64,000 nucleotides of DNA from positions 1,491,501 to 1,555,500 of the forward strand of contig NZ_CP009170.1 in assembly GCF_000763575.1 (NCBI RefSeq), given 5' to 3'. The notes under the pieces are model-generated. The model saw only the letters and a list, made by a program, of their open reading frames with translations. It ran no database searches and had not been told where the DNA came from. The DNA comes from Thermoanaerobacter kivui (GTDB taxonomy: Bacteria > Bacillota > Thermoanaerobacteria > Thermoanaerobacterales > Thermoanaerobacteraceae). Positions within the stretch are counted from its first letter, which is position 1. The number at the start of each line of letters is the position of its first letter. Of this stretch, positions 1-64,000 are shown in pieces. The translations under genes and the position numbers were made by a program.

Positions 1-434
1 GCAGTTATATAAACTCTTTTTATAGCCTTATCAGTATCTTTAACAGTCTTTTCCACTTTCTTTTTTATATCTGTCTCATGTGCTCCTTGCACCCTTGCCT
101 TCATATCTATACCTACAAGGGCATTACTACCTGATACTACCACAGTCGCCTTATTTACCTCTGGAATTTTAGCAACATTTGAAGCTATTTTAGCTGCCCT
201 CGCACTTTCTGGAGTAGGCTTTCTCACAGGGGTTGGAGCCGGCACTGTTGGTGTTCTAGGTACAGGTGTTGTATACCCTGGAGCTGTTTTAGAAGGTGCA
301 GGAGTCGTCCTTGTAGGCGCCGGGGTATAACGTGCAGGAGTAGGCTTTTTAGTCGCAGTTTTGCATCCTGCCATTGACGTCATTATCATTATCCCAATGA
401 GAATTATTGTTATAATATTTTTTATTTTTTTCAA
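1..434 (-). CDS. YhcN/YlaJ-family sporulation lipoprotein (3' end outside window)
   Basis: The reading frame runs off the left edge, so only the N-terminal 144 or so residues are visible. The start is TTG at 434, preceded by GAGGAGG at 444-450. A hydrophobic signal segment ends in a lipobox (Met-Ala-Gly-Cys, Cys at about residue 23). A Pro/Thr/Ala-rich linker of about 40 residues follows, then the start of a domain with NKATVVVSGSNALVGID, the style of YhcN/YlaJ spore lipoproteins. Family members sit in the spore membrane or cortex region. The family call rests on the lipobox plus this segment; the exact role is unknown. Confidence 0.7.
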   Translation of the reverse strand, partial: MKKIKNIITIILIGIMIMTSMAGCKTATKKPTPARYTPAPTRTTPAPSKTAPGYTTPVPRTPTVPAPTPVRKPTPESARAAKIASNVAKIPEVNKATVVVSGSNALVGIDMKARVQGAHETDIKKKVEKTVKDTDKAIKRVYIT

Positions 435-516
435 AGCTATGCACCTCCTCAAAATATATTTTTGCACTTTTATTAAAAAGTATTATGCTAAATTATGGAA
501 TTTTTATGAAAAACAT

Positions 517-545
517 TTGAAAAAATTTTGTGAGTAATATATAAT
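517..545 (+). promoter_or_regulatory. sigma-A promoter of ychF
   Basis: TTGAAA at 517-522, a 17-base spacer and TATAAT at 540-545, about 30 bases before the ychF start. Nothing else in this divergent gap competes with it. Confidence 0.7.
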
Positions 546-576
546 GCATATGTAAAACTATTGGAGGGAAGATGAA

Positions 577-1668
577 ATGGAAATAGGAATTGTTGGACTA
601 CCTAACGTCGGTAAAAGCACTTTGTTTAACGCAATTACAAAAGCAGGTGCAGAATGTGCAAATTACCCCTTTTGCACTATTGATCCAAATGTCGGAATTG
701 TATCTGTGCCTGATGAAAGGTTAGATTTTTTAGCTAAAATTGAAAATCCGCAAAAAGTCATACCTGCAACAATCAAATTTGTAGACATAGCAGGTTTAGT
801 AAAAGGCGCCAGTAAAGGTGAGGGTTTAGGAAATAAATTTCTTTCTCATATTAGGGAAGTTGATGCTATATTAAACGTGGTAAGATGCTTTGAAGATAGC
901 AACATTGTCCATGTAGAAGGAAGTATTGATCCTATAAGAGATGTTGAAATAATAACTTTAGAGCTTATACTTGCTGACATGGAAGTTATTGAAAGGCGTC
1001 TTCAAAAAACATCAAAACTTGCGCGAAATGATAAAAAAGCAGCCTTTGAAGTGGAAGTACTTGAAAAAATAAAAAAAGGATTAGATGAAGGGAAACCTGT
1101 AAGGGCTCTTCAATTTACCGAAGAAGAAAAAAGTTTTGTAAGTCAACTTATGTTGCTTACCTATAAACCTGTTATGTATGTAGCAAATATATCAGAAGAA
1201 GACTTAATTTCAGGTGAAGAAAATCAATATGTAAAGCAACTAAAAGAATATGCTGAAAATGAGAATTCCCAAGTTTTAGTTATAAGTGCAAAAATTGAAG
1301 AAGAATTAGCTTCTTTAAGTGATGAAGAAAGAAATGAACTTTTGAGAGAATACGGCCTTGCCGAACCTGGCCTTAACAACATAATAAGGCATGGTTACTC
1401 TCTCCTTGGACTTATAACCTTTTTCACCGCTGGACCAAAAGAAGTCCACGCTTGGACAATAAAAAAAGGCACAAAAGCACCTCAAGCAGCAGGAAAAATT
1501 CATTCAGACTTTGAAAAAGGGTTTATAAGGGCAGAAGTAATTTCTTATAAGGATTTAGTAAAGGCTGGCTCTCAGACTGCAGCAAGAGAGATGGGGCTCA
1601 TGAGGCTGGAAGGAAAAGATTACGTAATGCAAGACGGAGATGTAGTAGTTTTTAGGTTTAACGTATAA
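577..1668 (+). CDS. ychF: redox-regulated ATPase YchF (Obg-like)
   Basis: A 363-residue Obg-family P-loop NTPase that binds the ribosome and is tied to translation and stress responses. The P loop GLPNVGKST lies at residues 7-15 and the G3 region (DIAGLVKGASKGEGLGNKFL) near residues 66-85. The usual NKxD specificity motif is replaced by NISE, the NxxE form that makes YchF prefer ATP over GTP. The C-terminal TGS domain is present (AWTIKKGTKAPQAAGKIHSD onward). Length is typical. The RBS GGAGGG lies before ATG 577. It stands alone on the plus strand. Confidence 0.95.
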   Translation: MEIGIVGLPNVGKSTLFNAITKAGAECANYPFCTIDPNVGIVSVPDERLDFLAKIENPQKVIPATIKFVDIAGLVKGASKGEGLGNKFLSHIREVDAILNVVRCFEDSNIVHVEGSIDPIRDVEIITLELILADMEVIERRLQKTSKLARNDKKAAFEVEVLEKIKKGLDEGKPVRALQFTEEEKSFVSQLMLLTYKPVMYVANISEEDLISGEENQYVKQLKEYAENENSQVLVISAKIEEELASLSDEERNELLREYGLAEPGLNNIIRHGYSLLGLITFFTAGPKEVHAWTIKKGTKAPQAAGKIHSDFEKGFIRAEVISYKDLVKAGSQTAAREMGLMRLEGKDYVMQDGDVVVFRFNV

Positions 1669-1755
1669 AAAGCGCTTTATGCGCTTTCAGACTGTAGATA
1701 AAATCATATTTAAAAAATCATATTTAATAAGTCTCTGCTTTTATGCGCAAGGTGC
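1669..1755. repeat. partial dispersed repeat (IS1182-type end) after ychF
   Basis: A hairpin (AAAGCGC/GCGCTTT, 1670-1688) directly follows ychF and has no T-run. Next comes CAGACTGTAGATAAAAT, like the ends of the elements at 15.9, 50.0 and 53.9 kb. The stretch 1730-1755 then matches the 51-base repeat core at 50018-50068 with a few mismatches. Only one end is recognisable, and the stretch overlaps the 3' end of the neighbouring pseudogene. Confidence 0.5.
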
Positions 1756-2122
1756 AGGTTCACCAGATTCTTCATCATAAACATCAACTATTTTTCCCTC
1801 TGCCCCCCGTTTTTATTGCTTCTAAAATTTCTTCTGTATTTACTTCTGCATTTATAAGCTCTGAAGGAATAAATTTCATACCAAGCTTCAAGCCAAACTT
1901 AACAGGGTTATAAGGTATTGCTATATTTACTTTTAATTTATTAGTAGCAGTGTCATGAACTTTTACTCTCATCCACTTGTAATTTCCTCTTTGGCCTACT
2001 TTTTCTCCTATTTGTGCCTCTTATCTTTTCTCATCAATAGCCTTTAGTAGTTCTGCAGCTTCTTCTGCTGTTATTTTCCCTTTCTCTAACATCTTTAAAA
2101 TCAATTATCTTTCTTCACTCAT
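1741..2122 (-). pseudogene. decayed SHOCT-like/YvlB N-terminal-type gene
   Basis: Reading minus from ATG 2122 (RBS-like AGGGGG upstream) gives MSEER-stop-LILKMLEKGKITAEEAAELLKAIDEKR-stop, then an open stretch to KTGG. A shift in a run of six G near 1805 is then needed to continue as EGKIVDVYDEESGEPAP to a stop at 1741. Two in-frame stops plus one frameshift mean the gene is dead. The helix LxMLExGKITxEEAxxLLxA is the short SHOCT-like module often encoded after DUF2089 genes, which matches the intact neighbour just upstream. Residues 50 onward are of a type also found in that family. Confidence 0.75.
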
Positions 2123-2141
2123 AAAACTGCCCCCTAAACAA

Positions 2142-2501
2142 TTACTCTTTAAGAAGCTTCAAAGCTTCTTGCACAGTTATCCCGCCCTTTTCCAACCTCT
2201 TAAGTACTTCTTTTTTGTCTACTTTAGGCGTTTCTTCAACTTTATATCCCAATGCTGCAATCAAATTGTCCAACTTGTTTCTAATTGTCGGGTATGAAAG
2301 TCCTAATTCCTTCTCCATTTCCCTTATATTACCCCTTGTCCTTATAAAAAGCTCCATAAAATCCCTTTGCTCTTTCGATAAATAGCAAAATTTACAAAGT
2401 TCAAATTTCCCTTCAATTGCCGTACCACATTGAGGGCATTCGAGTTTTGTCACTGCAAGTTTTTCACCGCAAACAGGACACCTTCCTAAAATTTCATTCA
2501 C
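2142..2501 (-). CDS. DUF2089-family zinc-ribbon/HTH regulator
   Basis: About 119 residues. The N-terminal zinc ribbon has CPVCG and CPQCG pairs plus CKFC. A helix-turn-helix region follows (NIREMEKELGLSYPTIRNKLDNLIAALGY). The C-terminus, VLKRLEKGGITVQEALKLLKE, is again a SHOCT-like helix. The probable start is GTG 2501, eight bases after AGAGG; an ATG two codons upstream overlaps that RBS. The family is probably transcriptional regulators paired with SHOCT/YvlB-type proteins; the partner here (1741-2122) is broken. Target genes cannot be told from the sequence. Confidence 0.8.
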   Translation of the reverse strand: MNEILGRCPVCGEKLAVTKLECPQCGTAIEGKFELCKFCYLSKEQRDFMELFIRTRGNIREMEKELGLSYPTIRNKLDNLIAALGYKVEETPKVDKKEVLKRLEKGGITVQEALKLLKE

Positions 2502-2693
2502 AAACATCGCCTCTTTTAAAACCCGAGTTTTTTATGACATAAATATAAGCTAAAGTTTCTATTAAACGATGTCACATTTCCCCTTTTCCCTTGTAATTCC
2601 ATTATAACATACATTTCAAAAACGTCAATATCTGTTTTAAATTTTTTTATTTTTGTTTTAATAAATTTTAATTTATTTTAGATTCCATTATAC

Positions 2694-2720
2694 AAAAAAG
2701 TCAAGCAATAAACGCTTGAT
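2694..2720 (-). terminator. terminator of thiI
   Basis: On the minus strand TCAAGC, a 7-base loop, GCTTGA, then CTTTTTT. It begins immediately past the thiI stop. Confidence 0.8.
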
Positions 2721-2722
2721 TT

Positions 2723-3865
2723 TTAAACATCTATAATCTCCATTTCAATGTTATCTATATACTTTTGATAGTCCATTTTTTCCTCTGCTTCAACAACTTT
2801 TTCTAATGTGGGTTTTGTCGCCGGATGTTTTGGCACAAATATAGTGCAACAATCCTCATAAGGTCTTATAGAGATTTCAAAAGTACCGATTTTTTGTGCT
2901 AATTCTATAATTTCAGTCTTGTCCATTCCAATCAGTGGTCTAAAAACAGGCATAGAAACTGAAGCGTTTGTGACATACAAACTTTCAATTGTCTGGCTTG
3001 CAACTTGTCCCAAACTTTCACCTGTTATAAGCGCCATAGAACCTGTGTTTTTGGCTATTTTCTCAGCAATTTTCATCATCATTCTTCTCATTATTATAGT
3101 AGTAAACTTAGCAGGACATTTCTCATAAATTTCCAGTTGTAAATCAGTAAAATACACCACATGCAATTTTATGCTTTGGCCATATTGAGAAAGCACTTTG
3201 CACAAATCCACCACTTTGTCTTTAGCCCTTTCAGATGTATATGGTGGACTGTGAAAATATACAGCATTTATCTCTACTCCTCTTTTCATCATCATCCACG
3301 CAGCTACAGGGCTGTCAATGCCCCCTGACAAAAGCACAGTAGCTTTGCCATTAGTGCCAAGCGGAAGTCCTTTTGCTCCTTCGATTACTCCTGCATAGAC
3401 AAAAGCCATCTCCCTTATTTCTACATTTAAAAGCACATCAGGGTTATGAACATCCACCTTAAGGCCTTTTACATTCTTTAAAACCGCAGCTCCGACTCTA
3501 CGGCTTACTTCCATGCTGTCATAGGGAAAAGATTTATTTGACCTTTTTGTCTCTACTTTAAACGTCTTTCCTTGGTATTCCCTCATCAGTTCTATAGCAG
3601 CTTCATATATTTCCTCCAAGTTTAAACCAATCTTTTTTGCCCTTGTTATGCCTACAATGCCAAAAATTTTTTTTAGCCTTTCTATTACCTCTTCAATATC
3701 CCCATCGCATTCTACGTATATTCTGCCATGGGTTTTTTCAACTTTAACCTCTTTAAAGTCTTTAAGAGCGCTTTTTATATTTTTCACAAGTTTGTTTTCA
3801 AAAAAGGACCTGTTATCACCTTTTAATGCCAGTTCTCCGTATTTAATCAACAATACATCCTGCAT
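2723..3865 (-). CDS. thiI: tRNA 4-thiouridine synthase ThiI
   Basis: A 380-residue enzyme that thiolates U8 of tRNA; in some bacteria it also supplies sulfur for thiamine. A ferredoxin-like/THUMP N-terminal half is followed by the PP-loop ATPase motif SGGIDS at residues 180-185. There is no C-terminal rhodanese domain, the short Firmicute form, which receives sulfur directly from a dedicated cysteine desulfurase. That partner is encoded 3 bases upstream. The C-terminal half carries CPAKFT and a DCCTIF cysteine pair. RBS GGAGG lies before ATG 3865. Confidence 0.93.
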   Translation of the reverse strand: MQDVLLIKYGELALKGDNRSFFENKLVKNIKSALKDFKEVKVEKTHGRIYVECDGDIEEVIERLKKIFGIVGITRAKKIGLNLEEIYEAAIELMREYQGKTFKVETKRSNKSFPYDSMEVSRRVGAAVLKNVKGLKVDVHNPDVLLNVEIREMAFVYAGVIEGAKGLPLGTNGKATVLLSGGIDSPVAAWMMMKRGVEINAVYFHSPPYTSERAKDKVVDLCKVLSQYGQSIKLHVVYFTDLQLEIYEKCPAKFTTIIMRRMMMKIAEKIAKNTGSMALITGESLGQVASQTIESLYVTNASVSMPVFRPLIGMDKTEIIELAQKIGTFEISIRPYEDCCTIFVPKHPATKPTLEKVVEAEEKMDYQKYIDNIEMEIIDV

Positions 3866-3868
3866 ATT

Positions 3869-5020
3869 TTACCTCCGTTTATATTTTCTAAGAAAATTTA
3901 CTTTTTCTTTTAAAACTGATATTGTATAGTCAATCTCTTCTTCTGTATTAAAAATTCCAAAAGAAAATCTTATAGCACTTTCAATGAGGTCCTCTTTAAG
4001 ACCTATTGCTTTTAGAACGTGGCTTTGTCCTTTCTTTTTGGAAGAACAAGCTGAACCTGTAGAAACGTATATACCTTTTTCCTCAAGAGCATGTAAAAGT
4101 ACTTCCCCTCTTACGCCAGCAAAAGAAATATTAAGTATATGCGGCGCTCCACCTTCAATATCTGGACCGTTTAAATGGATATCTTTTATTTCAGAAACTA
4201 TACCTTGGTATAACTTTCTTTTCAAGTTCATTAATTTATTTATATTATCGTTAAAGTTTTCTTTAGCCAATTTGCTTGCTATGCCAAACCCCACAATTCC
4301 AGGCAAATTTTCTGTCCCAGACCTTAAATTCTTTTCTTGCCCTCCTCCAAAAATTATCGGCCTTATTCTAACTGATTTATCTACATAAAGTGCTCCTACT
4401 CCTTTAGGACCGTGTATTTTATGGCTGCTTAAAGACACCATCTTTATTTTTTGCTTTTTAACATCTATATTTATTTTTCCTGCTGCTTGTATAGCATCTA
4501 CGTGAAAAACTATGTCCTTTTCGTCTGCAATGTCTGCTATTTCATCTATTGGCTCTATAGTGCCTATTTCATTATTTACAGCCATTATCGATATGAATAT
4601 AGTCTTGTCAGTTATCGCCCCTTTAAAATCTTCTAAATCTATTTTTCCTGTTTTATCCACATCAAGATATGTCACATCAAATCCGTTTTCTTCAAGGTGC
4701 TTTAGCACATTAAGCACAGAAGGATGTTCAATTTTTGAAGATATTATGTGATTGCCCTTCTTCCTTAAGCTTTCAGCAACCCCTATTAAAGCAAGGTTGT
4801 TTGACTCTGTACCGCCCGATGTAAAAATTATCCCCTCATTATCGCCGTTTATTAACTTAGAAACATTTTCTCTCGCTTCACTCATTAACTTTTCAGCTTC
4901 ATAGCCTTTCATATGCAAAGAAGAGGGATTGCCATATTGCTTGTCTAAAACCTCCACTATCTTTTCAATTACTTCGCTTCTAACTCTGGTAGTTGCGCTA
5001 TTGTCAAGATATACTTCCAT
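3869..5020 (-). CDS. cysteine desulfurase (NifS/IscS family), ThiI partner
   Basis: A PLP enzyme that releases sulfur from L-cysteine as a protein persulfide. It shows the N-terminal VYLDNSATT, the PLP-lysine region SSHKIHGPKG, and the catalytic Cys loop STGSACSSKK. I place the start at ATG 5020 (MEVYLDNSATT), nine bases after AAGGG; the frame also offers ATGs at 5029 and 5026 lying against that RBS. Its position just before thiI suggests it serves tRNA thiolation, like Bacillus NifZ, rather than general Fe-S assembly. That role is inferred from context. Confidence 0.92.
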   Translation of the reverse strand: MEVYLDNSATTRVRSEVIEKIVEVLDKQYGNPSSLHMKGYEAEKLMSEARENVSKLINGDNEGIIFTSGGTESNNLALIGVAESLRKKGNHIISSKIEHPSVLNVLKHLEENGFDVTYLDVDKTGKIDLEDFKGAITDKTIFISIMAVNNEIGTIEPIDEIADIADEKDIVFHVDAIQAAGKINIDVKKQKIKMVSLSSHKIHGPKGVGALYVDKSVRIRPIIFGGGQEKNLRSGTENLPGIVGFGIASKLAKENFNDNINKLMNLKRKLYQGIVSEIKDIHLNGPDIEGGAPHILNISFAGVRGEVLLHALEEKGIYVSTGSACSSKKKGQSHVLKAIGLKEDLIESAIRFSFGIFNTEEEIDYTISVLKEKVNFLRKYKRR

Positions 5021-5133
5021 GGACATCATCCCTTTTAGTTAGATTTTTTGTAGTTGATAACAACCATTTTAAGTGTTGTCCATCACTCCGACAAATCTGT
5101 CCTTTACAAACTTTTAACCATTAACAACGTATT

Positions 5134-5400
5134 TTATTTGACAAATTTGATTAGCAAATTGATAATCCTTTGCACATCTTCATAGGTAGCCTTTCCATCC
5201 TCACTTGCTAATATACATTCTTTAGCGTGTTCTTGAATAATTGACATGCCTACTTTTTCTAATGAGGCTTTAACTGCTGCAATTTGCAGCAATATATCCT
5301 GACACTCTTTTGATTCTTCTACCATTTTTTCTATACCAGCAATATGGCCCTTTATTGTCTTTAATCTCATCAAAATATCATTTCTCAAGCTTTCGCTCAC
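5134..5400 (-). CDS. CsoR-family metal-sensing repressor
   Basis: An all-helical 88-residue protein of the CsoR/RcnR/FrmR family. Cys33, His58 and Cys62 reproduce the spacing of the Cu(I) ligands Cys36-His61-Cys65 of Mycobacterium CsoR. The retained His argues for metal sensing rather than the persulfide-sensing CstR type. The start is GTG 5400 after AAGGTG. No copper exporter or chaperone gene is adjacent; the next gene downstream is the cysteine desulfurase, about 110 bases away. The regulated genes are therefore unknown. Confidence 0.85.
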   Translation of the reverse strand: MSESLRNDILMRLKTIKGHIAGIEKMVEESKECQDILLQIAAVKASLEKVGMSIIQEHAKECILASEDGKATYEDVQRIINLLIKFVK

Positions 5401-5485
5401 TTACAACACACCTTTCACTAATTAAATTTTTCTTTCCTCTATATATTAACTTTGCCACAAAAACAATAAAGAGTCAATCATTATG

Positions 5486-5513
5486 TAAAAAAGCCAGCCA
5501 CACGCTGGCTTTT
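5486..5513 (-). terminator. terminator of the Cys-rich protein gene
   Basis: On the minus strand AAAAGCCAGC, loop, GCTGGCTTTTTTA, starting within the stop codon at 5512. Confidence 0.8.
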
Positions 5514-6183
5514 AATAAGGATTTTGGTACATTTGTGGCGGCATAAATGATGGGAAAGGTCTTTTGTTAAACTCATCGCATACATTAGTTGGAAATTCTT
5601 CGCAAGTTGCAGGAGTCGGGCAAAATCCGTAAGAAGGAACTAATAGCTGCACATCTACCGCAGATTTTATCACAATCCATACTCCTATTATCACATCTAC
5701 AGTTGTAGTAGCACCTACATTAACTTTGCCATATAAGCACTCTGCCAACGCCTCATACTTCATTATTGCTACATCAGGCTCTGGCACGTAAAGGACAATG
5801 TCTTTTGTAAATGTGGTAATATTTCCTGGTAATGTCTGCGTAGTCCCATCAGGAAAATTAATGACAATATCATAAGTCACCTGAAAAGTCGCTTCTACTC
5901 TTGCAAATCCTGGTCTATCAGGAAGCGGAGTTATCACAAAACCCGGAGGCGTCAGCAAAGATACTGTTATATTTTCACATCCTCCAAAAGAAGGAGTTAA
6001 AGTTAGATTTGTTGGTACAAACGTAATAGGAGGTATATTATCAAGGCATAGTCTCTGCGAACAAGCATCATATATCTTAGTCACTTCAATGCAAGCTATC
6101 TCTGTAGGTTCAGGAAGTTGCCCTGGCTGTACAGGGCCTGGCACTATTTCTTGCTGTCCCACCATCTTTTTAGAAAAAGCCAT
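5512..6183 (-). CDS. unknown Cys-rich protein, candidate spore-surface protein
   Basis: 223 residues, family not recognised. The N-terminus is polar with no signal peptide (MAFSKKMVGQQEIVPGPVQP). The body has beta-rich Thr/Val/Pro segments and about ten cysteines scattered through it, including CIEVTKIYDACSQRLC near residues 31-46 and CPTPATCEEFPTNVC near the C-terminus, which ends in a Pro/Met/Tyr tail. This composition, without export signals, is typical of spore coat or exosporium proteins in clostridia, but that is only a guess from style. RBS GGGGGAAA lies before ATG 6183; it is a single-gene unit. Confidence 0.6.
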   Translation of the reverse strand: MAFSKKMVGQQEIVPGPVQPGQLPEPTEIACIEVTKIYDACSQRLCLDNIPPITFVPTNLTLTPSFGGCENITVSLLTPPGFVITPLPDRPGFARVEATFQVTYDIVINFPDGTTQTLPGNITTFTKDIVLYVPEPDVAIMKYEALAECLYGKVNVGATTTVDVIIGVWIVIKSAVDVQLLVPSYGFCPTPATCEEFPTNVCDEFNKRPFPSFMPPQMYQNPY

Positions 6184-6285
6184 ATTATTTCCCCCTTCAT
6201 GGCTTACACCATTTCTGAAACTTCTCTTTTCTACCTACAATATACGCAACCAATGTAAATTTTGTTACAATAAATGCAACAAAAA

Positions 6286-6325
6286 GCTCTCTCAGCAAGT
6301 CCGCATGAGAGAGTTTTTTTTCTTA
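6286..6325. terminator. bidirectional terminator after superoxide reductase gene
   Basis: CTCTCTC and GAGAGAG arms around a 13-base loop, with T-runs on both sides. It serves the minus-strand gene ending at 6344. Confidence 0.7.
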
Positions 6326-6343
6326 TGAAAGCCGCTAAATTTT

Positions 6344-6721
6344 CTATTCTTCTACTACAACTTCCTTGCTATTTTCCCATAACCCATGTATATTACAATA
6401 ACTTGCCGTATAAATTGTTCCTGATTTTCCAGCTTTAAACTTAACAATTATGTAAGGCTCAGTAAAAACACCGTACTCTCCGTGGGCTGTAAAATTGTAA
6501 TTGCCTATTTCAACAGGAAATTTATCTCCTTCACCATGGAAACAAATTTTAATCCACGCAATGTGATGCTCTAAAGTATTGGGATGTGGAATTTCCTCTC
6601 CCACGTTAACTTTTAATTCAATTACTTCACCCTTTTTAACTTTTTCAGGAAGGTGGATTACAGGTACGTGTTTTTCGCCTTTCCAATCTCCACTTTGATA
6701 CAATGAACCAAAACTTTTCAT
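6344..6721 (-). CDS. superoxide reductase (class II, neelaredoxin type)
   Basis: About 125 residues. It reduces superoxide to peroxide at a mononuclear iron, the usual anaerobe defence. The full ligand set is visible, numbered from MKSFG: Glu16, His18, His46, His52, Cys109, His112. Ligand spacing matches Pyrococcus superoxide reductase closely. There is no N-terminal desulforedoxin domain. The start is ATG 6721 behind GAGGAGG; an upstream in-frame TTG overlaps that RBS and is unlikely. It lies next to a ferritin-like gene, a sensible pairing for iron and oxygen stress. Confidence 0.93.
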   Translation of the reverse strand: MKSFGSLYQSGDWKGEKHVPVIHLPEKVKKGEVIELKVNVGEEIPHPNTLEHHIAWIKICFHGEGDKFPVEIGNYNFTAHGEYGVFTEPYIIVKFKAGKSGTIYTASYCNIHGLWENSKEVVVEE

Positions 6722-6741
6722 AAATATCCTCCTCAAAACTC

Positions 6742-7201
6742 AAAATTTCATTTGTCCAATTTGCACTCATACTTCTAAATATCTAAAGCAACTAATTCTT
6801 CTTTCTTCATTTAATCTCCTCAATTATCTCCTCTACTTCTTTTGCCCCTTTTTCGTAAAATTTTTCCTCATCAGGAGCTAATTCTTTCAAAAGCCTCAAA
6901 AACTCTCCAGCATGTACTCTTTCTTCATCTGCTATTTCCTTTAAAACTGCAATTGCCAGTTTATTGTCTATTGATTCCGCAAGCTGTGTATAAAACTGAA
7001 CTGCCTCATACTCTGCCGCCACCATAAAGCGTATAGCCCTTACCAATTCTTCATGAGTAAGTTTACGCTTTTCACTAAGCCCCGAAAAAGGCGTTCCAAA
7101 TTCAGGCATAATTTACCATCTCCTCTTATTATATACTAAATCCTAACAATATTATATCATAAATTTAGGTAATATCAAAAAATTTTAAAAAATCAAATCA
7201 A
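6742..7201. repeat. 460-bp direct repeat, copy 1 (ferritin gene and flanks)
   Basis: Matches 8475-8934 at a constant offset of 1733 bases with no gaps. The repeat covers the whole ferritin-like gene plus about 65 bases after it and 90 bases before it. Flanks are nearly identical, while the coding part carries more changes. Confidence 0.9.
6807..7109 (-). CDS. EncFtn-like (encapsulated-ferritin-type) ferritin, copy 1
   Basis: A 100-residue two-helix protein. Glu33 (AAEYEAV) with Glu63 and His66 (ExxH) gives the spacing of encapsulated ferritin from Rhodospirillum (Glu32, Glu62, His65). The length of about 100 residues also fits that family, in which subunits pair to build a full ferroxidase site. 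Rubrerythrin-like annotation is the alternative. The C-terminus (EVEEIIEEIK) shows no obvious encapsulin-docking peptide and no encapsulin gene is in the window. RBS GAGGAG lies before ATG 7109. It differs from copy 2 at about nine residues. Confidence 0.8.
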   Translation of the reverse strand: MPEFGTPFSGLSEKRKLTHEELVRAIRFMVAAEYEAVQFYTQLAESIDNKLAIAVLKEIADEERVHAGEFLRLLKELAPDEEKFYEKGAKEVEEIIEEIK

Positions 7202-7231
7202 CTGTGGTTAAATTAGTCATTTATTTCTCTG

Positions 7232-7286
7232 TTAAATAAACCAAGCCAATGTGAAAATTAAACTTCATTTTTCAACATTGGCTTGG
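7232..7286 (-). terminator. terminator after cobT / E2 relic
   Basis: A 12-bp stem (CCAAGCCAATGT with its complement, 7241-7252 and 7275-7286) with a 22-base loop and an AT-rich tail. The E2 relic's stop lies in the loop edge, so this is probably the original terminator of the lost E2 gene. Confidence 0.65.
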
Positions 7287-7376
7287 TGATTTTAAATAAG
7301 CAACGATACCGGATTCTCTAATATTCTCTAAAAATTTAGCAGCAGTAGCCTCATCTATTAATCGATGGTCAAAGGA
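7272..7376 (-). pseudogene. C-terminal relic of a 2-oxoacid dehydrogenase E2 acyltransferase
   Basis: In the frame offset from cobT, the minus strand reads SFDHRLIDEATAAKFLENIR then ESGIVAYLKSPSQC and a stop. SFDHRxID..xAxxFL is the catalytic C-terminal motif of dihydrolipoamide acyltransferases (the His/Asp of the CAT domain). Only about 34 residues remain. The cobT reading frame crosses into this sequence and picks up its stop here, so the junction lies at about 7376. The nearby lipA, lipB and lpdA genes fit a former lipoyl-complex operon. Confidence 0.85.
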
Positions 7377-8422
7377 GCTGTTGTTACACCAGCTGATTCA
7401 AAAGTAGCCATTTCACTCTGAACATGGGTCGCTGCATCTATAATGTGAAAAGCTAGTGCAGCACCGGTGCCTTCTCCAAGGCGCATTTTCATATGCAATA
7501 TAGGACTAAGTCCCAGTGTTTCCAGCATGAGTTTATGACCGGGTTCTTCAGATACATGGGATGCAATCATGTAATTAATAGCTTTAGGCTCAATTTTGCC
7601 TGCTATCATGGCTGCAGCTGTTGAGATAAAACCGTCGATAACCACGGGAATTTTGTGGGCGGCGCTACCCAATATTACTCCGGTCAATCCTGCTATTTCC
7701 AATCCACCCACTTTTGATAACACATCTATAGGATCTCCTGGATCAGGATTGTTTATTTCAATAGCTCTATTTATGACCATCGCTTTTCTGGCTAAGCCGT
7801 TGTCATTTAAGCCAGTACCTCTGCCCACGGCTTTTTCTATAGGGCATCCTGTAAATACCTTAAGTATGGCGCTGCTAGGCGTAGTGTTTCCTATGCCCAT
7901 GTCTCCTGTAGCTAAGATTGTGGCGCCTTTAGCGATTTGTTCTTCTGCTACTTCTATGCCTGCTTCAACAGCTCTTATAGCTTCACTGCGGCTCATTGCT
8001 GGACCTTTAGTCATATTATTGGTACCGTGTCTGACTTTTTTTATTATGAGATCAGGGTGCTTTACATCAACAGCGATACCTATATCACAGCATACGATTT
8101 TAGCACCTGCATGGCGAGAAAGCACATTTATAGCTGCGCCTCCTGCCAGAAAATTCAATACCATCTGGTATGTTACTTCCTGGGGAAATGCACTTACACC
8201 TTCTTCTACAACACCGTGATCTCCTGCCATAATAATGACGACTTTTTCCCCTAATTTAGGCATGGGATTGCCTGTAATACCTGCTAATTGTTTTACGATA
8301 TCTTCCAGTATGCCTAAGCTTCCTTGCGGCTTTGTGAGTATATCCAGATGCTGCTGGGCCTTTTTTATGGCTTCTTTATTTAAATCTGTAATTCTTGATA
8401 TAGTTTCATTTAATTTTGACAT
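7358..8422 (-). CDS. cobT: nicotinate-nucleotide:dimethylbenzimidazole phosphoribosyltransferase CobT
   Basis: 354 residues. The enzyme makes alpha-ribazole phosphate for the lower ligand of cobalamin. It has the N-terminal QAxLDxLTKPQGSLG-type motif, IMAGDHGV, and the C-terminal GEGTGAALA with the catalytic Glu. The last roughly eight residues (TTAPLTID) appear to be encoded by the junction with the E2 relic. No other cobalamin gene and no cobalamin riboswitch is adjacent. The gene looks richer in GC than its neighbours and lies exactly between the two ferritin repeats, so it may have arrived by recombination. RBS AGGTGG lies before ATG 8422. Confidence 0.93.
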   Translation of the reverse strand: MSKLNETISRITDLNKEAIKKAQQHLDILTKPQGSLGILEDIVKQLAGITGNPMPKLGEKVVIIMAGDHGVVEEGVSAFPQEVTYQMVLNFLAGGAAINVLSRHAGAKIVCCDIGIAVDVKHPDLIIKKVRHGTNNMTKGPAMSRSEAIRAVEAGIEVAEEQIAKGATILATGDMGIGNTTPSSAILKVFTGCPIEKAVGRGTGLNDNGLARKAMVINRAIEINNPDPGDPIDVLSKVGGLEIAGLTGVILGSAAHKIPVVIDGFISTAAAMIAGKIEPKAINYMIASHVSEEPGHKLMLETLGLSPILHMKMRLGEGTGAALAFHIIDAATHVQSEMATFESAGVTTAPLTID

Positions 8423-8474
8423 AATACAACACCACCTATATCAATAATTTTGCAATTAACTCAGTTAGGATTTT

Positions 8475-8934
8475 AAAATTTTATTTGTCCAATTTGCACT
8501 CATACTTCTAAATATCTAAAGCAACTAATTCTTCTTTCTTCATTTAATCTCCTCAATTATCTCCTCTACTTCTTTTGCCCCTTCTTCGTAAAATTTTTCC
8601 TCATCAGGAGCTAATTCTTTCAAAAGCCTCAAAAACTCTCCGGCATGCACTTTTTCCTCATCTGCTATGTCCATTAAAACTGCTTTTGCTAATTCATTAT
8701 CAGTAGCTTCTGCCAACTGAGTATAAAGTTGAACTGCCTCATACTCTGCCGCCACCATAAAGCGTATAGCCCTTACCAATTCTTCATGAGTAAGTTTACG
8801 CTTTTCACTAAGCCCCGAAAAAGGCGTTCCAAATTCAGGCATAATTTACCATCCCCTCTTATTATATACTAAATCCTAACAATATTATATCATAAATTTA
8901 GGTAATATCAAAAAATTTTAAAAAATCAAATCAA
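8475..8934. repeat. 460-bp direct repeat, copy 2 (ferritin gene and flanks)
   Basis: Pairs with 6742-7201. Its right end lies a few bases from the lipA stop at 8940, and its left end lies in the cobT upstream region. Confidence 0.9.
8540..8842 (-). CDS. EncFtn-like ferritin, copy 2
   Basis: A 100-residue paralogue of the gene at 6807-7109, with the same Glu33, Glu63 and His66 metal residues. Changes lie mostly at residues 39-64 (for example Phe39 to Leu, Ser46-Ile47 to Ala-Thr, Lys57-Glu58 to Met-Asp) and all keep the fold. Both copies look functional. It sits between lipA and cobT in the same direction. RBS GAGGGG lies before ATG 8842. Confidence 0.8.
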   Translation of the reverse strand: MPEFGTPFSGLSEKRKLTHEELVRAIRFMVAAEYEAVQLYTQLAEATDNELAKAVLMDIADEEKVHAGEFLRLLKELAPDEEKFYEEGAKEVEEIIEEIK

Positions 8935-8939
8935 ATTCA

Positions 8940-9788
8940 TTAAGCCTTTGTCACCTTCAACCCCTCATCAGCATGATAAGAACTTCTGACTAAGGGACCA
9001 GAAGCTACGTATTTAAAACCTAATTCATATCCTATCTCTTCATATCTCTTAAATTGCTGTGGAGTAACATATTCTGCTACTTCTATATGTTTTGCTGAAG
9101 GTCTCAAATACTGTCCTATAGTCATCATGTCACAATCAACACTTCTTAAGTCTTTCATAACTTGTATAACCTCTTCTTCTGTTTCCCCAAGCCCCACCAT
9201 AATTCCTGACTTAGTAAGAATATAAGTGTCTAATTCATTTGACTTTTTTAAAAGGTTTAAAGACCTTAAATAATCTGCTTTTGGCCTTACATTGGGATAA
9301 AGTCTCGGTACTGTTTCTACATTGTGATTTATTATATCTGGCTTGGCTTCTACTACTTGAGCAATAGACTCTTCTTTACCCATAAAATCAGATACAAGTA
9401 CTTCAACTGTAACTCCTGGCAATTTTTTAAGTTCATAGATTGTCTTTGCAAAATGTGATGCTCCACCATCCGGTAAATCATCTCTTGTAACACAAGTAAC
9501 CACTACATGCTTTAATCCTAACTTTTGAGCAGCCTCAGCAATTCTTCGAGGCTCATTCTCATCAAGAGGTTGAGGATGTCCTTTTTCTACCGCACAAAAC
9601 CTACAGTTTCGCGTACATATATTTCCCATAATCATAAAAGTAGCTGTCTTTCTCGCAAAGCATTCCCCCATGTTGGGACAGTTGGCACTTTGACAAACTG
9701 TGTTTAAAGACATACTTTTTAAAAAAGCTTCCATCCTGTTTAAATCTTCGTTCAATAGCCTCACTTTGAGCCATTCAGGCTTTTGCAT
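8940..9788 (-). CDS. lipA: lipoyl synthase LipA
   Basis: A radical-SAM enzyme of about 282 residues that inserts two sulfurs into protein-bound octanoyl groups. The auxiliary cluster motif [12 protein letters not shown] and the radical-SAM motif CTRNCRFC are both intact, as is the C-terminal RSSYHA with the cluster-binding Ser. The start is ATG 9788, seven bases after GGTG; the in-frame TTG at 9794 overlaps the RBS. It follows the damaged lipB, so its substrate supply may depend on another octanoyl or lipoate ligase elsewhere. Confidence 0.93.
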
Positions 9789-9856
9789 TATCAATCACCG
9801 CCAATCTATCTAAAGTTATCTCACTAAAGTGTATACCTAATACTTCGCTAAATTTA

Positions 9857-10255
9857 TCAACCATTTTTTTCTTTTACTTTTTCTATGTCTTCATTTATTC
9901 CAAGTTTTTGCATAGAAGTAACTCCAAACTCAGTAATGCCGCAGGCATTTATTAAGCCAAAATATGAAAGGTCAGTATTTACATTAAAGGCTATTCCATG
10001 CCAAGTAATCCAGCGCCTAACAGCGATACCTATGGCACATATCTTTTCATCTCCTACCCATACTCCGGTGTATTTAGGCTTCCTTCCCGCTTTTATACCA
10101 TACTCCTCCAAGAGTTTTATAATTGTCTCTTCTAATTTATAAACAAGAATCCCGTCCGTCTCGTCCTTTTTAACTCTTTCAAAGGCTTTAAGCTGTATCT
10201 CTTTTCCCTCCATATAAGGTACAATTCCCAGTTTTAACACTTCTCCTTTTCTCAA
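9857..10255 (-). pseudogene. lipB: lipoyl(octanoyl) transferase LipB with large internal deletion
   Basis: Open frame of 132 residues; LipB is normally about 210-230. The N-terminal 32 residues and the C-terminal half are clearly LipB: TGVWVGDEKICAIG with the catalytic Lys and LINACGI with the catalytic Cys. Between them DGIL joins directly to VYKLEE. The missing 75-80 residues include the conserved RGG.xTYHGPGQ substrate-binding segment. The deletion keeps the frame, so a protein may be made but should not be active. TTG start 10255 follows AAAGGAG. It lies between lpdA and lipA in one operon. Confidence 0.8.
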
Positions 10256-10273
10256 GTGAATCTCTCCTTTAAC

Positions 10274-11626
10274 TTATCCTTTGTTTATAGGCATTCCTAA
10301 TGCGTCTTCTGCTGCCTCTTTTATGCTTTCTGAAAGCGTAGGATGAGCGTGAATTGCATCTGCCAACTCTTCTAATGTAAATTCTTCTTTTATAGCAAGT
10401 ACACCTTCATGGATTATCTCTGTAGCGCCAGCACCTATTATTTCCATCCCCACTACTCTATTGTATTTTGCCTCTGCGATTATTTTAACAAATCCATCGT
10501 TTTGTCCCATAGTCATAGCTCGTCCTAAAGCCGTATAAGGGAAAGTGCCTATTTTTACATCTCCAAATTTTTCTCTTGCTTGAACCTCATTCAAACCTAC
10601 CCACGCTATTTCAGGACTTGTATAGAGGCAATTAGGCACTGCACTTAAATCCGCTTCCTTTTCTTCTCCTGCTATATTGTGAGCAGCTACAATACCTTGA
10701 TAAGAAGCCACGTGAGCCAGTTGCATACCTCCTGTAACATCTCCAATTGCATATATATTTTTTATGCTTGTCCTCATGTGGGAGTCGACTTTTATGCCCT
10801 TTTTATCCATATCAAGATTTAAAGCTTCAATTCCATTTACATTGGCAACTCTTCCTACAGCGACTAAAACAGTATCACATTCCACTACCTGAGTATTCCC
10901 TTCTGTGGTATAAACTACCTTTAAACCTTCTTCTATCTTTTCTACTTTACTGTTTAAATGTAGTTCAATTTTTTTATGCCTCAAAATTTTTTCCATCGTA
11001 TCTGCTATGTCTCTATCTAACATAGGCAAAAGTTGAGGAAGCATTTCAATGATGATAACTTTACTTCCTAAAGCAGAATAAATATTTGCAAATTCCAATC
11101 CTATAATTCCCGCCCCTATGATGACAATTTTTTCAGGAATTCTTTCAAGTTCTAACGCTTTATCACTTGTAATAACACCTTCTAAGTTAATCCCTTCAAT
11201 AGGAGGTAAAAACACCTTTGAACCTGTTGCAATTATAAAATTTTCTGCTGTGTATCTTTTATCAACTTCTATAGTATTTTCATCAACAAACCTACCTCTC
11301 CCTTTTATAACATCTATATGGTGTAAGTTCATTAAATAGCCTACTCCACCGACAAGTCTTTTTACTACTCTTTCTTTTTTCTGACGAAGTTTTGCAATAT
11401 CCAATGTATACTGGGCCATTATTCCAAAGTCTTTAGCATCTTTTATGGCATTTATAAGCTCAGCCGCATGAGAATAGACTTTCGTCGGTATACAACCTCG
11501 ATTTAAACAAGTTCCCCCTAATGAATCTTCTTCTACAACAGCGACTTTTTTCCCTAATTCGCTGAGTCTAATAGCAGCAGTATAACCTCCTGGTCCTCCG
11601 CCTAAAACTATAACATCGTAATCCAT
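10274..11626 (-). CDS. lpdA: dihydrolipoamide dehydrogenase (E3)
   Basis: A 450-residue flavoprotein that reoxidises dihydrolipoyl groups with NAD+. It has the FAD motif VLGGGPGGY, the redox-active disulfide GGTCLNRGCIPTK, a second dinucleotide site GAGIIGLE, the flavin segment YAIGDV, and the C-terminal HAHPTLSE with the catalytic His-Glu. The start is ATG 11626 behind AGGAGG; an upstream TTG overlaps the RBS. It is first in the operon lpdA-lipB-lipA. No E1 gene is present and only a scrap of E2 survives, so its partner complex is not encoded here. Confidence 0.94.
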   Translation of the reverse strand: MDYDVIVLGGGPGGYTAAIRLSELGKKVAVVEEDSLGGTCLNRGCIPTKVYSHAAELINAIKDAKDFGIMAQYTLDIAKLRQKKERVVKRLVGGVGYLMNLHHIDVIKGRGRFVDENTIEVDKRYTAENFIIATGSKVFLPPIEGINLEGVITSDKALELERIPEKIVIIGAGIIGLEFANIYSALGSKVIIIEMLPQLLPMLDRDIADTMEKILRHKKIELHLNSKVEKIEEGLKVVYTTEGNTQVVECDTVLVAVGRVANVNGIEALNLDMDKKGIKVDSHMRTSIKNIYAIGDVTGGMQLAHVASYQGIVAAHNIAGEEKEADLSAVPNCLYTSPEIAWVGLNEVQAREKFGDVKIGTFPYTALGRAMTMGQNDGFVKIIAEAKYNRVVGMEIIGAGATEIIHEGVLAIKEEFTLEELADAIHAHPTLSESIKEAAEDALGMPINKG

Positions 11627-11809
11627 TTTCAATCCTCCTTTTCCTTTTAAGCCATTTTGTACCCAAATTTTTATCTCACTTTTTTTTTATTATTTCTACA
11701 CCTTATGCGAAAAATCCTGCTTTTTTTTCTGCATAATCATTGTCAATAACATGTCAATTCTATTCAACAATTGTTATGCATATATTTTTACCGAAAGGAG
11801 TGAAATTTC

Positions 11810-13195
11810 ATGGACAAGGTCCTTATTAAAAAAAAAGATGACCTTTTACAGTATCTTTACCTCAAAGATAAAAAAATAATATTGTGTTTTGCAAAAAGTG
11901 GCGACATAACCGAAGAAGTAATTGCCGATGACTGTTTCACTGATTTCGACGCCTGTTACGATGAAGATGGAAACAAAAATGTAATATATTACAATCAAGA
12001 AAATGAAATAATTTTTTTGACGCAAAAAAGCAGCGAATGGACAAAAAAGGTTTTATATGCTTATAAAGATAAAAAAACGCATATTAGCAATTTTAACCTT
12101 TTGATAAAAGAAAAAATACTGCACATATTTTTTGCAATTCACAATTCCAATAATCCTCACGAAGTTTACTTAATACATCAAAAATGGGACAAAAGCTGGA
12201 GTGGAAGCAACATAGCCTTAATAAAAAACATTTCCTTCACTCCATTTTATAATCTATTTTTGGATGAGGAGGGAAATATTCATTTAATCTACATCACCAA
12301 AGAAAAAAATAAACACCAGCTGTACTATGCTTGTTATATAAAAGACAGGTGGTCCCAAAAATCTCTTATAGCAGAAGCAGAAAGCATCTTTTTCCCAGAC
12401 GTAATTGTAGATTCAGAGAAAAATGTACACATCCTGTGGGTAGAAGAAGATATAATACAAGAGATAAAATACAAAAAAAAGACCCCTGGAAGCTGGCCTA
12501 AAGGCAGTTGGAGCAGTTCATTAACACTGGCTTACTCCAACAACATCAAAAGCTGTTACTTTACTGTTTTGGAAAACAATTTATGGTGCACATACATACA
12601 AAATAACGTTTTTTTCACTGCTATGTCCTCTGACAATGGCACTAGCTGGAGTAAACCTTTTAAAATTCCTCCTTTTCCTTCTGATTACACTTTGTTCAAA
12701 TTAAAAAACATAAAAGATAACCTCAAAAGCAACTATTCTTTTATAAACAGTGAAGGCGATTTTATCCCTTCCTTGCAATACAAGTTAACCAGAAAAAATG
12801 GAGAAAAAGATTCATATTTTACTTTTTATATTAAGGAAGTTCAAGAATACTTAAATATACTCATAAAAAAGATAGAAAACATCAAGGAAGAAAAAAGATT
12901 GTTAGAAGAGGAGCTCACCAGAAAAAATTCTGAACTTACAATAAAAAACAGAAATATAACTGAATTGCAAGAATTAGTGAAGCAAATAAGCGAAGAAAAA
13001 GCAAAAATCGCCCTTAAAGCGGACAATTATAACACAATGGTAAACAGCTTGTTATTGGAAAACGAAAATCTCAAAAAGCAAATAAAAGACCTTCAAAATA
13101 AAATAATACTTCTAAGTAACAAAATTGAAATGCTACAAAATACCAGCACCATTGAAAAAATAAAAAACATATTTAAAAAGCCGGATCAATCTTAA
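11810..13195 (+). CDS. unknown protein: beta-propeller-like domain plus C-terminal coiled coil
   Basis: 461 residues, not recognised. Residues 1-330 contain repeated units of the type DEEGNIHLIYI, DSEKNVHILWVEE, DEDGNKNVIYY and SSDNGTSWSKPF, like the Asp-box/BNR blades of sialidase-like propellers. From about residue 340 a long heptad-rich helix runs to the end (NIKEEKRLLEEELTRKNSEL and onward). There is no signal peptide or membrane segment, so it is probably cytoplasmic or spore-associated. RBS AAAGGAG lies before ATG 11810. It is convergent with the next gene: the two stop codons share the bases TTA of a TTAA. Confidence 0.65.
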   Translation: MDKVLIKKKDDLLQYLYLKDKKIILCFAKSGDITEEVIADDCFTDFDACYDEDGNKNVIYYNQENEIIFLTQKSSEWTKKVLYAYKDKKTHISNFNLLIKEKILHIFFAIHNSNNPHEVYLIHQKWDKSWSGSNIALIKNISFTPFYNLFLDEEGNIHLIYITKEKNKHQLYYACYIKDRWSQKSLIAEAESIFFPDVIVDSEKNVHILWVEEDIIQEIKYKKKTPGSWPKGSWSSSLTLAYSNNIKSCYFTVLENNLWCTYIQNNVFFTAMSSDNGTSWSKPFKIPPFPSDYTLFKLKNIKDNLKSNYSFINSEGDFIPSLQYKLTRKNGEKDSYFTFYIKEVQEYLNILIKKIENIKEEKRLLEEELTRKNSELTIKNRNITELQELVKQISEEKAKIALKADNYNTMVNSLLLENENLKKQIKDLQNKIILLSNKIEMLQNTSTIEKIKNIFKKPDQS

Positions 13196-13449
13196 AGAAT
13201 ATTTATCACTTCGTAACCAGAATAAGTTTTTTCTACTTCGTATATTCCTTTATAGGGAATATTTATTCTTTGCAGGATATCTTTTATGACTTTAGTGTAT
13301 TCTATACCAAACTTTAAAGAATGACTACAACTGTTGGTTATGCTCCTTGGAGTAGGCACAAATTCCACAGGAATGCTATTCTTTTTTAAAATTTTTTCTG
13401 TCATCAAGCCGTGTTGATAGGAGTAAAAGACAATCAATCCATATTTCAC
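13192..13449 (-). CDS. DUF3343 family protein (putative Se/S carrier-like)
   Basis: About 85 residues starting at GTG 13449 (VKYGLIVFYSYQHGL) behind GAGGTGG; the longer frame upstream has no RBS. The motif FVPTPRSITNSCSHSLKF, with a conserved Cys, is that of DUF3343, a small ferredoxin-fold domain also found at the C-terminus of YedF-type sulfurtransferases. The Cys may carry sulfur or selenium; that is family-level inference. It is divergent from the CAP-domain gene. Confidence 0.75.
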   Translation of the reverse strand: MKYGLIVFYSYQHGLMTEKILKKNSIPVEFVPTPRSITNSCSHSLKFGIEYTKVIKDILQRINIPYKGIYEVEKTYSGYEVINIL

Positions 13450-13578
13450 ATTATACCACCTCAAAATCAATATATTCAAAAGTAAAGCAAGTTGATACAT
13501 ATTCCTCTCTCTCCACAAATTACTTAAAGGAATTTTAAAAGAAACATAGAATATATGATTTTGAGGTGGTAATACAAA

Positions 13579-14280
13579 ATGAAAGCAAAATCATTTATAA
13601 CAATATTGGTAGCAGTAACCGCAATTTTGACAGCGAGTACTGCTAATGCTTCTATCTTTTATTCTTACGAGTATTTTGCAAAAAACATAGTAACTTTTAA
13701 AATACCAGCTTATAATTACCAAATTTATAATTATCAAGCAAATAATTTTATAACTTTAAACTATCCAAAATATTACTCTTACGACAACCTAAAAATTCAA
13801 AAAAATTTAACTCCTTTTAAAACAACAAATTATAATACCACTGATGTAAATAATGCAGAAAATTTAAAACCGCAGCAAACAACTAATAATTCATTAACAA
13901 AAGAAGAAAATACCTTAATAGAATTGATAAACAAAGAAAGAACCAGTCGCAATTTAAAAGCTCTTGAAGTAGACGAGAATCTTTGTAAAGTTGCTAAATT
14001 AAAAGCCGAAGACATGAAAGAAAACAATTATTTTTCTCACAATTCGCCCATTTATGCTTCTCCTTTTGACATGATGAAAAAGTTCGGAATAAAGTATTAT
14101 GCTGCAGGAGAAAATATAGCTTTAAACTCAGATGTTATAAAAGCTCACTATTCTTTAATGAATTCAGACGGGCACAGAGCAAACATTTTGAACCCTTATT
14201 ATAATAAAATTGGGATAGGAGTAGTAAAAAACAAAGAGGGTAATGGAGTAATAGTCGTTGAACTGTTTATAAAGGAATAA
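13579..14280 (+). CDS. secreted CAP (SCP/PR1) domain protein, YkwD-like
   Basis: 233 residues. The signal peptide ends around STANA/SIF at residue 25. A Tyr/Asn-rich linker of about 85 residues with the repeated pattern YNYQ/NFIT follows. The C-terminal CAP domain spans residues 112-233: ENTLIELINKERTSRNL, YFSHNSP and AGENIA with HRANILNP. The CAP His/Glu pairs are present. Such proteins are common in spore formers and are often sporulation-linked; their biochemical role is not settled. RBS GAGGTGG lies before ATG 13579. Confidence 0.88.
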   Translation: MKAKSFITILVAVTAILTASTANASIFYSYEYFAKNIVTFKIPAYNYQIYNYQANNFITLNYPKYYSYDNLKIQKNLTPFKTTNYNTTDVNNAENLKPQQTTNNSLTKEENTLIELINKERTSRNLKALEVDENLCKVAKLKAEDMKENNYFSHNSPIYASPFDMMKKFGIKYYAAGENIALNSDVIKAHYSLMNSDGHRANILNPYYNKIGIGVVKNKEGNGVIVVELFIKE

Positions 14281-14312
14281 AAAATCCGGGGATTCCCTCC
14301 CTGGATTTTTAT
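14281..14312. terminator. bidirectional terminator between CAP gene and M18 peptidase gene
   Basis: AAATCCGGGGA pairs with TCCCTGGATTT with one mismatch and has T-runs on both sides. It separates convergent genes ending at 14280 and 14309. Confidence 0.75.
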
Positions 14313-15712
14313 TCCTTTTCCATAAACACTTTGTAAGCTTTGTAAGCCATATACACATCTACTTTAGAAGACAATTCATAAGGTGCGTGCATGCTTAAAA
14401 GAGCAACACCGCAGTCCAAAACTTCCATACCGTAATTTGCTACAAACTGTGCTACAGTTCCGCCGCCCCCCATGTCAACTTTGCCAAGCTCACCAGACTG
14501 CCATACCACTCCATTTTCATTAAAAAGCTTTCTTATCTTACCAACAAATTCAGCATTGGCATCGTTAGAACCGCCTTTGCCTCTTGAACCTGTATATTTA
14601 GTAATGCAAACACCTTTTCCTAAATAAGCAGAATTTTGTTTTTCGCTAACTTCTGGATAAGTAGGATCAAATGCAGCATTGACATCAGCTGATAAAAGTT
14701 CAGAATTAGCCAGCACTCTTCTCAACTTAATATCAGTGCTTCCTTCATATTTTTCCAATATCTCAGCAATAGAATTTTCAAAAAATCTTGATTGCAAACC
14801 AGTATTGCCCATACTGCCTATTTCTTCTTTATCTGCAAATATAGCTACAACCGTCTTTTCTGGAACGTCAAGCTCAAGGATAGCTCGTAAAGTTGTATAT
14901 GCACAAACTCTATCATCTTGACCGTAAGCTCCAATCATGCTTCTGTCAAAGCCTATATCGCGAGGTTTATAAGCAGGAACCAGTTCCAGTTCTGCACTTA
15001 AAAAATCTTCTTCTACTATGCCGTATTTTTCATTTAAATACTTTAAAATATTGGGTTTGACACTCACTTCTTCAGAAAGGGGAATGCTCCCTATTACAGC
15101 GTTTAACGCCTCTCCTGTTATGGCCTCTCCCACTTTTTTCTCCAGCTGGTCTTTTCCAAGGTGAGGCAGCAAATCTGTTATGTAGAGAACCGGATCATTT
15201 TCATCTTCCCCTACTACGATGTTTATTTTTTCTCCATTTGCTTTTACAATTACTCCGTGAAGTGCTAAAGGAATAGTTACCCATTGATATTTTTTGATTC
15301 CCCCATAATAATGGGTTTTAAATAAAGCTAATCCGCCTTCTTCGTACATGGGATTGGGCTTCAAATCAATTCTAGGAGAATCTATGTGGGCTGCCACAGC
15401 TTTTATACCTTTTTGCATTGATTCTTTGCCGATAACAGCCAAAACTACTGACTTGCCTTTGTTGTTGTAATACACCTTGCTGCCTGGTTTTAAATTGGTG
15501 ACTTGCTCAATATTGATGAACCCTTTTTTCTCAGCCATTTCTATTATTTTGTCAGTAGTTTCTCTTTCGGTCTTACATTCCGCCATAAAAGCCTTGTATT
15601 CTTCCGCAAATTGATAAACTTTTTCCTTTTCTTCCTCTGAAAGTTTTGTCCAAGCATCTACGTTTTTGTAGCCCAAGCGCTTCTCGATTTCTTTCAAATC
15701 TTTTTCTTCCAT
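14309..15712 (-). CDS. M18 family aminopeptidase
   Basis: A cytosolic dinuclear zinc aminopeptidase of 467 residues. Metal and catalytic motifs appear in order: AAHIDSPRIDLKPN (His-x-Asp), GQDDRV (bridging Asp), DKEEIGS (catalytic Glu pair) and SMHAPYE (His). The RBS is a G-run (GGGGGGG) six to seven bases before ATG 15712; the frame extends 15 codons further upstream without an RBS. Likely role is general turnover of peptides with acidic or neutral N-termini. Confidence 0.9.
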   Translation of the reverse strand: MEEKDLKEIEKRLGYKNVDAWTKLSEEEKEKVYQFAEEYKAFMAECKTERETTDKIIEMAEKKGFINIEQVTNLKPGSKVYYNNKGKSVVLAVIGKESMQKGIKAVAAHIDSPRIDLKPNPMYEEGGLALFKTHYYGGIKKYQWVTIPLALHGVIVKANGEKINIVVGEDENDPVLYITDLLPHLGKDQLEKKVGEAITGEALNAVIGSIPLSEEVSVKPNILKYLNEKYGIVEEDFLSAELELVPAYKPRDIGFDRSMIGAYGQDDRVCAYTTLRAILELDVPEKTVVAIFADKEEIGSMGNTGLQSRFFENSIAEILEKYEGSTDIKLRRVLANSELLSADVNAAFDPTYPEVSEKQNSAYLGKGVCITKYTGSRGKGGSNDANAEFVGKIRKLFNENGVVWQSGELGKVDMGGGGTVAQFVANYGMEVLDCGVALLSMHAPYELSSKVDVYMAYKAYKVFMEKE

Positions 15713-15862
15713 AAAATTACCCCCCCGTTTTTTTGTCAATAACACCGAAAACTGCACCTTGTGAATACATTTTCAGTGTTATTCAATATTTATTTTCTCA
15801 ATTATACCTAAAATATATGATATGCTTTTTTTGTATAAAAGTCAAATTTAACGACGTTAAAA

Positions 15863-15998
15863 TCAATTTTGTAAAATTATCAGTTTGTTGCCAAACCTTT
15901 TTGATATGTAATAAGATACTTCCGCAATGCACTTTACGCATAAAAGCGGAGACTTTTTAAATGTGACTTTGTTTATAGTCTGTCAATTTTGTAAAATT
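15863..15998. mobile_element. 104-bp mini-element between 16-bp palindromic direct repeats
   Basis: TCAATTTTGTAAAATT occurs at 15863-15878 and again at 15983-15998, flanking 104 bases. Inside, the left end reads CAGTTTGTTGCCAAAC and the right end, inverted, reads CAGACTATAAACAAAGT, both like the ends of the elements at 50.0 and 53.9 kb. Bases 15912-15962 are an exact 51-base inverted match to 50018-50068. It encodes nothing. The right repeat overlaps the last codons of degU. Confidence 0.75.
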
Positions 15999-16609
15999 GT
16001 TCCATTTTTTAGCATATATATGGCCGCTTTAGTCCTATCTTTTACATCCAATTTTTTGAAAATATTGTAAACGTGATTTTTTACTGTTTTTTCGCTCAAA
16101 AATAATTTTTGGGCAATTTCTTTATTGCTATAGCCTTTTGAAATGAGCGTAAGAATTTCTATCTCTCTTGCCGTTAGTTCTTTCTTCAAATTTTCGTGGT
16201 CTACATTATCTATTTCTTCCATTAAAGAAGGATGAATGTAAACTCCTCCATTGTAGATGATTCTTATTGCTTTTATGAGGTCGTCATATTCAGCATCTTT
16301 CAATATGTACCCTTCTACTCCCAGTTTAAGCGCTTCCACCAAATATTCCCTATCGTTATATATCGTCAAAAACAAAATCTTTGTTTGATGTTTTTCTTCT
16401 TTCAGCATTTTAGCTGCCTTTATACCATTGATTATTGGCATATTTACATCCATAAGAACCAAATCTGGTTTCAACTCTTTTGTAAGCTTATACGCCTCTT
16501 CCCCATTAGAAGCTTGCGAGATGACCTTTATGTCTTTTTCCATTTCAATAAGCTGAACTAACCCTTTTCGTATTAAGGCATGGTCATCAGCCACCAATAA
16601 CTTGATCAT
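15983..16609 (-). CDS. degU: NarL/LuxR-family response regulator, DegU-like
   Basis: About 208 residues. The receiver domain has ADDH at the start, phospho-acceptor Asp in LVLMDVNMP and Lys in YILKDAE. The C-terminal LuxR-type HTH reads LTAREIEILTLISKGYSNKE. The start is ATG 16609 after AGGGGTG; it overlaps degS by 23 bases, so the pair is translationally coupled. In Bacillus, DegU controls exoenzymes, competence and motility; targets here are unknown. The final codons lie in a duplicated palindrome that bounds the mini-element. Confidence 0.88.
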   Translation of the reverse strand: MIKLLVADDHALIRKGLVQLIEMEKDIKVISQASNGEEAYKLTKELKPDLVLMDVNMPIINGIKAAKMLKEEKHQTKILFLTIYNDREYLVEALKLGVEGYILKDAEYDDLIKAIRIIYNGGVYIHPSLMEEIDNVDHENLKKELTAREIEILTLISKGYSNKEIAQKLFLSEKTVKNHVYNIFKKLDVKDRTKAAIYMLKNGTILQN

Positions 16610-17753
16610 CTTCAACACCCCTTATAGGTATAGAAATGTAAATTTGAGTTCCTTTATTTTTAAAGCTGCTTATCTCAAATTTACCGTTTAAAATCTCTAC
16701 TCTTTCCTTCATCCCCATCAATCCATATCCCTGTTCCACATTTTCCTTATCAAATCCAATGCCATCATCTTTAATGATTATACTTATAAAGCGCATTCCA
16801 AACTCAAATTTTATAGAAGCATGCTCAGCCTTGGAGTGCTTTTTAATATTTGTCAAAGCTTCCTGAACTACTCTAAAACAAGTTATTTCTATTTCAGGAC
16901 TGAGCCTCTTGTAATCCGACAAAACAGTAAAATCTACAAAAATTCCTGTTTCTTCTGAAAAGTTTTTTATGTACCGTGAAAGTGCAGGAATAAGCCCTAA
17001 ATCATCAAGAGCAGAAGGTCTTAAATCATAAATTATTTTTCTGACTTCTTTTAAAGACTGCTGAACAATGTCTTTTAAATTTTTAAGCTCAATTTTTGCC
17101 TGTTCAATATCTTTAGCTATCAATTTCTCGCAAAGCTCAGATTTTAATAACACATTTGCCATCGCTTGAGCGGGACCATCGTGAATTTCTCTTGCGATCC
17201 TTTTGCGTTCTTCTTCTTGCGCTTCAATAATTTTTATGCTCAAGGTTTGTTTATCTTTAAGTTGTTCAAGTTGAGTATTCATCTCTTTTAAATCGCTGTT
17301 CAAGTATGTGAGAGCTATGCTAATTTGTGATGCAAGTTTTTCCGCTTTCTCAACAATAGTCTTATTGTCAACAAGCTTTCTTTCCAGTTCGTTTCTCTTT
17401 TCTATTAACTCTTTTTCTTCTCGCCTTTTCAAGGCTAACTCTATTTGAGCTTCTTTTGCTTCCTCATAGGCCTCTTTTATCGCCTGTTCAGAGAGGTGCC
17501 CAAATTGTTTGCTTACAAAAGCCAGTTTTAATCTGCTCTTTTTTTCTTTTCTTTCGCACAGCTCCACTTCTTTTATGACATTTATCACTTGAATTTTTAA
17601 TTCCTCCAGTTGTGCCTCCAACTTCCTTACTTCTTCTTTTGCCTTTTCCAAAATATCGAAAATTTGCTCTTTGCTACTTTCTATTACTTCAATAGTTTTT
17701 TCGACTATGTTATCCAGCCTTTTTTTGTAAGTAAATTCTGCGTTGGTATTCAT
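16587..17753 (-). CDS. degS: sensor histidine kinase, DegS-like
   Basis: 388 residues, no membrane segment, hence a cytosolic sensor like Bacillus DegS. Residues 1-180 are a long coiled coil with the DegS sensory-domain character. The HisKA_3 phosphorylation site is AREIHDGPAQAMANVLL with the phospho-His, followed by DLRPSALDDLGL and the HATPase motifs DDGIGFD and GYGLMGMKERV. The start is ATG 17753 about eight bases after AGGTG; GTG 17756 is possible. Operon with degU. Confidence 0.9.
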   Translation of the reverse strand: MNTNAEFTYKKRLDNIVEKTIEVIESSKEQIFDILEKAKEEVRKLEAQLEELKIQVINVIKEVELCERKEKKSRLKLAFVSKQFGHLSEQAIKEAYEEAKEAQIELALKRREEKELIEKRNELERKLVDNKTIVEKAEKLASQISIALTYLNSDLKEMNTQLEQLKDKQTLSIKIIEAQEEERKRIAREIHDGPAQAMANVLLKSELCEKLIAKDIEQAKIELKNLKDIVQQSLKEVRKIIYDLRPSALDDLGLIPALSRYIKNFSEETGIFVDFTVLSDYKRLSPEIEITCFRVVQEALTNIKKHSKAEHASIKFEFGMRFISIIIKDDGIGFDKENVEQGYGLMGMKERVEILNGKFEISSFKNKGTQIYISIPIRGVEDDQVIGG

Positions 17754-17852
17754 CACAATTCACCTCTTTGAGCACCATCTCTTTAATAATTCGATAAAAA
17801 ATGAAAAATTCCTGCATTTTAAAGAAAAAATTGCTATTCTAAAGAAAAAAAG

Positions 17853-17875
17853 AAAAAAATACCCTTACGGGTACT
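17853..17875 (-). terminator. terminator of tRNA-Ala
   Basis: On the minus strand TACCC, loop GTAA, GGGTA and TTTTTTT, about 20 bases past the tRNA 3' end. Confidence 0.75.
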
Positions 17876-17893
17876 TTATGCTTTCTAATAAAA

Positions 17894-17969
17894 TGGTGGA
17901 GATGAGGAGATTCGAACTCCTGACCCCCTGCTTGCAAGGCAGGTGCTCTCCCAACTGAGCTACACCCCC
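17894..17969 (-). tRNA. tRNA-Ala (anticodon UGC)
   Basis: 76 bases with CCA encoded. The anticodon loop is CTTGCAA, and the T arm contains GTTCGAATC. The acceptor stem starts GGGGGTG. Cloverleaf folded by eye. Confidence 0.95.
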
Positions 17970-17987
17970 ACTTATCACACGCTTTTT

Positions 17988-18015
17988 ATTATATCACATT
18001 ATGATAAAATTTCAA
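17988..18015 (-). promoter_or_regulatory. sigma-A promoter of tRNA-Ala
   Basis: Minus-strand TTGAAA, 16-base spacer, TATAAT, about 20 bases upstream of the tRNA. Confidence 0.7.
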
Positions 18016-18018
18016 TAG

Positions 18019-18714
18019 TTATTTTTGTATATTTATTTTTGAACCTGATTCTGAAGGCACTGGTACAGTATACTTATCTCCATTTACGTCCACATAACTA
18101 TTTGGCACATCTCCTACTATTATGCTTTCGGCTATAGGCATGTGAAGAGTAACGGTTATTTTATCTGATGCGAGAGGTGCAATTATCCTTATAGTAGTCT
18201 GTATGTCTAAATATATCCTATGTCTCGTCTGATTTATGCCAGCTGGTTCAAATTGTGAACTAAAATCCACATCCACCGCTCCTACTGGCAAAAGCCCTAC
18301 TTTTATCTTAGGTCCTGCATTAGCAAACAAATCTGTAGAAAAAACTGAACCTAAAGGAATTTTGGCGTACAAAGGGCCCAAATTATTGAGATTTTCTTTT
18401 ACTTCTTTAGTAACCTTTGAAGCTAAAAGGTTCATCTCTATGGTATTCGCCTGTAGCATAGATATTTTTCCATTATTGTCTGTTCTTACATAAATTAAGT
18501 CCTTGTATTCTATTCCTTTTAGCACTTTCTCATTTATGGCATTATTTATGGTATTTACTGCTGTTTCTCTGGCTAAAGTATCACTCACCGCTATAATTGC
18601 CGGTTTTAACCTATATTCTGTAAAATAGTAGAAAATTAATAATACAATAGCTGCATAAAGTAAATATATGTAAAACGAATTAGTCCGCCTTGAGCCCCAC
18701 TTTTTCCTTCTCAA
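18019..18714 (-). CDS. yunB: sporulation protein YunB
   Basis: About 231 residues with one N-terminal membrane helix (FYIYLLYAAIVLLIFYYFTE) after a basic stretch, then an extracytoplasmic domain. The features AVNTINNAINEKV, GKISMLQANTIEMN and PLGSVF are characteristic of YunB, a SigE-dependent protein needed for full sporulation in Bacillus. The start is TTG 18714, six bases after GGGGAGGTG; the frame's more upstream GTG is part of that RBS. It precedes tRNA-Ala and is a separate unit. Confidence 0.88.
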   Translation of the reverse strand: MRRKKWGSRRTNSFYIYLLYAAIVLLIFYYFTEYRLKPAIIAVSDTLARETAVNTINNAINEKVLKGIEYKDLIYVRTDNNGKISMLQANTIEMNLLASKVTKEVKENLNNLGPLYAKIPLGSVFSTDLFANAGPKIKVGLLPVGAVDVDFSSQFEPAGINQTRHRIYLDIQTTIRIIAPLASDKITVTLHMPIAESIIVGDVPNSYVDVNGDKYTVPVPSESGSKINIQK

Positions 18715-18758
18715 TAAAAACACCTCCCCTACATTTTATGTTAGAGGAAGTGTTTTGG

Positions 18759-19193
18759 TTACTCATTTTTTATCATTTTATAAAAGTCATGTTCTGTCAT
18801 CACAGAAATCCCATGTTTCCTCAACACTCTTGTGGTTATCCCATCTCCTTCAATCAAATTTCCAGAAAAAGTTCCATCATAAATTTTGCCACAACCACAA
18901 GAAGGACTTTTGGCTTTAAAAATAGCTTGTGTTATACCGTACATTTTAGCTATTTTTAAGGTTTCGTAGGCTCCTCTGTAAAAATTCTCTGTTACTTCCT
19001 TGCCTTCAATGTCAAATACTTTGTCCCCTCTTATTTCGGAAGGCAATCGAGGAGTTGGAAGCCCCCCTAACTGCTCTGGACATACCAAGATAGCCTTGCC
19101 TTCTCCCACCAATTTTTTTATCTCTTCTTTTAAGTTGTTTCCTCCATCGTATTTGCAATTTATGCCTGCAAGACACGCACTGACAAGGTACAT
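18759..19193 (-). CDS. DUF523 family protein
   Basis: About 144 residues. It shows the family landmarks YLVSACLAGINCKYDG at the N-terminus, LVCPEQLGGLPTPR and AIFKAKSPSCGCGKIYDGTF, with several conserved Cys that may bind a metal or cluster. Function is unknown; related domains occur with YbgA/DUF1722. The start is ATG 19193 after AGGGG. It begins only 10 bases after the mutS2 stop, so it is probably the last gene of that operon. Confidence 0.88.
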   Translation of the reverse strand: MYLVSACLAGINCKYDGGNNLKEEIKKLVGEGKAILVCPEQLGGLPTPRLPSEIRGDKVFDIEGKEVTENFYRGAYETLKIAKMYGITQAIFKAKSPSCGCGKIYDGTFSGNLIEGDGITTRVLRKHGISVMTEHDFYKMIKNE

Positions 19194-19202
19194 AATCATC
19201 CC

Positions 19203-21575
19203 CTACTTTTCACTCAATTCCACTATTGTAACTCCGTCGCCACCTTCACCGTATTTGCCTAATCTAAAAGACTTGACATATTTGTTTCCCCGCAAAAATT
19301 GAAATATTCCAGCCCTTAATGTCCCTGTACCTCTTCCATGAATTATTGTAACTTGCTTGAGTCCCGCTAAATAAGCATCATCTATGTATTTCTCAACTTC
19401 TATTAAGGCATCATCTAAATTTTTCCCTCTCAAATCTATTGAAGTACTTACAGTCTGAGACTTTTCGTTTATAAACCTGCTGTAACCTTTTTTAGCTTCC
19501 TCTTCTTGCGAGTCCTCCACAATTCTCAAATTGCTTATATGAACATTCATCTTCAAAATTCCTGCTTGCACTTCTACATTTCCGGATTTATCGGGAGGAG
19601 ACAATACTATCCCATTCTGGTCAAGAGGTACTATATACACAGTTTGCCCTTCCTTTACTCTGTCAGGAATCTTACTGTAAGTAATCTCTTTGGGGGTGGA
19701 AATCTCACGCTCTAATTCCTCCATATTTTTCTTTATTTTTTCTCTCACAGTTTGTATAATTCTGTCTTTGCTTTCCGCTTTTTCTGCTTCTTTTATTTTA
19801 TCAATTATTTCATCAGCAGTAGCTTTGGCATCTTGTATTATTTTTCGTGCTTTTTCTTTTGCATTGTTTATTATTTTATCTTTCTCTGCTTGTAATTTTT
19901 TCTTCTCCTTTTCCAACTCTTCTTTTAAAGCCTCTATATCTCTTTTTAAAACTGCTATTTCGTGGTTTGCTCTCTCTAACTCTTTTCTTTTGGTCTCAAG
20001 GTCTGTTATTATATCCTCAAATTTTAAAGCTTCTCCTGATATATATCTTCTGGCATTCTCTATAATTTCTTCTGTAAGCCCTAGCCTTTTAGATATTTCA
20101 AAGGCGTTACTTTTACCCGGAAGCCCTATCAAAAGCCTGTAGGTGGGTTTTAACGTTTCAACGTCAAATTCAACACTGGCGTTTTCCACTCCTTCAGTCT
20201 TTAATGCGTACTGCTTTAGCTCGCTGTAATGGGTAGTAGCTATGGTCTTTGCGCCAATTTTATGCAGCGTATCAAGAATGCTCATAGCTAAAGCCGCACC
20301 TTCGACAGGGTCAGTCCCTGCCCCCAACTCATCCATCAGCACGAGACAATTTTTGTTAACTTTTTTGAGAATACTTACAATGTTTGTCATGTGAGAAGAA
20401 AAAGTGCTTAAGCTTTGCTCAATACTTTGCTCATCCCCTATATCTACAAAAACCTCCTCAAAGACAGATACCTGCGATTTTTCTTCTGCAGGAATATTAA
20501 GCCCTGCCATAGTCATGAGAGTCAAAAGCCCCACTGTTTTTAAAGTGACAGTTTTGCCGCCAGTGTTTGGTCCAGTTATAACAAGTGTATTAAACTGGTC
20601 CCCAATGTGTATGTCTATTGGCACTACTGTATCCGGACTTATGAGAGGATGCCTTGCTTTTTTTAAATTTATATATCCCATTGTGTTTATTTCTGGCCTT
20701 GTGGCATTTAACTTCAAAGAATACTTGGCTTTCGCAAAAATAAAATCTAACTCAGCAAGTACTTCTATGTCATTATACAAAGTTTTAGCATTTTCCTTAA
20801 CATCTTGTGATAATTCTTGAAGTATCCGCTGTATTTCTTGTTGTTCTTTTATCTCCAACTGCCTCAGCTCGTTGTTTAAATCGACTACTTGCATAGGTTC
20901 AATAAAAAGAGTAGCTCCACTGGAAGATTGGTCATGGACAATTCCTTTAAAAACACCCCGGTATTCATGTTTTACCGGTACAACGTATCTACCCTGTCTT
21001 ATCGTTATTATAGGCTCTTGAAGCTCTTTTTGTCGGCTGGATATTATTGAATTTAAAGTAGCTTTTATTTTTTCGTTTATGTTCAATTTTTGCCTTCTTA
21101 GACTTTTAAGCAAAGGCGATGCATCATCTGCAATTTCCTCCTCTGAAATAATAATACTGTCAATTTTCTTTTCTAATTCTTTAACAGGTATCAATTTTCT
21201 GTTGTAGTCTTTCAATCTTAAAAATCTCTCACTATCATCAAGATTTTTAAAATATCCTTTTATACGACTTACTAAACTTAAGACTCTCTTTATCTTTAAA
21301 AGCTCTTTGTTGTAAAGTATAGAATCAAGCTCAGCTTTTTTCATAAAGTCCGTCACATCATCAAATTCAAAAGAAATGCCACCATAAGAAGACATAAAAG
21401 ATACGGCTTCATTTAAAATATCAAGGTCTTTATTTATATCTTCCGCATCTTTTTTTATTTGGATATTTATCGCTTTTTGTTTACCTAACTCTGAATCGCA
21501 ATAATCTTTAATGAGATTGACTATTTTGTCAAATTCAAGACTTTTTGCAGTTTTATTGTTAATCGCCCTCACCAT
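19203..21575 (-). CDS. mutS2: endonuclease MutS2
   Basis: 790 residues: a MutS-like core without the mismatch-recognition domain, Walker A GPNTGGKTV, Walker B LVLMDELGAGTDP, a coiled-coil middle (residues about 520-640) and a C-terminal Smr nuclease domain with DLRGKNLDDA and HGRGTG. It suppresses recombination and, in Bacillus, acts on stalled or collided ribosomes. The start is ATG 21575 behind GAGGAG; it overlaps the stop TGA of the upstream U32 gene by one base (TGATG), so the two are coupled. Confidence 0.94.
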   Translation of the reverse strand: MVRAINNKTAKSLEFDKIVNLIKDYCDSELGKQKAINIQIKKDAEDINKDLDILNEAVSFMSSYGGISFEFDDVTDFMKKAELDSILYNKELLKIKRVLSLVSRIKGYFKNLDDSERFLRLKDYNRKLIPVKELEKKIDSIIISEEEIADDASPLLKSLRRQKLNINEKIKATLNSIISSRQKELQEPIITIRQGRYVVPVKHEYRGVFKGIVHDQSSSGATLFIEPMQVVDLNNELRQLEIKEQQEIQRILQELSQDVKENAKTLYNDIEVLAELDFIFAKAKYSLKLNATRPEINTMGYINLKKARHPLISPDTVVPIDIHIGDQFNTLVITGPNTGGKTVTLKTVGLLTLMTMAGLNIPAEEKSQVSVFEEVFVDIGDEQSIEQSLSTFSSHMTNIVSILKKVNKNCLVLMDELGAGTDPVEGAALAMSILDTLHKIGAKTIATTHYSELKQYALKTEGVENASVEFDVETLKPTYRLLIGLPGKSNAFEISKRLGLTEEIIENARRYISGEALKFEDIITDLETKRKELERANHEIAVLKRDIEALKEELEKEKKKLQAEKDKIINNAKEKARKIIQDAKATADEIIDKIKEAEKAESKDRIIQTVREKIKKNMEELEREISTPKEITYSKIPDRVKEGQTVYIVPLDQNGIVLSPPDKSGNVEVQAGILKMNVHISNLRIVEDSQEEEAKKGYSRFINEKSQTVSTSIDLRGKNLDDALIEVEKYIDDAYLAGLKQVTIIHGRGTGTLRAGIFQFLRGNKYVKSFRLGKYGEGGDGVTIVELSEK

Positions 21576-23935
21576 CACAAAACTCCTCTGTAAAAATGTC
21601 CTTTAGTATATTTCCCATGTGGAATTTGAATATTCTCGCCTTCTAACGCTTTTATGTGTAATTTTAAAACCTCTTTTATCTCTTCATCTTCTTCTATTGT
21701 ATCATTAATTCTCAAAAATGAAAGGCCTGCCTCTTTAAGCTGATTTAAATATTGAACCATGAAGAGCACATCTGAATTGAGTATTTGTATTCTGCAAAAA
21801 CCGTCATTTTTAAGAGGCATAAGCCTCCCTTTTCTATCTTTGAGAAAATAGTAACCTTCCTCACACCTTTTTTTATCGCACCCTATTGTATTTCTTATAG
21901 GGCAGTATTCCATTGTCATGAGAGGAAGCCTTCCATATACCACAGCTTCAAATTTAACATCACTTCTTTTTATAATGTCTTTCATCTGTTCCAATGTAAG
22001 CTCATAAGACAAAGTCACAGCATAAGGTTTAAAATATTCCACACTTAGACTGTTAAAGATATTCATTGGATAGTCAATAAACAGTTCAAAATCGTAGTCT
22101 TTTGCAATGTGGTAAAGTCCTAGATTAGAAATTAAAACCTTCTTTACATTCAAATATTTAAGAAGGTCCAATTGCATTTTAACATCATTTATTTCCTCTC
22201 TCAGTATAGAAGGAAAAGCAGGTATAACAGTTGTATCGAAATTCTGCGCCCATTCCAAAGCCTTTTTAAAAAGGCTTATGTCAAATTTGTAATTGAAATA
22301 CACGTATTTTATACCTAAATCGCATGCTATTTTTAAATGGTTTATTTTGTCAGTATAAAAAGTCAAAGTCACATCCTTTGTATTTTTGCTTTTGAATTCC
22401 GGCAACTCAAAAGGAGTCCTTTTAGTTTCTCTTTTACAAGACTCAATCTTTAACTTTTCTAACGTTTCAATCGCTTTTCTTCGCGTTTCTTTTATATTTT
22501 TAACTGACATGTAAAGGCCGTCCTCTACTTCTACATGTATTTTATCAACATAAAAAGGTGTATCATTTATTTGGCTGAGTTTATCAATCAAAAATTTTCT
22601 GTCAATAGAAGTTTTTAGAGCCGGTTGTGCTCTCTCTTCACTGCAAGTTTCTACTTGATGCATCCCTTCTTTAACTTTTAAATACAAAGGTTGCGATTTT
22701 TTTAATACAGCGTAAACTTCTATAGGAAGTTTTTTAGGTGCTAAGTTTTTTAACTCATTATTCAGCAGTACATCATAAGTTTTATTTAATATATCTCCTT
22801 TTTGAACAAAAAATTTTAAAGGTATTTCGATTATATCACCAGCGTAAGCCCTATCTACAGTTTTGCCATTCTTTATTATTACATCTACTTTTTGGCCGTT
22901 TTCTCCTTTTATATCAGAAATGCCGTCTCCTTTTGCAATATCCCTAATAAGTTGCAATTTTGCATCCTTTGGTTTTGTTTCAATTACCTTTGCTACAGCA
23001 ACACCTGTATTTTTGGGAGTGATATAACTCATTTTTGAAGGCTTGTCTTCAAAAAGATATCCCGTTGAAAAACCTCTGTTGAAAATCCTTGACATCTCTT
23101 CTATTGCCTTATTGTAGTCAAAATGATCTCCTTTATAAAAACTGTCAATGGCATTTCTGTAAGCTCTCACGACTGATGCGACATACTCAGCGTTTTTCAT
23201 CCTGCCCTCTATCTTAAAAGAAGAAACACCAGCTTCAACAAGTTGGGGCAAGTATTCTAGTGTACACAAGTCCACCATGCTCAAAAGATGTAAATCCTTT
23301 TTTAAAACTTTTCCTTCTTTGTTCACAAGAGAATATTTTAAACGGCAAGGTTGGGCACATTTACCCCTGTTGCCACTTCTTCCGCCTATTAAGCTACTCA
23401 TAAAACATTGTCCAGAATAACTGACGCAAAGAGCTCCGTGGACAAATACTTCTATTTCAAGAGGAGAATAATTATAAGCTATATGTTTTATCTCTTTTAA
23501 AGTAAGCTCTCTTGACAAAATTACACGCGAAATGCCTTGCTCAGCTAATTCTTGGACTCCTTCCAAATTGTGAACTGTCATCTGCGTGCTGGCATGAACT
23601 TTTAAATCGGGATAATATTCTTTTAAAAGCTTTAACACTCCTATATCTTGGACAATAACTGCATCAACACCTATTGCATACAAAAAATCCAGATAGTCTA
23701 CAAGCTCTTTAAACTCTTCATTTAATATAAGGGTATTAACCGTAACATATACTTTGACATCCCTTAAGTGGCAAAACTCCACAGCAGCTTTTAAGGATTT
23801 ATTGTCAAAATTTACAGCATATGCCCTTGCTCCAAAGTTTTTGCCACCTAAATATACCGCATCACATCCTTCATTTACTGCACTTACTAACGCTTCAAAG
23901 TTCCCTGCTGGAGCTAATAACTCAACTTTTTTCAT
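21575..23935 (-). CDS. U32 family peptidase / RlhA-like RNA hydroxylation protein
   Basis: 786 residues, the long U32 form. The N-terminal barrel starts VELLAPAGNFEALVSAVNEG; the signature Cys region CVSYSGQCFMS with GNRGKCAQPCR lies near residues 170-200; a second barrel-like half includes CPIRNTIGC with two further Cys near the C-terminus, so an Fe-S cluster is likely. The E. coli relative RlhA hydroxylates C2501 of 23S rRNA; others are annotated as collagenase-like peptidases. The former is the better guess. The start is ATG 23935, close behind AAAGGTG. Operon with zapA and mutS2. Confidence 0.85.
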   Translation of the reverse strand: MKKVELLAPAGNFEALVSAVNEGCDAVYLGGKNFGARAYAVNFDNKSLKAAVEFCHLRDVKVYVTVNTLILNEEFKELVDYLDFLYAIGVDAVIVQDIGVLKLLKEYYPDLKVHASTQMTVHNLEGVQELAEQGISRVILSRELTLKEIKHIAYNYSPLEIEVFVHGALCVSYSGQCFMSSLIGGRSGNRGKCAQPCRLKYSLVNKEGKVLKKDLHLLSMVDLCTLEYLPQLVEAGVSSFKIEGRMKNAEYVASVVRAYRNAIDSFYKGDHFDYNKAIEEMSRIFNRGFSTGYLFEDKPSKMSYITPKNTGVAVAKVIETKPKDAKLQLIRDIAKGDGISDIKGENGQKVDVIIKNGKTVDRAYAGDIIEIPLKFFVQKGDILNKTYDVLLNNELKNLAPKKLPIEVYAVLKKSQPLYLKVKEGMHQVETCSEERAQPALKTSIDRKFLIDKLSQINDTPFYVDKIHVEVEDGLYMSVKNIKETRRKAIETLEKLKIESCKRETKRTPFELPEFKSKNTKDVTLTFYTDKINHLKIACDLGIKYVYFNYKFDISLFKKALEWAQNFDTTVIPAFPSILREEINDVKMQLDLLKYLNVKKVLISNLGLYHIAKDYDFELFIDYPMNIFNSLSVEYFKPYAVTLSYELTLEQMKDIIKRSDVKFEAVVYGRLPLMTMEYCPIRNTIGCDKKRCEEGYYFLKDRKGRLMPLKNDGFCRIQILNSDVLFMVQYLNQLKEAGLSFLRINDTIEEDEEIKEVLKLHIKALEGENIQIPHGKYTKGHFYRGVL

Positions 23936-23946
23936 CAAATCACCTT

Positions 23947-24321
23947 TTATTCCTCTTTATCAAATGTTTCTATAAATTGGCGAAACTCCTCTTGAGTATT
24001 TAAAAGTTCTTCTTTGGTTTTTGAAAGTTCATCTTCTAACTGCATTATGTATTGATTTTTTTCATTAATCTCCGCCTTTAATGATAACATTTCTTTTTTG
24101 ATAGCATTATTCTCCTCTTTTGCTATAAAAAGTTCATCTGCAATATTTAAAGCAGCCAATATCAGCAAATGCTGCTGTGACAACTTTTTATAGCTTTCAG
24201 ATAACTCTTTAATTACATTATCTACATAATTAGCAAGCTTTATGACATGCTCTTCAGGATAATCAGATTTCAATATGTATTCATTTCCATTTATAGTTAC
24301 AGTAACTTTATTGAGTTCCAC
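23947..24321 (-). CDS. zapA: cell division protein ZapA
   Basis: 124 residues. An N-terminal beta-rich ZapA head (VTVTINGNEYILKSDYPEEH) is followed by a long C-terminal coiled coil. It bundles FtsZ filaments at mid-cell. The start is GTG 24321 after AAGGGG. It is first of the operon zapA-U32-mutS2-DUF523, an order common in Firmicutes. Confidence 0.88.
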   Translation of the reverse strand: MELNKVTVTINGNEYILKSDYPEEHVIKLANYVDNVIKELSESYKKLSQQHLLILAALNIADELFIAKEENNAIKKEMLSLKAEINEKNQYIMQLEDELSKTKEELLNTQEEFRQFIETFDKEE

Positions 24322-24399
24322 AAAAACATCCCCTTAACTCATTTGTTATTTTATTTACTTCTACATTTAATCAAAATTTCCTGGTTACCAAAACTGTGC

Positions 24400-24525
24400 A
24401 AAACTGTGCAGTTTGGGCAGCTGGGGTATTTGTAGTCCACCCTTCAGACTTTCCCAGCCCCAGCAGGCGGTTTTTGGGAAAGCCATAGCCCCTGCCCCAA
24501 GAAGCAGGGACTCGCGCCTTTATGG
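24400..24525 (-). ncRNA. candidate omega-RNA (reRNA) at the tnpB 3' end
   Basis: The 125 bases after the tnpB stop are GC-rich with nested stem-forming words (for example CCCTGCTTCTTGGGGCAGGGGC and a GGGTGGAC...ACCCC pair), while surrounding DNA is AT-rich. TnpB nucleases use an RNA transcribed from exactly this location, with the guide lying past the element's end. The call is positional and compositional; no structure was computed. Confidence 0.4.
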
Positions 24526-25955
24526 GTCTCCCCACTTGCCCTGAATTAACAGCTTTTTTAGGGCAGAGAAGTCTCTTGGCACCTTCTCAGGGGAGAGTGG
24601 AGTTACCACCGCTACCTTGAGAACTTGCCAGAAATCATGGGCACTAAAACTTGTTCCATCCAGAGGTTTTAGTACCCTTCCTGGCTCACTCTCAAGGCTT
24701 TGTAGAAATTCTATTGCTTTATTTATCTCTTTTAAGTGTTTTTTCTTCAACTGCTTGTTCCTGACTGTTTTCTTTACATGCTTTTTTAATTCTTCTAATT
24801 CATCTATAGTTAGTGCGTTAAGAAACTTTATATAATTGTCTGGTATCTTTTCTTCTCTGCCTAATCCTCTTCTTGCTATTACATAAGCTGCTGCTATGTC
24901 TTTTGTTATCATATACTGCGGCGCATATTTTAACATGCCTATTATTGAGGTGTAAGAAGGATTGACTTCTATTACTTCTATCCCTTCCTTTTTTGCTAAA
25001 ATTTTTATCTTTTTTAAAAGGGATTTGTAGCTAAAGTTATGTCTTATTCTCCTTGACTTTTTGCCTGAAAAGTCTCCTTTTTCTCCTTTGTTTTTTATGT
25101 CTAATTTTTCAATTACTATTGCTTTTCTTTTTTCTTTTGCTATCTTTACTATCTCATGAGCATACTGCCATCTGAAATACTCTCTTTTATCTGAATTGCC
25201 GCTTGCAAGTTCCGGCATTGGTATACTGCCATAGCTTATTAGATTTCCTTTTTCATCTACTTCTGCCCATGATATGTTGTCCGGATATGCGTTCACATCT
25301 ATTCCTATGATTCCTTTTTCTTTTGTTATTTTTATTTCTGGATATTCTTCTTCAATGGCAAAATAGGCGCATATGCTGCCATTTTTGAGTTTTAGTTCTA
25401 CAGAGTATGGTATGTTTGATTGGGCAATTTCCTGCAGGAGTTCTTTTCTTTTTTTATTCTTTTTGTAGCCTGCTTCTATTTGGCGTATACATATTTTCTT
25501 TCCCCTACATTTATCCTTAAGAAAGTGCCGTTTTTTCTTACTTCTATTCTTGTGTTGAGATTTCCTTTTTTGCTTTTATCCCCTCTTGAATAGAGATTTC
25601 CTTTTCTTTTCTCCTGCCACCTAATTTTTAATTTTTTATATGCTTTACCATTTAAATGATGTTTTTGAAGTTTTCTAAACAGTTTTTTCCCGCCAAAAAT
25701 GACTTTTCTTGGACTTTTACCTAGTTCTTTCGCAGATTCCAGTGTACTCCTTGCTTTCATTATTGCATCATCTACATATCTTGAGTTTAAATTGAATACC
25801 TGGGGTAACTTTCTTTTTAAATCTGCTCTTTTTTCTCCTTCTAAAAGTCTGTTATATGCAAATCTCATGCAGGATGACCATCTTCTCATTAAGTCTAATA
25901 CTATTTGTTTGGCTTGTTGATTTAGAAAAATAAGTTTAGCCTGTATCACTATCAT
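24520..25955 (-). pseudogene. TnpB-type RNA-guided nuclease, frameshifted
   Basis: The N-terminal part is open from ATG 25955 to about 25490 (VLDLMRRWSSCMRFAYNRLL), then a stop appears. A shift of frame near 25490 joins it to IRQIEAGYKKNKKRKELLQ and on through the C-terminal half to 24520. RuvC residues survive: GIDVNAYPD (Asp), IVIEKLD (Glu) and TKDIAAAYVIARRG (Asp). I see no CxxC zinc finger before the last motif, so this is the compact zinc-less TnpB form. The single frameshift makes it inactive as written. Confidence 0.85.
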
Positions 25956-26334
25956 GTTTTTTGCCCCTTTGCCCGTAAATTCTTGCTGCGAAAGATGTTA
26001 CTATTGCTATTAAGTCTTCTGCTAGCTCTTTATTTCATTTACCCCACTTGCTATCTCATGTATGACTTCATACTGCCATCCTTTGGAATTAGCGTATTCT
26101 TCAAGCCTTCTAATTTGATTCTTAAGATATTCTTCTTGTTTCTTTGTGGACACTCACTTTAGGTTTTGGTTTTTCTTCCAGCATGCCTAATAACTCCTCT
26201 ATATCTTCTTTTTTATACCTTCTGATGCCTTTTGGAGTTCTCACAGGTGTTATTAATCCTTCCTTTTCCCAGTTTATAAGTGTTCTTCGACTAATTGAGT
26301 ACATTTCCTTTACTTTTTGCATGCTTAGTAACAT
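25936..26334 (-). pseudogene. IS607 TnpA serine recombinase, broken
   Basis: It starts with an intact MerR-like HTH (MYSISRRTLINWEKEGLI ... GIRRYKKEDI). A frameshift near 26150 is followed in another frame by RVSTKKQEEYLKNQIRRLEE and WQYEVIHEIASGVNE. A large gap then joins directly to ELAEDLIAIVTSFAARIYG, the C-terminal segment. The catalytic domain between them is missing. The old stop overlaps the first codons of tnpB, as in intact IS607. Confidence 0.8.
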
Positions 26335-26408
26335 TTATTATCACCCAATTAAAATTATACCACTTTGCATGACTATCTTCAACTGTTACCTACCTCCTTA
26401 AATTAAGA

Positions 26409-26440
26409 TAAAAAAGACCATAAAGGCCTTTTTTATCTTA
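26409..26440 (-). terminator. terminator of pheT
   Basis: On the minus strand AAAAAAGGCC, loop, GGTCTTTTTT, beginning at the pheT stop. Confidence 0.75.
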
Positions 26441-28817
26441 ATTGCGCTCCGAGTTTTTTAGAAAGCGCTTCTACGATGTTATTGTGGATTACATTCACTT
26501 CTTCATCTGTCAAAGTTCTATCATAGGACCTGTACCAAATAGAAAATGCTACACTCTTTTTCCCTTGTGGAATATTAGCACCTTTGTACACATCAAACAA
26601 TTCAACCTTATCTATAAGCTCTCCTCCTGTTTCAACTATAACTTTTTCTACATCTTTTACAAAAACTTCTTCATCTACCAAAACGGCAATGTCTCTTTCT
26701 ACTGCTGGATACTTAGGAAGGGGTTTATATTTCTTTTCTGCATTGGCATGTTTTATCACTTTGTCGAGATTTATTTCCCCGCCATAAACTCTAACAGGTA
26801 TATCATAATTTTCTAAAACATCAGGGTGAATTTCACCGATTGTTCCTAATTCCTCATCACCTAAAAGAATTTTCGCAGACCTACCCGGATGATATACAGG
26901 ATTTTCTGCTCTAACGTATTCCACCCCTTTTATGTTCATAGCCTTAAGTAGCGTTTCTACTATTCCTTTTAAGGAATAAAAATCTACATCCTCTCCGTAC
27001 ATACCTATTACGACGGTTTTTATTTCTTCTGGAAGCTCTTTTAAAGGCAATTCTTTTGGAATAAACACTTTAGACATTTCAAAAACTCTAAAATCCTGTA
27101 CTTTTCTGCTGTAATTAGTATAAGCCACATTTAGCATAAAAGGTATCAGAGTAGTCCTCATAAGGCTTTGGTCTTCTCCCAAAGGATTTATAATTTTAAC
27201 TGCTTTTCTCAATGGACTGTCTAAAGGCACATTGATTTTATCTAAGTCTTTGCTTCCCATAAAAGACATCGTAACTATTTCATTCAATCCGCAAGCCAAC
27301 AGCACTTCTTTTATTTTTTCCTCTAATTCCTGTTCTTTTGACATTGCCCCCAATGTCGTTTGAGCGTTTTTTATTAAGCTATCTTGTATGTTGTTGTATC
27401 CAAATAACCTCGCTATTTCTTCTGCAATGTCTGCCTCCATTGTCACATCTCTACGAAAATGCGGAACTGTTATCTCAAGGTCATCGCCTTTTTGCACAAC
27501 TTTAAACTCCAAAGACTCTAATATTTCAATCATTTGAGATACCGGAATATCAGTGCCTAAAAATTTATTGATTCTGTCAGGCTTGACATTTACAACAATC
27601 TTCTCAATTGGCTTAGGATACTCATCAATAAGCCCTTTTAACACTGTACCACCGCAGTATTTTTCCATAAGCTGCGCTGCTCTTTCACAAGCCAAAACAG
27701 TGATTTCAGGGTCCAACCCTTTTTCAAACCTGGAAGATGCTTCACTTCTCAGTCCTAATTTTTTAGAAGTATAGCGTATATTGCTTCCTTTAAAATTAGC
27801 ACTTTCTATCAAAATGTTTACGGTAGTGTCAGTTATCTCTGTGTTTTCCCCACCCATTACACCGGCAAGACCTATAGCTTTTTTCTCATCAGCAATAACC
27901 AACATTGAGCTGTCTAAAGTTCTCTCTTTTCCATCTAATGTAACTAATTTTTCTCCTTCTTTTGCCCTTCTCACAATTATATGCTTGTTTTCAACTTTGT
28001 CCAAGTCAAAAGCGTGTAAGGGCTGACCTAATTCCAACATCACATAGTTTGTAACATCCACCACGTTATTTATAGGTCTTATTCCAGCTTTTAAAAGACG
28101 CATCTGCATCCACATAGGAGAAGGACCTATCTTCACATTCTTAACGACCCTTGCCACATATCTAAAGCATAAATCCGTAGCCTCAATAGTCACTTTTGCA
28201 GGATTTTGTTCTTCGCTTTCTTTAACCTCTACAACAGGCATTTTTAGCCTCTTTCTAAAAGTAGCTGCTGTCTCTCTGGCTATTCCCACCATTGACAAGC
28301 AATCAGCTCTGTTGGGAGTTATTTCAAATTCTAACACATCATCCTTCAACTGAATAGCTTCATTTATGTCCGTCCCCAAAGGAAAAGGTGGCAATATAAA
28401 AATTCCGTTTCTTTGATATTCTGGCAATAAACTCTCATCAAGTCCCAACTCTTCAGCAGAACACATCATGCCATTGGATTCTATTCCTCTTAATTTGCCT
28501 CTTTTTATCTTAACTCCTCCAGGAAGAGTTGCGCCATGAAGTGCTACCGGTATGTAGTCTCCTTCTTTTATGTTTTGCGCTCCTGTAACAATTTGTAATT
28601 TATTACTTCCTATGTCAACAATGCCTACCAATAATTTATCAGCATTAGGGTGTTTCTCTAAAGATACGATTTGGCCTATAACGACGTTTGAGATTTCTTT
28701 GCCGTAACTTATAATTGTCTCTACTTTTGACCCTGACATAGTAAGGCCTTCAGCAATAGTTTTTGCATCTTCATCTATATCCACAAATTCTTTTAACCAT
28801 GAAAGCGATACTAACAT
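26433..28817 (-). CDS. pheT: phenylalanyl-tRNA synthetase beta subunit
   Basis: 794 residues, full length. An N-terminal EMAP-like tRNA-binding domain (residues about 40-150), the B3/B4 editing region, the B5 domain and a C-terminal ferredoxin-like anticodon-binding domain ([15 protein letters not shown]) are all present. It forms the (alpha-beta)2 enzyme with PheS, encoded 12 bases upstream. RBS AGGGGTGG precedes ATG 28817. Controlled by the Phe T-box leader. Confidence 0.96.
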
Positions 28818-28829
28818 ACTACCACCCCT

Positions 28830-29849
28830 TTAAAACTGTTGTATAAATCTTAAATCATTTTCAAAAAGAAGTCTCAAATCATCTATTCCGTATTTAAGCA
28901 TGGTAATTCTGTCTATCCCTAATCCAAAGGCAAATCCACTGTATTTTTCAGGGTCAATTCCCGACATCCTTAAAACATTGGGATGAACCATTCCAGCACC
29001 TAAAATTTCAATCCATCCTGTATAACCGCAAACTCTGCAGCCTTTTCCACCACAAGCAAAACAGCTGACATCCATTTCGGCACTGGGCTCAGTAAAAGGA
29101 AAATAATGTGGTCTAAATTTGGTATTGGTATCTTCTCCGAAAAACTTCTTTGCAAATATATTTAAAACCCCTTTTAAATCTCCCATAGTTATTCCTTCAT
29201 CAACTACAAGCCCTTCCATCTGATGAAATACTGGAGAATGCGTAGCATCTATTTCGTCTGACCTATAAACTCTTCCAGGAGATATAACTCTTATTGGAGG
29301 CTTATTTTTCTCCATAGTCCTTACTTGTACCGGGGATGTTTGAGTCCTCAAAAGTATATCAGAAGTCACATAAAAGGTATCCTGTAAGTCTCTAGCTGGA
29401 TGGTCCTCTGGAGTATTTAATGCCTCAAAGTTGTAATAAGTAAACTCTATTTCTGGCCCTTCTGCAATAGAAAAGCCTAATCCTAAAAATATCTTTTTAA
29501 TTTCATCCAATACTTGTGTCATGGGATGTTTGTGACCGTACTCATAAGGTTTACCCGGCATAGTTATGTCTATGTACTCACTTTTTATCCTCTTTTCTTT
29601 TTCTAATTGGGCAATTTTATTTTTTGTTTCTGTGAGTAAACCCTCAATTTTCTCTCTAACTTCATTGGCAATTTGACCAATTACAGGTCTTTCTTCAGGC
29701 TTTAAACTTCCCATTCCCCTTAAAATTTGCGTCAATTCGCCCTTTTTACCTAAGTATTTAACTCTTAAGTTTTCAATTTGCTGTAAACTATCGGCTGACA
29801 GAATTTCTTTTTGTGCATCTTCATAAAGCTTGCGCAACAATTCTTCCAT
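28830..29849 (-). CDS. pheS: phenylalanyl-tRNA synthetase alpha subunit
   Basis: 339 residues. An N-terminal coiled coil is followed by the class II catalytic core: motif 2 region [20 protein letters not shown] and motif 3 [36 protein letters not shown] segment with four Cys suggests a bound zinc or a structural loop, as in other Firmicute PheS. Operon with pheT. Confidence 0.96.
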
Positions 29850-29884
29850 CTTTAAACCAACCCCTCTTTTGGTATATTAGTTAA

Positions 29885-30125
29885 AATAAAAAATCCTCCG
29901 TCAATAGGACGAAGAATCCGCGGTACCACCTAAATTAGCATTTTATAAAAAATGCTCACTCATTTAGATAACGGTATTACCGGCAATGCCTACTATTAGT
30001 TCAGCACGCTGCTCCGGAGAGAACTTTCCATTATCTACCTAACGATAACACTCTCAGTCTATGGTGTTATCTCCCTGTGATTTTCGATAATGTACTTTAC
30101 TCCTTCATAGCATTTTACAATATTA
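29885..30125 (-). promoter_or_regulatory. T-box leader of pheST
   Basis: The minus strand contains the T-box core GGTGGTACCGCGG at about 29919-29931. It is followed by a terminator (ATTCTTCGTC pairing with GACGGAGGAT, then TTTTTTATTTT). Upstream lies an extended stem-loop region. Uncharged tRNA-Phe binding would favour the antiterminator. A UUC in the stem I region is a plausible Phe specifier, but the fold was not computed. Confidence 0.92.
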
Positions 30126-30138
30126 TTATTTTTCAAAA

Positions 30139-30167
30139 ATTATATCATCTTATTCTTGTTTTATCAA
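30139..30167 (-). promoter_or_regulatory. sigma-A promoter of pheST T-box leader
   Basis: Minus-strand TTGATA, 17-base spacer, TATAAT. The -35 box lies in the 3' end of the methyltransferase gene. Confidence 0.75.
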
Positions 30168-30923
30168 CCTTTGCCTTTGAGATTCGTATAAAAAGATAGC
30201 AGCAGCGATTGAAACATTTAAAGATTCTGCCTCCCCTGTCATAGGTATTTTCACAAAGTCGTCTACTAAATCTTCAATACTCACTCCTTTTGATTCATTC
30301 CCCAAGACAAACGCCACTTTGTCGTCAATGTTGCACTGGTGAACCAATTTTTTTGCTCTTAAATGAGTGGCAAAGACTTTTATACCCTTTGCTTTAAGCT
30401 TTAATACAACTTCTTTTGATGTAGGTATAACAGGAATGTGAAAAATAGAACCCATAGTAGCCCTTAAAACTTTTGGGTTAAACACGTCTACTGAATTGTT
30501 TATAGTAAAAACAGCGGTAGCACCAAAAGCGTCAGCTGACCTTATAATCGTCCCCAAATTCCCTGGGTCTTGTACATTATCTGCTATTACATAAATACCA
30601 TTTTCTTTTATATAAATATTTTCATCATATTCAGGAATTTTTATAACCGCCATTATCATCTGAGGAGTCACAGTGTCGCTTATCTTTTTAAAGACAGAAT
30701 CAGTCGTATGTACTATCTTATCCTTTTTAAAGGGTATATCTTCTTTAAAGCTTTCTGACATTACTATGTACTCTATCTCAAAATTGCTATTTAAAGCTTC
30801 TAAAACATTTGTGGTACCCTCTACAAAAAACAAACCTTCCTCGTAACGCTCTTTTTTGTCTTTAAGCTTTTTGATTTTTTTTATTAGTTCATTGTTTTCA
30901 CTTTTTATAAACATCGTTATCAC
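30150..30923 (-). CDS. TrmH/SpoU-family RNA 2'-O-methyltransferase
   Basis: 257 residues. The N-terminal substrate-binding domain contains FFVEGTTNVLEAL. The SPOUT knot shows motif 1 NVQDPGNLGTIIRSADAFGA, motif 2 FVLGNESKGVS and motif 3 IPMTGEAESLNVSIAAAIFLYE. The family methylates rRNA or tRNA; the target is not identifiable. It follows rplT, as often in Firmicutes. The start is uncertain: GTG 30923 or ATG 30914, both with a weak RBS. Confidence 0.9.
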   Translation of the reverse strand: MITMFIKSENNELIKKIKKLKDKKERYEEGLFFVEGTTNVLEALNSNFEIEYIVMSESFKEDIPFKKDKIVHTTDSVFKKISDTVTPQMIMAVIKIPEYDENIYIKENGIYVIADNVQDPGNLGTIIRSADAFGATAVFTINNSVDVFNPKVLRATMGSIFHIPVIPTSKEVVLKLKAKGIKVFATHLRAKKLVHQCNIDDKVAFVLGNESKGVSIEDLVDDFVKIPMTGEAESLNVSIAAAIFLYESQRQRLIKQE

Positions 30924-30951
30924 TGCTTTAAAAGTACTTCAAAAGGGTAAG

Positions 30952-30978
30952 TAAAGCAAAAGGCCATAAATCGGCCTT
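30952..30978 (-). terminator. terminator of the infC-rpmI-rplT operon
   Basis: AAGGCC, loop, GGCCTT and TTGCTTTAC on the minus strand; moderate U-tract. Read-through into the methyltransferase gene is possible. Confidence 0.55.
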
Positions 30979-31336
30979 ATGCATTTAACTGTTGTTTAGC
31001 TATGTTTACTAATTCTTCAAAAGCTTTTGCGTCGTTTATTGCCATTTCAGACAACATTTTTCTATTAATTTCTATTCCCGCCTTCTTGAGACCATTTATA
31101 AACCTGCTGTAAGAAATCCCATTAGCTCTTGCAGCTGCATTTATCCTCGTTATCCAAAGCTTTCTAAAATCTCTCTTTCTTAACTTTCTGCCTATATAAG
31201 CGTACTTCAATGATTTCATTACAGCTTGATTAGCAACTCTGAACAACTTGCTCTTTGCGCCGTAATAACCTTTTGCAAGTTTTAATATTTTTTTGCGTCT
31301 TCTTCTGGTTACTTTACCAAATTTTACTCTTGCCAT
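30977..31336 (-). CDS. rplT: 50S ribosomal protein L20
   Basis: 119 residues, typical basic L20 ([34 protein letters not shown]). It binds 23S rRNA early in assembly and in Firmicutes also binds the infC leader to repress the operon. RBS AGGAGG lies before ATG 31336. Confidence 0.97.
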
Positions 31337-31356
31337 TTTAAAAACCTCCTAATCCG

Positions 31357-31554
31357 TTATGCATAGGGTAATAGACGTTTGATATTTTTTGCGTCTGCAC
31401 CTACAAAATAAGTAGCTTTTCTCAATCTTCTTTTTCTCTTTGCATTTTTCTTTGTCAAAAGATGGCTTTTATAAGCTCTTGCTCTTTTAACTTTACCAGA
31501 TTTTAATACTTTAAATCTTTTTGCTGCTCCTCTATGAGTCTTCATTTTAGGCAT
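31357..31554 (-). CDS. rpmI: 50S ribosomal protein L35
   Basis: 65 residues, [16 protein letters not shown]-terminus and strongly basic body, exact L35 length. RBS AAGGAGG lies before ATG 31554. Middle gene of infC-rpmI-rplT. Confidence 0.97.
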
Positions 31555-31581
31555 AATTTAATCCTCCTTATGGCAACATTG

Positions 31582-32091
31582 TTAATTTTTAGGTGTTAAT
31601 ACCATCATTAAATTTCGCCCCTCCATGTCAGGAGCTTTTTCTACAACACCATATTCACTAATCTGCTGAGCAAATCTATTTAAAACTTCTTCAGCTATTC
31701 CCGTATGAGTTGCTTCTCTTCCTCTAAATCTTATGGTAACTTTTACTTTGTTTCCTTCTTTTAAAAATTTAATAGCACTTTTTAATTTTACAGCAAAGTC
31801 ATGGTCTTCAATAGTCGGAGACATCCTTATTTCTTTTACATTTATCACTTTTTGCTTTTTCTTTGCCTCTTTTTCCCTTTTGCTAAGCTCATATCTGTAC
31901 TTACCAAAATCCATCAATTTACACACAGGCGGATTGGCTTGCGGGGCAATCTTAACCAAATCAAGATGTCGCTCTTGTGCAATTTTGTAAGCTTCCTTGG
32001 CAGACATAATACCTATTTGCTTTCCATCCTGATCGATTAACCTTACTTCCTTGTCCCTTATTTCCTCATTGACCTGCAGCTCTTTGTTAAT
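31582..32091 (-). CDS. infC: translation initiation factor IF-3 (AUU start)
   Basis: 169 residues if read from ATT at 32091, nine bases after AGGAGG. The frame between there and the first ATG (32007) encodes NKELQVNEEIRDKEVRLID, the conserved IF-3 N-terminus, and holds no ATG, GTG or TTG start. A start at 32007 would cut off the N-terminal domain. AUU is the classic infC start, through which IF-3 represses its own synthesis by rejecting non-standard starts. C-terminal domain intact. Confidence 0.95.
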   Translation of the reverse strand: MNKELQVNEEIRDKEVRLIDQDGKQIGIMSAKEAYKIAQERHLDLVKIAPQANPPVCKLMDFGKYRYELSKREKEAKKKQKVINVKEIRMSPTIEDHDFAVKLKSAIKFLKEGNKVKVTIRFRGREATHTGIAEEVLNRFAQQISEYGVVEKAPDMEGRNLMMVLTPKN

Positions 32092-32111
32092 AAATACGCA
32101 CCTCCTAAAAT

Positions 32112-32235
32112 TTGTGAAAAAATAAAAGCGGATACAAACGTACCCGCTTCACTCCCTTATAAAAAATAAGTCCATTTTATGAAACCTTTGCACCGGCGGT
32201 GAAAGGTGAGAAGCGGGCGCTTCTACTTATTCGCT
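32112..32235 (-). promoter_or_regulatory. L20-type leader/attenuator of infC operon
   Basis: On the minus strand CCCGCTTCTCAC (about 32210) can pair with GTGAAGCGGG (about 32150). The latter also overlaps a terminator AAGCGG..CCGCTTTTATTTTTT ending near 32118. The mutually exclusive stems and the position ahead of infC match the Firmicute L20 leader, where L20 binding favours termination. Confidence 0.85.
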
Positions 32236-32240
32236 TTTTT

Positions 32241-32269
32241 AGTTTATCATTATTTTATTTTTTTGTCAA
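32241..32269 (-). promoter_or_regulatory. sigma-A promoter of infC operon
   Basis: Minus-strand TTGACA, 17-base spacer, TAAACT, immediately upstream of the L20-type leader. Confidence 0.75.
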
Positions 32270-32309
32270 TAATTATTTTAGATTGCCTTTGCTAATCTTT
32301 TAGTCAAAT

Positions 32310-32327
32310 AACCTCCATTTTGGAGAT
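32310..32327 (-). terminator. weak terminator-like hairpin after aroC
   Basis: ATCTCC, loop AAAAT, GGAGGT then TATTTG on the minus strand, directly after the aroC stop. Short stem, weak T-run. Confidence 0.45.
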
Positions 32328-33380
32328 TTAAAAATTTTTTACATATACTAAATATGCATCATAATTTTTCTTTAGTTCCTCAATTGAATCACCGCCAAAT
32401 TTTTTAAGGCATTCATCAGCAATCACCCAAGCACAAACTGCTTCTAAAACACAGGCAGCAGCTTCAACAGCAGTCACATCTGAACGCTCATAAGCAGCTT
32501 TTACTTCCTCTTTAGTATTTATGTCAATAGAAGTAAGGGGTTTTAAAAGAGTAGGAATTGGCTTCATAGCAGCTCTTATAACTATAGGATTTCCATTTGA
32601 AATTCCACCTTCAATTCCTCCTGCATTGTTGGTCTTCCTATAAAATCCTCTTTCTTCGTCATAATATATTTCATCATGGACTAAAGAGCCAGGTTTTCTT
32701 GCTGCTTCAAAACCCAAGCCTATTTCTACAGCCTTAATCGCCTGTACACTCATGACATGATAAGCTAAAAGCGCATCTAATTTTCTGTCCCATTGCACAT
32801 GACTTCCCAAACCAATTGGCACACCCTCTATTACTATTTCTATTATACCTCCTAAGGTATCTCCTTTTGATTTAGCTGCTTCAATAATCTTTGGCCACTC
32901 TTCTTCAACTGTTATTCCACCTATTTCTAAAACTTTACTCTTTATGAATATATTTAATTCTTTAAGAAGCAATTTTGCTACACTTCCTACTGCCACTCTC
33001 GCAGCTGTCTCTCTCGCACTTGAACGTTCCAAAATATTTCTCAAATCTCTCTGATTGTACTTTATTGCTCCTGCAAGGTCTGCATGACCAGGGCGTGGTC
33101 TTGTTATAGGCGGAATTTCTTTATCTTTCCAATTTGTATAATCTCTATTTATAATCTCCAATGTAAGAGGTGCTCCGATAGTCTTGCCATGTCTTACTCC
33201 ACTCAAGATGTGTACTTCATCTTTTTCAATAGCCATTCTTCCCCCTCTTCCATAACCCCCTTGCCTTCTTTTAAGCTCATTATTTATAAATTCTACGTCA
33301 ATAAAGAGATTTGATGGAAGGCCTTCAATAATAGCAATTAAAGCTTCCCCATGGGATTCCCCTGCAGTAATATATCTCAT
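32328..33380 (-). CDS. aroC: chorismate synthase
   Basis: 350 residues. It converts EPSP to chorismate using reduced FMN. Signatures seen: [40 protein letters not shown] and [14 protein letters not shown] near residue 130. The slightly short C-terminus is normal. RBS AAGGAGG lies before ATG 33380. Start and upstream stop overlap by four bases with the transporter gene. Confidence 0.96.
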
Positions 33381-34633
33381 ACTTTTCCTCCTTGCTTTGC
33401 TTCAATTTCTTTAATCTCATCTTCATAATTAGCTACTAAAAAGTACAAAATACTCACTACTATTCTTGCAATACCTGTTAAAATCATAAAAGCTACATAA
33501 CCCATTTGTGTATAAAGCCACATTCCAAACATAGGAGCAATAAAAGCGGAAATTTGAGTAATTAGTGTAAACACGGCGATGTAACTCATTTTTTCTGAAG
33601 TAGGAGGTAAAAGCTCTAACAGCCAATTTAAGAGCAACATGTTATAACCTCCTACAGCTATACCCCCTAAAAAATCAAAAATAGCGCCAACATAAAGGTT
33701 TTTAGCTGTAGCCCACATGAGGGGAATAAATCCTAGAAGCAATGCACTTAATGCAACAGCAAATCCGTTTCCCCTTTTGTTGGACAGGTCAGCCCATTTG
33801 TAAAAAGCTAAAATAGAACCAATAGAGGAAACAATAGTAAATATACTCATCCATGCATTGTTAGCATGCAAAAAATTTACCTTATATATGGTAAAAATGG
33901 GCCAAGCCATCATCCATGCAAAATAATATATAAAAGAAGTTACATTAAAATATATGAATTTCTTAGACTCAAACATGTTTCTAAAAGCTTCATAAAAACT
34001 TCCGGACTTGGCTTCATCCAAATCCCTTTCTACTACATGAAACCTTGAAAAATAATAAGATTCTATTAATCCGAAAATAAATGCAACAGTAAATACTACT
34101 TGATAATTAATAGGGAAAACTATTTTATCAAGCAACCATCCTGTTACCAAAACTGTAATTGTTGCCACAATTGTCGTCCAAAAATTTCTATCAGCGAAAA
34201 CTTTACTTCTATATTCTGGAGGAATTAATTCACTCATAAAAGACTGCCAACACATACCAACTGCCATAGAAGGTAAATTCATTACTCCCACCAACACGAC
34301 TACCACCCACGGTTGGAGCTCTTTATTAAAAAACGGAGCAAGAGCAAGCAAAAAATAAAAAGTTCGTGCAATATACAGTACTGTATAAGCAAATTTATGA
34401 ACATCCTTTAAGCTATTAATCAAATAAGTTACAGGAATTACTCCAATTACCACCATAAGCGCAGGAAGAGAGTTTAAAAGAGACACCTGAAAGTCGTCGG
34501 CTCCCAATTTTATGGCATATATTCCAATAAAAGGGTTAACCATATTAAAGCCTATAGCCCATGCAAGGCCATTTATCATATTCATTTTTATGTTATATCT
34601 CAAATGCTTGTAAACTTCTAGCTTCTTTTTCAT
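33377..34633 (-). CDS. MFS transporter
   Basis: 418 residues with about 12 hydrophobic segments and a hydrophilic loop near the middle ([16 protein letters not shown]). It contains the loop [18 protein letters not shown], typical of an MFS subgroup in clostridia. The substrate is not predictable. It is translationally coupled to aroC, but that may only reflect operon packing. RBS GGGAGAGG lies before ATG 34633. Confidence 0.85.
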
Positions 34634-34692
34634 ACCTCTCCCTCAAAATTAATATTTTAATTTTAGATTACCACGTTTTTTAAATTCTTTCA

Positions 34693-34731
34693 ATAAATCA
34701 AAATGCCCCTTTAAAGGAGCATTTTGATTTT
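34693..34731 (-). terminator. terminator of thrS
   Basis: A long stem (AAATCAAAATGC with GCATTTTGATTT) at the thrS stop. Confidence 0.8.
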
Positions 34732-36634
34732 ATAAAGCTTTTGTGGCGATTTCTTTAAGAATTTTTTCTATAAACTCATTTAAGGAAATATCGCCTAGAT
34801 CCCCTTCTTTTCTTGACCTTAAAGATACTGTCCCTTGTTCTACTTCTTTATCCCCTACAATCAGCATATAAGGAATCTTTTGAAGTTGTGCCTCTCGTAT
34901 TTTGTATCCTATTTTTTCATTTCTGTCGTCTAATTCAGCTCTTATGTCATTTTCCAACAGACGCCCGTATACATTTTGGGCATAAGCATAGTGTTTATCA
35001 GATATAGGCAAAACTCTAACTTGTACTGGCGCCAGCCAAGTTGGGAAAGCCCCTGCAAAATGTTCAGTAAGAATTCCAATAAATCTTTCTATACTTCCGT
35101 AAATTACCCTGTGCAACATTATAGGTCTGTGTTTTTCTCCATCTGGGCCTATATACTCCAGTTCAAACCTTTCAGGCATCTGGAAATCTAATTGGATAGT
35201 TCCACATTGCCATGTACGACCTATGCTGTCTTTTAAATGAAAATCTATTTTGGGCCCGTAAAATGCACCATCCCCCTCATTAACTTTATATGGTAAATTC
35301 ACACGATTTAAAGCAGAAATCAAAGCATTTGTAGCCAATTCCCAGTCTTCATCAGACCCCATAGAATTTTCAGGACGTGTAGACAATTCAACAAAATACT
35401 CAAAGCCAAAAATTTTATAGAAATAATCCACTAAATTTATAACCCCTAAAATTTCATCTTCAACCTGCTCAGGAGTCATAAACAAGTGAGCATCATCCTG
35501 AGTAAAACTTCTTACTCTCATAAGCCCATGCAAAACTCCTGAGAGTTCATGTCTATGCACTAAACCCAATTCACAAAGTCTCAAAGGCAAATCCCTGTAA
35601 CTGTGCATTGTAGACTTGTAAACAAGCATTGCTCCAGGGCAATTCATAGGCTTTATTGCATAAGTCTCTCCGTCTATTTCAGTGAAATACATATTCTCTT
35701 TATAGTGGTCCCAGTGTCCTGACCTACGCCATAATTCTTCATTCAAAATTATAGGAGTTTTTATTTCCTGATAACCATGCTTTATATGTTCTTTTCGCCA
35801 AAAATCTTCTAAAATGTTTCTTATAATCATTCCCTTAGGATGGAAAAAAGGAAAACCTGGTCCTTCAGGGTGGATACTAAACAAATCTAACTCTTTCCCT
35901 AATTTTCTATGGTCTCTCTTTTTAGCTTCCTCTAACATATGTAAATATTGATCTAACATGCTTTTTTTAGGAAAACTTATTCCATATATTCTTTGAAGCA
36001 TTTTATTTTTTTCGTCGCCTTTCCAGTAGGCTCCAGCAACTGACAACAATTTAACAGTTTTTACCATGCCTGTTGACATAAGATGGGGCCCAGCACAAAG
36101 GTCAGTAAATTCTCCTTGCTTGTAAAAAGAAATTTCCTCTCCTTCTGGTATTTCTTCTATAAGCTCCACTTTATAAGGTTCATATTTTTCTTTCATCAAT
36201 TCTATCGCTTCATCTTTAGGAAGGACAAACCTTTCCAACTTATAATCTTCTTTTATAATTCTATTCATTTCCTGTTCTATAGCTTCAAAGTCTTCTGTGG
36301 TAAAAGGCCTTTCTGTATCAAAGTCATAATAAAAACCATTGTCTATAGCCGGACCAATTGCCAATTTCACATCTTTAAAAAGCCTTTTTACAGCCTGCGC
36401 TAAAATGTGAGAAGAAGTATGCCAATAAATCTTTTTTCCATCCTCATCGTCAAAAGTCAAAATTTCAAGTTTTCCATCTTCTTCAATTTTGGTAGTAAGC
36501 TCCACCACTTTTCCGTTAAATTTTCCACCTACCGCTTCCTTTGCAAGCCTTTCGCTTATGCTCTTGGCTATTTCGTAAACTGTCATGCCACTTTCAAATT
36601 CCTTCTGTGTGCCATCTTTAAGTGTTATAAGCAT
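34730..36634 (-). CDS. thrS: threonyl-tRNA synthetase
   Basis: 634 residues. TGS domain (residues 1-60), editing domain with HILAQAVKRL and the Cys/His of DLCAGPHL, class II catalytic core with MNCPGAM (zinc Cys) and RSFTQDDAHLF, and the C-terminal anticodon-binding domain (WLAPVQVRVLPISD). Full length. Controlled by its T-box leader; it lies next to ytxC as in Bacillus. RBS GGAGGG lies before ATG 36634. Confidence 0.97.
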   Translation of the reverse strand: MLITLKDGTQKEFESGMTVYEIAKSISERLAKEAVGGKFNGKVVELTTKIEEDGKLEILTFDDEDGKKIYWHTSSHILAQAVKRLFKDVKLAIGPAIDNGFYYDFDTERPFTTEDFEAIEQEMNRIIKEDYKLERFVLPKDEAIELMKEKYEPYKVELIEEIPEGEEISFYKQGEFTDLCAGPHLMSTGMVKTVKLLSVAGAYWKGDEKNKMLQRIYGISFPKKSMLDQYLHMLEEAKKRDHRKLGKELDLFSIHPEGPGFPFFHPKGMIIRNILEDFWRKEHIKHGYQEIKTPIILNEELWRRSGHWDHYKENMYFTEIDGETYAIKPMNCPGAMLVYKSTMHSYRDLPLRLCELGLVHRHELSGVLHGLMRVRSFTQDDAHLFMTPEQVEDEILGVINLVDYFYKIFGFEYFVELSTRPENSMGSDEDWELATNALISALNRVNLPYKVNEGDGAFYGPKIDFHLKDSIGRTWQCGTIQLDFQMPERFELEYIGPDGEKHRPIMLHRVIYGSIERFIGILTEHFAGAFPTWLAPVQVRVLPISDKHYAYAQNVYGRLLENDIRAELDDRNEKIGYKIREAQLQKIPYMLIVGDKEVEQGTVSLRSRKEGDLGDISLNEFIEKILKEIATKAL

Positions 36635-36668
36635 GCAACACCCTCCTTTGTAATTTTTTTATTTTCTT

Positions 36669-36896
36669 AAATAAAAAACCTCTTACCCCGTAAAGAGGCA
36701 GAGGTCATCTGCGGTTCCACTCTTTTTTATACTCTGGTATTATATCGGAATAACCGATCGGATTTATCATCCGCAGCTCCGGGGTGGTCTTCGATATTCA
36801 GAACATTTGAATGATCTCAGCCTACGTCATTCAATCTCTGTGATGTTCTTTAAATATCTACTTTCCCCCTCATTGCCTTAATATTCAATTTTTTAA
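36669..36896 (-). promoter_or_regulatory. T-box leader of thrS
   Basis: T-box core GAGTGGAACCGCAG on the minus strand near 36706-36720. It is followed by a terminator built from CCTCTT and AAGAGGTTTTTT (36672-36703). An ACC in the GACCACCCCGGAG segment of the leader is a plausible Thr specifier. Confidence 0.92.
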
Positions 36897-36898
36897 TC

Positions 36899-36927
36899 AT
36901 TATATCCTGCAAAAATGCTTTTGTCAA
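36899..36927 (-). promoter_or_regulatory. sigma-A promoter of thrS T-box leader
   Basis: Minus-strand TTGACA, 17-base spacer, TATAAT: a near-consensus promoter. Confidence 0.8.
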
Positions 36928-36933
36928 TAGAAT

Positions 36934-37533
36934 TCATAAAAATTGTATTAGGAGAGCCTGCAATATTCCAATTATAAATCCTAAAACTCCTCCCAAAAGC
37001 TCTATCATAAAAAGTTCGCTATGAGCAATCTTTATCACCACTTCTTCCAATTTTTCTAACTCAAAACCCCTTATCCTCTCTTCTACAATTTGAGATATGC
37101 TGAAGTTTTTGGACATGCTTTCCGCTAACTCATAAGAAGAATGGTTTAAAAAAACGTCAACTTCTTTATTGATAATATCACTGATATAAGCTGATATTAT
37201 TCCTTTTACACCTTTAGGAAGAAAAGAAGGCAGTTTCCCTTCTGTAACTTCTTTAGCTTTTAATTTGAAATTAGATAATAACAATTGCTTGTTTTCGTCT
37301 GTCAAAAGCTTATCCCATAAATCATTAAAAGATAGTAGTTCTTTCTCCACAATTTCTCCCACTGATTTAGCAATTTCATACTTTCTTTTAGGAATAAGAC
37401 CTTGTACCTCGATTCCTAAAATTTTTATTGGTTTTAAAGGTTTAAACAGCATTTTCACTGCCACAAAATTCGTAAACCACCCAATTGCCGCACCAACTGA
37501 AGCCAAAAACAACATCCTCACTAAAAATTGCAT
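36934..37533 (-). CDS. DUF445 family membrane protein (YheB-like)
   Basis: 199 residues. N-terminal membrane helix with GAAIGWFTNFVAVKMLFKP, the DUF445 signature, then LIPKRKYEIAKSVGEIVE. A helical cytosolic middle follows and a C-terminal membrane helix (LLGGVLGFIIGILQALLI) closes the protein. Bacillus YheB is linked to spores; function unknown. The start is ATG 37533 close to GAGGTGG. Confidence 0.85.
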   Translation of the reverse strand: MQFLVRMLFLASVGAAIGWFTNFVAVKMLFKPLKPIKILGIEVQGLIPKRKYEIAKSVGEIVEKELLSFNDLWDKLLTDENKQLLLSNFKLKAKEVTEGKLPSFLPKGVKGIISAYISDIINKEVDVFLNHSSYELAESMSKNFSISQIVEERIRGFELEKLEEVVIKIAHSELFMIELLGGVLGFIIGILQALLIQFL

Positions 37534-37587
37534 CACACCACCTCAAGCTTTAAAAAGTAACAAATATAATAATATCAAATTTTAATA

Positions 37588-37618
37588 AATTTTAAAACCC
37601 AGCTGCAAAGCTGGGTTA
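37588..37618 (-). terminator. terminator of ytxC
   Basis: AACCCAGCT, short loop, AGCTGGGTT, TTAAAATTT on the minus strand, at the ytxC stop. Confidence 0.75.
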
Positions 37619-38494
37619 TTTTTCACACTTAATATTTGAACACAGTTCACAACCATAACAAATTTCTACTCTGTCATAAAAAACTTTTTTAATTGTCTCT
37701 ATAATTTCCTTGTTTTTTATATTGTTAATGGAATGGAAAAATATTTTTTTGGGAGCAATTGTTATGATAGTACTCATAAGCATGTCTTCGTCGCTTATGG
37801 TTCCATCTTTAAACTCAAGAGATATCTCATTTATAAAATCGCTATTTACAAGCTCATGGTTTTCATTGTAAAGTTTGAATTTCCCATTTTTATCAACAAC
37901 GATGTTTAACACATCCATTTTTGAATCTTGCAACTCCACAAAGTATTTCAGCAAGCCAATAAACTCATTGTACTCCCTCTGCATTAAAAATTCATCCACA
38001 GCTTTGTCAGTGATTTCACTGAGCTCCCCAATAAAATCTCTAAGCCTAAAATTGACAAAGCCTTCTATATCTATATAATCATTTTCCTTTAAAAAATCTC
38101 TCACAAGAACAAAAATTTGTTCTCTTTTTATTAATTTAAAAGTTTCCCTGTTCACATCGTCTTCAATAATGTTATAAGCAATTTTCTCTATCTGTTCCTT
38201 TTCACTTTCTGTAAAATAATAGTAATATTTGTTGATTAACTTTCTTATAATTCTTTTGTCAATTTGATTTACAATTATATCAGAAATAGCCTCAGCTATA
38301 TAGTTTCTAATCTTTGCAATATTATTAAAGGTTGGCTTATCCTCGATTTTTAAATTATAATATGTTACAGGGCCGCAAACACTTGAATTCACAGCAACCT
38401 TTATACCTTTTTCACTCAGGCTTTTTAAACCGTGTTTCAAATTTTCCCCATCTAATTTTAAAGCATTGGAAACTCCTATGGAAATTAATTGCAA
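37616..38494 (-). CDS. ytxC: putative sporulation protein YtxC
   Basis: 292 residues, no membrane segments. The middle portion KYYYYFTESEKEQIEKIA and the C-terminal DISLEF/TIITIAPKKIFFHS region are those of the YtxC family, whose Bacillus gene also lies beside thrS. A Cys cluster at the C-terminus (CYGCELCSNIKCEK) could bind metal. The start is TTG 38494 after GGGAG. Biochemical role unknown. Confidence 0.85.
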   Translation of the reverse strand: MQLISIGVSNALKLDGENLKHGLKSLSEKGIKVAVNSSVCGPVTYYNLKIEDKPTFNNIAKIRNYIAEAISDIIVNQIDKRIIRKLINKYYYYFTESEKEQIEKIAYNIIEDDVNRETFKLIKREQIFVLVRDFLKENDYIDIEGFVNFRLRDFIGELSEITDKAVDEFLMQREYNEFIGLLKYFVELQDSKMDVLNIVVDKNGKFKLYNENHELVNSDFINEISLEFKDGTISDEDMLMSTIITIAPKKIFFHSINNIKNKEIIETIKKVFYDRVEICYGCELCSNIKCEK

Positions 38495-38550
38495 TTTCTT
38501 CTCACTCCCTTCGTTAATAGTATGTGTCTATTTTATCTTTTCTACCGACT

Positions 38551-39288
38551 TTAAATCAGTGGGATGATGGAACCAATGTCTTTTATTTGATTAAAAGTCA
38601 AATAAACAATTTCTACTCCTTTTTTATTCAAAAATTCAATAATTTTTTTATAATTTTTATGAGACTTAAACGACCCAGTCACAGCCAATTTCTTATTTGC
38701 TATGAGTCCCATTGCTCCACCAACAAATCCGTATTTAAAACCTTCTAAAATAATTTCTCCCGGTTCAATCAAAAGAACTTCTATTCCATTTTTCACTGCA
38801 ACTTCAAAAATACCTTTGTCTGAGGTTATAAAGCTGTTATCATCTATGATAGCCATATTGCACTTTGTGTAACCCTGCTTTACATTTAAAAATTTAATTC
38901 CCTTCTGTTCTAATGATTCCCTTAAAATAGGGTCTGTATATTTCAAGTTGTGAAAAGCTATATTTCCCAATCTTGCTACATTATATGCGATGTTATAGGG
39001 ATAGTTGCGTTTCAAATAAGTTTGTCCTAATCTTACATTTAAACCTATTTGTTTTAATTTTTGTATAAAGCTATTGGATACATTTGGAGCTATAATAACT
39101 TCACCATCTCCTAAAGGATGTATGAGGATATCGGGGTGAAAAGAAATTGCATCATATAAATCATTACATTTTTCTGTATATATTACACCTATACTTAATT
39201 TAGTTAGACTATTACCTATTTCTTTTTCTCTCCCATCAATAACAACGTACTTTACCTCATCTACAGGAACAAAAGGATTTATCACCAT
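38551..39288 (-). CDS. DUF6873-type GME-fold (amidinotransferase-like) protein
   Basis: About 245 residues. Repeated units such as HPLGDGEVIIAPNVS and CNMAIIDDNSFITSDKGI resemble the pseudo-symmetric guanidino-modifying-enzyme fold, and I associate this arrangement with DUF6873. Catalytic residues are not assignable by eye. The start is probably ATG 39288, just after GAGG. The call is tentative; otherwise a conserved hypothetical. Confidence 0.5.
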   Translation of the reverse strand: MVINPFVPVDEVKYVVIDGREKEIGNSLTKLSIGVIYTEKCNDLYDAISFHPDILIHPLGDGEVIIAPNVSNSFIQKLKQIGLNVRLGQTYLKRNYPYNIAYNVARLGNIAFHNLKYTDPILRESLEQKGIKFLNVKQGYTKCNMAIIDDNSFITSDKGIFEVAVKNGIEVLLIEPGEIILEGFKYGFVGGAMGLIANKKLAVTGSFKSHKNYKKIIEFLNKKGVEIVYLTFNQIKDIGSIIPLI

Positions 39289-39328
39289 TTTCACCTCTTA
39301 TAAAAATTAGGCATACATATTGTATGCC

Positions 39329-40261
39329 CTAACTCTTTCTTCTATCTTTTAGGTAGCAGCTTCCGTCCATAATCTTTAATTTCTTTTTCAATTCAGCAGC
39401 TACTGCACTTATTTCCAAATCATTTTTAAAATCTCTAAATTCATTTGTGACAATAGCAATAGAAATTGAAACCAGTGGAAACATCATCTTTTCTCCAGTC
39501 CTACTAATTGTCTCTATGTAACCCCGTTTTCTATCTTCATCGTCATATAAATACTTTATTTCCTCATCAAAGCGAGAAATTATATACTTACACATCTCTT
39601 CAGCTTTATCAGGAGTAGTAATTATCACAAAATCATCTCCACCTATGTGTCCCAAAAAATCTCTTTCATTTCCAATCAGATTTACAGCATCTGATAAAAT
39701 TTTGGCTGTAAGTTTTATTACATTATCTCCTCTTAGAAAACCATAGTAATCATTATAAGACTTAAAATTGTCCAAATCAATATACAAAATGGCATAAGGC
39801 TTGTTTTCTTTAATTCGCCTTTTTATTTCTTCTTTAATGTCAATATTTCCTCTAAGACCAGTAAGAGGGTTGGCCATTCTGTTGTGTTCTATTCGCTGAA
39901 ACAAATTATTGACTTTAAACAGAAGTTCTTTGTCATTAAAAGGTTTCACTAAATAATCATCTGCACCCAATTCCAACCCCTTAATTTTTTCTTCAAAATT
40001 GTCCTGTGAAGTCAAAAGTATTATAGGAAGCATCAAATTTTCTTCTTCTTTCCTCAAAATTCTTAAAAGGTCAAAGCCATTCATGCCTGGCATAACTATA
40101 TCTAATATTACCATATCAGGTAATTTATTCCTGTATATTTGCAAAGCCTCTTCTCCATCTTTAGCCTCTAGCACCCCATACCCAGCATTTTCTAAAATAT
40201 CTTTCAAGATTTTCCTTGTAAGTTTATTATCATCGACAATAAGAATGTTTCTCCCCTTCAC
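39329..40261 (-). CDS. response regulator with GGDEF (diguanylate cyclase) output
   Basis: About 310 residues. Receiver domain: DDN at the start, phospho-acceptor in MVILDIVMPGMNG, Lys in YLVKPFN. The GGDEF domain has ILYIDLDNFKSYNDYYG and the active-site motif GGDDF, an allowed variant, so cyclic-di-GMP synthesis is likely. I see no RxxD inhibitory site just before the motif. The start is GTG 40261 behind GGGGGA; the longer frame overlaps the RBS. No kinase is adjacent. Confidence 0.88.
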   Translation of the reverse strand: MKGRNILIVDDNKLTRKILKDILENAGYGVLEAKDGEEALQIYRNKLPDMVILDIVMPGMNGFDLLRILRKEEENLMLPIILLTSQDNFEEKIKGLELGADDYLVKPFNDKELLFKVNNLFQRIEHNRMANPLTGLRGNIDIKEEIKRRIKENKPYAILYIDLDNFKSYNDYYGFLRGDNVIKLTAKILSDAVNLIGNERDFLGHIGGDDFVIITTPDKAEEMCKYIISRFDEEIKYLYDDEDRKRGYIETISRTGEKMMFPLVSISIAIVTNEFRDFKNDLEISAVAAELKKKLKIMDGSCYLKDRRKS

Positions 40262-40383
40262 AATGCTTCCCCCACAAAAAAACATTTAATAACCCCATAC
40301 TATTATATAAAAATTTTGGCAAAAAAACTACTACTTTAGTAAATTAAATTTAAATAAAAAATGAAAAAATTTCACATAAAATT

Positions 40384-40719
40384 TTATGCAGTTTCTTCAA
40401 AGAAAAGAGAGTAATATTTTGAAATTTTTTCTTCTAATGTGTCCATACTTATAAAACGAGCCTCTCTTATTGCCTCTTTTCCATCCACATAAACTATTAC
40501 AGTAGGAACAGTAAAAACAGAAAACTTACCAGAAGCCAGCGGAATCTCATCAATAGGAATGTGAAAACTTTTTATTTTTGGATAGTTTACTAGCATTTCT
40601 TCAAGTTTAGGAAGTAATGATGTACATATTCCGCAATCTTGTGTAGAAGAATAAAGAAATACCATATCATTTTCCTTTATAATTTGTTCTATATTTTCTA
40701 TGTCGTTAATTTTATCCAC
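40384..40719 (-). CDS. thioredoxin-like protein with CGIC motif
   Basis: About 111 residues with a thioredoxin fold: FLYSSTQDCGICTSLLPKLEEM carries the CxxC, and VFTVPTVIVYVDGKE supplies the cis-Pro. The start is GTG 40719 after AGGAGGG; the upstream TTG in frame overlaps that RBS. Probably a thiol-disulfide exchanger; partners unknown. It is isolated from its neighbours by more than 100 bases on each side. Confidence 0.85.
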   Translation of the reverse strand: MDKINDIENIEQIIKENDMVFLYSSTQDCGICTSLLPKLEEMLVNYPKIKSFHIPIDEIPLASGKFSVFTVPTVIVYVDGKEAIREARFISMDTLEEKISKYYSLFFEETA

Positions 40720-40783
40720 AATTTCCCTCCTATCCAAAAGACTACAAACGATTAGATTTTAAAATTAAGATTCTATAATAAAT

Positions 40784-42252
40784 GTTGGGGTGGATAAAAA
40801 ACATCTTACAAAAAAAGAGAGCACTTATTCTGAATGCCTGCTATAATAGAAGTGGAAAAAACAATCTAACAAAAGGAGGCATCAGAATAAGTGCAAGGTA
40901 ATTATATCACAAATTTCTTAAAATCTGAAGAGATAATTTGGGAAGGTGTTATAGAACATGACGACAAAATAGAACTGCATATTAAGATGAAGCAGAAACC
41001 ACATATTTGTCCAAGATGCGGAGAAATAACATCTAAGATTCATGATTATAGAGTACAAAGGATAAAAGATGTACCGCTATTCGGAAAGCCAACAGTGATA
41101 GTACTAAAAAAGAGGAGATATGTTTGTCGCTGCTGTGGCAAGAAGTTCTATGAACATATAGACTTTCTGCCACGCTATCATAGAATGACCAACAGATTAT
41201 CTATTTACATACTACAACAACTAAAAAAACAACAAAGCATGAAAGATATATCTGAAGTTACAGGGGTATCAATTACGACTGTGATGAGACTTTTAGACAG
41301 AGTAGGAGTAGAACCTGATTATAAAACATTACCGGAAATTATCAGTATAGACGAATTCAAGGGGAACTCTGGAGGCAGGAAATATCACTGTATTATTGTA
41401 GACCCAAAAGAGAGAAAAATATTAGATATTTTAAAAGACAGAAAACAAGAGAATCTGAGTGAATATTTCAAAAGATTTAAAGAGAGGAATAAAGTAAAGT
41501 GGGTTATTATAGACATGTGGAGGCCTTTTTCAGATACAGTAAAAACATATTTCAAAGGAGCTAAAATAGCAATAGACAAATTTCATTTTACAAGGTACAT
41601 ATATTGGGCAATAGAAAATGTAAGAAAAAGAATACAAAAAGAATTGCCAGACAATAAAAGAAAATATTTCAAAAAAAGCCGCAAGCTACTTCTTGCAAAA
41701 TATGATACTTTAACAACAGAACAAAAAGAAGAATTGGAAGTAATGTTCTGGTACAGTGACGACTTAAGGATAGCATACCTTTTAAAAGAAGAATTTAATG
41801 ATAAAGTATTAAAATGCAAGAATTCAAAGGATGCAAAAATAGAATTAAAAAGATGGATACAGTTAGCTAAAGAAAGCAAAATTGATGAATTTAAAAGATG
41901 TGTGCAAGTATTTAACCGTTGGTTTGAAGAAATAACAAATGCCTTTGATATCCCTTACACTAATTCTGTAACAGAAGGTTACAATAATAAAATTAAAGTA
42001 CTAAAAAGGCTTGCATATGGCTACAGAAATTTTTATCGCTTCAGGAAAAGGATATTATATTGCAATGCTTGATGCAATACTATTTTTAGTGATAAAGGAT
42101 ATTCAAGGATATTATAGAGCTTTGATGAAAAAACATAAATAAATATCCACCCATACTTCTAGCTATATCTCTTATCATAACTAACATAATTTAACAAATA
42201 TTTTTTGTAAAAATTTATAGGTGAGCATTCAGAAAAAAATACCCACCCCAAC
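40784..42252 (+). mobile_element. ISL3-type insertion sequence
   Basis: 1469 bp. Imperfect terminal inverted repeats: GTTGGGGTGGATAAAAAA at 40784 and, inverted at the right end, GTTGGGGTGGGTATTTTTT. A second inverted pair, TTCTGAATGC, lies inside each end. One transposase gene. I could not find a convincing 8-bp target duplication: left flank TAATAAAT, right flank TATTGACA. Confidence 0.85.
40891..42072 (+). CDS. ISL3-family transposase
   Basis: 393 residues. N-terminal zinc ribbon (CPRCG ... CRCCGKKF), HTH, then a DDE core beginning IISIDEFKGNSGGRKYHCIIVD, with WVIIDMWRPF and C-terminal SVTEGYNNKIKVLKR, all standard for ISL3. The frame starts with GTG 40891 after AAAGGAGGC. The C-terminal end (FRKRILYCNA) looks natural, so it may still be active. 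Confidence 0.92.
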   Translation: MQGNYITNFLKSEEIIWEGVIEHDDKIELHIKMKQKPHICPRCGEITSKIHDYRVQRIKDVPLFGKPTVIVLKKRRYVCRCCGKKFYEHIDFLPRYHRMTNRLSIYILQQLKKQQSMKDISEVTGVSITTVMRLLDRVGVEPDYKTLPEIISIDEFKGNSGGRKYHCIIVDPKERKILDILKDRKQENLSEYFKRFKERNKVKWVIIDMWRPFSDTVKTYFKGAKIAIDKFHFTRYIYWAIENVRKRIQKELPDNKRKYFKKSRKLLLAKYDTLTTEQKEELEVMFWYSDDLRIAYLLKEEFNDKVLKCKNSKDAKIELKRWIQLAKESKIDEFKRCVQVFNRWFEEITNAFDIPYTNSVTEGYNNKIKVLKRLAYGYRNFYRFRKRILYCNA

Positions 42253-42282
42253 TATTGACAAAGAACCAAAATTTAAAAAATA

Positions 42283-42312
42283 TAAGCCCCTTCTAGGGCT
42301 TTTTCATAACCT
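42283..42312 (-). terminator. terminator of the five-tRNA operon
   Basis: Minus-strand AAGCCC, loop, GGGGCTT and TATATTTTTT, about 25 bases past tRNA-Cys. Confidence 0.7.
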
Positions 42313-42337
42313 GATTCACTAAAGTTTCATATTTTTA

Positions 42338-42412
<75 letters not shown>

Positions 42413-42416
42413 ATAT

Positions 42417-42492
42417 TGGAGCGGACAACGAGACTCGAACTCGCGACCCTCACCTTGGCAAGGTGATGCTCTACCAACTGAGCTATGTCCGC
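42417..42492 (-). tRNA. tRNA-Gly (anticodon GCC)
   Basis: 76 bases with encoded CCA; anticodon loop TTGCCAA; acceptor GCGGACA with TGTCCGC. Confidence 0.95.
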
Positions 42493-42496
42493 ATAA

Positions 42497-42572
42497 TGGT
42501 GCCTCGAAGTGGAATCGAACCACTGACACAGGGATTTTCAGTCCCTTGCTCTACCAACTGAGCTATCGAGGC
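42497..42572 (-). tRNA. tRNA-Phe (anticodon GAA)
   Basis: 76 bases with encoded CCA; anticodon loop CTGAAAA; acceptor GCCTCGA with TCGAGGC. Confidence 0.95.
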
Positions 42573-42577
42573 ATAAC

Positions 42578-42654
42578 TGGCGACCCAAAAGGGACTTGAA
42601 CCCTCGACCTCCAGCGTGACAGGCTGGCGCTCTAACCAACTGAGCTATTGGGCC
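42578..42654 (-). tRNA. tRNA-Asp (anticodon GUC)
   Basis: 77 bases with encoded CCA; anticodon loop CTGTCAC; acceptor GGCCCAA with TTGGGTC. Confidence 0.95.
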
Positions 42655-42655
42655 G

Positions 42656-42731
42656 TGGTGGTCGCAATAGGACTCGAACCTATGACCCCCTGCTTGTAAG
42701 GCAGGTGCTCTCCCAGCTGAGCTATACGACC
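42656..42731 (-). tRNA. tRNA-Val (anticodon UAC)
   Basis: 76 bases with encoded CCA; anticodon loop CTTACAA; acceptor GGTCGTA with TGCGACC. First gene of the operon Val-Asp-Phe-Gly-Cys, with spacers of 1-5 bases. Confidence 0.95.
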
Positions 42732-42753
42732 ATTCTACTGCCGTGCAAGTAAT

Positions 42754-42782
42754 AGTATACATAAAAAACTGCTATTAGTCAA
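42754..42782 (-). promoter_or_regulatory. sigma-A promoter of the five-tRNA operon
   Basis: Minus-strand TTGACT, 17-base spacer, TATACT, about 20 bases upstream of tRNA-Val. Confidence 0.8.
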
Positions 42783-42856
42783 CACTATTTTGAGGATTTT
42801 TTCGCCTTTATGTCTAATTAAAAATAAAAAATATCGATGATTCTCTTAAATTTGCT

Positions 42857-43741
42857 TTATTCCTCTGCAATTCTCAGCAATTCTTTAAGCCTACTTTCCT
42901 CTATCAAATACTTTTTACCACAAAAATGGCATACAGCTTCAACAGATTGTCCTTCTGAAATAAGTTTTTCTATCTCCTCTTTTCCAAGAGCAATTATAGC
43001 AGTTTCAAATCTTTCTTGTGAACAATCACATTCATATTTTAAATCTACTCTTTCTAAAATATTAAGTCCCATCTCCCCTAATATATGGTTCAATATATCT
43101 TCTGGTAGATATCCATTCCTTAACAATTCTGTAACTGAAGAAATATTCCTGAGTACTTCCTCTAGCTTTGCTACAACTTCTTCTTCAACATTAGGCAATA
43201 ACTGTATAATAAAGCCTCCAGAAGCTAAAACATTTCCTTCTTTTCCCACTAACACTCCTACCCCAACAGCAGAAGGTACCTGCTCAGAGGCATAAAAATA
43301 ATAGGCTATATCTTCCCCGATTTCCCCAGTTTGAAGCTCTACAGTTCCAATGTAAGGTTCCTTTAAACCTATATCTTTTATAACAGTCACATATCCATTT
43401 TTACCAACAGCTTTGCCTACATCTAATTTTCCTTTTTCAGACAGTGGTAAATCCACTGTAGGATTTCCTACATACCCTTTGACAATTCCCGGGTAATTTG
43501 ACACTGCAACAATATTCCCTATAGGCCCATCACCTTTTATAACTAAAGTGACCTTGTCTTTTTCACCCTTCATCATAACTCGCATCATAGCGACAGCTGT
43601 CAAAGCTCTTCCTAAAGCTGCACAAGTGGTAGGTGTGAGATTGTGAATTTCTTTAGCCTTCTGGGCAGTTTGTGTTGAAAAAGCTGCAATAGCTAATATT
43701 TTATTATTATAAGCTGTAGCTCTTACAATGTAATCACTCAT
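42857..43741 (-). CDS. hslO: redox-regulated chaperone Hsp33
   Basis: 294 residues. The N-terminal domain includes LGRALTAVAMM and MKGEKDKVTLVIKGDGPIG. The C-terminal zinc switch CDC ... CHFCGKK has four Cys in the CxC/CxxC pattern. The chaperone is activated by oxidative unfolding. Full length. RBS AGGAGG lies before ATG 43741. Confidence 0.96.
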   Translation of the reverse strand: MSDYIVRATAYNNKILAIAAFSTQTAQKAKEIHNLTPTTCAALGRALTAVAMMRVMMKGEKDKVTLVIKGDGPIGNIVAVSNYPGIVKGYVGNPTVDLPLSEKGKLDVGKAVGKNGYVTVIKDIGLKEPYIGTVELQTGEIGEDIAYYFYASEQVPSAVGVGVLVGKEGNVLASGGFIIQLLPNVEEEVVAKLEEVLRNISSVTELLRNGYLPEDILNHILGEMGLNILERVDLKYECDCSQERFETAIIALGKEEIEKLISEGQSVEAVCHFCGKKYLIEESRLKELLRIAEE

Positions 43742-43760
43742 AGTAAATACCTCCTATATC

Positions 43761-43793
43761 AAAAAACCCTAACATATTTAATGTTAGGGTTTA
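43761..43793 (-). terminator. terminator of csp
   Basis: AAACCCTAACAT, loop, ATGTTAGGGTTTTTT on the minus strand, just past the csp stop. Confidence 0.85.
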
Positions 43794-43801
43794 ATTTCAC
43801 G

Positions 43802-44005
43802 TCAGTTTACCTTTCTTACCTTAGAAGCTTGTGGTCCTTTTGCAGCTTCAACTACCTCGAACTCAACTTTTTGTCCTTCCTCCAATGTCTTAAAGCCATC
43901 ACCTTCAATTGCTGAGTAATGGACAAATACGTCTGTGCCATCCTCCCTTTCAATAAAGCCATAGCCTTTCTCGGCATTAAACCATTTTACTTTACCTCTT
44001 ACCAT
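43802..44005 (-). CDS. cold-shock protein
   Basis: 67 residues, single CSD fold: [20 protein letters not shown] (RNP1) and DVFVHYSAI (RNP2). It acts as an RNA chaperone. RBS GGAGG lies before ATG 44005. Single-gene transcript. Confidence 0.96.
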
Positions 44006-44045
44006 TTATATCTTCCTCCAAACTTGATAAATAATTTACTTCTCT

Positions 44046-44074
44046 ATCATAGCACTTATATATCGAATTGTCAA
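44046..44074 (-). promoter_or_regulatory. sigma-A promoter of csp
   Basis: Minus-strand TTGACA, 17-base spacer, TATGAT. The resulting 5' leader is only about 35 bases, much shorter than the long cold-shock leaders of mesophiles. Confidence 0.75.
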
Positions 44075-44079
44075 ATTTT

Positions 44080-44826
44080 TTATTGAAATTTTATAATATC
44101 CCATATATTTCTAAGCGCATAGCTTGCTTTTTCCCTTATAACTACATCAGCTTTATAGTCATAAGGAGTCTCTGTCGCATTTATAATTATTAAATGTCTT
44201 ACTATATCTGGCAAAAAGTTCACTGGCGAAACTGCCAAAGAAGAACCTATGACTATTAACAAATCGCTGGACTTTACTTCTTTTACTGCCAAATCAAAAA
44301 CATAAGGCATAGGATCTCCAAATAGTACTACATCAGGCCGCAGTAACCCACCACACTCATCGCAGCGAGGAGGAATTTGTTTTTTATTTACTTTTTCCTC
44401 TAAAACTTCAAAAGAGACTTTTTTTCCACAATGTAAACAACTTCCTTCTCTCGTATTGCCGTGAACTTCGAATACATTTTTAGAACCCGCTTTTTGATGA
44501 AGATTGTCTATATTTTGTGTAATTACTCCAAAAATTATACCTTCTTTCTCCATTTCGCTTAATATGTAATGAGCTTCATTAGGCTCAGCATTTCTCATTG
44601 AAGACAAAATCTTGAAACCAACTTTATAAAATTCCTCCGGGAAATTGTACAATACTCCCGTTGACAAAACCTCCATTGGATCTAACTTCTCCCACAGACC
44701 CCTTCCTGGGCTTCTAAAATCAGGTATACCACTTTCCGTTGATATACCTGCTCCTGTCAATACAATAGTTTTTCTTGACTGCTTAATGAGGCGAGCAGCC
44801 TCTTCAAACAAATTTTTATCCCCCAT
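44080..44826 (-). CDS. cobB: Sir2-type NAD-dependent protein deacylase
   Basis: 248 residues. NAD motif GAGISTESGIPDFRS, TQNIDNLHQKAG, catalytic His in FEVHGNTREG, zinc Cys pairs CLHCG and CDECGG, and VVLFGDPMP. Removes acyl groups from lysines. RBS GAGGTG lies before ATG 44826. It begins just after the SASP gene. Confidence 0.95.
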   Translation of the reverse strand: MGDKNLFEEAARLIKQSRKTIVLTGAGISTESGIPDFRSPGRGLWEKLDPMEVLSTGVLYNFPEEFYKVGFKILSSMRNAEPNEAHYILSEMEKEGIIFGVITQNIDNLHQKAGSKNVFEVHGNTREGSCLHCGKKVSFEVLEEKVNKKQIPPRCDECGGLLRPDVVLFGDPMPYVFDLAVKEVKSSDLLIVIGSSLAVSPVNFLPDIVRHLIIINATETPYDYKADVVIREKASYALRNIWDIIKFQ

Positions 44827-44851
44827 GGCAATTCACCTCAAATAGAGTATA

Positions 44852-45022
44852 TCACAACTTTTCTTTTTTTCCTACCTCCTGTTGCATTTTCATCTTTTTC
44901 TTAACTATTGAACCTATCTTCCCAGTTTCTTGGGCAGATAACTTAGACCATCCAACTTTTTTTACCTTTTCAAGAAGTCCTAATTCTTCAGCCGCTTCAA
45001 GTTTCAAAATTTCATTGTCCAT
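44852..45022 (-). CDS. small acid-soluble spore protein, alpha/beta (SspF-like) type
   Basis: 56 residues: LKLEAAEELGLLEKVKKVGW then SKLSAQETGKIGSIVKKKMK. The pattern ExAxELG ... GW..LSA.ETG.IGs.VKKKM is that of minor alpha/beta SASPs, which coat spore DNA. The EAAEELG region is the place of the germination-protease site. GGAGGAGG, nine bases before ATG 45022, lies inside the last codons of the upstream gene, which ends at 45026, so both are probably expressed together in the forespore. Confidence 0.85.
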   Translation of the reverse strand: MDNEILKLEAAEELGLLEKVKKVGWSKLSAQETGKIGSIVKKKMKMQQEVGKKEKL

Positions 45023-45025
45023 TCT

Positions 45026-46507
45026 CTAATCCTCCTCCCAATTTAAAGAACTGTAATATATCTTTTCCCCTGTGCTGGCATCTATCATAAACTCCAAAGA
45101 GTTAGGTATATACACTAATTTACCTTTTTTATTCTTTGTTATAAAATAGTACAGTTTAAAACCACTATCTATAAAAATATTTTGAGTAACTTGTGTATTG
45201 ATAGTATTGTCTATCTTTGGAAAATCAATATAATCCCAATTAAAAATTATTTTTTTAATTATTCCTTCCTTATTTGTTTCAATGGTTATATAATTATTAG
45301 AAATTATCGTATTGTTTGTTTGTCTATAAAAAGTATAAATTTTATTATCTCGATAATTCATAGGATATGCTACCAAAAAATCACAAGACAAATAATTATA
45401 AAGATGTTCTTTCACATATGTCTTTGCCTCTTCCATATCAAGTATTCTAAAATTTTTCTCCTTATAATTCCAATAACCAAAACCTAAGTGAATAACACTT
45501 TGGTCGTGAGAATCAATTGCTACATTTATATTTAAAATTTTGTCTTTTAAACTTGTAAAATTCCAATCATAGGTCACAGCCGGTTTACCCGTCAAATAAA
45601 AATTATTCACATAACCGGATTTGAGCAAAGAAATTTTATCTATTTTTAAATTTTTTGCTATATCTTGAGCAATTGTCTCTGGATTTTTTAACGCAGAGTC
45701 TTTAATGTTTAACTTTACAAAATCCAGCTTAGCCATTTCTTCTTTTATATCATTTCCTTTATAATCAGTAAAAATACCACTTTTAGCATCAATGGCATAA
45801 AACAGAGGATTTAAAGAGGGAATATACACAAACCGATATTTTTTCCCATCATTATAAAGCATAAGCTGAGGAACAACATATCTTTGATATAAGCTTTTTA
45901 TCTCATCAACACTTTTAATATTTTTTGTATCTTCGTATTCTACTTCTTCCGAAAGATTTTCAGCAAAAAATTTAACAACTTCTCCTGAATGAGAATCTAT
46001 GTACACAACTATTTCTCTATTATCCACTATGAGATTGTTTATCACCTTTTTAAATATTAGCTTATAGATATGTGGTTTTTCTAAGCTCTCATCAATATAC
46101 TCCTCATCTAAAAGGCTTTTTACAAATTGATATTCCTCTCCTGTAATCAAAGATATCAAATTGTGTGCTAAAATTATCGACTCACCCTTTGAATATCTAA
46201 CTGGCAAATTATTGTAAAAATGTGTAAAAGTATCTACGTAATAGTCTATATAATCTAACTTATTTTTGTCACTATCATATACAATTTTTAAAGTCTTAAA
46301 GGGTTTATTTCCTTTAAATTTAAAGCTGTATAACCCGTTTTGCAGATTATGTTCCACCAATTTTAATCCCTTTGTAAAAGGCACTTCCATTGTTATTTTT
46401 TGTAATATTTTTTCTTCTGAAGAAGTATTAACTTCTGAATAGACATTTGATAAATTTAGAAATAACATCAAGACAATCAATCCTGCTAAACAAAATTTTT
46501 TAACCAT
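45026..46507 (-). CDS. secreted YcdB/YcdC-like protein
   Basis: 493 residues with a signal peptide (hydrophobic to about residue 24, VYS cleavage region). The body has two similar halves with PepSY/YcdB-like patterns: IYKLIFKKVINNLIVDNREIVVYIDSHSGEVVKF early, and NPLFYAIDAKSGI and SLEFMIDASTGEKIYYSS later. Probable role is an extracytoplasmic, sporulation-time protein, inferred from the coupled SASP gene. RBS AAGGAGG lies before ATG 46507. Confidence 0.7.
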   Translation of the reverse strand: MVKKFCLAGLIVLMLFLNLSNVYSEVNTSSEEKILQKITMEVPFTKGLKLVEHNLQNGLYSFKFKGNKPFKTLKIVYDSDKNKLDYIDYYVDTFTHFYNNLPVRYSKGESIILAHNLISLITGEEYQFVKSLLDEEYIDESLEKPHIYKLIFKKVINNLIVDNREIVVYIDSHSGEVVKFFAENLSEEVEYEDTKNIKSVDEIKSLYQRYVVPQLMLYNDGKKYRFVYIPSLNPLFYAIDAKSGIFTDYKGNDIKEEMAKLDFVKLNIKDSALKNPETIAQDIAKNLKIDKISLLKSGYVNNFYLTGKPAVTYDWNFTSLKDKILNINVAIDSHDQSVIHLGFGYWNYKEKNFRILDMEEAKTYVKEHLYNYLSCDFLVAYPMNYRDNKIYTFYRQTNNTIISNNYITIETNKEGIIKKIIFNWDYIDFPKIDNTINTQVTQNIFIDSGFKLYYFITKNKKGKLVYIPNSLEFMIDASTGEKIYYSSLNWEED

Positions 46508-46577
46508 ACATAGACCTCCTTGAAAATATTCCCATATATACTATTCTATGTATGGTTAAAAAATCCTGCTTATATAG

Positions 46578-46606
46578 CAAAAAAAATCCGGATAACCCGG
46601 ATTTTT
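46578..46606 (-). terminator. terminator of the NifU-like gene
   Basis: AATCCGGGTTATCCGGATTTTTTTT on the minus strand: a 7-8 bp stem with a long T-run. Confidence 0.85.
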
Positions 46607-46827
46607 TAAACTGCTATCACTTCTTTAACTTCAGGAATTTCTTCTTTGAGAGCCCTTTCAATGCCTTCTTTCAGCGTCAAAGTAGCAAAAGGGCATCCTC
46701 CACAAGCACCTGTCAGCCTTACTTTTACAATCCCATCATCTGTAACATCAATAAGTTCCACATCTCCTCCGTCTGATTGAAGAGATGGTCTTAGAAGCTC
46801 TAATACTTCTTCTACTCTTTCTCTCAT
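46606..46827 (-). CDS. NifU C-terminal-domain Fe-S scaffold protein
   Basis: 73 residues, just the NFU domain: [16 protein letters not shown] and [16 protein letters not shown] with the CxxC that holds a transient [4Fe-4S] cluster. RBS AAGGAGG lies before ATG 46827. Confidence 0.93.
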
Positions 46828-46880
46828 AGCTAATCCTCCTTCCTAATATAATTATTATACCACAAAAAATCAATGGAAAT

Positions 46881-47346
46881 CTATTTTTTGAGTTTTCGAC
46901 CTATAATTTCTGCAACTTTTTCTAAAAATCTTTTATCTTCTTCATCAAAAGCCCTTAAGTCATCACTGTCAATATCTATTTCTCCTATTATTTCGCCATG
47001 TACCCATATTGGCACTACAATTTCAGATTTTGTCTCAAAGCTGCAGGCAAGATAATTGTCTTCTTTTGTCACATCATCAACAATTATAGTATTTTTTTTC
47101 TGCGACAGCCCTTCCACAAACACCCTGTCCCACTTTTATTCTCACATGTTCTGTAGGTCTACCAATATAAGGTCCTATTACTAACTCTCCATCCTTCATG
47201 AAATAAAAACCCGTCCAATTGTAGTAAGGGACATTGTCTGCTAATATTTTAACAACTTCACGATAAAATTCATCCATATCATCAATTTCTCTTGCTTTTT
47301 GGTCAATCTTAACTAATAAGTCATCAAAAACTTTTCTTTTTTCCAT
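46881..47346 (-). pseudogene. free methionine-R-sulfoxide reductase (GAF), frameshifted in an A-run
   Basis: From ATG 47346 (after GAGGAG) the frame reads MEKRKVFDDLLVK through YYNWTGFYFMKDGEL to GQGVCGRAVAEK and then meets an early stop. Removing one A from the eight-A run at 47092-47099 continues as NTIIVDDVTKEDNYLACSFETKSEIVVPIWV to the natural end at 46881. Both fRMsr cysteines are present (GVCG and LACS). It could be a true mutation, an assembly error, or expression rescued by slippage on the A-run. Confidence 0.85.
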
Positions 47347-47430
47347 CCTTTCAGCTCCTCTGTAAAAAATTTGCCAATATAATTTTACCATTAAAATGTG
47401 GTAGAATAAAGTAGTTTCAATTTAGATTAC

Positions 47431-48003
47431 TCAATAGTTAAAGATAAGCGCCAAATCAATTATAAGGTCATCAAAGAGGGAAACTTTAATTTTATCTTTA
47501 TCAGTATATACTTTTACCCCATATCTCTTGTTTTCTTGCAAAACAAATACACTCACAATTTTATCTTCTGGCTCTACAATCCAGTACTCTTTTACACCAT
47601 GTTTTTCATACAGATTAAATTTTTCTACTCTATCCCTTTTTCTTGTTGACGGTGATACAATCTCTACAATTAAATCAGGAGCCCCTTTGCATCCTTCATT
47701 ATCAAGTTTTGATTCATCGCAGATAACCACCATATCTGGCTCAACAACAGTTTTTATCTCTTCATTACTTTTTTCATCGCCTTTAGGAAGCCTAACACCA
47801 AAAGGTGCCAAATATACTTTGCATGGTCTATTTTTTAGATAATCGTAAAATTGATAAAATATTGCTCCTAATATTTCTTGATGAATTCTTGAAGGAGGTG
47901 TCATTAAATAAACTTGTCCATTAATCAATTCTATCCTTTCATTTTCTGGCCACTTTAAATAATCAGCATAAGTGTATATTTTATCCTCCTTTGGTAGAGG
48001 CAT
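47431..48003 (-). CDS. Uma2 family (DUF820) putative endonuclease
   Basis: 190 residues of the restriction-endonuclease-like PD-(D/E)XK fold: RIELINGQVYLMTPPSRIHQ, VEPDMVVICD and DLIVEIVSPSTRKRDR, followed by KFNLYEKHGVKEYWIVEP. Common in thermophiles and cyanobacteria as stand-alone genes; biological role unknown, sometimes linked to transposable elements. RBS GGAGGG lies before ATG 48003. Confidence 0.9.
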   Translation of the reverse strand: MPLPKEDKIYTYADYLKWPENERIELINGQVYLMTPPSRIHQEILGAIFYQFYDYLKNRPCKVYLAPFGVRLPKGDEKSNEEIKTVVEPDMVVICDESKLDNEGCKGAPDLIVEIVSPSTRKRDRVEKFNLYEKHGVKEYWIVEPEDKIVSVFVLQENKRYGVKVYTDKDKIKVSLFDDLIIDLALIFNY

Positions 48004-48278
48004 ACTGCCACCCTCCTTTCTTTTTTATCACTTTTCATTACTTATTCACAGAGCAAATTTATTTATTCACCTTTCAGGTAATTCTAAGATGATTCAAAAA
48101 TCGGAAAATTTCTTGAAGTTTTCTTTGATTTCATTTTATCATACATATTTCCATTTAGACAATAAAAAATAAACAAGAAACAGCCCCTGTAAGGCTTCAC
48201 TAAAGTTACTAAATTAATCACCTTTACAAATTATAAAGATTAACGAATACCATCTACCTTTTTTCTTAATTTGCCTTA
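48004..48278. other. intergenic stretch, no gene seen
   Basis: About 275 AT-rich bases between the Uma2 gene and the lgt terminator. I find no ORF with an RBS, no tRNA and no strong hairpin. Confidence 0.5.
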
Positions 48279-48307
48279 AATAAGAAAACTGCCTCAAAGG
48301 CAGTTTA
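48279..48307 (-). terminator. terminator of lgt
   Basis: AAACTGCC, loop, GGCAGTTT, TCTTATTT on the minus strand at the lgt stop. Confidence 0.75.
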
Positions 48308-49078
48308 ATTGTAAAATTGTTTATTCGGGTCATTTAACACTCTTCTTATCATCCAGTATGCCAATATCAAAATGAAAGGTGTTACCAACTGAGTCAAGGT
48401 GAAAAATCCTATTCCCCATTTTTCATTTAAATATACAGGCCATATTAAAGGATTATCCCTTACAGTTTCTTCAATTAACCCTCTCATCAGTTGATAGTAA
48501 AATATAAAAGACCAAAATTGGTATCCATCAGGCATATGTTTTTTTTGTATATAAAAATACCTAGTAAGAAGTATCATGCCCATAGCAACTCCTACCAGTT
48601 GAGCAGGCCATCTACCAAAAGCAAACTCAGTAGGTCTCCCTAATACTTCTTGATTGAAAATATTGCCAATTCTAACTAATATGTTTCCAATTGCAAGTCC
48701 TAAAACAGCAAAATCCTCTAATGGATTTATCCTTACTCCTTTTTTACGGCAATAGTAAAGCCCCGCCAAAAAGCCTCCCAAAACTGCTCCGTGCCATGAC
48801 AAGCCACCTTCATAAATCTTTAGCACCTGAATAGGATTTTTAATAAACCATTCAGGGTAATTTGCCAAAACAAACATCAACCTTGCTCCAACTACCCCTG
48901 AAATTACTACAACCATTAAAAGGTTTAACAAAAAATCCTCATCATAATTTAATTTCATTGCCTGTTTATATAAGTAATATGCACCTATAGCAATGGAAAG
49001 TGCCATAAAAATTCCATACCAATGGACTGCAATAGGTCCTATTTTAAAAGCATAAGGATTAATCGTTGGAATGTACAT
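48305..49078 (-). CDS. lgt: prolipoprotein diacylglyceryl transferase
   Basis: 257 residues, about seven membrane helices. Signature region GNILVRIGNIFNQEVLGRPT, HG motif in GGLSWHGAVLGGF, and a C-terminal RGLIEETVRDNP. Transfers diacylglycerol to the lipobox Cys. The start is ATG 49078 (MYIPTINPYAF) behind GGAGG; the ORF's upstream ATG overlaps that RBS. Confidence 0.95.
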   Translation of the reverse strand: MYIPTINPYAFKIGPIAVHWYGIFMALSIAIGAYYLYKQAMKLNYDEDFLLNLLMVVVISGVVGARLMFVLANYPEWFIKNPIQVLKIYEGGLSWHGAVLGGFLAGLYYCRKKGVRINPLEDFAVLGLAIGNILVRIGNIFNQEVLGRPTEFAFGRWPAQLVGVAMGMILLTRYFYIQKKHMPDGYQFWSFIFYYQLMRGLIEETVRDNPLIWPVYLNEKWGIGFFTLTQLVTPFILILAYWMIRRVLNDPNKQFYN

Positions 49079-49204
49079 TATATTAACCTCCATGCAATAG
49101 TTTTTAAAACGCCAAAAAGTTTAATAAGATTTTCATTATACTATCATTCTACAGCATTTCGATAATATGTCAAGAGGTGACTTTAATTTCCTTACAATGC
49201 TTTC

Positions 49205-49279
49205 ATGTGGCTCCGGAAAAAAAGAGATGCCATTCAAAAAATAGAAAAAATTTTGGGCACCAAATGGGCACCAAAATAA
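49205..49279 (+). pseudogene. possible C-terminal tail of a tyrosine recombinase
   Basis: Plus-strand frame of 24 codons ending MWLRKKRDAIQKIEKILG then TKWAPK and a stop. Helix-plus-GTKWAP tails occur at the ends of Firmicute phage-type integrases, and the position against a tRNA 3' end fits an old integration site. Only the tail is present. Half of it is repeated next to the second tRNA-Val. Confidence 0.35.
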
Positions 49280-49303
49280 AAAATAACGCTCTTTTTGAGC
49301 GTT
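49270..49303 (-). terminator. terminator of tRNA-Val(CAC)
   Basis: AACGCTC, loop, GAGCGTT, ATTTTTTATTTT on the minus strand. Confidence 0.8.
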
Positions 49304-49321
49304 TGACCTTCATAATAAATA

Positions 49322-49398
49322 TGGTGGGGTTAACAGGGATCGAACCTGTGACCTCTACGATGTGAGCGTAGCGCTCTGACCAGCTGAGCTATAACCCC
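49322..49398 (-). tRNA. tRNA-Val (anticodon CAC)
   Basis: 77 bases with encoded CCA; acceptor GGGGTTA with TAACCCC; anticodon loop CTCACAT. Identical to the tRNA at 51929-52005 except in the anticodon loop. Confidence 0.9.
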
Positions 49399-49413
49399 AC
49401 AACTTCTATTTTT

Positions 49414-49442
49414 ATTATATACATCCCTCTAAAATATGTCAA
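49414..49442 (-). promoter_or_regulatory. sigma-A promoter of tRNA-Val(CAC)
   Basis: Minus-strand TTGACA, 17-base spacer, TATAAT. Confidence 0.8.
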
Positions 49443-49559
49443 TCATTAATTTTTGAGTTTCTTTCTATAAAAGAAGGAATTTAAACGTTTTTATAGAATT
49501 TATAATATACAAAGCTTATCAATTAATAAAGATGTTATTTTAAGAAAAGAGGAATAACA

Positions 49560-49976
49560 TGAATGATGTTATATCTTTTAGGTGTATAAACACTACTTTG
49601 AGTGAACTCCTCGCGATAAGTATATTGCCACAATGAAAAGTGAAATAGAGAAAATTGTAGGGATTAATTTTACACAACATATTTTAAAATATGAAAACGA
49701 TACTGAATGGTTTGTGTTATTAAATGGTATGAAAAAAATCGCGAATCTGGCTGACAATTTTTCAAGACCCCTATGAACCAATTAACAGAATTATAATAAA
49801 TGAGTTTTTGTTACCAAATGAAAATGATAACAAAGGATTGGAAAAAGAAGTAAGTTATATCAAATTTTTTAAAACATATTTGAGTTATATCTGTTTATTT
49901 AAATGATTCTTCTCTATTTTGGATGGATATGGGATTTATTTTAGAGGAAACAGGAATCTATCTTACACTAAAATAA
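49560..49976 (+). pseudogene. decayed unknown gene
   Basis: Plus-strand coding signal broken by at least three shifts. Pieces: MNDVISFRCINTTLSELLA; then MKSEIEKIVGINFTQHIL to KKIANLADNF in another frame; then FQDPYEPINRIIINEFLLPN and KTYLSYICLF; last LNDSSLFWMDMGFILEETG to YLTLK and a stop at 49974-49976. Together they suggest one former protein of about 135 residues. I do not recognise the family. It was convergent with pepV and shared a terminator with it. Confidence 0.45.
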
Positions 49977-50322
49977 AATCCTTCGTTGTGAAGGATTTTA
50001 GAGTGTAGACAAAGTCCATTTAAAAAGTCTCCGCTTTTATGCGTAAAGTGCATTGCGGAAGTATCTTAGTGTGTCTTGGCGAAGTTTTGGAAAAGCAGCT
50101 TCCCATGAGCAGCTCTTAAATAATTATTTCCTTAAAAGAATTTTTGTAAACTTAAATTAAAGCTTCCTTTCATGTAAGAAAGAAAGCGAATTCGGAAGCT
50201 GCCCAAAGGAAGCCTATGACACGACTTAGATACGTAAGCCTGCACTTTAATATAAAGCTGGAGACTTAATTTAACATAAAAGTTTGTCAACAAACTCAAA
50301 TCCCTCGTTGTGAAGGATTTTA
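49976..50322. mobile_element. 297-bp mini-element between 25-bp hairpin direct repeats
   Basis: The palindromic terminator AAATCCTTCGTTGTGAAGG+ATTTTA occurs at 49976-50000 and, with one change, at 50298-50322. Between them are 297 bases with no gene. Ends: GAGTGTAGACAAAGT on the left and, inverted, GAGTTTGTTGACAAAC on the right, related to the IS1182-type ends at 53.9-55.4 kb. An imperfect inverted pair about 50 bases long starts with AAGTCTCC (50023) and GGAGACTT (50262). Bases 50018-50068 match the mini-element at 15.9 kb exactly. Probably a MITE. Confidence 0.75.
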
Positions 50323-51714
50323 TTTTGCCAGCTCATATATGGCATGAGCATATATCTTTGCGTTCAATATTAAATCTTCTATCTCAATATATTCATTTGC
50401 CTGATGCGCCAAATCAGGTTTCCCTGGAAATACAGGTCCAAAGGCCACCATGTTTTTCATTTCTTTTGCATATGTTCCTCCACCAATCGCCAAAAGTTCC
50501 GCTTTTTGACCTGTTTGTTCTTCGTAAACATTGCTAAGTGCTTTGATAAGCGGATGGTCTGGTGGAAAATACAACGGTGGCTGATGCATCATATCTTCCA
50601 CTCGTATGCCATAAGGTTTGATCTTCTCTTCAAAAGGAGTCATCCAATCTTCATATTTATATTTTACCGGATACCTTATATTTAACCCTAAAGTCCCTTT
50701 ATTCTCATCTAACTCTATCGTTCCTACATTAAAAGTCAGTTCTCCAGTTCCATCTTTTAAATAAACCCCAAAAGTCTTTCCATCTGTCTCCATTCCTACA
50801 TTTTGAGCAAAGAAATGTATAAAATCTTTGACATCGCTGTCTTCTAAATCAATTCTATCAAGAAAGAGCAACAATTGCATTATAGCGTTTTTCCCAAGAT
50901 GCGGAAGACTACCATGAGCAGAAACTCCTATGGACTTAATAGTTAACAAGTCATTGTTTTCTTCCGCCTTTATATCATAACCAGTTTCTTTTACAAAAGT
51001 TTGTAATTTTTCTTTTATTTCTCTCTTTTTATTTTCATCCTTTACTTCAAGTCCACATTCGCAATAATCAGGCACTACATTAGGTCTTTGACCACCACGA
51101 ATATATTTTACTATTAAATTTTTAGGTTTCTTTTCAAAATCTTTGACAACTCTAAACATAGTAATACCTTTTTCTGCATATATGATAGGATATTGAGCAT
51201 CAGGAGTAAACCCCATTGTCGGCACTTCGTCATGTTTTAAGTAATACTCTATCTCGTGAGAACCAGACTCTTCATTTGTTCCAAATAAAATCCTTACTCT
51301 TTTAGAAAGCTTTAATCCAGCGTCTTTTATCGCCTTCAAACCGTATAAAGCAGCAATAATTGGGCCTTTGTCATCTACAGTCCCTCTTCCATACATTTTA
51401 CCATCGTGGATTTCAGCACCATAAGGCGGATAAATCCACCCGTCGCCTTCAGGAACCACATCCAAATGCCCTAACACTCCTATCATTTCTTCTCCTTCAC
51501 CGTACTCCGCATATCCCACATAACCATCAACATTCTTTGTTCTAAACCCAAGGTTTTTAGCAATCTCTAAAGCTTTTTCTAATGCCTTGGCTACACCTTC
51601 ACCATAAGGCATACCAGGCTTAGGGTTATCTTGAACACTTTTTATTCTGACAACCTCCTGCACTGATTTTATAATCTCATTCCTCATATTGTCTATGTAA
51701 GAATTCAAATTCAT
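50320..51714 (-). CDS. pepV: dipeptidase PepV (M20 family)
   Basis: 464 residues. Zinc and catalytic motifs: GVLGHLDVVPEGDGW (His-x-Asp), GRGTVDDKGP (bridging Asp), FGTNEESGSHE (catalytic Glu pair), FTPDAQYP and a C-terminal HQANEY. A lid domain lies between. It cleaves dipeptides in the cytosol. RBS GGGGGG lies before ATG 51714. The stop codon is inside the right hairpin repeat of the mini-element. Confidence 0.93.
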   Translation of the reverse strand: MNLNSYIDNMRNEIIKSVQEVVRIKSVQDNPKPGMPYGEGVAKALEKALEIAKNLGFRTKNVDGYVGYAEYGEGEEMIGVLGHLDVVPEGDGWIYPPYGAEIHDGKMYGRGTVDDKGPIIAALYGLKAIKDAGLKLSKRVRILFGTNEESGSHEIEYYLKHDEVPTMGFTPDAQYPIIYAEKGITMFRVVKDFEKKPKNLIVKYIRGGQRPNVVPDYCECGLEVKDENKKREIKEKLQTFVKETGYDIKAEENNDLLTIKSIGVSAHGSLPHLGKNAIMQLLLFLDRIDLEDSDVKDFIHFFAQNVGMETDGKTFGVYLKDGTGELTFNVGTIELDENKGTLGLNIRYPVKYKYEDWMTPFEEKIKPYGIRVEDMMHQPPLYFPPDHPLIKALSNVYEEQTGQKAELLAIGGGTYAKEMKNMVAFGPVFPGKPDLAHQANEYIEIEDLILNAKIYAHAIYELAK

Positions 51715-51876
51715 GTAAATCCCCCCAATTATTTGGTAATCACAGCTTTATTATATACCTTAAATAAAATGTTTTCAACAATTATCTCTATCTTTTTCCT
51801 ATTTTTTGAGCTATGACATTCCAAAAAGAGTGGGTTTCAAAACCGAAAAGTTATAGAATTTGGGCACCAAATGGAC

Positions 51877-51910
51877 ACCAAAATAAAAAATAACGCTCTT
51901 TTTGAGCGTT
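51877..51910 (-). terminator. terminator of tRNA-Val(GAC)
   Basis: Same hairpin and T-run as the terminator at 49270-49303. Confidence 0.8.
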
Positions 51911-51928
51911 TAACCTTCATAATAAATA

Positions 51929-52005
51929 TGGTGGGGTTAACAGGGATCGAACCTGTGACCTCTACGATGTCAACGTAGCGCTCTGACCAGCTGAGCTATA
52001 ACCCC
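51929..52005 (-). tRNA. tRNA-Val (anticodon GAC)
   Basis: 77 bases with encoded CCA; anticodon loop TTGACAT; acceptor GGGGTTA with TAACCCC. Reads GUC and GUU codons. Confidence 0.92.
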
Positions 52006-52022
52006 ACTTTTTTCTGCCTCTT

Positions 52023-52051
52023 ATTATACAATTTTAAAAATGGGTTGTCAA
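52023..52051 (-). promoter_or_regulatory. sigma-A promoter of tRNA-Val(GAC)
   Basis: Minus-strand TTGACA, 17-base spacer, TATAAT. The spacer differs from that of copy 1, so promoters were not duplicated with the tRNA. Confidence 0.8.
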
Positions 52052-52067
52052 TATCACACCTCCGCCA

Positions 52068-53024
52068 TTAAACATAAGCCTTAAGAATTTTACAATTACC
52101 TACAAGCAAATATTTTTGAATGGCTGCAGGTATCAAAACAGTCTCTCCAGCTTTTAGATTTATATTCAAGTTGTCATACCTAATTTCACAACTTCCCTCA
52201 ACAGCAGTTAAGGTGTTGAATTTGCCACCCGTATTCAGTTCTACTTCTTTCTCCACTTTAATTATACTTACATCAAAATACGGAGATTTAACCACATGAG
52301 ATATCTGCCCACCTTCTATATTTTCGAACTGTGGCACTATTTTATCAGTCTTTAAATCGAAATCTATCACTTCCAGAGCTTTTTCAACATGTAGCTCTCT
52401 TTTTCTGCCAAATTCATCAACTCTGTTGTAATCATAGATTCTATAAGTGAGGTCAGAATTTTGCTGAATTTCACATATAAGTATTCCTTCTCCTATGGCA
52501 TGTACCATTCCAGAGAGTATGTAAACTACATCTCCCGCTTGTACCTCTACTTCTTTTAAACACTCCTCCAATCTTTCTTCTTGTAACAATTTTTTAAACT
52601 CTTCTTTTGTGGTACCCTCTTTTAAGCCACATACCAGTTTTGCCCCTGGCTTTGCATCAATTATGTACCACATCTCCGTCTTACCAGAATCCCCATTTTC
52701 ATGTTTGAAGGCATACTCGTCGTCAGGGTGAACCTGCACGGATAGTTTGTCCTGCGCGTCAATTATTTTTATAAGAAGAGGAAATCTTTGATATTTTATG
52801 CCTTTGCCATATATTTCATCAGAAAATTTCTCAGCCACCACATTTAATTTCTCACCATCAAACTCTCCACCATCAACTATACTTACAGCAGTTCTATTGT
52901 CAGATATTGTCCACAGTTCTCCAACTTTTTTATCTAAAGGTATATCAAAGCCAAACCTTTCTCTTAATGCGTTTCCTCCCCATATTCTCTCCATAAAAAT
53001 AGGTCTAAATTTCATAGGTTGCAT
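52068..53024 (-). CDS. manA: mannose-6-phosphate isomerase, class I
   Basis: 318 residues, the short Firmicute type. Zinc ligands in SVQVHPDDEYA (Gln, His) and GKTEMWYII (Glu), with a His in YDYNRVDEFGRKRELHVEKA; N-terminal RPIFMERIWGG. Interconverts mannose-6-P and fructose-6-P. The start is ATG 53024, nine bases after GGAG. The next gene upstream is deoD, but a terminator lies between. Confidence 0.93.
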   Translation of the reverse strand: MQPMKFRPIFMERIWGGNALRERFGFDIPLDKKVGELWTISDNRTAVSIVDGGEFDGEKLNVVAEKFSDEIYGKGIKYQRFPLLIKIIDAQDKLSVQVHPDDEYAFKHENGDSGKTEMWYIIDAKPGAKLVCGLKEGTTKEEFKKLLQEERLEECLKEVEVQAGDVVYILSGMVHAIGEGILICEIQQNSDLTYRIYDYNRVDEFGRKRELHVEKALEVIDFDLKTDKIVPQFENIEGGQISHVVKSPYFDVSIIKVEKEVELNTGGKFNTLTAVEGSCEIRYDNLNINLKAGETVLIPAAIQKYLLVGNCKILKAYV

Positions 53025-53049
53025 AAAAATCATCTCCTTTCAAAGCCAT

Positions 53050-53086
53050 TATTTTAAAAGAGGATAACATAAAGCTATCCTCTTTA
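53050..53086 (-). terminator. terminator of deoD
   Basis: AGAGGATA, loop, TTATCCTCTTTTAAAA on the minus strand. Confidence 0.8.
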
Positions 53087-53090
53087 TAAA

Positions 53091-53792
53091 TTATTCAGCT
53101 ATTTCCAAGGCAATTTTTACCATATCCATGAAAGTCTTTTGTCTTTCCTCTGCAGATGTTGCTTCTCCCGTAACTAGACTGTCACTTACAGTCAATATTG
53201 TAAGTGCATCCACTTTGTATTTCGCTGCAAGCGTGTAAAGCCCCGCTGTTTCCATTTCTACTGCCAATACGCCAAATTTTGCCCATAGTTTCCAACTGTG
53301 ATGGTCATCATGATAGAAAGTGTCTGTTGTGAGAATGTTTCCTACTTTGGGTTGTATTCCTTGTTCTATTGCTACGTCATAAGCCTTTTTGAGCAACTTA
53401 AAACTTGCAGTAGGAGCGTAATCCATTCCATTAAATCTAATTTTATTTATTGCAGAATCTGTTGAAGAGCTCATAGCGATTACTATGTCCCTTAATTTTA
53501 TATCTGGCTGTAAAGCTCCGCAAGTTCCTATTCTAATGAGGTTTTTGACATTATAGCTGGTAATAAGCTCGTTTACATAAATAGACAAAGAAGGTACACC
53601 CATGCCTGTACCCTGGACTGATACTCTTTTACCTTTATAATACCCTGTAAAACCGTACATACCTCTAATTTCATTATAGCATTTTGCATCTTCAAGAAAA
53701 TTTTCGGCTATGTATTTTGCCCTCAACGGGTCACCTGGTAACAGCACTGTCTGAGCAATCTCATTTTCTTTAGCTCCTATGTGTATGCTCAT
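53091..53792 (-). CDS. deoD: purine-nucleoside phosphorylase DeoD
   Basis: About 233 residues, hexameric PNP type: [23 protein letters not shown] at the N-terminus, [27 protein letters not shown] (ribose site) and the catalytic Asp in [11 protein letters not shown]. The start is ATG 53792 (MSIHIG) after AAAGGAG; the upstream ATG at 53837 lacks an RBS. Confidence 0.95.
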
Positions 53793-54003
53793 GCAAATCT
53801 CTCCTTTTATTAGTTTTACCATATATAATATTAGCAAAAAAGAAACATTAAATCAAACAAAAATCTACTAACCAAACAATTTTTCAATAAAAAATACCAT
53901 GAAAGCCATGGTATCAGACTTTAGACAAAATTTCGGGATCCCGGTATAATAAAAGGGATCCCGCATTTTAATTTAAACAAAAAAATAAAAGGGGTAGAAA
54001 AAG

Positions 54004-54270
54004 ATGTTATCAAAAAAAGATGATGCAAGACAAAACAAATAGAATTTGTAAGCATAGATCAATTAGTTCCCCAAGATCACCTATTGAGAAAAATAGAAAA
54101 AGTCATCAAATTTGATTTCATATATGACTTAGTAAAAGATAAATACTCCAAAGATTATGGTAGACCAAGTATAGACCCAGTAGTACTGATAAAAATATTA
54201 TTCATTCAATACCTATTCGGTATACCATCATTGAGGAGGACAATAGCTGAAATAAAAACAAATGTACCTT
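54004..54270 (+). pseudogene. IS1182-family transposase, N-terminal fragment
   Basis: MLSKKDDARQNK, then a frameshift, then QIEFVSIDQLVPQDHLLRKI, LVKDKYSKDYGRPSIDPVVL and IPSLRRTIAEIKTNVPYF. This is the standard N-terminal DNA-binding region of IS1182/IS5-like transposases. Homology stops near 54270, before the first catalytic Asp. Confidence 0.85.
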
Positions 54271-54286
54271 ATTTTTCTTTTTTTAG

Positions 54287-54592
54287 TCAAGTTTCCTTAC
54301 ACAAAATATTATACATCATCCCACACAAGAAAAAAACAAAAACACCAATTATACAAATATATATCTCTAAGGAATTAGAATTTTCTAAAGCATTTTTTCT
54401 TGTTACACTAAGAATTTTCTTGCCATCTCTTATAACTTCGAGATTTTTTCCATCTTTAGAGTATATAGTTGAAATGTTTCCTTTAAATTTTGTGTTTAAT
54501 GCTTGTGCATTCGCAACATTGATTAAATTTGTTATCATAACAACAACCATTAAAAACACCGCAAGGAACTTTTTTGTAAAAATTTTATTCAT
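54287..54592 (-). CDS. small exported membrane protein, unknown
   Basis: 101 residues. The N-terminal signal segment FLAVFLMVVVMITNLINVANA is followed by AQA, a short extracytoplasmic part with NISTIYSKDGKNLEVIRDGKK, and a C-terminal membrane helix (IYICIIGVFVFFLCGMMYNI). RBS GGAGG lies 11 bases before ATG 54592, so it looks expressible. Family not recognised. It lies within the IS relic, after the 5S gene, with its stop at the edge of the transposase fragment; its 3' end may have been cut by the rearrangement. Confidence 0.5.
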   Translation of the reverse strand: MNKIFTKKFLAVFLMVVVMITNLINVANAQALNTKFKGNISTIYSKDGKNLEVIRDGKKILSVTRKNALENSNSLEIYICIIGVFVFFLCGMMYNILCKET

Positions 54593-54783
54593 TCACTTCT
54601 AACCTCCATCCATACAAATTTTATTTTGGAAGATCTTCCAATTCGATGGTAACATTTTATTATGAGAGTATCAACTTTCATTTTACGTCGTATTTTACTA
54701 TCTTTATAAGCTTTTCTTTTTTTGTTTTTTGTTGTTTTCTAAGTTTTTCAAATAAAAATCTAAGACTAATTTTTGAAACATTA

Positions 54784-54832
54784 AAATAAAAAAGAGATAG
54801 TCCATTTTAAAAACAGACTACCTCTTTTTAAA
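54784..54832 (-). terminator. terminator of 5S rRNA
   Basis: AAAAGAGGTAGTCTG pairs with AGACTATCTCTTTTTT-type sequence (GACTATCTCTTTTTTATTTT) on the minus strand. Confidence 0.8.
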
Positions 54833-54833
54833 T

Positions 54834-54943
54834 TACCGGCAGCGACCTACTCTCCCGCGAAAGCAGTACCATCGGCGCTGGAGGGCTTAACTTCCGTGTT
54901 CGGCATGGGAATGGGTGTTTCACCTACGCTATATCGCCACTTA
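54834..54943 (-). rRNA. 5S rRNA, isolated from 16S/23S
   Basis: The minus strand has the conserved 5S core CCCATGCCGAACACGGAAGT, TTAAGCCC..AGCGCCGATGG and GGGAGAGTAGGTCGCTGCC, with a helix I pair GTGGCGA/TCGCTGCC. The ends are estimated. No 23S or 16S sequence lies on either side. It has its own promoter and terminator. Confidence 0.93.
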
Positions 54944-55013
54944 TTCTTATTAATTTTTTGTTGCGAATAAATAGCCTTTAAATGCTAATACGTAGAATAT
55001 AAAAATATAAACT

Positions 55014-55042
55014 ATTATCCGTTGTTGTTATTGCGGTTTCAA
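55014..55042 (-). promoter_or_regulatory. sigma-A promoter of the isolated 5S rRNA
   Basis: Minus-strand TTGAAA, 17-base spacer, GATAAT, giving a start about 60 bases before the 5S 5' end. A stem-forming GCGGTTTC..CATCGC stretch overlaps the -35 region. Confidence 0.6.
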
Positions 55043-55159
55043 ACATCGCAATTAACTTTTAACATATTTTGGCAGTAATGCTCTTAAAAAGTGAAAAAAT
55101 TTTTAATCAGGCTGTAATAATTTGAGAAAAAATATTTTATGCCCTTAAAAAATGCTATC

Positions 55160-55385
55160 ATAATTTGAAAATCTTTGGAGATTTAATTTGAGAATTGACA
55201 GGACAATATTAAGAGGGATAAAAAAATTGTCCATGCAGGTGATGCTTATTTTCGCATGCATGAATTTAAAGAAATTAGCGACATGGTTATGGAAAAAAAG
55301 GAAGGGTTCTTCACCTTTCCATGATTTTTATCCAATATTTATCAAATTATATCCAAATACAAAGCAAACCCCACTTTTTACGTAG
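55160..55385 (+). pseudogene. IS1182-family transposase, C-terminal fragment
   Basis: RTILRGIKKLSMQVMLIFAC then MNLKKLATWLWKK, the typical last helix of IS1182 transposases (xxQxxLxxxCMNLKKL). The frame continues to a stop at 55385 within the terminator hairpin. There is no RBS; sequence left of about 55160 is not recognisable. Confidence 0.75.
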
Positions 55386-55401
55386 ATAAAAAGTGGGGTT
55401 T
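55366..55401. terminator. transposase terminator of the IS1182 relic
   Basis: AAACCCCACTTTTT and AAAAAGTGGGGTTT form a 14-bp stem around CGTAGAT-type loop sequence, after the transposase C-terminal fragment. Confidence 0.7.
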
Positions 55402-55450
55402 GTCGTCAATCTGAGACACCATGAAAGTCATGGTGTCTTTTAAAAAATAT

Positions 55451-55840
55451 GTGAGCAAGTCTATAAGCCGAGTTCTGTCGAGGATGGCCATCTATCTACG
55501 GTAGTCAGTTGCCCGACACCTTTAGCGGCATAACCCGAGGGAAACGGCGGGCCACCTACTCCCTCCTATTCGCCTTGCTCCAGGTGGGGTTTGCAGAGCA
55601 GACCAGTCGCCTGGTCCCTGGTGAGCTCTTACCTCACCTTTCCACCCTTACCTGGCACTAAATGTGTTATTTAATATTTTACATTAAGAATATATTTTCC
55701 ATAACACATTTAGTGCCAGGCGGTATATTTCTGTTGCACTTTCCTTGGAGTCGCCTCCACCGGGTGTTACCCGGCACCCTGCCCTATGGAGCTCGGACTT
55801 TCCTCGTGCGAAATCGCACGCGGCCATCCGACTTACTCAC
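55451..55840 (-). ncRNA. rnpB: RNase P RNA, class A
   Basis: About 390 bases. Conserved pieces: GAGGAAAGTCCGAGCTCC, GGAAAGTGCAACAGAAA, GGTAAGGGTG, GTAAGAGCTCACC and the 3' CAGAACTCGGCTTATAGAC. Catalytic core of RNase P. P12 is unusual: arms 55651-55670 and 55701-55720 are a perfect 20-bp inverted repeat with a 30-base AT-rich loop. Ends set from the GTGAG/CTCAC-type terminal pairing. Confidence 0.96.
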
Positions 55841-55860
55841 ATATTATATTTCTTGAATAT

Positions 55861-55889
55861 ATACTATCATATATATCATTATATGTCAA
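55861..55889 (-). promoter_or_regulatory. sigma-A promoter of rnpB
   Basis: Minus-strand TTGACA, 17-base spacer, TAGTAT, about 20 bases before the RNA 5' end. Confidence 0.7.
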
Positions 55890-55894
55890 TACTC

Positions 55895-57010
55895 TTACAA
55901 ATAAACAAAAGGATCCTTTTGAGTTTCACTTACAATCACATCTATTTCATAACCTTGTTTTTGCGTTTCATCTATTATATATTCTGCTATAAACCTAACT
56001 GCAATATTTTCTGTTCCAAAATGCCCTGCATCAATTAGAGACAATCCGAGGTGTTGAGCTTCCACAGCATCGTGATAACCAATATCTGCTGTTATTAAGA
56101 CATCCGCTCCTTTGAAAAACGCTTTATGAATAAGACTTGCACCGCTTCCTCCGCAGACTGCAACTTTTTTAATCTTTTTTTCAAGGTCTCCTACCACTCT
56201 CAAATTTGACAATTTCAGTTTTGCTTTAACTTGCAAAGCTAACTCTTTCAAAGTAGTTTCAGTTATATAACCTATCCTTCCAAGCCCATATTCTACTTTT
56301 ATATTTTCTAAAGGATATACATCATAAGCAACTTCTTCATAAGGGTGTACGCTCAACATCGCCTTAATAACTTTTTCTAAAAGTTTTTGTGGAACTACCG
56401 TTTCTATTTTTACCTCAGAAGTCTTTTCAACTCTCCCTTTTTCTCCAATAAAGGGATTAGTCCCTTCCAATGGTCTAAAACTTCCTAATCCTGAAATCTG
56501 AAAAGTACAATCGCTGTAATTCCCAATAAAACCTGCTCCCGCACTACACATGGCATTTTTGACAACTTCTTCGTAGCCTTCTGGCACATAAACTGCAATC
56601 TTTTTATAACCTTCTGAATAGGTAACATCTAAAATCTCTCTGTCGTATATGCCCAAAACATTGCATAATATATCATTTATTCCATTTTGAGCTATGTCAA
56701 AACTGGTATGAGCTGCATAAAGAGATATATCGTTTTTTATAAGTCGGATCAGCAAAGAACCAACTGGATTATCAGTTCTTACATTCTTTATAGGCTTAAA
56801 AATTAACGGATGATGAGTGATAATCATGTCAACTTTCTTTTCAATTGCTTCTTTAACAACTTCAAAAGTTGTATCTAATGCCACTAAAACTTTAGATACA
56901 TCTTTGGAGCCGTCTCCAACAATCAATCCAACGTTATCCCATTCTTCAGCAAGTTTTCGCGGTGCAAGCTTATCCATCATAGAAGCTATTGTTTGACATT
57001 TTAAGCCCAT
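55895..57010 (-). CDS. Nif3-like dinuclear metal centre protein (YqfO type)
   Basis: 371 residues. Nif3 core: AEEWDNVGLIVGD, IITHHPLIFKPIKN and AAHTSFDIA at the N-terminus, and CGGSGASLI with VLITADIGYHDAVEAQHLGLSLIDAGHFGTE at the C-terminus. A PII-like insert (residues about 125-220) lies in the middle, as in Bacillus YqfO. Hexameric metal protein, proposed GTP cyclohydrolase I type 2 or NIF3; substrate unsettled. RBS GAGGTG lies before ATG 57010. Overlaps trmK by 41 bases, so coupled. Confidence 0.92.
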   Translation of the reverse strand: MGLKCQTIASMMDKLAPRKLAEEWDNVGLIVGDGSKDVSKVLVALDTTFEVVKEAIEKKVDMIITHHPLIFKPIKNVRTDNPVGSLLIRLIKNDISLYAAHTSFDIAQNGINDILCNVLGIYDREILDVTYSEGYKKIAVYVPEGYEEVVKNAMCSAGAGFIGNYSDCTFQISGLGSFRPLEGTNPFIGEKGRVEKTSEVKIETVVPQKLLEKVIKAMLSVHPYEEVAYDVYPLENIKVEYGLGRIGYITETTLKELALQVKAKLKLSNLRVVGDLEKKIKKVAVCGGSGASLIHKAFFKGADVLITADIGYHDAVEAQHLGLSLIDAGHFGTENIAVRFIAEYIIDETQKQGYEIDVIVSETQKDPFVYL

Positions 57011-57674
57011 CCCTCAACACCTCGAATTTCTCTAATTTTTCTTTTAATTGATTATATTTTTTCTTCTCTTTTGGAAGTTTATTAATAATTCTCTGAATTT
57101 TATCTATTTTGTATTGCACAAAATCTTTTAACAAAGGATGATTTTTCTCTATGAGTTTTTGTCCTATATCATAATATATGTCATTTTTGATATTTTGTCT
57201 ACCATGTTCTGCTACAAGTATTTCATAATACTTTTGTTTTTCTTTTACTAAATCTTCATCATAAATTTTATAACCATTCTCAACAAGATACTTTCTCAGA
57301 TAATCAGAATCTCTCATGGGCTGTAATATAAATCTTTGGATGGTTTTCGCGATTTCTTTACTTTCCTCAAGTATTTGAGAAATTAAAATTCCACCCATTC
57401 CTGCAATTACAACAACTTCTACCTCATGAGGCTTTAAAACAGACAACCCATTTCCTAATCTCGTATCAATAAAGCCTTGCAATCCGCGCTTTTTTATTTC
57501 TTCTATAGCCTTATTCAGTGAACCTGATTTTAAATCAGAAGCTATTACGTAAGAAGCTATGTTATTTTCAATAAGGTAAACAGGAATAAAACCGTGGTCA
57601 GTTCCTATGTCCGCTACTTTTGTTCCATAAGGTATATATTCAACTATTTTTTTTAATCTCTCAGTCAGCTTCAT
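56970..57674 (-). CDS. trmK: tRNA (adenine22-N1)-methyltransferase TrmK
   Basis: About 234 residues. SAM motif GTKVADIGTDHGFIPVYLIE, then VVIAGMGGILISQILEE and RFILQPMRDSDYLRKYL, with a C-terminal coiled coil. Methylates A22 of bacterial tRNAs. The start is ATG 57674 (MKLTERLKKIV) after GGGAGG; the longer frame has no RBS. It lies downstream of rpoD with Nif3, the usual Firmicute order. Confidence 0.93.
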   Translation of the reverse strand: MKLTERLKKIVEYIPYGTKVADIGTDHGFIPVYLIENNIASYVIASDLKSGSLNKAIEEIKKRGLQGFIDTRLGNGLSVLKPHEVEVVVIAGMGGILISQILEESKEIAKTIQRFILQPMRDSDYLRKYLVENGYKIYDEDLVKEKQKYYEILVAEHGRQNIKNDIYYDIGQKLIEKNHPLLKDFVQYKIDKIQRIINKLPKEKKKYNQLKEKLEKFEVLRDGLKMSNNSFYDG

Positions 57675-57742
57675 AAAATCCTCCCAATAAAAAATAAAAA
57701 GCATTTGATAGCCTCAAATGCTTTTTAAAATATCTATTTTAA

Positions 57743-57818
57743 TGGTGGGCCTTCAGGGATTTGAACCCCGGACCAATCGGTTATGAGCCGACCGCTCTGC
57801 CAGCTGAGCTAAAGGCCC
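57743..57818 (-). tRNA. tRNA with CAU anticodon (Met elongator or Ile2)
   Basis: 76 bases with encoded CCA; acceptor GGGCCTT with AAGGCCC; anticodon loop CTCATAA. It is not an initiator: the acceptor is fully paired and the GGG/CCC anticodon stem is absent. Elongator tRNA-Met and lysidine-modified tRNA-Ile2 share this loop, and I cannot separate them by eye. Confidence 0.85.
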
Positions 57819-57824
57819 AAAAAA

Positions 57825-57899
57825 TGGCTCCTCAGGTAGGGCTCGAACCTACAACCTACCGGTTAACAGCCGGTTGCTCTACCATTGAGCTACTGAGGA
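57825..57899 (-). tRNA. tRNA-Asn (anticodon GUU)
   Basis: 75 bases ending GCCA; acceptor TCCTCAG with CTGAGGA; anticodon loop CTGTTAA. First gene of the two-tRNA unit. Confidence 0.95.
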
Positions 57900-57910
57900 A
57901 TACAATAATA

Positions 57911-57938
57911 ATTATACAGATTTTTGCCCCATTGTCAA
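57911..57938 (-). promoter_or_regulatory. sigma-A promoter of tRNA-Asn/tRNA-CAU
   Basis: Minus-strand TTGACA, 16-base spacer, TATAAT, about 12 bases before tRNA-Asn. Confidence 0.7.
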
Positions 57939-57950
57939 GACAGCTATCTT

Positions 57951-59024
57951 TTAATCAAGAAAATCTTTCAATTTTTTAGATCGAGAAGGATGTCTCAATT
58001 TTCTCAACGCTTTTGCTTCAATTTGTCTTATGCGCTCTCTTGTAACATTAAATTCTTTACCGACTTCCTCTAATGTCCTTGCTCTACCATCATCAAGTCC
58101 AAATCTCAACCTTAATACCTTCTCTTCCCTCGGGGTTAAAGTGTCGAGAACATCCATCAATTGCTCTTTTAGCATTGTAAATGCAGCAGCCTCTGCTGGA
58201 GCTGGTGCATCTTCATCAGGTATAAAATCCCCGAGATGGCTATCCTCTTCTTCCCCAATCGGGGTTTCTAATGATACAGGCTCTTGAGCTATCTTCATTA
58301 TCTCCCTTACTTTCTCTTCAGGCATACCCATTTCTTTTGCTAATTCCTCTGGAGTAGGTTCGCGACCCAATTCCTGCAACAGTTGTCTTTGAACTCTTAT
58401 CAATTTGTTAATAGTTTCTACCATGTGGACAGGAATTCTTATTGTCCTTGCTTGGTCCGCAATAGCCCTTGTAATAGCCTGCCTTATCCACCATGTGGCA
58501 TAGGTACTGAATTTATAGCCTTTTCTGTAGTCAAATTTTTCTACAGCTTTTAAAAGGCCTAAATTTCCCTCTTGTATCAAATCAAGGAAAAGCATTCCTC
58601 TTCCTACATATCTTTTGGCAATGCTCACTACAAGTCTTAAGTTAGCTTCTATAAGCCTTTTTTTAGCTTCTTCATCCCCCTGTTCTATTCTTTTGGCTAA
58701 TTCTATTTCCTCTTCAGGAGTGAGAAGAGGAATCTTGCCTATCTCTTTTAAATACATTCTGACAGGGTCGTCTATGCTGATTCCCTCAGGAAGAGAAAGG
58801 TCAAGGTCTAAATCTTCTTCTGGTATTTCTTCCTGACGAGGTTCCTCTCCCACAATCTCTATACCCAAATCTTCAAAAGTATCATACACTTTTTCAATTT
58901 GGTCAGGATTCAAATCAATATCTTCTAAAGAATCCATTATCTCATTGTAGGTTAGCATCCCAGTTTTTTTCCCTTTATTGATAAGCTCTGTAATAGCTTC
59001 TTTAGACAATTTTTCGTTGTTCAT
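57951..59024 (-). CDS. rpoD: RNA polymerase principal sigma factor RpoD (SigA)
   Basis: About 357 residues. Region 1.1 (N-terminal), region 1.2 [18 protein letters not shown], region 2 [15 protein letters not shown] and [20 protein letters not shown], region 3 and region 4 [20 protein letters not shown]. The insert between 1.2 and 2 is short, as in Firmicutes. The start is ATG 59024 behind GGGAGGGG; ATG 59063 overlaps dnaG and lacks an RBS. Operon dnaG-rpoD. Confidence 0.96.
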
Positions 59025-59055
59025 AGGTTTCCCCTCCCTCTGGGTTTCTCTCCTT

Positions 59056-60843
59056 TTAGCCATTTTTTATCTTTAGCATCTCCTTTTCACAATTTTGTAA
59101 TTCTATTAATAATTGCCTTTCAGCATCTATATTTCCAGCAATATGCGCTTTATTTATCTCTTCTTTGATTTTTTCTCTTTTTTTGATTAAATTATTGAAA
59201 ATGATTTTGTTAATAGTATCATTGACGACTTGCTCTGTTATATCATCGCTTGCATAAAAGATTCTGATTATATCAGTAAATTCAGAGATAAGAGTCTCTT
59301 CCTCCAAAAGATAGACAATATCATTTACATCTGTTTTTTTACCATCTTCTAACCTTTTTATTATCTCATCAAAAATTGGCTTTAATTTAACATTCTCAAA
59401 CATATCACTATCTATTCTACCTTTAATTTTTGGATAAATACCGTTATCATAAAGAAGCAAAGCAATCAAGTACTTTTCTGGTGATATTTTACTACTACTG
59501 TATATATTATGCCTTATCTTGCCAGCCATATACATATTTTTTTGATTTTTTTCAATTTTGCTATTGACAAAACGACTAATTTCTGTTCTCACAGCATCCT
59601 CAGGTATTTGAGCGATTTTCGCTGCAACAGAAATATAGACTTCTTTTTTGACTTCGTCAGAAATTTTTGCAATATCTCTTGCAATTTTTTTAATGTAAAG
59701 TATCCTGTCTTGAGGGCTATCCATATTGAGATTCTTTTTATAGATTTTTGATTTATACTCAATTAAACTATCGGCTTTTTCTATAAGTTGAGTAAATACT
59801 TCCACTCCTTCTTTTTTTATAAACTCATCAGGGTCTTTACCTTGAGGTATACTTAATACCTTTATATTTAAATTTAATTCATCAAGAATGTCAAGCCCCC
59901 TTAAGGTAGCGTTAATGCCTGCCTCATCTGAATCGTATGCTATTATGACATTTTTTTTATATTTTTTTATTAGTTTTGCTTGGTCCAACGTCAAAGCAGT
60001 TCCTAAAGAAGCGACAACGTAGTCTATTCCAGCTTGATAAAGGGAGATTGCGTCCATATATCCTTCTACAATTATAAACTTATCTTGTTGAGATTTTTTT
60101 GCAAAATTTATTGCAAACAACGTTTTCCTTTTTTTAAATACCTCTGTCTCGGGAGTGTTTAAGTATTTTGGCAGAGTATCAGCTATAGAACGTCCTCCAA
60201 ATCCTATTACATTACCTTTTACGTCTATAATCGGAAACATTATCCTGTTTCTGAATCTATCATAATAACTATTATTTTTTTTTGACAAAAGTCCTGCTTT
60301 AACAAGAAAATCTTCTGAATAACCTTTTTCTTTTAGAAATTTTAACAAACTATCTCCCTGAGATGGCGAATACCCTAATCCAAATTTTTTTATAGTACTC
60401 TCCGTCAATCCTCTTTTTTTTATATAAGCTAACGCTTGTCTCCCTTCTTCCGAAAAAAGTTTGTTGTAAAAGTACATAGCAGCTAATTTATTTACTTTAT
60501 ATATTTCGTCAATAAGCTTTTTTTTTCGATACTCTGCTTCAGTAAGATAAGTTTCTGTGAGAGTTATTCCAGCTCTTTCAGCAAGAAATTCAATAGCTTC
60601 TTTAAAAGTAAGATTTTCGACATTCATCACAAAGGTTACAACATTTCCGCTGGCATTGCAGCCAAAGCAATGATATACTTGTTTTTCTGGGCTCACACTA
60701 AAAGATGGTGTTTTTTCACGGTGAAAAGGGCATAAACCTTTGAATTCTCTCCCTGACTTTTTTAATTCTACGTACTCTGAAACTACATCCACTATGTCAT
60801 TTTCTTCAATTACCCTCTCGATCATTTCTCTTGAATAAGCCAT
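59056..60843 (-). CDS. dnaG: DNA primase
   Basis: 595 residues. The zinc domain [21 protein letters not shown] with CFGC, the RNA-polymerase core, TOPRIM residues [17 protein letters not shown] and IAYDSDEAG, and a C-terminal helicase-binding region. Makes Okazaki primers. RBS AGGTGAT lies before ATG 60843. Confidence 0.96.
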
Positions 60844-60970
60844 CTATATCACCTAATTATTCTATTCGACAAAAATTGTTAAATTCCTTTTTGATAATAA
60901 AATTATCATAGTGACGACCAATATATATTCGACAAAAAATTTAAAAATCCTTCTTTTAGATTTATTAATC

Positions 60971-61990
60971 TTAAAAAATATTTTGTTCAAACCATGGACT
61001 TGGCAAGAAAATCTCTTTATACTTAAACAAAGCATATTTATCTGTCATGCCTGCAATATAATCTGCTACCGCTCTTTCTCTACCGTAAATTTCAGCAAGT
61101 CTTACAAATTCTTGAGGCATCTTATGGACATTATCGTAAAAGTAGTAGAACAATTGCTCTACTACTTTTTTAGCCTTCTCTTCATCCCTTTTGGCTTTTG
61201 AACCGATGTAAACTTTTTCAAACAAAAACTCCCTTAAACTGTAAGTTGCTTCATAAATTTCCTTACTCATTGATACACATGGTTTCCCCAAACTATTCGC
61301 TATTACATCTCTTACCATAGTATCTATTCTTTTGCTGTGCTTGTCTCCCAAAATCTGTATCAAATCTTTAGGTAAATCTTCGGGATTTAAAACTCTGCCT
61401 CTTATGGCATCATCTATATCATGATTGATATAAGCTATTTTATCAGAAATTTGAACGACTTGTCCTTCTAAAGTCTGAGGATTTCCAGAAGTAGAATGGT
61501 TACATATTCCATCTTTAACTTCCCATGTTAAATTAAGTCCTTTGCCATCATTTTCTAAAATTTCAACTACTCTTATACTTTGCTGATTGTGTCTAAAGCC
61601 TTCCTTTAAAAGCCTATTTAAAACTTCTTCTCCTGAATGTCCAAAAGGAGTATGTCCCAAATCATGGCCTAATGCTATTGCTTCTGTCAAATCTTCGTTT
61701 AACCTCAACGCTCTTGCAATAGTTCTAGCAATTTGCGCCACTTCTAACGTATGTGTAAGCCTCGTGCGGTAATGATCACCTTCTGGAGAAATAAAGACTT
61801 GTGTTTTATGGCTTAACCTTCTAAAAGCCTTACTGTGGATAATTCTATCTCTATCCCTTTGGAAATCAGTTCTTATGTCACACTTTTCCTCATATTTATC
61901 TCTGCCGCGGGTTTCGCGGCTTTTTGTCGCATAGGGGGAAAGCATCTGATATTCTAATTCCTCGGTAATTTCTCGAATTTTAATTTTCAT
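60971..61990 (-). CDS. dGTPase-like HD triphosphohydrolase
   Basis: About 339 residues. [24 protein letters not shown], the HD motif [19 protein letters not shown] and [12 protein letters not shown] are all present. Family hydrolyses dNTPs to nucleoside and triphosphate. The start is ATG 61990 after GGTGG; the upstream portion of the frame crosses the secG terminator and is not coding. Precedes dnaG, the common Firmicute order. Confidence 0.92.
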
Positions 61991-62023
61991 TGGACCACCC
62001 GGCCTTTTTGAAATAATGGTCGG

Positions 62024-62052
62024 TAAAAATAAAAACCCATTAAGGGTTTTTA
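62024..62052 (-). terminator. terminator of secG
   Basis: AAAACCC, loop TTAAT, GGGTTTTTATTTTT on the minus strand. Confidence 0.8.
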
Positions 62053-62080
62053 GCATTTCAAATATTGCCGTCTTTTGCCA

Positions 62081-62320
62081 TTATTTAGCCATTAATAGCG
62101 TCAATACCATAGACAAAATTATAAAAACCGCTGCTCCTATGGTAGTAAGCCTCTCTAAAGTTCCCTCCATAGTACGGGCTTTATTTTTACCAAAGAAGGT
62201 TTCTGCTCCTCCTGCTATTACTCCTGAAATGCCTGCACTTTTACCTTTTTGCAAAAGTATCACAGCTATTAAGAAAAGACTAACTAAAACGTGTATAACC
62301 ATGAGTACAGTTTTTAGCAT
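62081..62320 (-). CDS. secG: preprotein translocase subunit SecG
   Basis: 79 residues with two membrane helices (VLMVIHVLVSLFLIAVILLQ and IGAAVFIILSMVLTLLM) and the SecG loop LLQKGKSAGISGVIAGGAET. Part of SecYEG. RBS GGCGGTG lies before ATG 62320. Confidence 0.94.
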   Translation of the reverse strand: MLKTVLMVIHVLVSLFLIAVILLQKGKSAGISGVIAGGAETFFGKNKARTMEGTLERLTTIGAAVFIILSMVLTLLMAK

Positions 62321-62429
62321 ATTTACACCGCCTTATCTCTAATTTTTGCTCTGCAAAAACACAATACCACATACTATATTATATCTATAATGTATCTCTT
62401 AATCAAGAGGTTTTATTAAAAAGTGTGTG

Positions 62430-62600
62430 TCAAAAGTTAATAGGTGCCCGCCTCCGCCATCCTTGGCTTCGTCCCCGCTTCCGTCTTTCGGTCTCGCTAA
62501 GTTTCCCGGCACTCAACTGAACGGGCTGGTCCTTTCTCTTATTCTCCTTTTTTAACATTTTCGGTTGAGTGCCGGGCTGTCAAGTCGCTTCTCTTGTGCA
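62430..62600 (-). other. GC-rich inverted-repeat element, unexplained
   Basis: About 170 bases, much richer in GC than the flanks. Arms CCCGGCACTCAAC (62505-62517) and GTTGAGTGCCGGG (62564-62576) are a perfect 13-bp inverted repeat around an A/G-rich loop. The minus strand also has an ORF of 42 codons (62558 to 62430, MLKKENKRKDQPVQLSAGKL at its start, strongly basic) without an RBS. It could be a structured RNA, a remnant of an intron or IS, or a chance ORF in a repeat. Confidence 0.4.
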
Positions 62601-62644
62601 AAATGTCAGCAATATTACCTAACTTATAATTTTACACAGACTAT

Positions 62645-62675
62645 TAAAAAAGGGAACCCATTTGGATCCCCTTTT
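62645..62675 (-). terminator. terminator of eno
   Basis: AAAGGGGATCC, loop AAAT, GGGTTCCCTTTTTT on the minus strand, a stem with one bulge. Confidence 0.8.
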
Positions 62676-62677
62676 AA

Positions 62678-64000
<1,323 letters not shown>

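Follow-up and report, generated by a model that had tools for sequence, protein, structure and literature searches.

A group of IS1182-family elements, together with MITEs sharing their ends, targets hairpins, chiefly intrinsic terminators, and the entire hairpin is doubled on insertion. Judged from its sequence features, one such MITE is the non-coding element that lies between two copies of a terminator beside the pepV gene in the window, the whole 64,000-nucleotide stretch of Thermoanaerobacter kivui DNA analysed here (Table 1). The interest of these insertions lies in a target duplication whose length is set by structure and which both spares and multiplies terminators. The identity of the pepV-site element as an IS1182-type MITE and the duplication of whole hairpins as a general rule go beyond an earlier, sequence-only reading of the window, which had described the doubled terminator and the element between its copies.

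The doubled terminator at pepV and its empty counterparts

The repeated terminator flanking a non-coding element at pepV is real and was confirmed, with corrected sizes. The duplication had been put at 25 bp and the element at 297 bp; they measure 23 and 299 bp, since in comparison with other copies the ‘TA’ at 49999-50000 corresponds to the ‘CA’ opening their inverted repeat. In the repeat search, positions 49970-50000 and 50292-50322 were 90% identical, and the inner 23 bp of this repeat, AAATCCTTCGTTGTGAAGGATTT on the left and AAATCCCTCGTTGTGAAGGATTT on the right, differ by a single base. With its final base the right copy overlaps the pepV stop codon (50320-50322), of which this is the first base on the plus strand. 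Both hairpin copies are terminator-like on the minus strand, four such sites being found in 701 bases against 0.2 expected from shuffled sequences, and among the listed frames the longest one almost entirely inside the element encodes 55 aa (50132-50299).

Table 1. Features of the pepV site and of the second MITE-A copy, with window coordinates.
Feature	Position	Strand	Basis or remark
MITE-A element, 299 bp, non-coding	49999..50297		multi-copy in own genome; end-to-end fold
Terminator hairpin, left copy, 23 bp	49976..49998		repeat search, terminator scoring
Terminator hairpin, right copy, 23 bp, 1 mismatch	50298..50320		repeat search, terminator scoring
Left terminal inverted repeat TAGAGTGTAGACAAA (consensus CAGACTGTTGACAAA)	49999..50013	+	same ends on IS1182 copies
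Right terminal inverted repeat TTTGTCAACAAACTC	50283..50297	-	end comparison
Subterminal box AAGTCTCC, left arm	50025..50032		sequence
Subterminal box GGAGACTT, right arm	50260..50267		sequence
pepV, M20 peptidase, 464 aa	50320..51714	-	served by right terminator copy; domain search
Decayed plus-strand neighbour, remains	49633..49975	+	open 143-aa frame in congener locus L146
Second MITE-A copy in window, internally deleted, 102 bp	15881..15982		family match
Duplicated palindrome of the 102-bp MITE-A copy, left TCAATTTTGTAAAATTAT	15863..15880		
Duplicated palindrome of the 102-bp MITE-A copy, right TCAATTTTGTAAAATTGT	15983..16000		

Nine congeners were searched with the pepV end. Eight of them (L145-L152) have one hairpin and no element, and the ninth (L153) has a different sequence there. 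These empty sites, together with the copies found elsewhere, support the proposal that a shared convergent terminator was split and doubled by an inserted element, which thereby survived both refuting conditions set in the earlier reading, a lack of other genomic copies and a lack of an empty site in relatives. The plus-strand neighbour is indeed decayed in T. kivui: in L146 a 143-aa frame is open at this place and stops just 5′ of the single terminator, convergent with pepV.

Empty sites were also compared for other insertions. For six IS sites of genome G002, four congeners were searched and the joined empty site was used for comparison; at five of the six a congener locus with exactly one hairpin was found, and for IS site L123 none of the four congeners searched provided an empty site that could be used. 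The best seven of the empty loci matched at 97-100% over 268-280 bp, six of them ungapped and L180 with one gap, and the remaining loci matched at 87-97% with gaps. Seven MITE sites were compared with 19 congener loci, in 15 of which both flanks were located. Ten of these 15 anchored loci were empty with one terminator (five of the ten hairpins scoring below 6), and the other five were occupied by another element, again between hairpins. At MITE sites L003 and L020 only one flank was recovered in congeners.

MITE families and the resident IS1182 element

Homologous copies of the pepV-site element, the MITE-A family, were indeed found: 27 matches at E ≤ 1e-10 in its own genome, corresponding to 21 places after merging of neighbouring pieces. 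Among the nine congeners, five contain 1, 1, 3, 3 and 2 matches and four contain none. Full copies are about 300 bp long, and copies of 138-250 bp are missing the middle part; the scored copies span 138-312 bp, are non-coding and multicopy, and thus have the size and copy number of MITEs. The family ends read CAG[A/T][C/T]TGTTGACAAA. Their 15-bp terminal inverted repeats are common to autonomous IS1182 copies, from which the ends of the pepV-site element differ by 2 and 1 mismatches; with the slightly mismatched target duplication and the empty congener sites at pepV, these are the features that assign the element to the MITEs. The family ends recur in a second family, MITE-B, which is about 263-333 bp long and gave 34 matches at E ≤ 1e-5. 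Searching for the end pattern with at most three mismatches yielded 117 forward and 129 reverse hits versus 77 and 79 when the pattern was reversed as a control. Short pieces of MITE-A and MITE-B lie at 1722-1756 and 62442-62504 of the window, and three MITE-A copies (L008, L009 and L012) have a common middle stretch, GGGTCATCCTGAGGAG or its complement, which the pepV copy lacks.

The own genome contains five IS1182-family copies of 1566-1568 bp, the ends of which, CAGACTGTTGACAAA and CAGTTTGTTGACAAA, match the MITE ends. Their transposase scores 496.3 bits against NF033551 (cut-off 270), which places it in the IS1182 family, and carries the domains PF13751 and PF05598. A palindromic target is a feature of some IS1182 members (Siguier 2015, as cited in the available part of PMC5678879), and palindromic targets were likewise observed among the IS and MITE sites scored here. 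The shared ends, the multicopy spread, the empty sites and a duplication equal to one whole hairpin are all observed, and on this basis the pepV-site MITE was very probably moved in trans by the resident IS1182-family transposase, with duplication of one whole target hairpin.

A variant of this explanation, with which it is compatible, is that the pepV-site MITE is by now an immobile fossil of the same route, the stems of its two hairpins being kept by the need for terminators. We regard this as possible but give it somewhat less than even weight. Full-length MITE-A copies diverge by 13-21% from the pepV copy, many duplications have decayed and the ends of the pepV-site element are imperfect, as a fossil would have it. 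Nevertheless, the five IS copies share 99-100% protein identity, hairpin duplications that are exact or nearly so flank three of these IS copies, and identity is likewise 99-100% among three MITE-B copies; the transposition machinery therefore looks recent. Two IS copies of the own genome deviate from the pattern, L061 with a 6-bp repeat and no hairpin, and L064 with no duplication and a hairpin on one side only; our guess is that these exceptions stem from earlier rearrangement.

Hairpin length and target duplication

The first scoring set comprised 43 elements, mostly of the same genus, with both ends resolved (17 IS, 14 MITE-A and 12 MITE-B). IS1182 copies of T. wiegelii (L084-L087) and truncated MITE loci were left unscored because one end was not cleanly found. 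A hairpin was counted as abutting when it scored at least 6 and lay within two bases of the element end. By this measure hairpins abut both ends in 26 elements, one end in 11 and neither in 6, so that 63 of 86 element ends are abutted, compared with 24 of 671 displaced windows. To this set 15 IS1182 relatives were added, bringing the total to 58 elements. The relatives were taken from 26 loci, 25 of which were obtained by surveying 398 genomes of the phylum (22 with a match) and one by a separate search. At 45-61% identity they obey the same rule, and they represent a selected sample, since they were picked for resolvable ends and repeat.

A clean target duplication is present in 35 of the 58 scored elements, the other 23 being mostly old MITE copies. 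Its length ranges from 17 to 35 bp, with a median of 23 bp, and follows the span of the hairpin closely (r = 0.94). The mean difference between duplication and span is 0.91 nt, against 4.6 nt for permuted lengths, the permuted minimum being 2.74 in 20000 trials. In the 35 clean cases the offset from the 5′ foot is 0 in 25, 1 in 6 and 2 in 4, and on the 3′ side it is -1 in two cases and otherwise 0-2. The target duplication made by DDE transposases is regarded as nearly fixed in length, and that of MITEs is usually short. A conventional stagger of constant length, about 20-25 bp, coupled with a preference for AT-rich terminators in which the hairpin is incidental, would accord with the median and with the many duplications of 20-24 bp. 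It is nevertheless very improbable, as the lengths range so widely, the ends fall so near the hairpin feet and permuted lengths never approach the observed fit; we rejected a fixed-length stagger as strongly disfavoured by the agreement of length with span.

Duplications of 17-35 bp that track the hairpin point to a transposase acting on a cruciform or hairpin. We infer a route in which the target hairpin, usually an intrinsic terminator, would extrude as a cruciform, the transposase would link each 3′ end of the element to a 5′ foot of the hairpin, one per strand, and gap repair would then copy both hairpins. The 5′ feet of a cruciform meet at the junction at any arm length, so with a constant transposase geometry the duplication would equal the hairpin; hairpin length and not a fixed stagger would set the length of the duplication. 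Each flanking gene would retain a terminator, the insertion would be nearly neutral and the target would remain for further hits. We also lean towards the view that this clade of IS1182 transposases reads DNA shape, not sequence, and attacks the feet of extruded hairpins, so that the structure of the target dictates the duplication length and insertion multiplies the target. Were this true, gene ends would offer a self-renewing safe harbour, and one would expect tandem arrays of hairpin, element and hairpin as well as hits on the same terminator in different species.

The genomic placement of the elements was scored as well. Neighbouring genes were called on both sides for 26 of 34 elements, with 9 convergent, 17 tandem and no divergent pairs. 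In 33 of 35 cases one or both strands have a T-rich stretch immediately beyond the repeat, versus 910 of 2694 AT-rich control windows. At five congener loci (L261, L262, L263, L265 and L273) a different element sits in the same terminator, and L014 is a tandem array of hairpin, MITE-A, hairpin, MITE-B and hairpin. Because other elements reuse the same terminators and such an array exists, the terminator is a target that insertion renews. It is copied and not consumed, which leaves flanking genes with their terminators and a given terminator open to renewed hits; this explains how gene ends are invaded with no loss of a terminator to either gene.

Some details do not follow from the simple model. 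The loops of the left and right hairpins differ in L009, L014 and L096, for which it does not account, nor does it explain L240, where the right hairpin loop is the reverse complement of the left, as if inverted within the stem. The rule is likewise not followed by more distant IS1182 relatives, namely L249 (37% identity), with a 4-bp repeat centred in the palindrome, L250 (37%), with no repeat, and ISCfr1 (29%), with a 6-bp repeat. The repeat of L249 resembles the loop-only pathway c in the available part of Wan et al. 2017 (PMC5678879).

Related systems and the fold of the element

The staphylococcal elements IS1272 and TnSha1 resemble those described here in their IS1182-family DDE transposase, their inverted-repeat or terminator-hairpin targets and their little sequence preference, but differ in that, according to the available parts of both reports (PMC4923244, PMC5678879), part or all of the hairpin is removed and the target is not duplicated. 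Terminator hairpins are cut by these elements with deletion and without duplication (Furi et al. 2016, PMC4923244, as far as available). For IS1272 a replacement pathway was proposed, and beside it Wan et al. 2017 (PMC5678879) drew duplication of the whole stem-loop, pathway b of their Fig. 13, as a hypothetical branch for which the available part of that paper gives no example. Our hairpin duplications look like natural examples of pathway b, and would thus supply cases for a route previously drawn as a hypothesis. From replacement by IS1272 and duplication here, the IS1182 family seems to hold at least two outcomes. That the pepV site itself arose by IS1272-like replacement or cutting, where two similar hairpins were already present, is extremely unlikely: IS1272 is of the same family and targets terminator hairpins (PMC4923244, PMC5678879, available parts), but the congener empty sites hold one hairpin and two whole ones are present after insertion, and we found neither the hairpin removal nor the missing duplication of such replacement. 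Within the open-licence literature searched, Wan et al. 2017 alone combines IS1182, target site duplication and stem-loop.

Among the matches listed, the closest IS-named transposase is that of ISEfa7, an IS1182-like element of Enterococcus faecium (54.5% identity); its right end adjoins a terminator-like hairpin, and an IS256-family gene interrupts the left end of the copy examined. Group IIC introns, which are retroelements, likewise insert at terminator hairpins, but the window gave no Rfam intron match. The ISfinder table is said to list wide repeat lengths for IS1182, and parts of the rule may therefore be known to its curators. With bacterial MITEs in general our elements share short length, lack of coding capacity, inverted ends and variable internal deletions (PMC10969869); in the available part of that review both IS1182 and Thermoanaerobacter are absent.

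The sequence-only reading had seen an imperfectly self-complementary element that could form a long hairpin. This holds, except that the inverted arms are not limited to about 50 bases, as the whole length folds on either strand. With its terminators the element reaches -113.3 kcal/mol on the plus strand (z -7.7) and -119.4 kcal/mol on the minus strand (z -12.2), none of 100 shuffles being as good in either case, and the element alone gives z-scores of -9.5 and -8.3 (30 shuffles). Most simply, the folding of the MITE body into a long hairpin is a side effect of its inverted arms, which give such a fold on both strands. In the Rfam scan of the window no family attained its gathering score over the element and a permissive scan gave nothing credible, and a known RNA family was thereby ruled out; a solitary regulatory structure was ruled out because the element is multicopy and has empty sites. 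A functional non-coding RNA or regulatory element evolved in place with its own two terminators would suit the strong fold on both strands and the flanking terminators, but is most implausible, with Rfam gathering scores unreached, further copies at unrelated loci each bearing locus-specific hairpins, the element missing from congeners and many copies truncated or internally deleted.

A decayed IS1182 relative occupies positions 53915-55413 of the window, its segments 53915-54272 and 55201-55293 being about 81% identical to the intact IS. Hairpins adjoin this relative at both ends, ATACCATGAAAGCCATGGTAT on the left and a similar one on the right; its middle has been replaced, and the 5S rRNA gene (54834-54941) lies inside the interval.
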